From: Oscillospiraceae bacterium
GTDB taxonomy: Bacteria > Bacillota > Clostridia > Oscillospirales > WRJC01
Reading direction: 5' to 3'
NCBI GenBank assembly: GCA_009777355.1
Contig: WRMA01000009.1
Location: forward strand, 1 to 36,979
Length of the DNA: 36,979 bases
The position numbers were made by a program, and so were the translations under genes. Shown here one piece after another: positions 1 through 36,979 of the stretch. Below the pieces are notes generated by a model. That model saw only the letters and a program-made list of their open reading frames with translations, did not search any database and was not told where the DNA came from. Position 1 is the stretch's first letter; each line of letters starts with the position of its first letter.

Positions 1-87
1 CTCCGCCGTTTTATTAATTCCCCTCCGCGGAGGGGTGCCGACGAAGTCGGCGGGGTGGTCGTATTTCGGTTTTGAAAGAGGTCTATT
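1..87. repeat. Left copy of an 87-bp direct repeat containing half of a palindromic element (family B)
   Basis: This stretch is nearly identical to 657-743; two differences are visible (C/T in the palindrome and G/A before the final GGTCTATT). It holds a double hairpin at 16-59: a CCCCTCC/GGAGGGG stem followed by a CCGACGAAGTCGG stem and a GGGGTGGT end. The window opens in the middle of this element, so its other arm should lie just outside. The two direct copies bracket the DUF559 gene. Confidence 0.85.
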
Positions 88-111
88 GAAGAAAATGATT
101 ATTCGGCGCGA

Positions 112-510
112 TTATTCCCCTCCGTGGAGGGGCGCCCGAAGGGCGGGGTGGTTTTGCAGCATTTCCATAACGTCAGACACTCGGGTTAAGACGTCAACAG
201 CCTGTATATGAATTGTTTGCAATCCTAATTTCCCCAAATAAATATCGCGTTCTTTGTCATATTCTTCTTTAATATCATGTGAACTGCCGTCTATTTCAAT
301 AACGGCGCCGCAATTTATGCAGAAAAAATCTACAATATAGTTTCCTATGATTTTTTGCCGGTCAAAGTCATATCCCTTGAAATTTTTGTTACGAAATTGC
401 TTCCATAACAAAACTTCGCATAAATTTCCCGCTTTCCGTAATTCTTTGGCTCTTTCACGGAGATTTGGATTATACGGTAATTGTGAATATATACCTGCAT
501 ATCTACGCAT
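112..510 (-). CDS. DUF559 family endonuclease-like protein (Vsr-like PD-(D/E)XK fold)
   Basis: A 132-residue protein of the DUF559 family, which is related to very-short-patch-repair type nucleases; the biological role is not established. The family signature is visible: an N-terminal segment with LRKAGNLCEVLLWK (residues 24-37), then the core IVDFFC around residue 61 and VIEIDGSSH around 70-78. These supply the acidic residues (D61, E72, D74) and the H78 expected for the active site. The last dozen codons (NHPALRAPLHGGE) are read from palindromic-repeat DNA, so the native C-terminus has been replaced or extended by repeat sequence. The ATG at 510 touches the upstream repeat arm (509-553) and the 3' end runs into another arm (113-156) in the opposite orientation. 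The gene is therefore framed by inverted arms of the same family. Family assignment is secure; the link to repeat mobility is inference. Confidence 0.85.
   Translation of the reverse strand: MRRYAGIYSQLPYNPNLRERAKELRKAGNLCEVLLWKQFRNKNFKGYDFDRQKIIGNYIVDFFCINCGAVIEIDGSSHDIKEEYDKERDIYLGKLGLQTIHIQAVDVLTRVSDVMEMLQNHPALRAPLHGGE
113..156. repeat. Family B palindromic arm, left of the DUF559 gene
   Basis: A CCCCTCC/GGAGGGG stem, then a GCGCCCGAAGGGC-type stem, then GGGGTGGTTTT. It is oriented with the GGTGGT end towards the DUF559 gene and overlaps the last codons of that gene. It is the inverted counterpart of 509-553. Confidence 0.8.
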
Positions 511-553
511 GAAACCACCCCGGCGCTTCGCGCCGCCCCTCCGCGGAGGGGAA
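509..553. repeat. Family B palindromic arm, right of the DUF559 gene (inverted relative to 113-156)
   Basis: It begins with the complement of the GGTGGTTTC end next to the DUF559 start codon. A GGCGCTTCGCGCC stem and the CCCCTCCGCGGAGGGG stem follow. With 113-156 it forms a terminal-inverted-repeat-like frame around a single gene. Confidence 0.8.
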
Positions 554-594
554 TTATTTCTTCTCTATAAATTATTTATTAAACTTCTTTCAAA

Positions 595-715
595 ACCACC
601 CCGTCACGCCGCTTACGCGCCGCGCCACCCCTCCACAGAGGGGAATTTTCGCTCAACTCCGCCGTTTTATTAATTCCCCTCCGTGGAGGGGTGCCGACGA
701 AGTCGGCGGGGTGGT
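595..715. mobile_element. Complete family B MITE-like element (ACCACCCCG ... CGGGGTGGT ends)
   Basis: A 121-bp element whose outer ends are inverted (ACCACCCC and GGGGTGGT). Each arm holds two hairpins, joined by an AT-rich linker with GGGGAATTTTCGCTCAAC. The same linker start and arm order occur in the insert within gyrB (24869-25021). It has no coding capacity. No clear target duplication was found at its flanks. Confidence 0.75.
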
Positions 716-743
716 CGTATTTCGGTTTTGAAAAAGGTCTATT
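657..743. repeat. Right copy of the 87-bp direct repeat
   Basis: Matches 1-87 and comprises the right half of the 595-715 element plus about 28 bp of shared flank ending in GGTCTATT. Because the shared flank continues past the element end, this is a segmental duplication and not merely two insertions of the same element. Confidence 0.8.
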
Positions 744-757
744 ATATAATCCCTTTT

Positions 758-1753
758 CTACGCTTCCCCGTAAATCCATTTGTTCCTGTAAGCTTCCACG
801 CGCCGCAGAATCTCTCCGTCGTCGATTTCCCCCGTCTTGATAAACTTATCGGCAACGCCGAACGTCGGGATTCCAGCCCTGCCGCCTATATAGCCTATTT
901 TTATCCCGGAGACCGCGTTGGCGAATCTCGCCGTCTCCCTCACTCCGAAGCCCTTTATTAACCCCGCCAGAAACGCGCCGTGATACACGTCGCCCGCGCC
1001 AAGCGTATCGAAAACGTTGACTTTGAAAGATTCTTCGAAGAAAAATCCCTCTGATTTCGTATATCCAACGCAGCCTCTGCCGCCCAGAGTGAAAACGACG
1101 ATTTCCGGTCCTTGTTCCGCAATCAATCTGCAGTTTTTTTCGTAATCGGCCATAGTAACGGAATCAGAATCGCCGAATTTACCCTTGTAATAAAATTCAG
1201 ACGCTATAAAATAATCTATATACGGCGTAAACGCCTCGATTTGCTTTGAATATCTCGCGACGTCGTACGCGACTTTCCTGCCCGAGTCTTTCATCCATAA
1301 CGCGGCGGTTTTCTCGACCTCTCCGCAACCCTCGAGATGCAGGATTTTCGCGCCCGTTATGTAATCTTTGTCTAAATCTCCCAGTTCTATTTTACGCAGG
1401 TTTCCCCCCCTGTATAATATACTCCTGCCTCTGGTTTCCAAGTCTGACAATATTATGGCGAAATCGGACGGTTTACCCTCGATAGTCGTACTGCGCGATA
1501 TATCGACTCCGTTATATTTAAAATCCTCGCGTATAAATTTACCGTTTAGGCATATTCCCGACAAGCCTATAAATCCCGACTTTACGCCCAGCCTTGAAGA
1601 GGCGACGACGGCGGTCGCGACGTTTCCCCCGCCCTGACGGCTGAAATCGAGAATCCCGGAACCCGAATCCGGCCGGGGCAGTTTCTCGACGACCGTTAAA
1701 ATATCGACGCACGGCACGCCTATTCCAATAATATCTATATCTTTTTCAGACAT
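758..1753 (-). CDS. PfkB/ribokinase-family carbohydrate kinase
   Basis: A cytoplasmic ATP-dependent sugar or nucleoside kinase of the PfkB family. Counted from the start chosen here it has 331 residues, normal for the family. The glycine-rich N-terminal signature reads RQGGGNVATAVVASSRLG, and the C-terminal signature DTLGAGDVYHGAF carries the catalytic Asp and the anion hole. Start choice: a longer reading reaches 1828 but its first 25 codons are an AT-rich leader. The ATG at 1753 follows a GGGGG Shine-Dalgarno eight bases upstream and begins MSEKDIDIIGIG, the usual first strand. The gene diverges from the lactonase operon across a 134-bp AT-rich gap, suggesting a shared sugar-catabolic locus. 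The substrate cannot be read from the sequence. Its 3' end lies close to the palindromic repeats. Confidence 0.88.
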   Translation of the reverse strand: MSEKDIDIIGIGVPCVDILTVVEKLPRPDSGSGILDFSRQGGGNVATAVVASSRLGVKSGFIGLSGICLNGKFIREDFKYNGVDISRSTTIEGKPSDFAIILSDLETRGRSILYRGGNLRKIELGDLDKDYITGAKILHLEGCGEVEKTAALWMKDSGRKVAYDVARYSKQIEAFTPYIDYFIASEFYYKGKFGDSDSVTMADYEKNCRLIAEQGPEIVVFTLGGRGCVGYTKSEGFFFEESFKVNVFDTLGAGDVYHGAFLAGLIKGFGVRETARFANAVSGIKIGYIGGRAGIPTFGVADKFIKTGEIDDGEILRRVEAYRNKWIYGEA

Positions 1754-1887
1754 TTTATAATACCCCCAAAAAATAATTAATAAATAATTAACAATTAATA
1801 TAACATAAAAATATGAACACTTCAACAAAATTTATGTTATAATATTAAATATTAAAATAAAATATCTAAAATAACGGAGAAAAAATT

Positions 1888-2892
1888 ATGCCAAAATATA
1901 AAATCTTTTTCGGCGCGTACGCAAAAAATATTCTTTACGGCGAATTTGACGGCTCGACCGGGGAAATCATAATAACGGGAGAAAGCCCGGAAATTCATAA
2001 CCCGTCGTATTTGCAGTTAAGCTCCCGTTACGGACATATCCTATACGGAGTCTCGGAAAACGACGACGGCGAAATATTCTCGCTCGATTTACGCGAAAAT
2101 AAAATAATATCGAACCGGAAAACGAACGGGAAACATCCCTGCCATCTATGCGTAACGCATTATAATCTCGCGGTTGCGGCGAATTATTCGGAGGGAAGCC
2201 TGAGCATTTTTGAAACCGACGATTACGGCGGAATAAAACCGTCCTGTCAAAGCATAAAGCATTACGGCAAAAGCGTAAACCCGAACAGACAAACGCAGTC
2301 TCACGCGCATTTCGCGAAAACTTCCCCGGATTATAAATATCTCGCGGTATGCGACCTTGGTCTCGATAAAGTCTTTTTCTATCCGTATTCGCCCGAAAAC
2401 GGGTTATGTTTAAACGCGAAAATAATAGACTGCCCTCCCGGTTCGGGACCGCGGCACTTGACTTTCTCGAAAGACTCTGAATATTTGTATATTTTAACGG
2501 AACTGAAAAATACCGTTTTAGCGTATAAATATAACGGCGGCGAACCTGAATTTATGCAGGAAATCCCGACTTTGCCGTCTGATTTTTCAGGTCAAAGTAC
2601 GGCCGCCGCGATTTTTATATCGCCGGACGGAAAATTACTCGGAGCGTCGAACAGGGGCTGCGATTCAATCGCGCTGTTTAATATCAAAGACAATGGCGGA
2701 CTTGAATTTGCGCGTTATATTAACGACTGCAAAGAACCCCGAGATTTTAGATTCTCGCCCGATAATAAATATATATTATCCGCAAATCAAAACGGCGGCT
2801 GCGTAACTGTGTATGACACAAAAGATTTCTCACAGGTTTCGAGCCTGAAAATCACAAAACCCGTTTGTATTTTATTTGGAGAGGAAATATAA
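1888..2892 (+). CDS. Lactonase family protein (6-phosphogluconolactonase YbhE-type beta-propeller)
   Basis: A 334-residue seven-bladed propeller of the lactonase family (PF10282), which hydrolyses sugar lactones to the aldonic acid. The recognisable conserved stretches are QSHAHFAKTSPDYKYLAVCD (about 139-158), GSGPRHLTFSKDSEYLYILTE (about 188-208) and EPRDFRFSPDNKYILSAN (about 290-307). Their His, Arg and Asp residues line the central cavity in this family. There is no signal peptide, so it is cytoplasmic. A TATAAT lies at 1838-1843 and a GGAG ribosome-binding site precedes the ATG. It is the first gene of an operon with an SDR dehydrogenase (5-bp gap) and an iron alcohol dehydrogenase. That order fits oxidation of a sugar to a lactone followed by hydrolysis; the actual sugar is unknown. 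Confidence 0.85.
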   Translation: MPKYKIFFGAYAKNILYGEFDGSTGEIIITGESPEIHNPSYLQLSSRYGHILYGVSENDDGEIFSLDLRENKIISNRKTNGKHPCHLCVTHYNLAVAANYSEGSLSIFETDDYGGIKPSCQSIKHYGKSVNPNRQTQSHAHFAKTSPDYKYLAVCDLGLDKVFFYPYSPENGLCLNAKIIDCPPGSGPRHLTFSKDSEYLYILTELKNTVLAYKYNGGEPEFMQEIPTLPSDFSGQSTAAAIFISPDGKLLGASNRGCDSIALFNIKDNGGLEFARYINDCKEPRDFRFSPDNKYILSANQNGGCVTVYDTKDFSQVSSLKITKPVCILFGEEI

Positions 2893-2897
2893 ATTAT

Positions 2898-3767
2898 ATG
2901 AATAATAATAACGGCGATAATATTAATAAGTGCGCGATGATAACCGGCGGAAGCCGTCATATCGGTCAGGGTATGGCAATAGTCCTGGCCGAATACGGCT
3001 ACGATATAGCGGTCACTTACGCGACGAGTCCGGACGGAGCTCTTGAAACTAAAAAGCAAGTAGAGAAACTCGGACGGCGGTGTTTTATTTATGAAGCCCA
3101 TCTCGAAAAACCGGAAGTTCCCGAAAAAGTTATAAATCATGCGAGAAAAGACCTTGGGCGTCTCGACGTTATGATTTGCAACGCGGGAAAAGACAGGAGA
3201 ACCAGCGTCCTCACTTCGACCGCCGAAGATTTTGATTTTTTGTACGCGAATAATTTACGCAACTATCTTCTGTGCGCGGGAGCGGCCGCGAGACACATGG
3301 TAAACGATAAAACCGAAGGCAGTATAATCATGATAACTTCGGTCAGGGGGCAGCTCGCGCGTTTCGACGATTTTTATTACGGCGGCATAAAAGCCGCTAT
3401 GGACAGGGCGTGCAAGTCTATGGCCCTCGATTTGAGCGAGTATAATATACGGGTGAACTGCATAGCTCCCGGCGCAATCTGGAAAACGGGTAAAGACGGG
3501 AACGTTTACAGCGACGATTTTACGGAGAAGTCTATTCCTCTCCACCGTTCGGGATACGTCAGGGATATAGGCGAGGCGGCGGCGTATCTGGCGGGCGAAC
3601 GCTCTGCGTACGTTACGGGGACGACGCTGCTTGTGGACGGCGGACTTTCCCTGCCCGGACTGTGGGAGCAGCGGGGCGAAATACAGTGGAAACCCCGTAA
3701 CTGGAACCCTAAACACTACGAAAAAGCAATGGAAATGCTCAAAGAATCGCAGAAAGATTTTGATTGA
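2898..3767 (+). CDS. Short-chain dehydrogenase/reductase (SDR)
   Basis: A classical SDR using NAD(P)H, 289 residues from the start chosen here. The nucleotide-binding motif is TGGSRHIGQGMA and a CNAG motif (residues ICNAGKD) follows. The catalytic Ser lies in MITSVRG and the catalytic pair is YYGGIKAA (YxxxK). The C-terminus carries a WKPRNWNPKHYEKAMEML extension beyond the usual GG end. Start choice: an upstream ATG at 2865 overlaps the lactonase gene, whereas the ATG at 2898 follows a GGAGAGGAAA Shine-Dalgarno and sits 5 bp after the lactonase stop. It probably produces the lactone cleaved by its upstream neighbour, or reduces a sugar aldehyde or ketone. Confidence 0.88.
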   Translation: MNNNNGDNINKCAMITGGSRHIGQGMAIVLAEYGYDIAVTYATSPDGALETKKQVEKLGRRCFIYEAHLEKPEVPEKVINHARKDLGRLDVMICNAGKDRRTSVLTSTAEDFDFLYANNLRNYLLCAGAAARHMVNDKTEGSIIMITSVRGQLARFDDFYYGGIKAAMDRACKSMALDLSEYNIRVNCIAPGAIWKTGKDGNVYSDDFTEKSIPLHRSGYVRDIGEAAAYLAGERSAYVTGTTLLVDGGLSLPGLWEQRGEIQWKPRNWNPKHYEKAMEMLKESQKDFD

Positions 3768-3800
3768 ACATATATAATAAAAAGAAAGGGGGATTAAATC

Positions 3801-4988
3801 ATGCAGTCGTTTGTATTCTACGCGCCGACTGAAATAGTTTTCGGCAGAAACGCCGAAGAAAACACGGCGGAATTAATAAAAAAACACGGAGGTTCACGGG
3901 TTTTAATCGTTTACGGCGGCGAAAGCTGTATAAAAAGCGGACTTTTAGCGAAGCTCGAGAATCAGCTTGAAAGCCAAAATATAGGCTATAAACTTTACGG
4001 CGGAGTAAAGCCTAACCCGGTATTGTCGCATACGAGGGAGGGAATACGCCGAGCGCTTGATTTCGGCGCGGATTTTATACTCGCGGTCGGCGGGGGAAGC
4101 CCTATGGACGAAGCCAAAGGCATAGCTCACGGAGCGGCAAACCCCGGAACGGACGTTTGGAAATTCTGGCGGCAGGAAACGAAACTTACGAAATCCCTTC
4201 CGGTCGGGGTTGTCCTGACGATTTCGATATCCGGCAGCGAAACAAGCGGTTCGGCGGTTATCACGGACGACGCGACGGGAGAGAAACGCGGGTTAAATAG
4301 TGATTTTAACAGGGCTAAATTCGCAGTAATGAACCCCGAACTCACTTACAGCGTGCCTAAATTCCAGATTTCGTGCGGCATAGTCGATATTTTAATGCAC
4401 AGTCTCGATAAATATTTCACCCGGAGCGAAAATAACGGCGTGACCGACGAGCTCGCGGCGGCGATTATGCGTATAATTATAAAATGCGGACCGGAAGTAT
4501 TAAAAAATCCGGGGGATTACAACGCGGCAAGCGAGATGATGTGGTGCGGAAGTCTTTCGCACAACGGACTGACGACTCTGGGCAGGCCGGTCGATTTTTC
4601 GGTTCACGCGCTCGGGCTTGAACTGAGCGGGCGTTTCGATACGCCCCACGCCGCGACTCTGTCCGCTCTGTGGGGTTCATGGGCGGAGCATTGCCTGGAC
4701 GTAAATCCCGCGCGTTTCGCAAAATACGCGAAGGACGTCTGGGGAATCGGCGGAGGAGAGAATAATATAGAAGCGCAGGCAAAATCGGGAATAGAGAGGA
4801 CTGTCGAATTTTTTAAATCTATAAATATGCCGACTTGTTTTTCGGAGCTCGAATTTGGGGTACAGTCCGACGAAGTTCTTATGGAACTTGCCGACAGCTG
4901 CGTTTTCTACGGCAAGCGTTTGGTCGGTAATTTTAAACCTCTGGACAGAGACGAAGTATTTGCCGTATATAAAAAGGCGAACAGATAG
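3801..4988 (+). CDS. Iron-containing (group III) alcohol dehydrogenase, butanol-dehydrogenase type
   Basis: A 395-residue group III metal-dependent alcohol dehydrogenase of the BdhA/YugJ type, which interconverts aldehydes and alcohols with NAD(P)H. The N-terminal Rossmann-like domain shows the GGGSPMDEAKGIA motif near residue 97. The metal ligands are visible as DILMHSLDKY (Asp and His) and SVHALGLELSGRFDTPHAATLS (two further His). Length is normal for the family. The ATG follows a strong GAAAGGGGG site 33 bp after the SDR stop, so it is the third gene of the lactonase-SDR operon. It may dispose of reducing power or reduce an aldehyde from the same sugar pathway. The natural substrate is unknown. 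Confidence 0.9.
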   Translation: MQSFVFYAPTEIVFGRNAEENTAELIKKHGGSRVLIVYGGESCIKSGLLAKLENQLESQNIGYKLYGGVKPNPVLSHTREGIRRALDFGADFILAVGGGSPMDEAKGIAHGAANPGTDVWKFWRQETKLTKSLPVGVVLTISISGSETSGSAVITDDATGEKRGLNSDFNRAKFAVMNPELTYSVPKFQISCGIVDILMHSLDKYFTRSENNGVTDELAAAIMRIIIKCGPEVLKNPGDYNAASEMMWCGSLSHNGLTTLGRPVDFSVHALGLELSGRFDTPHAATLSALWGSWAEHCLDVNPARFAKYAKDVWGIGGGENNIEAQAKSGIERTVEFFKSINMPTCFSELEFGVQSDEVLMELADSCVFYGKRLVGNFKPLDRDEVFAVYKKANR

Positions 4989-4998
4989 GTAAATTAGA

Positions 4999-5215
4999 CA
5001 CGAGTTACGCGCTCGACGTATTTACTATCCTTGCCCTCTTTCGTAAAGAGGGTGCCGTCCGCAGACGGCGGGTGTTTTCGTCTCCCCGTACGCGACATCA
5101 AATTTCAAAAACACCCGTCAGCCGCTTACGCGACTGCCACCCTCTTTAAAAAAGAGGGCTTTCCGCGATGATTTTCACATTTATTCATAATTTGTTTACT
5201 CGTTCAAAAACCGTT
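4999..5215. mobile_element. Family A MITE-like element, copy 1
   Basis: About 217 bp with no coding capacity, close to 13763-13997 over most of its length. The left arm has a CCCTCTTT/AAAGAGGG stem, a CCGTCCGCAGACGG stem and GGGTGTTTT. A short spacer is followed by the inverted arm AAAACACCC and a second CCCTCTTT/AAAGAGGG stem. The outer ends (CACGAG and AACCGTT) are eroded relative to CACGG/CCGTG in copy 2, and no target duplication is seen. Confidence 0.8.
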
Positions 5216-5234
5216 GGCGTTCGCTTAAAAATAT

Positions 5235-5263
5235 TTGACAATATATAAATATTATGTTATAAT
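5235..5263 (+). promoter_or_regulatory. Sigma-A promoter of toxin mRNA 1
   Basis: Perfect TTGACA (5235-5240), a 17-bp spacer and TATAAT (5258-5263). The transcript would start near 5270 and read into the small hydrophobic ORF at 5321. Confidence 0.85.
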
Positions 5264-5320
5264 TATGATTGCAGTCGGTTGCGGCGGCATGGTTGTTCCT
5301 CCCGATGAGGAGGTGATCTG

Positions 5321-5419
5321 ATGATGACTACATATGTAACCCACGGCGAGCTGTATCAGTTTGCATTGGTTATAATTGGCATAATCGGAATCTTTCTTAT
5401 TAGAAGAAACAAAAAATAA
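5321..5419 (+). CDS. Small membrane toxin of a type I toxin-antitoxin locus (holin-like), copy 1
   Basis: A 32-residue peptide: a short polar head (MMTTYVTHGELYQF), one hydrophobic segment (ALVIIGIIGIFLI) and a basic tail (RRNKK). This is the layout of membrane-active type I toxins such as the putative holin-like toxins of Firmicutes. The leader contains CCTCCCGATGAGGAGG, so the GAGGAGG Shine-Dalgarno can pair with the preceding CCTCC, a device known to silence full-length toxin mRNAs. It has its own consensus promoter. A converging promoter drives an RNA complementary to its 3' end. The paralogue at 13521-13631 shares the TYVTH.ELYQF..VIIG backbone, which supports real coding and the first of the two adjacent ATGs. 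Toxicity itself is inferred. Confidence 0.85.
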   Translation: MMTTYVTHGELYQFALVIIGIIGIFLIRRNKK

Positions 5420-5424
5420 TAAGA

Positions 5425-5526
5425 AATAAAAAGAAATAACCGTACCTAAAATGGTTCGGTACGGCGTTTCCTACGAAAACACTAATTTTGAGGAACGACC
5501 GTCCCAACCAAAGGAGCCGTCCTTCT
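5425..5526 (-). ncRNA. Antisense antitoxin RNA 1 (about 100 nt)
   Basis: Defined by a perfect minus-strand promoter at 5533-5561. A terminator hairpin, GGTACGG/CCGTACC at 5440-5464, is followed on this strand by a T-rich run across 5421-5439. It converges on the toxin gene and overlaps the toxin mRNA 3' region. The sequence is conserved in the second locus (GGACGG..CC..TTGG, GGGACGGTCGTTCCTC and TAGGAAACGCCGTACC), as expected for a functional RNA. Exact ends are estimates. Confidence 0.78.
5440..5464 (-). terminator. Intrinsic terminator of antisense RNA 1
   Basis: A 7-bp stem, CCGTACC (5440-5446) with GGTACGG (5458-5464). On the minus strand it is followed by a TTATTTCTTTTTATTTC tract. Confidence 0.75.
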
Positions 5527-5532
5527 GACTGC

Positions 5533-5561
5533 ATTATAACACATAAAATATATCTTGTCAA
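5533..5561 (-). promoter_or_regulatory. Sigma-A promoter of antisense RNA 1
   Basis: Read on the minus strand: TTGACA (5556-5561), a 17-bp spacer and TATAAT (5533-5538), a perfect consensus. The downstream GCAGTC start resembles the start downstream of the toxin promoter, so the locus is an imperfect inverted repeat at both ends. Confidence 0.85.
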
Positions 5562-5698
5562 GAGTTATATTTAAAAAATTAAAAAATTATTAAATTTTTG
5601 TTATTTTGGGTTAAAGCCTTGAAATATATTTAAAAATAGTATAGAATATAAATATATTATATAAAATTGAAATATTGAGTCGGGGGAGAGAATAAATA

Positions 5699-6517
5699 AT
5701 GCAGTTCGGCGTTCTCGCGGGGTATTACGATTTATTGAATTATAACGCCGATTATAAAAAAGCGGCGGATTTTATAGAGGGTCTTTTCGAGTTTTACGAT
5801 AAAAAAAATAATAATACGTCCGTTCTCGACCTCGCGTGCGGAACGGGAAGGCTCACGGTTGAACTTGCGGACAGGGGTTACGACATGACCGGGCTCGACT
5901 TATCGGCCGATATGCTGGCTTTCGCCTGTATAAAAGAGAAGAAGTCGAACAAGGCGAAAGAAATCCTGTGGCTTAATCAGGACATGACAAGCTTTGAGCT
6001 TTACGGCACGGTCGACGCGGTTATCTGCTGTCACGACAGTTTGAATTATATATTAAAGAAAAGGGATATAAAAAAATGCTTCGATTTAGTTTATAATTAT
6101 TTGAACCCGGGAGGATTATTTATCTTCGACGTCAATTCGAAATATAAATATAATAATATATACGGGGAGAATAATATAATTCTCGAAAATACTGAAAATA
6201 CGGGCAATAATAACAGAAGCGTTTTCTGTTCATGGAAGAATTATTATAACAAGAACAAAAAGACCTGCGATTTTTATATAGATTTATTCGCGGGGGAGAA
6301 TAATATATACAAAAGATATACTGAAAGCCAGAGGCAGAAATATCACGGCGCGAAATTTTTAAGGCGAACGCTTGAAAACTCAGGTTTCGGGGATATTAAT
6401 ATATGTTTCGATTTTGAGTTTTACCCGGGGAAAAAGAATAGATATAAGAGTAAGGGTAAAGGCAAAGGCAAGAATAAAAGCAAAAGCAGGATTTGTTTTT
6501 GCGCGGTGAAGAAATAG
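5699..6517 (+). CDS. Class I SAM-dependent methyltransferase
   Basis: A 272-residue cytoplasmic methyltransferase with a Rossmann-like fold. Motif I is VLDLACGTGRLTVELADRG near residues 42-60 and the following acidic strand is MTGLDLSADML. The motif IV region reads DAVICCHDSLNYIL, and PGGLFIFDVNS is the conserved post-motif loop. The C-terminus is rich in Lys, Gly and Ser (KSKGKGKGKNKSKS), possibly a nucleic-acid or ribosome-contacting tail. The substrate cannot be assigned. The ATG follows a GGGGGAGAG site. The antitoxin gene downstream begins 17 bp after the stop, so the three genes 5699-7187 may be co-transcribed. Confidence 0.85.
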   Translation: MQFGVLAGYYDLLNYNADYKKAADFIEGLFEFYDKKNNNTSVLDLACGTGRLTVELADRGYDMTGLDLSADMLAFACIKEKKSNKAKEILWLNQDMTSFELYGTVDAVICCHDSLNYILKKRDIKKCFDLVYNYLNPGGLFIFDVNSKYKYNNIYGENNIILENTENTGNNNRSVFCSWKNYYNKNKKTCDFYIDLFAGENNIYKRYTESQRQKYHGAKFLRRTLENSGFGDINICFDFEFYPGKKNRYKSKGKGKGKNKSKSRICFCAVKK

Positions 6518-6534
6518 TTGGTAGGAGATTATAT

Positions 6535-6804
6535 ATGTTGCCTATTGAAATTAACGCAAATTCACAAGAATTAGTAAGAGGTTTCGCAGAGTTCAAACAT
6601 AGCGACCTTGAAATTTTGAGACAAATTGTTCATAAAGGTTCTCTGCCGTCTGAAATATCTGAAGAAATCAGAGAGCTTTTGAAAAAAGCAAAGAATTTTG
6701 AAAAACAGCGCGGCAAACCGGTAAAATTCGGCGGCTGGGAAGATAAAATCTTTATATCTGACGATTTTAACGCGCCTCTTGATGATTTTGAGGAGTATAT
6801 GTAA
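6535..6804 (+). CDS. Antitoxin of a type II toxin-antitoxin pair (DUF2281/VapB-like)
   Basis: An 89-residue acidic protein directly upstream of a PIN toxin, the standard antitoxin position. It has no clear ribbon-helix-helix signature. The C-terminal region GGWEDKIFISDDFNAPLDDFEEYM is typical of antitoxins paired with Sll0205-like PIN toxins, which bind the toxin through this tail. Start choice: the frame opens at 6493 inside the methyltransferase gene, but the ATG at 6535 follows TAGGAG at the right distance. Its TAA overlaps the toxin ATG by one base, indicating translational coupling. Such pairs usually repress their own promoter; no operator was identified here. Confidence 0.82.
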   Translation: MLPIEINANSQELVRGFAEFKHSDLEILRQIVHKGSLPSEISEEIRELLKKAKNFEKQRGKPVKFGGWEDKIFISDDFNAPLDDFEEYM

Positions 6805-7187
6805 TGAAAAAATATTTGTTAGACACGTGCGTTGTCTTATGGATAGCAGAAAATTCTCCCCTGATTTCGCAGAAAGCAAGGCAGATTTTATGTAAAGACG
6901 ATTTAAAGTACGTGAGTATAGCCTCCGCATGGGAAGCCGCCATAAAGATAAGCAAAGGCAAATTAGGTTTAACCGGAGGACTTGCAGAATTTTACGGGAT
7001 AATTGATTATAACGAGCTTGAAATACTTCCCGTAAAAAAAGAATATTTGTCACATTTAACCGATATGCCGTTTATTCACAAAGACCCGTTCGACCGGTTG
7101 CTTGTTTCAACTGCGATTGCCGATAATTTAACTATTATTACATCGGATGAAAATATACAAAAATATGACGTAGAATGGGTTTGGTAA
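6804..7187 (+). CDS. PIN-domain ribonuclease toxin (Sll0205-like VapC)
   Basis: A 127-residue PIN-domain RNase. The acidic metal-binding residues are visible as LLDTCVVLW (first Asp), SAWEAAIKISKGKL (Glu) and DPFDRLLVSTAI (Asp pair); the ITSDE motif near the C-terminus supplies the fourth. Length and the HKDPFDRLL signature match Sll0205-like toxins, which cleave RNA unless bound by the antitoxin. It overlaps the antitoxin by one base. All catalytic residues appear intact, so the pair is probably functional. The RNA target is unknown. Confidence 0.9.
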   Translation: MKKYLLDTCVVLWIAENSPLISQKARQILCKDDLKYVSIASAWEAAIKISKGKLGLTGGLAEFYGIIDYNELEILPVKKEYLSHLTDMPFIHKDPFDRLLVSTAIADNLTIITSDENIQKYDVEWVW

Positions 7188-7264
7188 AGAAGCTCAAAAG
7201 AACAGAAAATATATCCGTCAGTTAAATATTATATATTAAAAAATAAAGTGAGGAAAGCGCGATT

Positions 7265-8344
7265 ATGTTTAAGAGTAAATTTAAGTTCAGGATTTTATCG
7301 GCGTGTTTGTGCGCGGTTATCGTTTTCGCGGCGTTCGCGTCGTCTTCGTGCGCGAGCGTTACGGCGACTTCGGGCAACTCGGCGAACTACGGCTATGTTC
7401 TCGCGGCGGGCAACTATATCTATTATACTAAAATAACCGGCGACGAATCCGGCGATTATTTTAATAATATCTACAGATATAACGCTAAAAACGATACTGA
7501 GATAATCGTCGCGTCGATGGAAGCCGAATCCCCCTATGAATTGAACGGCTATTTGTCTCTCGACGGAGGCTGGCTGTATTTCCTGCCCAATTTTATACAC
7601 GATTCGGCGAACCCCGCGGCGGCTAATATATACAGGGTCAAACCGGACGGTAAGAATACTTCTCCCGAGGCTTTGTTCCCCGAGGATATATCCTGCGCAT
7701 ATATGCATATTCAGAACGGGGTGATTTTCTATTACGACGATTACGACGAGGCGATTTACAGGGTAAAGACCAACGGCTCAAATCATCAGCTCATAGCGGA
7801 GGCGTACGTCACGGGAATCGCGGTGGGAAAAAATCAGATATATTATGCGGAAGACGAGCTGCTCATGTCAGTCGGCGTAAACGGGGGAACTCCTGTCGAG
7901 GTATATAATTTCGAGGAGCACGATTTCTATATAGATTATCTTGTTTTAGACGGCAATTATTTATATTATCTGGACGACGGGCAGTCGCGTATCGGCAGGC
8001 TTGATATTACGAGCAAAGACAACAGGACTATATTCACGCACACTTATATAGAGCATTTCAATATAAGCGACGGTCAGGTATATTTCGTCGTTGACGAATA
8101 CGGTTCGAGCGGGGATTATTCGATTCTGTCTCTTACTCCGGGAGCGAGGAACCCGAATATATTAGTGGGCGAGACAGACGAGCTGGGATATATATCGCCG
8201 GTTTCAATCTTCGGCGACACGATATATTATATAGGTATGCCGTACGCGGACACGATTATGGACAGCGATTACGTTTGGTTCAGAGCGTCTCTGACGGGTT
8301 CGGCGGGAGTTCCGTTCCAACCGGTTAATATAGATTTGGGTTAG
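7265..8344 (+). CDS. DUF5050 domain secreted or lipid-anchored protein
   Basis: A 359-residue exported protein. The N-terminus has basic residues (MFKSKFKFR), a hydrophobic core (ILSACLCAVIVFAAFA) and SSSC, a degenerate lipobox with Cys near residue 29, so it may be a lipoprotein. The rest is built of repeats of the form YIYY..., IYRVK.DG and IYYAEDE, the propeller-like motif of DUF5050 proteins. About six or seven such units are visible, giving a probable beta-propeller at the cell surface. Function is unknown. A GTGAGGAAAG site precedes the ATG, and a strong terminator follows, so it ends a transcription unit. Confidence 0.8.
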   Translation: MFKSKFKFRILSACLCAVIVFAAFASSSCASVTATSGNSANYGYVLAAGNYIYYTKITGDESGDYFNNIYRYNAKNDTEIIVASMEAESPYELNGYLSLDGGWLYFLPNFIHDSANPAAANIYRVKPDGKNTSPEALFPEDISCAYMHIQNGVIFYYDDYDEAIYRVKTNGSNHQLIAEAYVTGIAVGKNQIYYAEDELLMSVGVNGGTPVEVYNFEEHDFYIDYLVLDGNYLYYLDDGQSRIGRLDITSKDNRTIFTHTYIEHFNISDGQVYFVVDEYGSSGDYSILSLTPGARNPNILVGETDELGYISPVSIFGDTIYYIGMPYADTIMDSDYVWFRASLTGSAGVPFQPVNIDLG

Positions 8345-8366
8345 GGTAAAAACAAGACGAGAAAAT

Positions 8367-8405
8367 AACCGTCATCCCGTTGTGATTTAGGGGCGGTTGT
8401 TTTTT
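8367..8405 (+). terminator. Intrinsic terminator after the DUF5050 gene
   Basis: Stem AACCGTC (8367-8373) with GGCGGTT (8392-8398), including one G-T pair, followed by GTTTTTTC. Confidence 0.75.
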
Positions 8406-8421
8406 CTGTCTATGTAATCAA

Positions 8422-8498
8422 GTAGGGGCGCGCATTGCGCGTCCGCGAATCTAACGCAATTTTATGTTTTTTCACGGACGGCCAATGGCCGCCCCTAC
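8422..8498. repeat. GTAGGG/CCCTAC palindromic repeat (GGGGCG type), copy 1
   Basis: Starts GTAGGGGCGCGCATTGCGCG and ends GGCCAATGGCCGCCCCTAC. Each arm contains its own small palindrome. It is an inverted relative of 31711-31789: the GCGCATTGCGC arm and the GGCCATTGGCC arm swap sides. Non-coding; lies between the DUF5050 terminator and the rpmE promoter. Confidence 0.85.
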
Positions 8499-8562
8499 AA
8501 AATCAACCCCAAATGACGTCAAAAATTTTTTATGCGGTTGCTAAATTTTTTTGCAAAACCTA

Positions 8563-8591
8563 TTGCATTTGCGTTTTTTCTGTGGTATAAT
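8563..8591 (+). promoter_or_regulatory. Promoter of rpmE
   Basis: TTGCAT (8563-8568), a 17-bp spacer and TATAAT (8586-8591) preceded by TGTGG. It lies about 60 bp upstream of the rpmE start. Confidence 0.7.
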
Positions 8592-8651
8592 AATTGTTCA
8601 GTTGATTTTTTTATAGTTTTTTTAAAATAATAACGAGGTGTGAAATTAAAA

Positions 8652-8852
8652 ATGAAAGATAAAATTCATCCTAAGTATCACGATGTGACGGTAAGGTGCG
8701 CGTGCGGGGAAGTTATTGCGACGCGCTCTACGAGAAAAGAAATGAAAATCGACATCTGTTCGAGCTGTCACCCGTTCTTTACGGGTAAACAGAAGTTCGT
8801 CGACGCGGGCGGCAGAGTCGATAAGTTTAAGAAGCGTTACGCAAACGCATAA
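8652..8852 (+). CDS. rpmE: 50S ribosomal protein L31
   Basis: A 66-residue L31 that binds at the central protuberance of the large subunit. It reads [20 protein letters not shown] and contains the L31 signature [24 protein letters not shown]. The zinc-type cysteines are present (CACG and CSSC), so this is the zinc-containing form, which can serve as a zinc reserve. Start choice: an in-frame GTG four codons upstream overlaps the GAGGTG Shine-Dalgarno at 8635-8640, so the ATG at 8652 is preferred and gives the usual N-terminus. It precedes hflX on the same strand. Confidence 0.95.
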
Positions 8853-8974
8853 AACAGAACGCTTATTAAAAAAAATATATTTTTTTGATTTACCGGCGCA
8901 TTTTCGCACAAGAGACGCGGTCACTTTCTGTGTCTTCTGTGATATTGCGGCGGTGTTTTTTTGTTGTTAGGAGT

Positions 8975-10294
8975 GTGGTTTATATTAATAATTTAGATTT
9001 AAATAATGCGAATAATCCGGAGGAAATCAACAATCGGGCGATGCTCGCGGGGATTATTACCCCGGGGATTTCAGAGGGGGAATGTCTCGTCTCTCTCGGG
9101 GAGCTCGAACGTCTCGCGGATACCGCGGGGATTTCTGTTTCCGCGAAGATTTATCAAAACAGAAAATCGCCCGAACCCGCGACTTATCTGGGCAAGGGCA
9201 AATTAGAAGAGGCGAAGAATATAATAATCGCCGATAATATAAATATCGTTATATTCGACGACGAATTATCGCCGTCGCAGATTAGAAATATCGAGGATTT
9301 TTTTAATAATAACGGCGATAATAAAAGCGATAATTATATCGAGGTTATTGACAGGACTATGCTTATTCTCGAGATTTTCAACAGACACGCGAAGACGAGC
9401 GAGGGTAAACTCCAGGTCGAAATCGCGCAGCTGCGCTATACTATGCCAAGGCTTACGGGTAAGGGCAAATCGATGTCGAGACTCGGGGGAGGAGGAGGCG
9501 CCGCGGGAGCGGGAGCGAGAAGAGGTTCCGGCGAGACGAAGCTTGAAGTCGACAGGCGTAATATAAAATCGCGCGCGTCTTCTCTCGAAGAAGAGTTGAA
9601 ACAGCTCGAAAAAGAGAGGAATCTCTTGCGTTCGCGGAGAGAAAAAACCGGCATAACGAATATCGCCGTCGCGGGTTACACAAACTCCGGCAAATCCACT
9701 CTGTTAAATTATCTCACGAACGCGGGAATATTGGCTGAGAATAAACTATTCGCGACTCTCGACCCGACTACCCGTAAATTAAAACTGCCGAATAATTCAG
9801 AGGTTTTACTGACAGATACAGTAGGCTTAATAAAAAAACTGCCCCATCATTTAGTCAGGGCGTTTAAATCGACTCTCGACGAAATCAATTACGCGAATTT
9901 AATTCTGCTTTTGTGCGATATATCAGACCCGGAACATTTAGAGCAGCTGGACGTCGCGAAAACCCTCTTGACAGAAATGGGCGTTACCGAAACGCCCGTG
10001 ATTACTGTGTATAATAAGATTGACTGTTTGACTTCGCCGTCTGATAATAATACGGACGGGGTATATATATCGGCGAAAACGGGCGAAGGCGTCGAAAATC
10101 TGCTTGCAAAAATACAGGAAACGCTCGATAATATGCGTAAGCTTGTGACTTTTGCGTTCCCGGTGAATTTACAGGGAAAAGAACAGGGCTATATAAATTA
10201 TCTCTATAAAAACGCCTCTGTTATCGATATAGATTACGGCGAGGAATATACGACTGTAAAGGCGTGGACCGATACAAGAACGCGGAATCTATAA
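8975..10294 (+). CDS. hflX: Ribosome-associated GTPase HflX
   Basis: HflX binds stalled or heat-damaged 70S ribosomes and splits them using GTP. The N-terminal HflX domain carries ATYLGKGKLEEAK and the conserved IEVIDRTMLILEIFNRHAKT (about 120-140). A Gly/Ala-rich loop (LGGGGGAAGAGARRGSGETKLE) and a charged coiled coil follow, then the G domain with GYTNSGKST (G1), FATLDPTTR (G2), DTVGLI (G3) and NKID (G4). The start is uncertain. The family motif RAMLAGI contains an ATG at 9041 that is too internal; the GTG at 8975 gives a normal length (439 residues), but its AGGAG is unusually close. A TTG at 8885 would add 30 atypical residues. Confidence 0.93.
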   Translation: MVYINNLDLNNANNPEEINNRAMLAGIITPGISEGECLVSLGELERLADTAGISVSAKIYQNRKSPEPATYLGKGKLEEAKNIIIADNINIVIFDDELSPSQIRNIEDFFNNNGDNKSDNYIEVIDRTMLILEIFNRHAKTSEGKLQVEIAQLRYTMPRLTGKGKSMSRLGGGGGAAGAGARRGSGETKLEVDRRNIKSRASSLEEELKQLEKERNLLRSRREKTGITNIAVAGYTNSGKSTLLNYLTNAGILAENKLFATLDPTTRKLKLPNNSEVLLTDTVGLIKKLPHHLVRAFKSTLDEINYANLILLLCDISDPEHLEQLDVAKTLLTEMGVTETPVITVYNKIDCLTSPSDNNTDGVYISAKTGEGVENLLAKIQETLDNMRKLVTFAFPVNLQGKEQGYINYLYKNASVIDIDYGEEYTTVKAWTDTRTRNL

Positions 10295-10335
10295 GGGGAG
10301 TTTGTCGTGTAATTTGCATAAATCCCAAATCAACA

Positions 10336-10370
10336 GGGTGAGGAAAATTTTTCCCTCACCCCGGTTTTTT
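10336..10370 (+). terminator. Intrinsic terminator of the rpmE-hflX region
   Basis: Perfect 8-bp stem GGGTGAGG (10336-10343) with CCTCACCC (10354-10361), followed by CGGTTTTTTG. Confidence 0.9.
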
Positions 10371-10383
10371 GTATTTTGTTGTC

Positions 10384-10460
10384 GTAGGGAACGCATTTAT
10401 GCGTTCCGTGAAAAATGAAAATTTATGCGTGTTTGCGGAACGGATAAATCCGTTCCCTAC
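10384..10460. repeat. GTAGGG/CCCTAC palindromic repeat (GGAACG type)
   Basis: Starts GTAGGGAACGCATTTATGCG and ends GGATAAATCCGTTCCCTAC. Each arm is itself a short palindrome. Non-coding, just after the hflX terminator. Confidence 0.85.
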
Positions 10461-10495
10461 AATTTAAATTTACGCCGACGTTGCGTTGTTTTATT

Positions 10496-10580
10496 GTAGG
10501 GCGCGGCGACCCCGACGCGCCGCAGAATACCGCCAACATCGGGTTGGAATCCCCGGCGCGGCATGGAAGCCGCGCCCTAC
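10496..10580. repeat. GTAGGG/CCCTAC palindromic repeat (GGCGCGGC type)
   Basis: Starts GTAGGGCGCGGCGACCCCGA and ends GGAAGCCGCGCCCTAC. The GGCGACCCCGACGCGCC arm is the same unit that appears inside capA, the FruK-like gene and gyrA, where it encodes GRGDPDAP. It lies 21 bp from the ppdK stop. Confidence 0.85.
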
Positions 10581-10601
10581 AATTATTCGTTTTTCTTTTG
10601 G

Positions 10602-13244
10602 TTACTCTCCCGCTTTTACGCCGGAGATTGCCGCCTGGGCCGCCGCGAGTCTCGCGATGGGCACTCTGAACGGCGAGCATGACACGTAATCCAGCCCCGC
10701 GTTATGACAGAAGCCGATTGACGACGGGTCGCCGCCGTGTTCTCCGCAAATCCCCAGTTTTATTCCCGGTTTTACTTTTCTTCCCAGTTCAACCGTCATC
10801 TTGACTAATTTGCCCACGCCCGACTGGTCGAGTCTTGCCGTCGGGTCGGCTTCGAATATTTTCGCGGTGAAATAGTCGTCGAGGATTTTATTCGCGTCGT
10901 CGCGCGATAAACCGTAGGTCATCTGCGTTAAGTCATTTGTGCCGAACGAGAAGAAATCCGCTTCGCTCGCGATTTCGTCCGCTAACAGGCACGCTCTCGG
11001 GATTTCTATCATCGTTCCCACCTGATATTTTAAATCGACCCCGGCTGATTTTATTATATTATCGGCCGTTTCAACGACTATTTTCTTGACGAATTTAAGC
11101 TCGTTTATGTCGCAAATCAGGGGTATCATGATTTCGGGTACGACGCTCATGCCGTTTTTGTTGACGCTGATTGCCGCTTCGATAACCGCTCTCGTCTGCA
11201 TTTCAGCGATTTCGGGATAAGATACAGCCAGACGGCATCCTCTGTGCCCCATCATCGGGTTAAGCTCGTGCAGAGAAACTACGATTGCTTCAAGTTCTTC
11301 AGCCGTTATATCCAATTCTTTCGCGAGAGACGCGATATCTTCGGCTTTTGTCGGCAGAAACTCATGCAGAGGCGGGTCAAGGAATCTAATCGTCACAGGG
11401 AAGCCGTTCATCGCTTTAAATATACCCTCGAAATCGCTTCTCTGCATAGGCAATAATTTATCAAGCGCGGCTTTTCTCTGTTCGACCGTTTTCGCGACTA
11501 TCATTTCTCTGAACGGCATAATCCTGTCGGCTTCGAAGAACATGTGCTCAGTTCTGCACAGTCCTATGCCTTCGGCGCCGAACTCGACGGCTTTCGCCGC
11601 ATCCGACGGGCTGTCCGCGTTCGTTCTGATTTTAAGCCTTTTATATTTATCGGCCCACGCCATGAATTTTTCGAAATCGCCGGTTATTTCGGCCGCGACT
11701 GTAGGCAGCTGACCTATATAGATATTACCCGCAGAACCGTCGAGGGATATATAATCTCCCTGATTAACTTTTTCGCCGTTGAGGGTGAAATATTTGTCCT
11801 GACTTTCGTCGTGGATTTCTATGTCTCCGCAGCCGCATACGCAGCACGTTCCCATACCTCTCGCAACGACCGCCGCGTGACTCGTGTTGCCGCCTCTTAC
11901 TGTTAAAATTCCCTCTGAAACGTGCATACCCTCGATATCTTCAGGCGAAGTTTCAAGCCTTACCAATATAACTTTCTCTTTTCTGTCGTTGACCGCTTTT
12001 ACGGCGTCTTCAGCCGTAAAATAAACTTTGCCGCAGGCCGCTCCCGGAGAAGCCGCCAGACCTTTGCCCGCGATTTTCGCCGCTTTGAGAGCTTTCTGCT
12101 CAAACTGCGGATGCAGCAGAGCGTCCAACTGTTTCGGCTCGACTTTCAAAATAGATTCCTGTTCAGTAATCATGCCTTCCTCGACTAAATCGACGGCGAT
12201 TTTAAGAGCGGCGGCCGCGGTTCTCTTGCCGTTTCTCGTCTGGAGCATATATAACTTCTCGTTTTCTATAGTAAATTCCATGTCCTGCATATCTTTATAG
12301 TGCTTCTCGAGAGTATTCGCAATCGCGACGAATTTATTATAAGCGTCCGGCAGAGTCTCTTTCATCTCTTCGATACTCTGCGGCGTTCTGATTCCCGCGA
12401 CGACGTCCTCTCCCTGAGCGTCAAGCAAATATTCGCCGTAAAGTTTTCTCTCTCCCGTAGCGGGGTTGCGCGTGAACGCGACTCCCGAGCCGGAAGTTCC
12501 GCCCATGTTGCCGAAGACCATTGCCTGGACGTTTACGGCCGTTCCCCAAGAACCGGGGATTTCGTTCATTCTGCGATAAATAATCGCCCTCTCGTTGTTC
12601 CATGACCTGAACACGGCCTTAACCGATTCTATTAACTGCTCTTTAGGTTCAGAGGGGAAATCAACCCCTTTTTGTTCTTTAAAATAATTCTTGAATCTCT
12701 TGACCAGCTCTTTCATGTCGTCCGCGTCAAGTTCGTTGTCTAATTTCACGCCTTTTTCGTCTTTTAACTCGTCGATAATCTCTTCGAAATTTTTCTTCGA
12801 GACTTCCATAACGACGTCCGAGAACATCTGGATAAATCTCCTGTAAGAGTCGTACGCGAACCTCTCGTTATTGGTAAGTTTCGCGAGACCTATAACGACT
12901 TCGTCGTTCAGTCCGAGATTCAGCACGGTATCCATCATGCCGGGCATAGACGCTCTCGCTCCGCTTCTTACGGAAACGAGCAGGGGATTATTAACGTCCC
13001 CGAAGTTTTTGCCGGTGATTTCCTCCATTTTTTTGACGTTCGCGTAAATCTCATCGATAATCTCGTCCGCGATTATTTTATCGTCTTCGTAATAACGGGT
13101 ACAGGCTTCGGTCGTGACCGTGAAACCCTGGGGTACGGGCATACCGAGATTTGTCATTTCGGCAAGATTCGCGCCTTTGCCTCCGAGAAGTTCTTTCATT
13201 GTTCCGTTGCCTTCGCTGAATAAATAAACATATTTCGCTGCCAT
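10602..13244 (-). CDS. ppdK: Pyruvate, phosphate dikinase
   Basis: Interconverts pyruvate, ATP and Pi with PEP, AMP and PPi; in anaerobes it often runs with PPi in glycolysis. At 880 residues it has the full length. The N-terminal ATP-grasp domain opens with VYLFSEGNGTMKELLGGKGANLAEM. The phosphohistidine domain shows GGNTSHAAVVARGMGTCCVCG, with the catalytic His in TSHAA. The C-terminal TIM barrel has GTNDLTQMTYGLSRDD and GICGEHGGDPSSIGF. The ATG follows AGGAGG. The promoter region contains GTGTGATATAAT (near 13297), duplicated upstream of the toxin at 13631. It is probably monocistronic; the 3' side is packed with repeats. Confidence 0.97.
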   Translation of the reverse strand: MAAKYVYLFSEGNGTMKELLGGKGANLAEMTNLGMPVPQGFTVTTEACTRYYEDDKIIADEIIDEIYANVKKMEEITGKNFGDVNNPLLVSVRSGARASMPGMMDTVLNLGLNDEVVIGLAKLTNNERFAYDSYRRFIQMFSDVVMEVSKKNFEEIIDELKDEKGVKLDNELDADDMKELVKRFKNYFKEQKGVDFPSEPKEQLIESVKAVFRSWNNERAIIYRRMNEIPGSWGTAVNVQAMVFGNMGGTSGSGVAFTRNPATGERKLYGEYLLDAQGEDVVAGIRTPQSIEEMKETLPDAYNKFVAIANTLEKHYKDMQDMEFTIENEKLYMLQTRNGKRTAAAALKIAVDLVEEGMITEQESILKVEPKQLDALLHPQFEQKALKAAKIAGKGLAASPGAACGKVYFTAEDAVKAVNDRKEKVILVRLETSPEDIEGMHVSEGILTVRGGNTSHAAVVARGMGTCCVCGCGDIEIHDESQDKYFTLNGEKVNQGDYISLDGSAGNIYIGQLPTVAAEITGDFEKFMAWADKYKRLKIRTNADSPSDAAKAVEFGAEGIGLCRTEHMFFEADRIMPFREMIVAKTVEQRKAALDKLLPMQRSDFEGIFKAMNGFPVTIRFLDPPLHEFLPTKAEDIASLAKELDITAEELEAIVVSLHELNPMMGHRGCRLAVSYPEIAEMQTRAVIEAAISVNKNGMSVVPEIMIPLICDINELKFVKKIVVETADNIIKSAGVDLKYQVGTMIEIPRACLLADEIASEADFFSFGTNDLTQMTYGLSRDDANKILDDYFTAKIFEADPTARLDQSGVGKLVKMTVELGRKVKPGIKLGICGEHGGDPSSIGFCHNAGLDYVSCSPFRVPIARLAAAQAAISGVKAGE

Positions 13245-13378
13245 AATACTAAAATTATCCTCCTAAAAAAATATTATATTAATTTACTCTAACTATTATA
13301 TCACACTATCAAAATAAATTAAAGCAATACAACATAATTTTTACAAATTGTTTATAATAAATTATTTTTATATTGCCC

Positions 13379-13407
13379 TTGACAAAATATATTTTATATG
13401 TTATAAT
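13379..13407 (+). promoter_or_regulatory. Sigma-A promoter of antisense RNA 2
   Basis: TTGACA (13379-13384), a 17-bp spacer and TATAAT (13402-13407), a perfect consensus matching the antitoxin promoter of locus 1. Confidence 0.85.
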
Positions 13408-13413
13408 TGTAAC

Positions 13414-13515
13414 CGACAGGACGGCCCCTTTTGGACTGGGACGGTCGTTCCTCGAAATTAGTTTTAACTTGTAGGAAACGCCGTACCTAAATCATTAGGG
13501 TTGGTGTTTTCTTAT
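13414..13515 (+). ncRNA. Antisense antitoxin RNA 2 (about 100 nt)
   Basis: Runs from the perfect promoter towards the 3' end of the opposing toxin gene. The body is conserved with antisense RNA 1: GGACGG, GGGACGGTCGTTCCTC and TAGGAAACGCCGTACCTAA. An imperfect terminator hairpin (CCTAA/TTAGG with outer pairs CGCC/GGTG) is followed by TTTTCTTATTTTTATTAC. Ends are estimates. Confidence 0.75.
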
Positions 13516-13520
13516 TTTTA

Positions 13521-13631
13521 TTACTTTTTTCTCTTTTTTATCTTAATAAAAACAATAAATAGACCGACGACGCCGATTATGACTAACGAGAACTGATACA
13601 GTTCAGCATGCGTTACATATGTAGCATCCAT
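13521..13631 (-). CDS. Small membrane toxin of a type I toxin-antitoxin locus (holin-like), copy 2
   Basis: A 36-residue peptide with a polar head (MDATYVTHAELYQF), one hydrophobic segment (SLVIIGVVGLFIVFI) and a strongly basic tail (KIKKRKK). It is paralogous to the 32-residue toxin at 5321-5419, with different codons, so selection on the protein is likely. The leader holds CCTCCGTAAGGAGG, a perfect 5-bp stem that buries the GGAGG Shine-Dalgarno. Its promoter, GTGTGATATAATG, lies in the right direct repeat and is a near copy of the ppdK promoter. An antisense RNA converges from the other side. Membrane toxicity is inferred from this architecture. Confidence 0.83.
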   Translation of the reverse strand: MDATYVTHAELYQFSLVIIGVVGLFIVFIKIKKRKK

Positions 13632-13762
13632 CAGACCACCTCCTTACGGAGGAACAACCTTTGCCGTCTCTGCCGGTTACGTTTATCATTATATCACACT
13701 ATTAAAATAAATTAAAGCAATATGACATAATTTTTACAAAATGTTTATAATAAATTATTTTT

Positions 13763-13997
13763 CACGGTTTTGAATGAGTTAAATTTTTGTGAACAAATAA
13801 TGGATTTATTCTTTGCCCTCTTTCGTAAAGAGGGTGCCGTCCGCAGACGGCGGGTGTTTTCGTCTCCCCGTACGCAGCATCAAATTTCAAAAACACCCGT
13901 CAGCCGCTTACGCGACTGCCACCCTCTTTAAAAAAGAGGGCTTTCCGCGATGATTTTCACATTTGTTCATAATTTGTTCACTCGTTCAAAAACCGTG
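13763..13997. mobile_element. Family A MITE-like element, copy 2, with target-site duplication
   Basis: A 235-bp non-coding element with inverted ends (CACGGTTTTGAA.GAGT and its complement ACTC.TTCAAAAACCGTG). AATTATTTTT precedes it at 13753-13762 and follows it at 13998-14007. The uninterrupted target sequence survives nearby in the left direct repeat (about 13355-13380). If the ends are taken as TCACGG the duplication is 8 bp; taken as CACGG it is 10 bp. Internal arms are the CCCTCTTT/AAAGAGGG double hairpins shared with 4999-5215. Confidence 0.88.
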
Positions 13998-14049
13998 AAT
14001 TATTTTTATATTGCCCTTGACAAAATATATTTTATGCGCAAAGCCGCAA

Positions 14050-14736
14050 TCACCCCGGCGTCTCGACTTCGGATTCGTCGTAGACTTTATCGCTGTTTAT
14101 ATCTTCGCCGTATAAATCCCCGAACTCCGGGACCTCAAAATTACTCTCCGTCACGGAGAGGTTTCTTATTCTCGATACCCTGAAAACCCTGTAATCCCTC
14201 CGCATTAGGCAAAACGCCTTTATATACCACGCGCTGTGCTTGAACCATAACTGCATGGGAAAAATCGTCCGGTGGGTTTTCTCTCCGTTCCAGTCGTAAT
14301 AATCGAACGCAATCAGTCTTTTGCTTAAAATCGCGTTTTTAATCGCGCCGAATTTTTCCTCCCCTCCCGGAGCCCATTCGGAAAAATCGATTTCTATCCA
14401 GTCGACCGAATTTTTGTTGAATATCGAACTGAGTTTCTTTATGACGCTCTCCACCCCGATATATTTCAACGCCCTGAAACTCTGCAGGGCGAAAATTATT
14501 TCGACCCGTTCCGCGTCCGAAAAAGCCGAAGCGTCCAGCAGATAACTCTCCGCGAGCTCTATTCCCCCGCCCTTGCCTTTGTTCGCGGACACGGGTATCC
14601 CCGCGCCGTTTAAAATTTCGACGTCTCTGTAAATCGTCCTCTGCGAAACCTCAAAATGGTCCGCCAGTTCTTTGGCGGTCATTTTTTTCCGGTTCATGAG
14701 AAGATAAACCGTTTCGAAAAGCCTGTTGATTTGCAT
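14050..14736 (-). CDS. YafY-type transcriptional regulator (HTH plus WYL domain)
   Basis: A 228-residue DNA-binding regulator. The N-terminal winged helix-turn-helix reads RLFETVYLLMNRKKMTAKEL, with the recognition region FEVSQRTIYRDVEIL. A C-terminal WYL-type ligand-sensing region follows, with RLIAFDYYDWNGEKTHRTIFP and the family's WYL stretch as SAWYIKAFCL, then FRVSRIRNL. Length is slightly short for this architecture, so the C-terminal extension domain is missing. The target genes are unknown. It is separated from rnmV by a family C repeat, so it is probably transcribed on its own. Confidence 0.88.
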   Translation of the reverse strand: MQINRLFETVYLLMNRKKMTAKELADHFEVSQRTIYRDVEILNGAGIPVSANKGKGGGIELAESYLLDASAFSDAERVEIIFALQSFRALKYIGVESVIKKLSSIFNKNSVDWIEIDFSEWAPGGEEKFGAIKNAILSKRLIAFDYYDWNGEKTHRTIFPMQLWFKHSAWYIKAFCLMRRDYRVFRVSRIRNLSVTESNFEVPEFGDLYGEDINSDKVYDESEVETPG

Positions 14737-14830
14737 ATATATTACCCTCTGTATATAGATTTATGTGTATATTATTCTGTGTACAACTTTTTGTATATAT
14801 ATTGTTTTCGCCGGTATAACGGCGGTTTCG

Positions 14831-14938
14831 CCCCCCTTGTTAAAGGGGGGATGTCACGAAGTGACAGGGGGGATTACGGGAAGAACCGCATAAATCCCCC
14901 CTGCGGCTCCGCCGCTTCCCCCCTTTAACAAGGGGGGC
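14831..14938. repeat. Family C palindromic element (CCCCCTT / AAGGGGG)
   Basis: The left arm is CCCCCCTTGTTAAAGGGGGG followed by GTCACGAAGTGAC and GGGGGGATT. The right arm is AATCCCCCCTGCGGCTCCGCCGC followed by a CCCCCCTTT/AAGGGGGG stem. It has the same two-hairpin design as families A and B. It abuts the rnmV stop codon and may act as a terminator or mRNA-end structure there. Confidence 0.85.
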
Positions 14939-15553
14939 TTAAACAGTAAATACGTCATTGATTTCCCCCGCGAGTTTTTTATATTCTTCGTAATCCAGTA
15001 AAATATTAACACATTCCAGAAGGGAATTGACGGACATATCGCAGATATCAAGCCTGCGGCATAAATCCGCGCGTTTTTTCGCGCTGTCTTTACCCCCGGA
15101 CAAACCGTCGAGATAAAAATCCGTCTTCGTGATTTCCCTCTCTTTCCCGTCTTTAATATCCCCGGGATTTTTCGCGAATCTTTCCAGGGTTTTTATAATA
15201 ATCTCTTTTTCTATACCCTCCACCCCGAGTATATTCTCCCCGTTATCTTTATTTTTTTTGCGTTTCTCAACCCCGTTAATTTTCGGAACGTAAGCGTTTA
15301 TGATTTCTATATTATTTTTATTGTCAAGACAGCAGCTTTTGACGAAATTCCTGATTTTTCTTCCCGCGTTATCCGAATCCGTCAATATAATAACCCCGGT
15401 TTTTTCCGCGATTTGTTTAATTAATTCCCGTTTTTTTACGTCGTTATAAATCCTGAAACCGTTCGTCGCGATTATATTCGCGTTGGTTACAGACTTCAGT
15501 TTGATTTTATCGTATTTACCCTCGACGATAATCGTTTGTTTTATTTCAAGCAT
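14939..15553 (-). CDS. rnmV: Ribonuclease M5 (5S rRNA maturation)
   Basis: A 204-residue Toprim-domain RNase that matures 5S rRNA in Firmicutes, acting with L18. The N-terminal Toprim core is visible: IIVEGKYDK supplies the catalytic Glu and GVIILTDSDNAGRKIRNFV supplies the DxD pair. The YVPKINGVEKRK and EGIEKEII segments match the region after the Toprim domain. The C-terminal DUF4093-like part contains YLDGLSGGKDSAKKRADLCRRL. It starts 4 bp after the holA stop, so it is translationally linked to holA. Its stop lies on the edge of a family C repeat. Confidence 0.9.
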   Translation of the reverse strand: MLEIKQTIIVEGKYDKIKLKSVTNANIIATNGFRIYNDVKKRELIKQIAEKTGVIILTDSDNAGRKIRNFVKSCCLDNKNNIEIINAYVPKINGVEKRKKNKDNGENILGVEGIEKEIIIKTLERFAKNPGDIKDGKEREITKTDFYLDGLSGGKDSAKKRADLCRRLDICDMSVNSLLECVNILLDYEEYKKLAGEINDVFTV

Positions 15554-15557
15554 AATC

Positions 15558-16667
15558 TCACCCGAGAACCGATATATTAAACAATAGATTCTCCAGCAAA
15601 CTATAATTATCCAGAGACGTACTTTTTAATTTAACGTCGCAGTCCCTGCATAATTCCAGCGATTTATTTATAAATTCACCCGGATTCCCGTATTTTTTCA
15701 GAGAATTTAATATTAACTTAATTTTATATTCGTGTATCCCCGTTCTTTTATTTATCGCGTAACTGTCCGAAATCCCCGACGCGAGCGCGAGATTCACCGG
15801 TACTAAATCGCAGAAATGCCTTGAAATCTGCCCGAGAATCACGACCGGTTCTTCTCTTGAATCTTTGAGTTTCTCAAGACTTTCTATTGCCTTCGCATAT
15901 TTTTTCTCGAGAATCGCGTTGGTTAATTCAAAAGCTTCAAGTTCCGTTTTCTGCATAATCAGTAAATCTATGTCTTTTTTCTCTATTATATTTCTATTAT
16001 TACCCAGAGAATATCTTATTAATTTATCCAGTTCGTTTTTCAGATTATACATTTTATTTTCTGTCTTCGTCAAGATATACCCCGCGTTTTCAGGTGATAA
16101 AACAATATTTTCAGACGCGGCGATTTTAATCAGCCATTTTATTAGACTCGCCGGGGGATTCTGTTTAAACTCGAATAAATCGGCGTTTTCCTTTAGATAT
16201 TTAGTCAAACTCAACCCGCTTTTTTTACCCCGGGTCGTTTGCTTACCCTGTTTATTCTGCGCCTCGTTTAAATCTTTCGCCTTAAAAACCAGACAGCAGT
16301 ATTCTTCTATGTCCTGTTTATACCTGTTTAAAATATCCAGCAAACTTTCAAGCTCGCCGCTTTTAAACTTTATATCCCCGATATTTTTTACTATAATAAT
16401 TTTATAGTCCGACATAACCGGATAAGACGTTATCGAATCCCTGAATAAATCGAGGCTGAAATTATCCGGGTCGAAAATCCCGACGTCAAAGCTGTCCGCT
16501 TTACACCCGTCCAGAATCTTTTTTATATAATAATCGACCATATATTCTTCGTCGCCGAAAAGACAGTAAATCCCGGGTATTTTGCCGGATTTTATTTTTT
16601 CTTCTATCAATTTCGGATTTTTCGTCTCGAAACTCTGTTCTTTTCTATAGTTTTTATAATTACTCAT
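15558..16667 (-). CDS. holA: DNA polymerase III delta subunit
   Basis: The clamp-loader subunit that opens the beta clamp, 369 residues, slightly long. The N-terminal domain begins at GIYCLFGDEEYMVDYYIKKI (the usual YLLYG..E motif). It continues with FDVGIFDPDNFSLDLFRDSITSYPVMSDYKIIIVKN, a divergent form of the SLF..RRLV region. The middle and C-terminal helices match the delta collar, with EAFELTNAILEKKYAKAIESL and PVVILGQISRHFCDL. A charged insert occurs around residues 133-155 (KDLNEAQNKQGKQTTRGKK). It lies in a run of genes from gyrA to rnmV on one strand. Confidence 0.9.
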   Translation of the reverse strand: MSNYKNYRKEQSFETKNPKLIEEKIKSGKIPGIYCLFGDEEYMVDYYIKKILDGCKADSFDVGIFDPDNFSLDLFRDSITSYPVMSDYKIIIVKNIGDIKFKSGELESLLDILNRYKQDIEEYCCLVFKAKDLNEAQNKQGKQTTRGKKSGLSLTKYLKENADLFEFKQNPPASLIKWLIKIAASENIVLSPENAGYILTKTENKMYNLKNELDKLIRYSLGNNRNIIEKKDIDLLIMQKTELEAFELTNAILEKKYAKAIESLEKLKDSREEPVVILGQISRHFCDLVPVNLALASGISDSYAINKRTGIHEYKIKLILNSLKKYGNPGEFINKSLELCRDCDVKLKSTSLDNYSLLENLLFNISVLG

Positions 16668-16687
16668 TTTTTACCGTTTTTCTTTTG

Positions 16688-16721
16688 CTTACTTTTCTTT
16701 TTTCGTAAAAAGAAAAGTAAG
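16688..16721. repeat. 15-bp perfect inverted repeat between the HIT gene and holA
   Basis: CTTACTTTTCTTTTT (16688-16702) is inverted at 16707-16721 with a 4-base loop. It begins directly after the HIT stop. The minus-strand side lacks a U run, so it is a weak terminator candidate; it may be an mRNA 3'-end structure or another dispersed palindrome. Confidence 0.8.
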
Positions 16722-17075
16722 TTAAAATTCCCATTTTAATTTTCTGCCGCCGATTATATGGAAATGCAGATGCCCGACGGACTGCTGTCCGTTTTCGCCG
16801 ATATTCGTTATAACCCTGTACCCGTCCTCGAAAATCCCGAGGTTTTTTGCGATTTCAGGGATTTTCTCAAAAATCTTCGGGATATATTCTATATTATCTA
16901 TATTTATACTATTCAGCGATTCTATATGGATTTTCGGGATTGCGAGAACGTGAACCGGAGCGACCGGGTTTATATCGTAAAATATTAGAATATCTTCGTC
17001 CTCATAGATTTTTTTGGACGGGATTTCCCCCGCTATTATCTTGCAGAAAACGCAATTATTATTTTGATTATGCAT
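16722..17075 (-). CDS. HIT family nucleotide hydrolase (Hint-like)
   Basis: A 117-residue histidine-triad protein that hydrolyses nucleoside phosphoramidates or adenylates. The N-terminal CVFCKIIAGEIP, the DINPVAPVHVLAIPK stretch and the signature GHLHFHIIGG with the catalytic His triad are all present. The Cys pair near the N-terminus (CVFC) is common in bacterial Hint proteins. Length is normal. It lies 19 bp after the DUF4160 gene stop, in the same minus-strand cluster. Confidence 0.93.
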   Translation of the reverse strand: MHNQNNNCVFCKIIAGEIPSKKIYEDEDILIFYDINPVAPVHVLAIPKIHIESLNSINIDNIEYIPKIFEKIPEIAKNLGIFEDGYRVITNIGENGQQSVGHLHFHIIGGRKLKWEF

Positions 17076-17094
17076 AATTTTTATTCCTCCCGTA

Positions 17095-17394
17095 TCAGCA
17101 GTAATATTTAATATCCTTACGGAAATGTTCTTCCCATTCGCCGCAAATAAGATAGTACTGCGCCGATATTATTTCCAGTAATTCATTCAGTTCACGCCTT
17201 GGTATTCTGCCGTTATTATTTGCGATTATACAGCCCCCTTCAGACGTAATCCAAATTTTTGTCGAATTAGGCATGGGTCTCCCTTTGCTTATATGCACGT
17301 GAATCGGCTCGTCGTTTTCATTTGACCAGAAAAATACACGATAGTTTTTAACTTGAAACAGGTTCGGCAAATTGTATTCCCCCGTTCTCGGCAT
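17095..17394 (-). CDS. DUF4160 domain protein
   Basis: A 99-residue protein of the DUF4160 family, whose signature reads NYRVFFWSNENDEPIHVHI followed by IISAQYYLICGEWEEHF. The function is not established; family members often sit next to a second small gene, as here. Start choice is open. The ATG at 17394 overlaps the upstream gene by 47 bp and has no clear Shine-Dalgarno. A TTG at 17370 follows GGGGG at a good distance and would give LFQVKNYRVFFW near the N-terminus, the usual family layout. I consider the TTG at least as likely. Confidence 0.8.
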   Translation of the reverse strand: MPRTGEYNLPNLFQVKNYRVFFWSNENDEPIHVHISKGRPMPNSTKIWITSEGGCIIANNNGRIPRRELNELLEIISAQYYLICGEWEEHFRKDIKYYC

Positions 17395-17632
17395 ATTTAT
17401 ATAGTAAATGCGCGTTGCTTTTCAGAAACAATTCAAATTTTTTCATTTCTTTCGGCGAGAATCCCTCTCTTTTTATCCAGCGGTAATCCGGAAGAACGCA
17501 GCGCGCCGTATCAAATCCGTTCTCCGTCGGTCTCTCAAAGTGAACCTCGACTTCTCTTATATTATTTCTTTCGATAATATGCGTATGAACTATCTCTGTT
17601 CCGTCCGCTAAAATCATATACGGATATATCAT
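17348..17632 (-). CDS. Small conserved-type protein upstream of DUF4160
   Basis: A 94-residue protein without a domain I can name. It begins MIYPYMILADGTEIVHTHII and contains VEVHFERPTENGFDTARCVLPDYRW, then a helical C-terminus (SPKEMKKFELFLKSNAHLLYKYAENGG). No membrane segment or signal is visible. Its ATG lies 5 bp after the gyrA stop, so it is read in the gyrA unit. Its 3' end overlaps the DUF4160 gene, indicating that the two work as a pair. A toxin-antitoxin role is possible but there is no direct sign of it. Confidence 0.7.
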   Translation of the reverse strand: MIYPYMILADGTEIVHTHIIERNNIREVEVHFERPTENGFDTARCVLPDYRWIKREGFSPKEMKKFELFLKSNAHLLYKYAENGGIQFAEPVSS

Positions 17633-17637
17633 AATTT

Positions 17638-20331
17638 TTACTCCTCCAAATCTATTATTTCCCCAACTTCTTCTGTCTCCTCTATATCTTCCTCAGGCTC
17701 GGGCGCGACTCTTATCACCGATTTTATCGACACCCCGTCTCCCGTCCTCATGACTTTTACCCCGCTGCCCGCTCTGTTCGCGAACACTCTTATCCCAGAT
17801 ACCGGAGTTCTTATCATCGTTCCGTCGTCCGTTATTATCATAATGTCGTCGCTCTCGTATACCGATAAAACCCCAACGAGTTCCCCCGTCTTCTCTGTGA
17901 TTCTGTGACACGCCATGCCTTTGCCGCCCCTGTTGCGCCTTGTGAACTTCTCAAATTCGCAGCGTTTCCCGAATCCGTTTTTCGTCACGGTCATAACGGT
18001 CAATATATTATCCCCGACCGTTATTACTTCGTCTTCGTCAGGATTTTCTTCAACTTCTTCTGTTTCTTCCGGTTCGTCAAGATTTTCGTCAGTATCGATT
18101 TCGAGAATTTCTTCGTCGCCGTCTGTATCAAGCGGCGCGTAGGGGTCGCCGCGCCCTGCGGTTTCTTCGCCGTCCGTGTCAAGCGGCGCGCCGGGGGCAT
18201 CGCGCCCCATACCCGGATTTACAGTCACTCCCGCGATATTCGCGCCGTCCGCGAGCCTTAACCCGCGTACTCCTCCCGATGTCCTGCCCATCACCCTTAC
18301 GGCGCTCTCGTGGATTTTCAAGCCCTGTCCGTTCGTCGCCGCGAGCAGTATTTCGTCGTCGCCGTTCGTCTTTACGACGAACGCGAGCTCATCCCCGTCG
18401 TTTAGTTTAATCGCAAGCTTACCGTTTCTGTTTATTTTTGAACAGACAGAAACTTTCATGCGTTTTATTACGCCTTTTTTCGTCACCATGACAAGATAGC
18501 CGTTGTCCGTTTCGGGCACGGGAATTATAGTCGAGACTGTCTCGCCCTCGCCCATTTCTAACAGATTCACTATATTCATGCCTTTCGAAGTCCTCGAAGA
18601 CACCGGGATTTCATAGCATTTTTTCCCGTAGACTTTGCCTTTATTAGTAAACATAAGCATAATATCATGGGAATTTGACGCGAAAAGAGACGTAACTATA
18701 TCGTCTTCTTTCGTTTTCATCGCCGTTATGCCCTTGCCGCCTCTTCTCTGCGCCTGATAGACGCTCGCGGGCTGACGTTTTATATAACCCGCCTCCGTCA
18801 TAGAAACAACGCACTCTTCCCGTTCGATTAAATCCTCGAAGAAAATTTCTGTCTCGTTCGGCAAAATCTCTGTTCGTCTGTCGTCTCCGTACCTGCGTTT
18901 AATCTCGAGTAAATCAGTCTTGATAATCTGATTAATAGAGTTTCTGTCGGTTTCCGCGAGAATATTGCTAAGCTCTGCGATTAATTTATTTAACCTCTCT
19001 AATTCTTCTATAATCTTCTCGATTTCAAGCCCGGATAATCTTCCCAGCGGCAGCTCTACTATCGACTGCCCCTGAACGTCCGAAAACTCGAAGCGTTCTA
19101 TCAACGCGGCTTTCGCTTCCCCGACCGTCTTGTTCGCCCTGATTATTCTGATTACTTCGTCAATATTATCTATCGCGATTTTCAAACCCTCGTATATATG
19201 CGCCCTCTGCTTCGCTTTTTCCAAATCGAATTTTATTCTTCTCGTTATAATCTCGACTTGATGCTCGACATAATAACCGACCATCTGTTTCAGATTTAAT
19301 ATTTTCGGCTCGCCGTTTACCAGAGAGACCATGTTCATCGCGAAAGTATCCTGAAGCTGCGAGAATTTATATAATTGATTTAAAATAACAGTCGGATTCA
19401 CGTCTCTGCGTAAATCTATAACAATCCGCATACCCGCCCTGCCGCTCTCGTCTCGAATATCAGTAATCCCGTCGATTCTCCTGTCTTTGACTAAATCCGC
19501 GATACTCTCCACTAAATTCGCCTTATTCACCTGATAGGGAATCTCCGTCACTATTATTCTGTGGGTTTTTTTATACTCTTCTATATCTGCCTTTGCCCTG
19601 ACTAAAACCCTGCCTCTTCCCGTCATATAGCCTTCTATTATTCCCGCCGTGCCGTAAATCGTCGCGTTAGTGGGAAAATCAGGACCTTTTATATGCTGCA
19701 TAAGCTCAAAAATACTAATCTCCGGATTATCTATATACGCAATAACCCCGTCTATGACTTCCCCTAAATTATGCGGCGGTATATTCGTAGCCATAACGAC
19801 CGCGATACCCATAGAACCGTTGACTAATAAATTAGGGAATCTCGACGGCAGAACGACCGGTTCCTGATGTTTATTATCGAAATTCGGCGCCATATCGACA
19901 ACATTTTTCTCTATATCAGTAACCATTTCTTCGGCGAGTCTGTTCATTCTCGCCTCCGTATATCTCTGCGCCGCCGCTCCGTCTCCGTCAACGTTCCCGA
20001 AGTTCCCCTGCCCGTCAATCAACGGGTAACGCAGCGAAAAAGGCTGCGCCATCCTGACGAGGGAATCGTAAATCGACTGGTCTCCGTGCGGGTGATAATG
20101 CCCCATAACGTAACCGACCGTCGTCGCGGATTTTCTGTAAGGCTTGTTATAAGTCAAGCCGTCCTCGTACATGGCGTAAATAATACGCCGGTGAATAGGC
20201 TTTAATCCGTCTCTGACGTCGGGCAGAGCCCTCGACGTTATGACCGACATCGCGTATTCCAGAAAAGATTTTTTCATTTCCCTGTCGATTTCAACGTCGA
20301 CAATCTTTTGGTTTTCGTAACTTGAATCCAC
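17638..20331 (-). CDS. gyrA: DNA gyrase subunit A, with an acidic repeat-derived insert
   Basis: The subunit that breaks and rejoins DNA during supercoiling. At 897 residues it is longer than the usual 800-850. The catalytic Tyr is Y124 in AAQRYTEARM. The quinolone-pocket helix reads HPHGDQSIYDSLVR, with Gln at the position of E. coli Ser83. The GyrA-box is QRRGGKGI, confirming gyrase and not topoisomerase IV. Within the C-terminal propeller, residues about 706-775 form an extra acidic segment. It contains two copies of a GR..P.APLDTDG(E/D)E module encoded by GTAGGG-family repeat DNA, then a Glu/Asp-rich run. The start is a GTG at 20331 with AAGGAG 10 bp upstream. Two small genes follow immediately. 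Confidence 0.97.
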   Translation of the reverse strand: MDSSYENQKIVDVEIDREMKKSFLEYAMSVITSRALPDVRDGLKPIHRRIIYAMYEDGLTYNKPYRKSATTVGYVMGHYHPHGDQSIYDSLVRMAQPFSLRYPLIDGQGNFGNVDGDGAAAQRYTEARMNRLAEEMVTDIEKNVVDMAPNFDNKHQEPVVLPSRFPNLLVNGSMGIAVVMATNIPPHNLGEVIDGVIAYIDNPEISIFELMQHIKGPDFPTNATIYGTAGIIEGYMTGRGRVLVRAKADIEEYKKTHRIIVTEIPYQVNKANLVESIADLVKDRRIDGITDIRDESGRAGMRIVIDLRRDVNPTVILNQLYKFSQLQDTFAMNMVSLVNGEPKILNLKQMVGYYVEHQVEIITRRIKFDLEKAKQRAHIYEGLKIAIDNIDEVIRIIRANKTVGEAKAALIERFEFSDVQGQSIVELPLGRLSGLEIEKIIEELERLNKLIAELSNILAETDRNSINQIIKTDLLEIKRRYGDDRRTEILPNETEIFFEDLIEREECVVSMTEAGYIKRQPASVYQAQRRGGKGITAMKTKEDDIVTSLFASNSHDIMLMFTNKGKVYGKKCYEIPVSSRTSKGMNIVNLLEMGEGETVSTIIPVPETDNGYLVMVTKKGVIKRMKVSVCSKINRNGKLAIKLNDGDELAFVVKTNGDDEILLAATNGQGLKIHESAVRVMGRTSGGVRGLRLADGANIAGVTVNPGMGRDAPGAPLDTDGEETAGRGDPYAPLDTDGDEEILEIDTDENLDEPEETEEVEENPDEDEVITVGDNILTVMTVTKNGFGKRCEFEKFTRRNRGGKGMACHRITEKTGELVGVLSVYESDDIMIITDDGTMIRTPVSGIRVFANRAGSGVKVMRTGDGVSIKSVIRVAPEPEEDIEETEEVGEIIDLEE
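18130..18215. repeat. Two repeat-derived modules inside gyrA
   Basis: Read on + they run GTATCAAGCGGCGCG..GGGGTCGCCGCGCCC and GTGTCAAGCGGCGCG..GGGGGCATCGCGCCCC, with CTTCGCCGTCC between them. The GGCGCG(T/C)..GGGGTCGCCGCGCCC core is the arm of the GTAGGG/CCCTAC family. On the coding strand each gives GR..P.APLDTDG(E/D)E. Confidence 0.8.
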
Positions 20332-20351
20332 TTGTTTGCTTTCTCCTTGTT

Positions 20352-20674
20352 TTATATTTTTGTTCTGTCCGCCGCGAGCCTGTAAACCTCTTCGTCCGCG
20401 CGGGCGGCAATCACTACGATTTTCATCTGTTTATTATCGGTTCTTATCAGTTTATAGACGATGCGAACCCCCATTTTTTAAGCGTAATCTTGCACAATCC
20501 GGTTAAGTTAAGCCCGAATTTATTCCCTAACGGCTTGCCGTAACCTCCCTCGCTTTTGGGCAGGGGATTTTCCGAAACTTTTTCTATTGATTTTCTGATT
20601 TGCTTTCGCTGCGTAAGATTGAACGCTTTCAAATCTTTTTCAACTTCACAATTATATTTAATATCATACTTCAT
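20352..20674 (-). pseudogene. RelE/HigB-type toxin gene with a frameshift at an A6 run
   Basis: The frame from 20674 encodes a RelE-superfamily N-terminus (MKYDIKYNCEVEKDLKAF..., GLCKITLKK) and stops at 20447 with an out-of-family tail (WGFASSIN). The missing C-terminus lies in the -1 frame down to 20352: MGVRIVYKLIRTDNKQMKIVVIAARADEEVYRLA, which contains the conserved RIVYKL core. The shift falls at AAAAAATGGGGG (the A run is complementary to 20474-20479). One more A, or a -1 slip on AAA AAA, gives an uninterrupted toxin of about 107 residues. It overlaps its antitoxin by 4 bp. It may be a decaying toxin, a slippage-controlled toxin or a homopolymer sequencing error. Confidence 0.8.
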
Positions 20675-20937
20675 TCAAATTCGTCCGCCTCCACATCCTC
20701 AATATCTTCTTCTGTTATGCCGAATTTTTTCCATAATTTATCATGAGAAATAACGTCGCTCTCTTTCTTCATTCGGCGTTCAGCCATAATAAGCAGACAT
20801 TCGTCTTCGAGTTCTTCCGGCATATCGTCGAAATATCTGGCGGTCCGTTCTATTTTATTCGCCGGATATAATTTTTTGAGATGTATATACGCCGCGTTTT
20901 CATCGATACTGTTATTAAAATTTATCGTTAATGCCAT
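20671..20937 (-). CDS. Putative antitoxin paired with the RelE-type toxin
   Basis: An 88-residue acidic protein. No named family is recognised, but position and size fit an antitoxin: it overlaps the RelE-type gene by 4 bp (ATGA). The C-terminal part is strongly acidic (EEDIEDVEADEFE), typical of a toxin-neutralising tail. The N-terminal half (MALTINFNNSIDENAAYIHL) may form the dimer or DNA-binding part. It lies between the FruK-like kinase and gyrA, so this pair separates gyrA from the rest of the gyrB-side cluster. It could protect against a toxin that is now frameshifted. Confidence 0.7.
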   Translation of the reverse strand: MALTINFNNSIDENAAYIHLKKLYPANKIERTARYFDDMPEELEDECLLIMAERRMKKESDVISHDKLWKKFGITEEDIEDVEADEFE

Positions 20938-20977
20938 AAATAAACTCTCCCCCGTTTTAATTATTCACTATTAATTA

Positions 20978-22027
20978 TTAATTATTAACTCTCTCCCGCA
21001 TCGCCTCGACCTCTTCAACCGCTGCGAACTGCGTGCCCGGCTTCGTCACTTTTGCCGCGGACGCCGCCACCGCATATCCCAGCGCGCTTTCGGCAACCCT
21101 CGCCCTTCGGACTCCCCCTTCACGGAAGGGGGCTGAAAAATCCCCCGGGAGTCCGAAGTAAACCATACAGAACGCAGCCAGAAACGTATCCCCCGCGCCG
21201 GTGAATCCCCTGACTTCGACTTTCGGCGCGTTTTTGTAAAACGCTCCCTCCGATCCGCAGTATAACGCGCCGTATTCTCCCAGCGTGCATAAAACTATTA
21301 CCCCGGTTTTATTATAAATCTTCTTCGCTTCTTCTTCGATTTCTTCTAGAACTTCGTCAAATCCGGACGGCGCGTCGGGGTCGCCGCGCCCTACAAAATT
21401 ATTCCCGAGTTCAAATTTTTTTCCCGTATACTGTTCAAGCTCAAACTGATTCGGCTTTATCATATACGGCTTGTTTTTATTTTCCATGCATAGTCTTAAC
21501 GCTTCCCCGTCGCAGTCCAGAATAAATTTCGTCCTATTATCTTTATCCAAATCTATAATATCCCTGTATATACTCTTCTCTATTCCCGGAGGAACGGAAC
21601 CTCCCATAAAAAATAAATCGACCCCGTCTGATATTATATTCTTGATTTTATTTAACAAATCCTGTTTTTCGTCAGGATTTATTAAACCTCCCGGTTCGTT
21701 AAATTCCGTCGGTTCGCCGTATTTATCTATGACTTTTATATTTAATCTTGTATCGCATTTCGTCTCCGTAAAATCATGTTTGATTTTATACGGCGCTAAT
21801 AATTTTTTAAATAACTTCCCGTTATTATTCTCTTCCCCTCCTCCGACGAACCCGTATGCGGTCGATTCCGCGCCGAAAATTTTCAGGACGCACGAGACGT
21901 TCGTGCCTTTTCCCCCATGGGTTAAAACGGACGGCGAAACCGCTCTGTTAAGTTTACCCGCCCCGACGTTCTCGCAGTAAACCGTCCTGTCGAGCGCGGG
22001 ATTCAACGTAAGCGTCGCGATTCTCAT
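20978..22027 (-). CDS. 1-phosphofructokinase-like PfkB kinase with two repeat-encoded inserts
   Basis: A FruK/LacC-type kinase that phosphorylates sugar monophosphates. It begins MRIATLTLNPALDRTVYCEN, the hallmark of this subfamily. It has HGGKGTNVSCVLKIFGA (signature 1) and GFTGAGDTFLAAF with catalytic D280 (signature 2). The protein has 349 residues against roughly 305-315 usual, and the excess comes partly from two insertions of repeat DNA. Residues 211-221 (FVGRGDPDAPS) are read from a GTAGGG-family arm, and residues about 296-313 (DFSAPFREGGVRRARVAE) from a CCCCCTT/AAGGGGG-type stem. The second lies between the active-site helix and the next helix. Whether both inserts are tolerated is unknown. 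No PTS genes are visible nearby. Confidence 0.88.
   Translation of the reverse strand: MRIATLTLNPALDRTVYCENVGAGKLNRAVSPSVLTHGGKGTNVSCVLKIFGAESTAYGFVGGGEENNNGKLFKKLLAPYKIKHDFTETKCDTRLNIKVIDKYGEPTEFNEPGGLINPDEKQDLLNKIKNIISDGVDLFFMGGSVPPGIEKSIYRDIIDLDKDNRTKFILDCDGEALRLCMENKNKPYMIKPNQFELEQYTGKKFELGNNFVGRGDPDAPSGFDEVLEEIEEEAKKIYNKTGVIVLCTLGEYGALYCGSEGAFYKNAPKVEVRGFTGAGDTFLAAFCMVYFGLPGDFSAPFREGGVRRARVAESALGYAVAASAAKVTKPGTQFAAVEEVEAMRERVNN
21361..21395. repeat. GTAGGG-family arm inside the FruK-like gene
   Basis: Contains GGACGGCGCGTCGGGGTCGC followed by CGCGCCCTAC, one arm of the GTAGGG/CCCTAC family. In frame on the minus strand it encodes VGRGDPDAPSG. The flanking codons resume the kinase sequence without a frameshift. 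Confidence 0.85.
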
Positions 22028-22056
22028 CTGTAAATCATACTCCCTTTTTGTTTTGT

Positions 22057-22596
22057 TTATAACTTCAAATACCGTAAATCAAATTCTATATTATCTTTGG
22101 TTTTCAAAACGTCGTTTAAATTCTTATCCTCTGTTCTTTTATCTCCGACCCAACATTCCACGATATTTGAATGTTGTTCTATATACCAATGTTCCGTTAT
22201 TGAACTCGCGGCGTAAAGATATTTGATAAACTCCCTGTCATATAAACCGTTTGATTTAGACCAGACCTCTATTATTAAATCCGGCTTGCCTACTACCCGC
22301 GTTTCATTTTTATTTATTAAAAAATCATTGTCTTTTACGAAATGCATATAGTCCGGCGTCACCAATTCTAAATCGTTCAATATTTCTTCCATAAATTCGC
22401 TCTTGTTATCTATACTTTTCAAATCGATTAAACTGCATGATTCCGGGTGTTTTTTATTCCCCGTATAAACCAGACTCGCCGATTCGGAAAAATGAATCAG
22501 TTCTTTCCTCTCAAATAAACCGTTAATCGACTTCGCCGCGTATTCCAGTAACCGTCTGTGTCTTGCCGTCGAACCCATTTCCATAATATTACTCAT
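22057..22596 (-). CDS. Uma2/DUF820 family protein (divergent, shorter)
   Basis: A 179-residue protein related to the Uma2 (DUF820) family, a PD-(D/E)XK-like putative nuclease fold of unknown role. The recognisable core is VVGKPDLIIEVWSKSNGLYDREFIKYLYAASSITEHWYIE. This matches the family pattern PDL..E..S......D...K...Y...GV.EYW..D, with an Ala-Ser replacement near the end. The N-terminal half (MSNIMEMGSTARHRRLLEYA) does not show the usual pattern. It lies 22 bp downstream of a second Uma2 gene. The pair probably arose by duplication and divergence. Confidence 0.75.
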   Translation of the reverse strand: MSNIMEMGSTARHRRLLEYAAKSINGLFERKELIHFSESASLVYTGNKKHPESCSLIDLKSIDNKSEFMEEILNDLELVTPDYMHFVKDNDFLINKNETRVVGKPDLIIEVWSKSNGLYDREFIKYLYAASSITEHWYIEQHSNIVECWVGDKRTEDKNLNDVLKTKDNIEFDLRYLKL

Positions 22597-22618
22597 AAAT
22601 TTCCCCCCGTCTGCTTAT

Positions 22619-23218
22619 TTACTCTATATTATCGAAAACGTCGGCGATTTCTATTATTAAATTGTCGCCGAAAACCGACGTTTTAAACGACGTCGTCTCC
22701 ATTCTCTTTATTTCTTCCTCATCTCCGATTCTCTTTATTTCCGCTATATCGTCCTCGTCGAATATCGTGTAGTTATTATCGAGTATATATTTACCGTCTT
22801 TTAAAATATACACTTTTATCGTTTTCCAGTTAGTATCGACTATCCAGTATTCTTTTACCCCGTGTTTCTCATATAAATCTTTCTTCTCGGTCATATCTCT
22901 TGTCTGCGTTCTCGGGGATAGAATCTCGACTATTAAATCCGGCGCGCCCTCTATCGCGTTCTTTTTGATTTTAGACGGGTCGCATACGATTTTTAAATCC
23001 GGCAGAACTTTATTATCCTCGTCGAATATAACTTTCATATTCTCACCGAATACTTGGCATTTTTTCCCTTTTAAAAAATTCATGAAAATATTCAATATAT
23101 TGCCAAAAACATAATTGTGGTTCGCCGACGTACCCGCCATTAAATAGATTTTGCCGTTTAAAATTTCCATTCTCGTTTCTCTGATTAATTCTCTCCGCTC
23201 AAGTTTTAATACCGACAT
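22619..23218 (-). CDS. Uma2/DUF820 family putative endonuclease
   Basis: A 199-residue Uma2 family protein. Visible landmarks are EILNGKIYLMAGTSANHNYVFGNI (the first helix and strands with the conserved His), VLPDLKIVCDP, GAPDLIVEILSPRTQTRDMTEKKDLYEKHGVKEYWIVD and a terminal IEIADVF. The acidic and Lys residues expected at a PD-(D/E)XK site (PDL, E.L, K) are all present, so it may be active. The family is expanded in cyanobacteria and some Clostridia, and its role is not established. It is followed closely by the divergent relative at 22057-22596. Confidence 0.88.
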   Translation of the reverse strand: MSVLKLERRELIRETRMEILNGKIYLMAGTSANHNYVFGNILNIFMNFLKGKKCQVFGENMKVIFDEDNKVLPDLKIVCDPSKIKKNAIEGAPDLIVEILSPRTQTRDMTEKKDLYEKHGVKEYWIVDTNWKTIKVYILKDGKYILDNNYTIFDEDDIAEIKRIGDEEEIKRMETTSFKTSVFGDNLIIEIADVFDNIE

Positions 23219-23255
23219 GATTTTTCCTCTCCTCTATATTCCGAAAATACGCTCT

Positions 23256-23420
23256 TTAATCTATTCTTCCCGCCGTTAATTCTTCTTCGCTTATCCATAC
23301 GTTACAATCGGGATTTGTTTCAATATCCGACATCATTTCCAAATCAAATTCGTCCGGTTCGACTTCTTCTATATCGTCCCAGCCGCTTTTTTTATAAACC
23401 TTAAAATATTTTATCTGCAA
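23256..23420 (-). CDS. Small acidic protein (54 residues, TTG start)
   Basis: A short gene starting with TTG at 23420, preceded by AGGAGAG at a proper distance. It reads LQIKYFKVYKKSGWDDIEEV and continues with PDEFDLEMMSDIETNPDCNVWISEEELTAGRID. The composition is acidic with no membrane segment. Codon use resembles the neighbouring genes, and the frame is open between a good Shine-Dalgarno and a stop. It could be a small regulator or an orphan antitoxin, but I recognise no family. It lies between the first Uma2 gene and a GTAGGG repeat. Confidence 0.55.
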   Translation of the reverse strand: MQIKYFKVYKKSGWDDIEEVEPDEFDLEMMSDIETNPDCNVWISEEELTAGRID

Positions 23421-23447
23421 TTTCTCTCTCCTCTTTTCTCATAAACC

Positions 23448-23566
23448 GTAGGGCGCGGCGACCCCGACGCGCCGTGGATTACAACCCAATACCGGCGGTA
23501 TTTTGCGGCGCGATGCGAATTTACGTTGGTTTTTAACAGCGGCGCGTCGGGGTCGCCGCGCCCTAC
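23448..23566. repeat. GTAGGG/CCCTAC palindromic repeat (GGCGCGGC type), long form
   Basis: Starts GTAGGGCGCGGCGACCCCGA and ends TCGGGGTCGCCGCGCCCTAC, with perfect inverted outer arms of about 27 bp. The inner spacer is about 65 bp. It ends 13 bp before the gyrB stop on the other side, so it separates gyrB from the small acidic gene and may structure the gyrB mRNA end. Confidence 0.88.
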
Positions 23567-23578
23567 AAATATCATACG

Positions 23579-25840
<2,262 letters not shown>

Positions 25841-25864
25841 TTAAACTGTTGATAAACGGTGTTT

Positions 25865-26086
25865 TTAATTTTTATTGTTATAATCGTCGACGGACATATT
25901 AATATCTTTAAGAATCTTACGTATAAGAGTTCTGTCCAAATCTACCGTATGCATGGGAACAACCGTTGTTCTTCCGTCGTTATGTTTATAGAACCGGTGA
26001 CTTCCCTTTTGGCGTATTCCTATAAATCCGTCTTTCTCTAACAGTCTGCGCATTTGAGAACTCGTAATTATTTTTAATTTACTCAT
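25865..26086 (-). CDS. hicA: HicA family mRNA interferase toxin
   Basis: A 73-residue HicA toxin with a double-stranded RNA-binding-like fold that cleaves mRNA. The family pattern is clear: SSQMRRLLEKDGF, then GIRQKGSHRFYKH with the catalytic His in GSH, then VVPMHTVDLDRTLIRKILKD. Length is normal. It is encoded after its HicB partner with a 4-bp ATGA overlap, a toxin-second order. The pair is embedded between remB and gyrB, within the replication and gyrase cluster. It appears intact. Confidence 0.92.
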   Translation of the reverse strand: MSKLKIITSSQMRRLLEKDGFIGIRQKGSHRFYKHNDGRTTVVPMHTVDLDRTLIRKILKDINMSVDDYNNKN

Positions 26087-26316
26087 ATGCGTATCTCCAT
26101 TTGCTGTACGCCTATGAATTTATTATATACAGGAATATCTTCCTGAACTTCCAGGCACAATTCTATGACTTCATAAACTTTCTCCAATAATTCAGCCATC
26201 GTATCAGCCTGGGTATAACAACTCTTTAACGCGGGCACGGTCGCAATATAAGCGCCATCCTCGCCCTGTTCTATCAACACCGTAAAACTATGCGTCATTT
26301 CAAACCCCGCTTTCAT
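26083..26316 (-). CDS. hicB: HicB-like antitoxin
   Basis: A 77-residue antitoxin of the HicB/DUF1902 type. The partial RNase H-like fold is visible as HSFTVLIEQGEDGAYIATVPALKSCYTQADTMAELLEKVYEVIELCLE, which matches the usual F.V.....EDG.YVA.VP.LPGC pattern. It is short and lacks an obvious C-terminal DNA-binding domain, so autoregulation may be weak or indirect. Two starts are possible: ATG 26316, or ATG 26298, which begins MTHSFTVLI after a GGGG site and fits the family better. It overlaps hicA by 4 bp. Confidence 0.87.
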   Translation of the reverse strand: MKAGFEMTHSFTVLIEQGEDGAYIATVPALKSCYTQADTMAELLEKVYEVIELCLEVQEDIPVYNKFIGVQQMEIRI

Positions 26317-26329
26317 AAATATCTTAATT

Positions 26330-26560
26330 TTAAAATTTATTTTTGTTTATATACCCCGTCGTCTGGGACGAAAAATATATTTTTCGTTCAGTCAAAACGA
26401 ACGATTTAGGCAGTATGTCCAAACCCTCGATTAAACCGTTCTTCTCCGCAGAACTCAAAAAACTTCTCGTGATTCCCGAAACCGTCGAAGTATCGAGGTC
26501 GAACACCCCGATTATATCGCAATCCCTTATTATTTTGTCTTTTTTTATCTGTATGAACAT
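26330..26560 (-). CDS. remB: RemB-like DUF370 protein (YaaB)
   Basis: A 76-residue DUF370 protein at the position of B. subtilis yaaB/remB, between recF and gyrB. Family members (RemA/RemB) act in biofilm matrix regulation in B. subtilis. It starts MFIQIKKDKIIRDCDIIGVFDLD, and the conserved later stretch reads PKSFVLTERKIYFSSQTT. It begins 7 bp after the recF stop, so it is the next gene of the dnaN-recF unit, and the hicBA pair follows 13 bp later. The role in this organism is inferred only from family and synteny. Confidence 0.85.
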   Translation of the reverse strand: MFIQIKKDKIIRDCDIIGVFDLDTSTVSGITRSFLSSAEKNGLIEGLDILPKSFVLTERKIYFSSQTTGYINKNKF

Positions 26561-26567
26561 AAAAAAT

Positions 26568-27704
26568 CTACACGAATCTCCCGTTTTCCACTTTTATTAT
26601 TTTCGATATGTCTATATCTATATCGTTTAACAGTTCGCTGTGGCAGCAGGTGATTATAACCTGTCTCCCCGATAGATTTTTCAGGATAAAATCCTGTCTC
26701 CCCCTGTCGAGTTCGGACAATATGTCGTCCAGTAAAAACACAGGATATTCCCCGTGGGAGATTTTAGAAATCTCGCCCTCCGCGAGTTTCAGCGATAAGA
26801 CCGCCGAACGCTGCTGCCCCTGCGACGCGACGCCTTTCGCGCTTTTCCCGTCGATTTCTATATATATATCGTCTCTCTGCGGCCCGTAAAGCGTACTCCC
26901 CGCCGATAACTCTTCTTTTAACGCTCTTTCAAAAACGTTAAGATATATTCCCTCGCATAAATTAAAATCCGAAAAATCGATAATATCTTCGTTATATTTA
27001 TTTATATTTGAAATATATTCAAGCCTGATTTCTTCCCTGCCGTTCGACAAACCCGAGTAAAATTCCGGAACCGACTCTTTTAGACGCCGCGTATACTCGC
27101 CCCTGTATCTCGTTATGACCGCCGAATATTTCGCGTATTTTTTCGTCCATAATTCGAGCTGCGCGAGCTTCGACTGGTTCTCCCCCGTCTGTCTTATATG
27201 CTTCAGCAAATAATTTCTCTGGGTTAATATTCTGTTGCAGTCGACTAAATACGACAAATACACCGGCTTAATCTGACTGATTGCCATATCAATAAATTTA
27301 CGCCTGACTTCAGGCGAACCCTTTACGAGCCCGAGATGGTCCGGGGTAAACAGAACCGCCCTGAAATTGCCGATAAACTCAATCATTTTCTTTATTTCTA
27401 TATTATCGTAGAAATATTTATTATGATTTTTTTTCTCTCTGTAAAGCTTAATCGCCATACATGAACTATGCCGTTCCCTGTCGAAATCCATTGACAAAAA
27501 ACAAGCTTCTTCGTCAAACTTAATCGCTTCTAAATTATTTTTCGTCCGGAAACTTTTCCCCTGCGCGAACTGATAGACTGCCTCTACCGCGTTCGTCTTC
27601 CCGTTCGCGTTCTCTCCGGTCAGGATATTAATCCCGTCCGAAAACTCTATATCCGCGCTCTCTATATTTCTGTAATTTTTCAGGCTTATATTTTTAATCC
27701 GCAT
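26568..27704 (-). CDS. recF: DNA replication and repair protein RecF
   Basis: A 378-residue SMC-like ABC ATPase that helps load RecA at gaps. The N-terminus reads MRIKNISLKNYRNIESADIEF, and Walker A is LTGENANGKTNAVEA. The signature region is ASQGQQRSAVLSLKLAEGE and Walker B is VFLLDDILSELDRGRQ. Length is normal. It lies 31 bp after dnaN. The small S4-domain gene (yaaA) that often sits between dnaN and recF in Bacilli is absent. It is followed by remB in the same unit. Confidence 0.96.
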   Translation of the reverse strand: MRIKNISLKNYRNIESADIEFSDGINILTGENANGKTNAVEAVYQFAQGKSFRTKNNLEAIKFDEEACFLSMDFDRERHSSCMAIKLYREKKNHNKYFYDNIEIKKMIEFIGNFRAVLFTPDHLGLVKGSPEVRRKFIDMAISQIKPVYLSYLVDCNRILTQRNYLLKHIRQTGENQSKLAQLELWTKKYAKYSAVITRYRGEYTRRLKESVPEFYSGLSNGREEIRLEYISNINKYNEDIIDFSDFNLCEGIYLNVFERALKEELSAGSTLYGPQRDDIYIEIDGKSAKGVASQGQQRSAVLSLKLAEGEISKISHGEYPVFLLDDILSELDRGRQDFILKNLSGRQVIITCCHSELLNDIDIDISKIIKVENGRFV

Positions 27705-27735
27705 AATATATTATATTTATAAAAATTTTTGTTTT

Positions 27736-29031
27736 TTAATCCCTCATTCTCACCGGCAGGACCAGATACAGAAACTTCGAGTTCTCCACGTCCATACCGT
27801 TTATATCCGTTACGTCCGTCTTGTTTTCTTCCCCGTCTTTATTATTATACGGCAGAATAACCATAGATTTCGTCGGACTTTCGAGCTTCAGCAATACTTT
27901 TTCTTCCCGTACGGCTTTCAGAGCGTCCAGCAGAAATCTGTGGTTGAACCCGATTTCTATGTCGTTCCCGCTTATTTCTATATCGCACTCGTCGAAGACT
28001 TTACCCAGTGAAGTCGCCGAGGAGATTTCGAGCCTGCCGAAATTATCGTTGTTCTCTATATTGATTTCCTCGTTCCTGAAATTCAGTTTCACGAGGGTTT
28101 TCTGCTTGTCGTCCGCTAAAACAGACGCTCTCTCGACGCTTTCTATAAGACTCCTCACGTCTATCGCGACGCTCGTCTTGGGGTCGTTTTTAATCGAACG
28201 CCTGTAATCCAGAAACTCGCTCTCTATCAATCTCGAGAAAAATATAATATTATCGAAAGAAATTATAACGTGTTTTCTCGTCAGAGCGATTTGCGCGGGC
28301 TCTTCTTCGTCGCCGATTAGTTTAAGCAGTTCCGATAGACTGCGTCCGGGTATAATAAAACTCATGCCTTTATTATTATTATCTATAATATTATCGTCTT
28401 CTTCCGTTTCTGTATTATCAACACTATTATTATTTCCGGCGTTATTTTCGTCGTCCGAAATAACCCCGTCGAAACTGCGTCTCAGCGCGAGTCTGTTCCC
28501 GTCGACGGCGATAATATTAAACCCGTTGTCTCTGATTTCGAACAAAGCGCCGTTTAAAGCGGGTCTCGCGTTATTTATCGCAACGGCAAAATTCGTAGAG
28601 ACAATCATATTTTTTAGAATTTTTCTGCCGATTTTGAAATTCCTATCGCCTTTAAGCTCGGGCATAAGAGGAAAATTCTCGCCGTCCAGTCCGTGGACGG
28701 TAAATTCGCTCCTCGCGCCGCTTATAGTCACGGCGAAACTGCCGTCCGAAGCTATCGTTATATCCCCGTCGGGAAGATTGCGTATAATAGACGAAAATTT
28801 AGAGGCGTTTATAATAATCCTCCCTCCCTTTTCGATTTTCAGGTTTTCCCCGGACAAAGTGACCTTTACTCCCTTTTCCAAATCATATCCGCAAATCGTA
28901 AGAGTTCCCGCGTCTCTATCGGCGGACAGGAGAAAACCGTCCAGAGCCTGGTTGGTGTTCTTCGAAGACACCGCGTATAGCGCGGGAGTAACCGCCTCGT
29001 TCAAAATACTTCTCTGACATATTATTTTCAT
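27736..29031 (-). CDS. dnaN: DNA polymerase III beta clamp, with an Asn/Asp-rich insert
   Basis: The sliding clamp, 431 residues compared with roughly 365-380 usual. It begins MKIICQRSILNEAVTPALYA and keeps the standard landmarks NMIVSTNFAVA, ALFEIRDNGFNIIAVDGNRLALR and the terminal YLVLPVRMRD. The excess includes a low-complexity segment at about 192-221 (SDDENNAGNNNSVDNTETEE onward). A smaller one lies before the C-terminus (NNKDGEENKTDVTDINGMD). Both lie in loops, so the ring should be preserved. It follows oriC and has a GAAAGG site before the ATG. Confidence 0.97.
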   Translation of the reverse strand: MKIICQRSILNEAVTPALYAVSSKNTNQALDGFLLSADRDAGTLTICGYDLEKGVKVTLSGENLKIEKGGRIIINASKFSSIIRNLPDGDITIASDGSFAVTISGARSEFTVHGLDGENFPLMPELKGDRNFKIGRKILKNMIVSTNFAVAINNARPALNGALFEIRDNGFNIIAVDGNRLALRRSFDGVISDDENNAGNNNSVDNTETEEDDNIIDNNNKGMSFIIPGRSLSELLKLIGDEEEPAQIALTRKHVIISFDNIIFFSRLIESEFLDYRRSIKNDPKTSVAIDVRSLIESVERASVLADDKQKTLVKLNFRNEEINIENNDNFGRLEISSATSLGKVFDECDIEISGNDIEIGFNHRFLLDALKAVREEKVLLKLESPTKSMVILPYNNKDGEENKTDVTDINGMDVENSKFLYLVLPVRMRD

Positions 29032-29072
29032 AAATCAATAAACCTTTCTTTTATTTTTATATATTTATATTT

Positions 29073-29302
29073 CACGAGTTACACAGTTGACGTATTTACT
29101 ATCTTTGCCCTCTTTTTTAAAGAGGGTGCCGTCCGCAGACGGCGGGTGTTTAAGCCCCCTTTGTGAAAGGGGGTGGCACGAAGTGACGGGGGATTGCGTT
29201 TCCGTACGTGACGTCAAATTTCAAATCCCCCTGCGACTTCGTCGCTTTCCCCCTTTTTAAAAGGGGGCTTTTCCGCAAATTTGAACAACTGTGAAATCCG
29301 TG
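29073..29302. mobile_element. Mosaic family A/C MITE-like element in the oriC spacer
   Basis: The outer ends CACGAG..TTACACAGTTG and CAACTGTGAAAT.CCGTG are imperfect inverted repeats of the family A type. The left arm is family A (CCCTCTTT..AAAGAGGG, CCGTCCGCAGACGG, GGGTGTTT). From 29151 it turns into a family C element (CCCCCTTTGTGAAAGGGGG .. TTTAAAAGGGGG). The flanks ATTTATATTT and TATTATATTT match at 8 of 10 positions, a decayed target duplication of the length seen at 13753. Non-coding. Confidence 0.78.
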
Positions 29303-29365
29303 TATTATATTTTCTGCATATTTATATTCCCGTATTGCTTTCACTAACAACCCGCGCTTGTCAAC

Positions 29366-29826
29366 ATCTCAAAAGTTTTTTTATAACTGATTGTATTATA
29401 TATATTAATATATAAATGAGTTTGCAGCAGCAGTCGCAGTAGGGGGTGTTGATATTGTGGAAATATACTCTACTCCACGTATAATCGGGGGGTATAAGCA
29501 AATACAGTCTGTGCATAAAGCTGTTTGGTTTCCTGTTGATAATTTGTTAGAATAAAAATCAAAAATTTACTCTGTTGACACTATGTGGATAACTCTGATT
29601 TCCAACAACTTATCCACAGTTTCTACATGTTGATATTGTTGACAAGTTGTTATAAACTTTTTGAATATTTTGTGGATAACTTCTTATGCATAAAATGCAT
29701 AGATTGTATAAATGCATAAAACTCTGCATAAACTTGAATTTACTGTAAGATATACGCGACTTATCCACAATTTTTTTATGTTATCCACAGAAAGTTGTGG
29801 ATAACCTTTATTCCCCCGATATTTTT
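29366..29826. other. Chromosomal replication origin oriC
   Basis: Between dnaA and dnaN there are six perfect DnaA boxes (TTATCCACA or complement): 29584-29592, 29610-29618, 29671-29679, 29761-29769, 29781-29789 and 29796-29804. The last three form a dense cluster next to the dnaA stop. The boxes face both ways. Very AT-rich DNA at 29366-29417 (TTATATATATTAATATATAA) is a candidate unwinding region. Nothing coding is seen. No perfect box was found upstream of dnaA, so the origin appears unipartite. Confidence 0.93.
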
Positions 29827-31338
29827 TTACACCTTCGCGGCGTTCGTTATGTCCGCGATTTGCGAAGCCAGTCCGTGGTTCGTCTTGATTTCCGTCTCCA
29901 CCGCGCCGATTGCCGAAAAAATCGTCGAGTGGTCGCGCCCGAAAATCTTGCCGATTGCGGGCAGCGACAAATCCGTTATGCTTCTTATTATATATATCGC
30001 CGCGTTTCTCGCGAGCGCGATTTCCTTCGTTCTCTTCCTGCCTTTTAACTCTGCCTGAGGCACTCCGAACGTCTGCGAAGCCGCCGCGAGTATCTTCTCG
30101 ACCGTTACGTTAATCGGTTCTGTTCCCGATAATATATCGGCTATCGAACTCTTCGCCAGTTCCAGGGTTATGGGCGAGTTGTTCAAATATGCGTAAGCGT
30201 TCAATTTTTTTATCGTCCCCTCGATTTGCCTGATATTCGACGCTATATTCTCTCCCAGGAAAAACAAAACGTCGTTGCCGACTGTGATTTGCATATCTTT
30301 CGCCTTGCGTTTCAATATGGCGATTCTAAGCTCCAGTTCCGGCGGCTGAATATCGACTATTAACCCCGATTCGAAACGGCTCTTGATTCTGTCTTCCAAA
30401 GGATTTAAATCTTTCGGAGGTCTGTCCGACGAGAAAATAATCTGTTTTTCGGCTTCGTAAAGAGTGTTGAACGTATGGAAAATCTCTTCCTGGACGGCTA
30501 CCTTACCGGTGATAAACTGGATATCGTCTATTAGAAGCATATCGCAGCTCTGATATTTCTCTCTGAACACCTGCGCTTTTTTTCTGTTTCCCTCCGTTAT
30601 AAAATCTATCAGCTCGTTCGCGAAGTCCACCCCGTTGACGTATAATACTTTCATATGTTTGAACCTTCTGTTATACTCGTTGCAAATCGCGCACAGTAAA
30701 TGCGTCTTGCCTATGCCCGACGGGCCGTAGATAAAAAACGGGTTGTATTTGACCGCGGGATACTGCGCGACGTTCACGCTCGCTTTATACGCGAACCTGT
30801 TAGAGCTTCCCACGACGAAATTATCGAAAGTATATCGAAATCTGAATAATTTACCCGTTTCTTCTTCTTTGATTTCACCGTCGATACTGTTTATTATGCT
30901 TGCGATATCGGTCGCGCCCTTACTGCCGGAAGCCGCCGCCGCGCCCGGAGTGGGAGAGCCGCCGCCGTTATTTTCGTCCCAGTCGATTTCGACCCCGTCG
31001 AGAAGCAGTCTGCGCTCGTGGGAATCGAGGGTCTCTTTGGTTATTTTAAATTTCTCGGGGCCGTTCTGGGTATGATAGACCCCGAGTTTCAAATCCAGCC
31101 CGTACTGCTCTTTTACAGCGTCCGTTAAAAGACTCCTGTATTTATTCTCAATCGTAAGTTTCTGCATATCGGTATTGACCGAGATAAAAATAACGGCGTC
31201 GGTCATTCTCAGAACGTTCATGTCCGAGAACCACAGTTCATAGACCGTGGGAGGAAGGGCGGGGTTCTGCGAGACGTTTTTTCTGAGGGTTTCTTTGAGT
31301 TTAACGGTAATTTCGTTAAGCGCGTTGAAATCAAACAT
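29827..31338 (-). CDS. dnaA: Chromosomal replication initiator DnaA
   Basis: The initiator AAA+ ATPase, 503 residues. Domain I is at the N-terminus (FNALNEITVKLKETLRKNVS). A low-complexity linker follows, with GGGSPTPGAAAASGSKGATD near 125-144. The AAA+ core has YNPFFIYGPSGIGKTHLL (Walker A), DMLLIDDIQFI (Walker B) and SSDRPPKDLNPLEDRIKSRF (sensor and box VII). Domain IV ends with ALARNAAIYIIRSIT and the DNA-binding GRDHSTI motif. It reads towards oriC. A TTGAAA-17-TATAAT promoter lies about 55 bp upstream of its start. Confidence 0.98.
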   Translation of the reverse strand: MFDFNALNEITVKLKETLRKNVSQNPALPPTVYELWFSDMNVLRMTDAVIFISVNTDMQKLTIENKYRSLLTDAVKEQYGLDLKLGVYHTQNGPEKFKITKETLDSHERRLLLDGVEIDWDENNGGGSPTPGAAAASGSKGATDIASIINSIDGEIKEEETGKLFRFRYTFDNFVVGSSNRFAYKASVNVAQYPAVKYNPFFIYGPSGIGKTHLLCAICNEYNRRFKHMKVLYVNGVDFANELIDFITEGNRKKAQVFREKYQSCDMLLIDDIQFITGKVAVQEEIFHTFNTLYEAEKQIIFSSDRPPKDLNPLEDRIKSRFESGLIVDIQPPELELRIAILKRKAKDMQITVGNDVLFFLGENIASNIRQIEGTIKKLNAYAYLNNSPITLELAKSSIADILSGTEPINVTVEKILAAASQTFGVPQAELKGRKRTKEIALARNAAIYIIRSITDLSLPAIGKIFGRDHSTIFSAIGAVETEIKTNHGLASQIADITNAAKV

Positions 31339-31394
31339 AATATTTATGAGTCCTCTGTTTTAATATTTTATTGTTTTATATATATAATATATAA

Positions 31395-31423
31395 ATTATA
31401 TCACAGATTATATAAATTTTCAA
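31395..31423 (-). promoter_or_regulatory. Promoter of dnaA
   Basis: On the minus strand: TTGAAA (31418-31423), a 17-bp spacer and TATAAT (31395-31400), preceded by a TG extension. No DnaA box is visible beside it. Confidence 0.7.
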
Positions 31424-31462
31424 GTTAATTTTTAATAATAGAGGTTAAATTTTTAAATTCGC

Positions 31463-31491
31463 TTGACAATAACAAATAAACGTGATATAAT
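31463..31491 (+). promoter_or_regulatory. Sigma-A promoter of a small RNA
   Basis: TTGACA (31463-31468), a 17-bp spacer and TATAAT (31486-31491), a perfect consensus diverging from the dnaA promoter. Confidence 0.88.
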
Positions 31492-31497
31492 TAGTGT

Positions 31498-31630
31498 GCA
31501 AATGAAAGAAAGAGCGATTGCACGCTCTCTCAGTCAGCCGCGCCGGCCGCTTAAAAGGCGGCGGCTTTGCGAAGTTTAAATTAATTAAACGCCGTTAGCC
31601 TTGGTTAGGGGGGCGGCGTTTACTTTTTAT
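31498..31630 (+). ncRNA. Structured small RNA of unknown function (about 130 nt), possible type I antitoxin-like RNA
   Basis: A perfect promoter is followed by an AGAGCG..CGCTCT hairpin, a GC-rich GGCCGC..GCGGC region and a terminator. The terminator stem is AAACGCCG (31587-31594) with CGGCGTTT (31614-31621), then ACTTTTTAT. The TTAATTAAACGCCGTT.. tail resembles, from memory, antitoxin RNAs of clostridial type I loci, but no convincing toxin gene is seen on the other strand. A 25-codon frame from the ATG at 31501 has no Shine-Dalgarno. Confidence 0.65.
31587..31628 (+). terminator. Intrinsic terminator of the small RNA
   Basis: Perfect 8-bp stem AAACGCCG/CGGCGTTT with a 19-base loop, then ACTTTTT. 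Confidence 0.85.
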
Positions 31631-31710
31631 CTTTATGATGATATATCTCGCCGGTTCGATAAAATCCGGCAGAAAAATACCAATATGCAAACGAAACGAA
31701 CCTTTATCAT

Positions 31711-31789
31711 GTAGGGGCGGCCATTGGCCGTCCGTCTGAAAAACGTCAAAACTGCGTTGGTTTTGCGGACGCGCAATGCGCGCCCCTAC
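31711..31789. repeat. GTAGGG/CCCTAC palindromic repeat (GGGGCG type), copy 2
   Basis: Starts GTAGGGGCGGCCATTGGCCG and ends GCGCAATGCGCGCCCCTAC. It is the inverted relative of 8422-8498. It ends 10 bp from the capA stop. Confidence 0.87.
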
Positions 31790-31798
31790 AATACGCGC

Positions 31799-33007
31799 CT
31801 ATCCGGTATCAACGCTGCGTTCCCCGATTTTACGCAGAATCTCCTCGCCGCGCTCGCCTTCGGCAAGCATCGGCTTAAAATTGTTTCTCGAAAAATTCGA
31901 CGTGACGAATATCGGTATAAGATTTATTTCGCTCTCCGTTATTTCTTCCCCGTATAAAACGAATCTCTGCTGTAATATTACGCTCGTTCTGTTCTCTATA
32001 TCTGATATGACGTTTCCGTCGAAGATAAAATTTCCCAGCGAATATATTATATATCTGCCGTTATATTCTTCTATTCCCTGAAGTACGTGGGGATGATGGC
32101 CGATAACTAAATCCGCGCCGTTGTCAATCGCGAATCTTCCCATCGCGGCCTGACCCGCGCTTGCGATAACCGCGTCCATGCTTCCCCAGTGAAACGAAAC
32201 GATTTTTAACTCGGCGCCGTTCTCTTCGAGTTCTTCGAGAGCGGCTTTTACCTCGCCCGTTCTGTGTTCGCCGATAAAACCCGCGAACCCGACTTTTACG
32301 CCGTTGATTTCTTCGATTAATATTTTATTGTTCCCGAAATAACCAATCCCGGCCGAATCCAACGCCCCGACAGTATCGTCGTAACCCTCCTGCGAATAAT
32401 CGAACGTATGGTTATTCGCTAAATTTACGGCGTTTATTCCCGCCGCGGTAATTATACCCGTATATTCTGAATAGCCTTTGTAACTGTATTGTCTGTCGAG
32501 CCTTAAATCCGGGTCGTCGTTATCGCTTAGAACGCACTCGAGATTCGCTATGGTATAATCGCTTTCTTCTATAAAAATATGCCGTATATTCTCGCAGAAA
32601 TATTCAGGCCCGTATAAATCGTAATATTCGTAAAAAGAAAAAGAATAAGGCTTGATATAATTGCTCGCGAGGGTAAAATCGCCGACCGCGCTTATTGTAA
32701 TCTCCCTCGGGTGTTTTTTCTTGAGATATATAACGGGTTCGGGTTCTGTTTCGGGGTTTGACTCGGGTTCAAACGTTGTCGTAGGGCGCGTCGACCCCGA
32801 CGCGCCGCCTGATTTAATCCTATTATACGGCGCGTCAGGGTCGCCGCGCCCTACGATTGCAACGCGGGTTTGCGGCGCGTAAATCCTATTATACGGCGCG
32901 TCGGGGTCGCCGCGCCCTACGATTGCAACGCGGGTTTGCGGCATATAAAAAAACACGCACGCCGACGCGAACAGAAAACATATAAAATATTTAAAAATAA
33001 TTTTCAT
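31799..33007 (-). CDS. CapA family surface protein (poly-gamma-glutamate synthesis type) with repeat-encoded tandem
   Basis: A 402-residue exported metallophosphoesterase-like CapA/PgsA protein. It has an N-terminal signal or anchor (MKIIFKYFICFLFASACVFF). The catalytic-type motifs are ITISAVGDFTLA, IANLECVLSD, AVNLANNHTFDYS, IVSFHWG and VIGHHPHVLQGIE, and YSLGNFIFDG closes the domain. Residues 23-66 are two copies of a 22-residue unit (APQTRVAIVGRGDPDAPYNRI type) encoded by GTAGGG-family DNA. A further arm encodes GGASGSTRPTT, followed by a Pro/Glu linker (EPESNPETEPEP). The inserts lie between the anchor and the domain, where extra length is tolerated. The enzyme activity and wall partner are unknown. 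Confidence 0.88.
   Translation of the reverse strand: MKIIFKYFICFLFASACVFFYMPQTRVAIVGRGDPDAPYNRIYAPQTRVAIVGRGDPDAPYNRIKSGGASGSTRPTTTFEPESNPETEPEPVIYLKKKHPREITISAVGDFTLASNYIKPYSFSFYEYYDLYGPEYFCENIRHIFIEESDYTIANLECVLSDNDDPDLRLDRQYSYKGYSEYTGIITAAGINAVNLANNHTFDYSQEGYDDTVGALDSAGIGYFGNNKILIEEINGVKVGFAGFIGEHRTGEVKAALEELEENGAELKIVSFHWGSMDAVIASAGQAAMGRFAIDNGADLVIGHHPHVLQGIEEYNGRYIIYSLGNFIFDGNVISDIENRTSVILQQRFVLYGEEITESEINLIPIFVTSNFSRNNFKPMLAEGERGEEILRKIGERSVDTG
32781..32950. repeat. GTAGGG-family repeat and 66-bp tandem inside capA
   Basis: A full GTAGGG...CCCTAC element (32781-32854) overlaps a direct tandem of 66 bp: 32819-32884 and 32885-32950, each beginning CCTATTATACGGCGCGTC. Sixty-six is a multiple of three, so both units stay in the capA frame. 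The second unit differs at only a few positions, indicating a recent duplication. Confidence 0.9.
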
Positions 33008-33096
33008 AATAAAATATAATTATTAATTATTAATTGTTATTTATTAATTATAATATATATTATGCGTGTCTTTAATGAATATAATAATATAAATAT

Positions 33097-34011
33097 ATGA
33101 AAATTCTGAAAAATATTAATAGCAGAATAAACGAAAAAACAGCCGTCGCTCTCGGGAATTTCGACGGTTTTCACGTCGGGCATATGAAATTAATAGAAGA
33201 AATAAAAAAATACGCGGCCGATAATAATCTTGCGTCTTGCGTCTGGACGTTTTCACAGCACAGCGCGAATATATTAAACGAAAACGACGATTATATCAAA
33301 TATATAACGTCCCAGGAAGAAAAAATCGGGATTTTAAACGAAAATAATATAGATTATCTCGTTTTCGCCGATTTTAATTCGGTTAGATTTTTAACTCCCG
33401 GTGAATTTATTGAAAATATAATCGCGGATTATTTGAACGCGGAGTTTACGGTCTGCGGTTTCGATTACAGATTCGGCAGAAACAAAGAGGGTAACGCTGA
33501 ATTTTTAGAAGAAAATCTATCCCGGAAAAACATAAAGACTTCCGTAATCCCTCCGGTAATATGCGATAATTTAACGGTTTCGTCGTCTCTAATCAGGGAA
33601 TTTATACAAAGCGGGGATATGAGAAGAACGAAAAAATTCCTCGGACGTTTATTCTCGATTAATTTCCCGGTTATTTACGGCAGACAAATCGGCAGACAAA
33701 TCGGCGCGCCGACGATAAACCAGATTTTCCCCCCGGGACATATAATCCCCGCGCCCGGGGTTTACGTCAGCTTATGCGAAGTAGATAAAAAAACATATAA
33801 AGGCGTAACGAATATAGGCGTCCGTCCGACAATAAATAATAATAATAAAATTATCGCCGAAACGCATATCATAGATTTTGCCGGCGATTTATACGGCGAG
33901 AAAATAAAAGTAAGCTTCGGGGAAAAAATCAGGGACGAAATCAAATTCGCGGATTTATCAAATTTACGTGAGCAAATCCGAAAAGATATAGAAACCGCGA
34001 GGGGATATTAA
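33097..34011 (+). CDS. ribF: Bifunctional riboflavin kinase/FAD synthetase
   Basis: Makes FMN from riboflavin and FAD from FMN. At 304 residues it is normal. The N-terminal FMN adenylyltransferase domain shows ALGNFDGFHVGHMKLI (the nucleotidyltransferase HxGH motif), VCGFDYRFGRNKEGN and TVSSSLIREFI. The C-terminal flavokinase domain has IGAPTINQIFPPGHIIPAPGVYV (with PTIN for the usual PTAN) and GVTNIGVRPTINNN. Upstream DNA is AT-rich and holds no recognisable FMN riboswitch. It converges on the feoB remnant with a 4-bp overlap of the two stop codons. Confidence 0.95.
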   Translation: MKILKNINSRINEKTAVALGNFDGFHVGHMKLIEEIKKYAADNNLASCVWTFSQHSANILNENDDYIKYITSQEEKIGILNENNIDYLVFADFNSVRFLTPGEFIENIIADYLNAEFTVCGFDYRFGRNKEGNAEFLEENLSRKNIKTSVIPPVICDNLTVSSSLIREFIQSGDMRRTKKFLGRLFSINFPVIYGRQIGRQIGAPTINQIFPPGHIIPAPGVYVSLCEVDKKTYKGVTNIGVRPTINNNNKIIAETHIIDFAGDLYGEKIKVSFGEKIRDEIKFADLSNLREQIRKDIETARGY

Positions 34012-34991
34012 AAAACCCCCGCGATAACAGTAATCGTCATACACAAAATAATCCCGGTAACAGTCGGGATTATTATCGAAACGAGAGTCCATTTTAAACT
34101 CTTCGTTTCTTTTTTTATTGTCAGACAGGTCGTTCCGCAGGGAAAATGAAACAGGGTGAATATAATAACGCATATCGCGGTAATTATATTCCAGCCGTTG
34201 TTTACTAAAATTATTTTAAGCTCTGATAAACTCCCGAAATCAATAAGCGACGCTTCGGACATATAACTCATTAATATTATGGGAATAACGATTTCGTTCG
34301 CGGGAAATCCCAGAATAAAGGCGAGGAGTATAACCCCGTCGAAACTCATGAGACGCGCGAAAGGTTCGAGAAAATTTGAAATATGCGAGAGCAGATTTAT
34401 ATTATTTATATTCGCGTTCGCGAGAATCCATATAATAATTCCCGCGGGCGCGGCGATTATTACGGCTCTTCCCAAAACGAAAAGAGTCCTGTCGAAAACC
34501 GAACGGACTATAATATTTATGATTTGCGGCCGTCTGAACGGCGGCATTTCGAGTATAAACGACGACGGGAACCCTCTTAATATTGTCAGGGAGAGTAATT
34601 TAGATATAATAAAAGTCATGACTATACTGAAAATAATAAACAGAGTAAGAAAAAACGCGGATATAAACGAATTTAACCCGGGGTTAAAATTATTCGTGAA
34701 AAATATCGCCGCGACGGATATTAGAATAGGGAATCTGCCGTTGCACGGAATAAAATTATTCGTGAGAACCGCAATCAGGCGTTCTCTGGGAGAATCGATA
34801 ATCCTGCAGCCGGTAACTCCGCATACGTTGCAGCCGAAAGCCATACACATAGTCAGCGCCTGTTTACCGTGGGCGTTCGATTTTCTGAAGAAGTTATCGA
34901 GGTTAAACGCGGCCCGGGGAAGATAGCCCAAGTCTTCGAGAAGCGTAAAAAGAGGGAAGAAAATGGACATGGGTATCGTTAAGAAAAACCT
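34008..34991 (-). pseudogene. feoB: FeoB ferrous iron transporter, 5'-truncated (C-terminal membrane part only)
   Basis: Encodes about 320 residues of the FeoB membrane region: FFPLFTLLEDLGYLPRAAFNLD, CMAFGCNVCGVTGCRIIDSPRERLIAV, FIPCNGRFPI and several further membrane segments. FeoB normally has an N-terminal G domain (GNPNSGKTT type) of about 250 residues plus earlier helices, and these are absent. The homology appears to continue a few codons above the first ATG (34970), with FLTIPM before the Met, then breaks and meets a stop. The DNA beyond is a recombinase region. Without the G domain the protein cannot carry out normal iron uptake. The missing half may lie at the far end of an inserted element. 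Confidence 0.85.
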
Positions 34992-35172
34992 CTATTCTCG
35001 AAAAGCCCGATTTCATGCGGGTTAAAAAAGCCGTGTTTCATCTACCCCCAGCCAGATTAATAACGGCAACCATTATACGGCAGGTTTTATGAGGAATTGT
35101 TTTAGCATTGGGGTCATATTCGCATATCATACTAATATAATTTATTAAAATATTATTAGTGTGGTGTAACTT

Positions 35173-35325
35173 ATGAATGATGAAAAAAAGAAAGCAGATT
35201 TACCAAAAGAAGTTCAAATACAAATGATGAAGTTCTTCCTTAAAACCTCAATCCCTAAAAGCATTAAAAACAAAAACAAGCCTCTTTCTGAAAAATCAGA
35301 ATCAGAAGGAGAGAAAGCACAATGA
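35173..35325 (+). CDS. Small charged protein coupled to the recombinase
   Basis: A 50-residue, Lys-rich protein (MNDEKKKADLPKEVQIQMMK and onwards to KSESEGEKAQ). Its TGA overlaps the ATG of the recombinase (ATGA), indicating coupled translation. No named family is recognised. Position and composition suggest an accessory factor of the element, such as a directionality or DNA-binding helper, but this is inference. It was assigned because the frame is open from the ATG and ends exactly in the overlap. A possible hairpin or operator (CTAATA...TATTAG) lies upstream at 35129-35157. Confidence 0.7.
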   Translation: MNDEKKKADLPKEVQIQMMKFFLKTSIPKSIKNKNKPLSEKSESEGEKAQ

Positions 35326-36845
35326 GAACAGGAATCTATGTTAGGGTGTCAACAGAGGAGCAGGCACAAGAGGGCTATTCAATTCGGGCGCAACAGGAAA
35401 AATTGGCAGACTATGCACGTTTAAAAGATTGGTCGGTCTATAAGGTTTACTGCGATGAGGGTATCAGCGGAAAAAATGTAACGGAACGCCCCGCAGTTAA
35501 TGAAATGATAGACGACATTGAAAAAGGTAGAATTAATAATGTTTTAATATTTAAAATAGACAGGCTCACAAGAAGTATAACAGACCTTGTGAATTTTATT
35601 GAATTGTTTAACGAGTATGATTGTTGCTTTAATTCGTTCAGCGAAAATATAGACACGCATACGGCAACAGGCAGAATGTTTATAAAATTCATGGGTATTA
35701 TTGCCGAATTTGAACGCGAGAATATATCCGAGCGCTCAAAACTTGGGTTTGAACGGAAAGTAAAAGAGGGTTATACTTTAGCAACCAGAACGGCAAGTTA
35801 TGGATATGATAGAACACCGGGCAACAAGGTACAGCAAATCAATAAATATGAGGCGCAAATTGTGCTTGAAGTGTTTGACATGTTCGTAAATAAAAATATG
35901 GCGTACCTTGAAATAGCACAAAATTTAAACGAACGCAATATAAAAACTAAAGAGAAAGGGAAATGGCACTCGCGGTCAATTAAAAACATGCTCACTAATT
36001 GTAATCATGTTGGCAATGTTAGATATGCAACTAAAGACGAAAAAAGGAATTTTGAAGTTGAGGGCGTTCATGAGGCTATCGTTTCTAAAGAACTATACGA
36101 AGAAACGCAAGATTTGATTGAGAAAATAGCAGTCAAAAGTTATACGAAACGCCCAAAAGAAGAACATTATTATTCGGGTGTTTTGATATGTGATAAATGC
36201 GAGGGTAAACTTGTAACTCATGGGGATTATAAAGTTTTGGAAAACGGCGAAAGGGTAATAAAAGGTGGGTATCGTTGCAGTAATTATTTACGCAAAACAT
36301 GCAATGCAAGCAATGTATCACATAAAAATGCTGATTTAGCTTTTTCAGCTTATATCAATGACATTCCCGACTTTAACGCTATTGATGATGTGCAGATACA
36401 AGAAAAGGAAAACGAACAAAAAAGAGCCATTGAGGCGATAGCAGAGTTAAATAAAAAGTTAGATAAATTTGAAGAAAGAGAAAAGGAGATATTAAATTTA
36501 TACATAGCCCACACCATTAACTTTGAGAAGTATAACAAAATGCAGAATTCCATCAATGACGAAAAGGAGCATATTTTAGTAGAATTAGAACGGCTTGAAA
36601 ATACTGAAAGCGAAGATGTCGAAGTTGCCAAAAAGGACATAATTAAAAACCTAAAAGAAAATTGGGATTTGCTTGACAAGCTACAAAGACGGCAGTTTTT
36701 AATTAAATGCGTGGATAATATCCGCATAGTGAATGAAGTGCCAGAGGGTAAAAAGAAAGGCATAACAACAGTTACGGATATACAATTTAATAATCCATTG
36801 GAAAGGAGTAAAAGGAAAAGTATTAAAACTGCTTTATTAAGGTGA
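35322..36845 (+). CDS. Large serine recombinase (integrase of a mobile element)
   Basis: A 507-residue large serine recombinase. The resolvase domain starts MRTGIYVRVSTEEQAQEGYS, with the nucleophile Ser10 in RVST, and continues with KIDRLTRSITDL and FERENISERSK. The recombinase domain follows, with GYTLATRTASYGYDR and W.SRSIKNMLTN. A zinc ribbon (CDKCEGKL ... YRCSNY...C) and a long coiled coil (about 360-450) complete the architecture. Base composition and codon use differ from the host genes, with fewer GCG and TCG codons, consistent with transfer. It reads away from the truncated feoB, which lies about 330 bp upstream, so the junction near 34990 is the probable attachment site. Confidence 0.93.
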   Translation: MRTGIYVRVSTEEQAQEGYSIRAQQEKLADYARLKDWSVYKVYCDEGISGKNVTERPAVNEMIDDIEKGRINNVLIFKIDRLTRSITDLVNFIELFNEYDCCFNSFSENIDTHTATGRMFIKFMGIIAEFERENISERSKLGFERKVKEGYTLATRTASYGYDRTPGNKVQQINKYEAQIVLEVFDMFVNKNMAYLEIAQNLNERNIKTKEKGKWHSRSIKNMLTNCNHVGNVRYATKDEKRNFEVEGVHEAIVSKELYEETQDLIEKIAVKSYTKRPKEEHYYSGVLICDKCEGKLVTHGDYKVLENGERVIKGGYRCSNYLRKTCNASNVSHKNADLAFSAYINDIPDFNAIDDVQIQEKENEQKRAIEAIAELNKKLDKFEEREKEILNLYIAHTINFEKYNKMQNSINDEKEHILVELERLENTESEDVEVAKKDIIKNLKENWDLLDKLQRRQFLIKCVDNIRIVNEVPEGKKKGITTVTDIQFNNPLERSKRKSIKTALLR

Positions 36846-36919
36846 AATTCCGCCCGCCCCCCTTTTGCCCTTGCTTCCCGAATGAGTTCTCGCTTGAATA
36901 ACGCCGAACACGAAAAAAT

Positions 36920-36974
36920 CAGTCCGTCAACGGTCGCGAAGCGTTCATTTTAACCTTGACGGACTGGTTTTTTT
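36920..36974. terminator. Bidirectional intrinsic terminator after the recombinase
   Basis: Perfect 11-bp stem CAGTCCGTCAA (36920-36930) with TTGACGGACTG (36956-36966). On the plus strand it is followed by GTTTTTTT, and on the minus strand by ATTTTTTCG. Confidence 0.88.
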
Positions 36975-36979
36975 GTGTT

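Follow-up and report, generated by a model that had tools for sequence, protein, structure and literature searches.

Genome comparisons show that DUF559 genes are associated with inverted palindromic repeats, that the link is clade specific, with each DUF559 clade having its own repeat across many phyla, and that the arm-gene-arm unit is mobile; the encoded nuclease would be the mobilizing enzyme. The example analyzed here lies in the window, the whole 36,979-nucleotide stretch of DNA under study, which is the beginning of contig 9 of a 2.01-Mb genome in 143 contigs (G000). We consider it probable that positions 114 to 553 constitute an autonomous, very small mobile element, a solitary Vsr-fold nuclease gene between inverted hairpin-forming repeats, and that the genome's ∼90 further copies are non-autonomous derivatives. 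Less firmly, we lean toward the broader proposal that such units form a new transposable-element class: a solitary Vsr-fold nuclease, unaided by any known transposase or recombinase, would use staggered nicking to move both itself and REP-like hairpins, would leave long target duplications and in-frame insertions that are tolerated, and would occur in much of the bacterial tree, including Escherichia coli K-12 (YcjD).

Many bacterial palindromic repeat families have no known mobilizing enzyme, and for the CGTC repeats this absence has been stated openly (PMC3733652). If true, the proposal adds to mobile DNA a class that lacks a classical transposase, and a partnership between DUF559 proteins and these repeats would give a role to a large “domain of unknown function.” The relevant features of the window are as follows.

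1 to 87, forward strand: right half of a dispersed doublet that is truncated where the contig starts, with outer end GGTTTTGAAAGAGGTCTA; 98% identical to 657 to 743 and recurring elsewhere in the genome.
112 to 510, reverse strand: DUF559 (PF04480) gene for a Vsr-like/PD-(D/E)XK nuclease of 132 amino acids (Pfam E value, 4.9e-26).
114 to 156, forward strand: 3' arm of the DUF559 gene, composed of ATT, the palindrome CCCCTCCGTGGAGGGG (117 to 132), the variable stem CGCCCGAAGGGCG, and the tail GGGGTGGTTTT.
512 to 553, reverse strand: 5' arm of the DUF559 gene, an inverted copy of the 3'-arm repeat, with tail (512 to 521), stem, and palindrome (536 to 551).
572 to 743, unstranded: complete non-autonomous doublet with outer ends AAACTTCTTTCAAAACC and GGTTTTGAAAAAGGTCTA and palindromes at 628 to 643 and 676 to 691, in the order tail-palindrome-spacer-palindrome-tail.
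24868 to 25022, unstranded: doublet of the arm repeat, inserted in frame in gyrB (23579 to 25771, reverse strand), adding ∼40 residues relative to solved GyrB.

The window repeat consists of a perfect palindrome, CCCCTCC-nn-GGAGGGG, followed by a second, variable stem and then by the tail GGGGTGGTTT. The tails of both arms are directed inward, toward the DUF559 gene; the right (5') arm adjoins the ATG (510 to 508), and repeat DNA of the 3' arm encodes the final 13 codons (NHPALRAPLHGGE). An earlier note on this DNA had described the gene as framed by inverted copies of one palindromic repeat, with its last dozen codons being repeat DNA, and both descriptions are borne out. When scored as the best local alignment of the left 300 nt with the reverse complement of the right 300 nt, the inverted arms of the window gene reach 76, against a 99.9th percentile of 32 among 2,648 control positions. 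DUF559 is the sole gene between the arms, and the unit of ∼0.45 kb contains no DDE, HUH, serine, or tyrosine recombinase. Within the window there is no match to the curated RNA families of Rfam. The exact pattern of the repeat occurs 88 times in the window genome, and the reversed control pattern occurs 0 times.

Membership of the window protein in DUF559, a Vsr-like PD-(D/E)XK family, is indicated by the profile match and by invariant E, Q, D, E, D, and H residues. An alignment of 12 divergent members (A1) contains 15 invariant columns, including E32, Q52, D61, E72, D74, and H78, and the catalytic residues are likely retained in the predicted nuclease. The same alignment matches the solved structures 3hrl (E value, 1.9e-25) and, weakly, 3r3p (E value, 0.035), and the predicted fold of the DUF559 protein is that of 3hrl.

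Smaller copies of the repeat are organized as doublets. Head-to-head doublets (tail-palindrome-about 28 nt-palindrome-tail) were present at all 20 sampled repeat sites of the window genome, many of them with outer ends TAGACYTCTTTCAAAACC, and the doublet at 572 to 743 agrees with the consensus of at least 18 others there. The earlier note had proposed that an 87-bp direct duplication (1 to 87 and 657 to 743) brackets the element. The repetition is real, but elsewhere in the genome the 87-nt unit is the right half of a doublet of ∼170 nt, and both window copies are such halves and form no bracket; the contig start therefore falls inside one doublet. The 87-bp duplication is thus ruled out as a target duplication. 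Doublet geometry varies between genomes; in the window genome, the doublets are oriented the other way round from the arms of the gene, so that these small copies may have arisen otherwise than by simple deletion from the gene unit.

The flanks of DUF559 genes are richer in inverted arms than other places in these genomes, which answers a question raised by the earlier note. Among same-order genomes, 26 of 38 DUF559 genes score at least 40, compared with 1 of 2,648 control positions, a count that is partly post hoc, as the arm score and thresholds were fixed after the first flanks had been inspected. For named genomes of many phyla, the corresponding figures at a score of at least 30 are 50 of 78 genes and 23 of 2,101 controls. 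When pooled, 81 of 114 DUF559 genes score at least 30, compared with 7 of 303 size-matched small open reading frames (∼30-fold; Fisher P = 2e-50), and 58 of 114 score at least 40, compared with 4 of 303 (P = 7e-34); these P values ignore kinship among genomes, an issue that affects the clade tests below less. The other 33 of the 114 genes have no inverted arms at a score of at least 30, and some carry direct ones.

A plasmid search returned only distant DUF559 proteins (<60% identity) and pointed to YcjD and to cases in Sphingomonas and Neisseria. The Sphingomonas plasmid gene (L134, 2965 to 3375) has near-perfect inverted arms and is located between sufB and sufC in an otherwise intact suf operon. 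The gene of Neisseria gonorrhoeae (L132, 3001 to 3351), a relative of the solved 3hrl, has direct flanking repeat copies containing CCTCTCCCTGTGGG.

The type of repeat follows the DUF559 clade. The window gene is a member of the LPYNP/DFDRQKIIGNYIVDF clade, which is present in five same-order genomes, and the window repeat (pattern A) is found in all five (88, 18, 3, 2, and 19 copies) and is absent from 93 others (P = 1.5e-8). The list of genomes with this clade was settled before the pattern scan, and the test across the phylum was prospective: among 399 genomes, pattern A is present in all four with a close (61 to 100%) relative of the window protein (89, 98, 12, and 73 copies) and in 2 of the remaining 395 (2 and 1 copies). 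Across phyla, among 50 named DUF559-bearing genomes, 22 of the 25 with the window clade carry it and none of the 25 with other clades do. The palindrome of the MDRKHNK clade (pattern B, CTCCCTTGTGTAAAGGGAG) occurs in 8 of 9 genomes with that clade and in 11 of 89 others, the latter mostly with 1 to 4 copies. Over 64 loci, arm similarity tracks protein similarity (Mantel r = 0.63; 0 of 5,000 permutations). DUF559 paralogues sharing one genome mostly have unlike arms, and in the window genome, the arms of the second DUF559 gene are of another kind, CCCTCTTTnnnAAAGAGGG with a GGGTGTTTT tail. The suggestion that repeats track DUF559 presence thus holds for the cognate clade and fails for DUF559 in general.

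Such agreement of repeat type with clade across phyla would be unexpected if the repeats were mobilized by another enzyme (a RAYT/Y1 or insertion sequence [IS] transposase acting in trans), with DUF559 a passenger that was caught between repeats and spreads along with them. We regard this explanation as unlikely. It could account for the type (i) doublets of the window genome, which carry extra outer inverted ends, TAGACYTCTTTCAAAACC, often adjoined by TA, as in an IS-borne miniature element (MITE), and for the persistence of repeats without DUF559, as in a few genomes with 1 to 8 copies and no cognate gene. Other doublets of the window genome, however, lack these outer ends, and in some genomes the only repeats are those of the gene itself: the sole two copies of pattern A in G010, and of the pattern B palindrome in G053 and G084, are the arms of the DUF559 gene. 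RAYT is also unsupported as a hidden driver, since Y1/RAYT is missing in several repeat-bearing genomes (no PF01797 match in G001, G010, G078, G042, G053, G059, or G084, and a weak one, 5.6e-4, in G000) and is present in many repeat-free ones.

Two further observations concern repeat types. In the MDRKHNK clade (L006, L007, L017, L018, L021, L022, and L032), the 5' arm is of a CCTCCC..GGTGGC subtype and the 3' arm is of a GCTCCC..GCTGTC subtype; this assignment is consistent across genomes, as if the element had separate left and right ends. A second palindromic family (CCCCCCTTnnnAAGGGGGG, stem, GGGGGGATT) is located in the window at 14831 to 14937, 21115 to 21131, and 29156 to 29266. Such arms are on neither DUF559 gene found in the window genome, while similar arms are on a gene (L044) of its congener G001, which matches a contig of a termite-gut Oscillospiraceae metagenome-assembled genome (MAG) (WRHM01000005). 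The cognate gene of this family may have been lost here or may lie in a portion of the window genome, itself a MAG, that is absent from the assembly.

E. coli K-12 YcjD is a DUF559 protein (NCBIfam PRK09767.1) encoded between sapF and fabI. Repeats built to the same general scheme follow its gene, and the end of YcjD is repeat coded (..LSPSPQPSP in the KE47 copy). The cognate repeat occupies 19 places in the median E. coli genome, and E. coli O157:H7 retains ∼15 repeats though its sapF-fabI locus lacks ycjD. The locus does not give a clean empty-site test, since the eef efflux operon lies there in strains without ycjD. YcjD has been assigned to the PD-(D/E)XK superfamily since 2005 and detected Vsr (PMC1189080). 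In a search of mainly open-access literature, we found no link to repeats in papers naming DUF559, ycjD, or COG2852, and earlier notice is possible. If true, the partnership of DUF559 with repeats would be testable in E. coli K-12, whose ycjD adjoins such repeats.

Mobility of the unit is evident in a relative of the window copy. At L009 and L010 (in G047 and G005), which belong to a DUF559 clade other than that of the window, the arm-gene-arm unit lies between direct duplications of 39 to 40 nt, the duplicated segment being the end of the upstream gene. The flanks, when joined with one copy of the duplication, give an uninterrupted match in the congeners G064 (90%) and G029 (84%). On this alignment, the congeners retain the resolved empty site and the insertion at L009/L010 has a 39-nt target duplication, the sole site so resolved and one of another clade than the window's; the two features of a transposable element, empty site and target duplication, are thus those of the relative, and the window copy itself lies outside this result. 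At L007, a 56-nt duplication of non-repeat DNA abuts the unit and is probably also a target duplication. DDE transposases typically generate target duplications of 2 to 14 bp. The duplications of 39 and 56 nt are unlike these in length and suggest widely staggered strand breaks. In Chryseobacterium, the DUF559 gene occupies a single orthologous locus in most species (six genomes), which makes the genus uninformative as a mobility test and indicates that some copies have long been in place.

EDxHD homing endonucleases spread group I introns, and DUF559 could be a homing-type nuclease that cuts sites lacking the repeat or element, with repair from an occupied copy spreading the element. The orthologous locus in the six Chryseobacterium genomes would fit such behavior, as would in-frame residence in conserved genes, with a queA site common to L067 and L068, and the link in sequence to the mobile-intron protein 3r3p, at an E value of only 0.035. 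We nevertheless judge homing to be quite unlikely: repeats and units occupy many unrelated sites per genome, which goes beyond allelic homing, the 39-bp target duplication at the resolved insertion is a mark of transposition-like joining, and no intron or intein is present.

Repeats and whole units also reside in frame within host genes, and the C-rich repeats contain no stop codon in the frames seen. In the region of the gyrB doublet, the encoded protein has about 50 residues in place of the 12 of solved GyrB. The DUF559 units in queA (L067 and L068) form an insert of ∼155 residues where solved QueA (1yy3), which aligns on either side, has 12. The units found within long host open reading frames are mostly in restriction-modification genes, namely, hsdR (L053), genes for Type ISP restriction enzymes (L055 and L127), methylases (L008, L057, and L069), and hsdS (L062 and L071). 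This concentration may reflect targeting, shared transfer, or true fusion, and some of the in-frame units may be fusions rather than insertions. They show a route for splicing nuclease domains into host proteins, e.g., QueA and restriction enzymes.

Palindromes downstream of genes can terminate transcription. This property, together with the several unit-holding host genes that belong to restriction-modification systems, would be in keeping with a nuclease that acts on the repeats without moving them (by hairpin processing, control of their spread, or defense), the arms being regulatory terminators or protected sites. Such a role seems very improbable to us as an explanation, as it leaves unaccounted for the insertion of a unit with a target duplication, the inverted arms at both ends, and the in-frame arms in host open reading frames, and a PADLOC defense search matched neither the window protein nor YcjD.

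Other features of the window were also recorded. A third repeat family, dispersed and protein coding, is read in frame as VGRGDPDAP-type peptides in the genes at 17638 to 20331 (gyrA), 20978 to 22027, and 31799 to 33007, with two copies in gyrA and two in the last of these. An adjacent pair of Uma2-family genes is located at 22057 to 22596 and 22619 to 23218. Near the contig end, a large serine recombinase with Resolvase and Recombinase domains is encoded at 35322 to 36845; its best NCBIfam match, CcrC, is below the cutoff.

The repeats have 62 distinct middle stems, which differ in sequence and length, and terminal pairing of at least 5 bp is found in 48% of them, compared with 4% after shuffling. 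Because the stems are varied yet paired well above shuffled expectation, the hairpin itself is constrained. We infer that the nuclease may recognize the folded arm, i.e., the constant palindrome and GGGGTGG tail, with a second stem constrained by pairing and not by sequence. It would then break strands at the arms and make staggered breaks at the target, and host repair or replication fill-in could convert these into target duplications of tens of bases. By analogy with the relation of REPINs to RAYTs, the other genome copies, single or in head-to-head doublets, would be non-autonomous derivatives of the unit.

The arrangement shares several features with REP/REPIN-RAYT systems: an autonomous gene flanked by inverted cognate palindromic repeats, a single-copy gene per type, many dispersed single or paired repeats, and inverted doublets with a short spacer, as at the sampled sites of the window genome. 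The earlier note had drawn this parallel, with a Vsr-like DUF559 protein as the partner, and it gains support from the flank enrichment, the clade tracking, and, in a relative, the empty site and 39-bp duplication. Unlike in REP/REPIN-RAYT systems, the gene encodes a Vsr-like nuclease (PF04480) and not a Y1 HUH enzyme, no GTAG tag was seen, RAYT is missing in several repeat-bearing genomes, the target duplication is long, and the whole unit can lie in frame within genes.

CGTC-tagged REPs, which are said to have no dedicated transposase (PMC3733652), are likewise abundant non-RAYT palindromes, some of them inside genes, but the repeats described here have GGGGTGG-type tails instead of CGTC and have a partner gene. 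Rickettsia palindromic elements are also placed in frame within protein genes; no associated gene has been described for them (PMC10969869), whereas the repeats described here move together with a nuclease gene. EDxHD homing endonucleases (I-Bth0305I, 3r3p) and Vsr belong by sequence to the same nuclease superfamily, but in place of residence in an intron, intein, or single allele, the gene here lies between dispersed repeats, and units with their own terminal repeats are dispersed to many unrelated loci. IS elements and their MITEs have inverted ends, target duplications, and non-autonomous copies in common with the unit, which differs in its ∼0.45-kb size, its target duplication of 39 (and probably 56) bp, and its lack of a DDE, HUH, serine, or tyrosine enzyme. 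By its enzyme, the unit falls outside REP/RAYT and the other families considered, while in function it resembles REP/RAYT.
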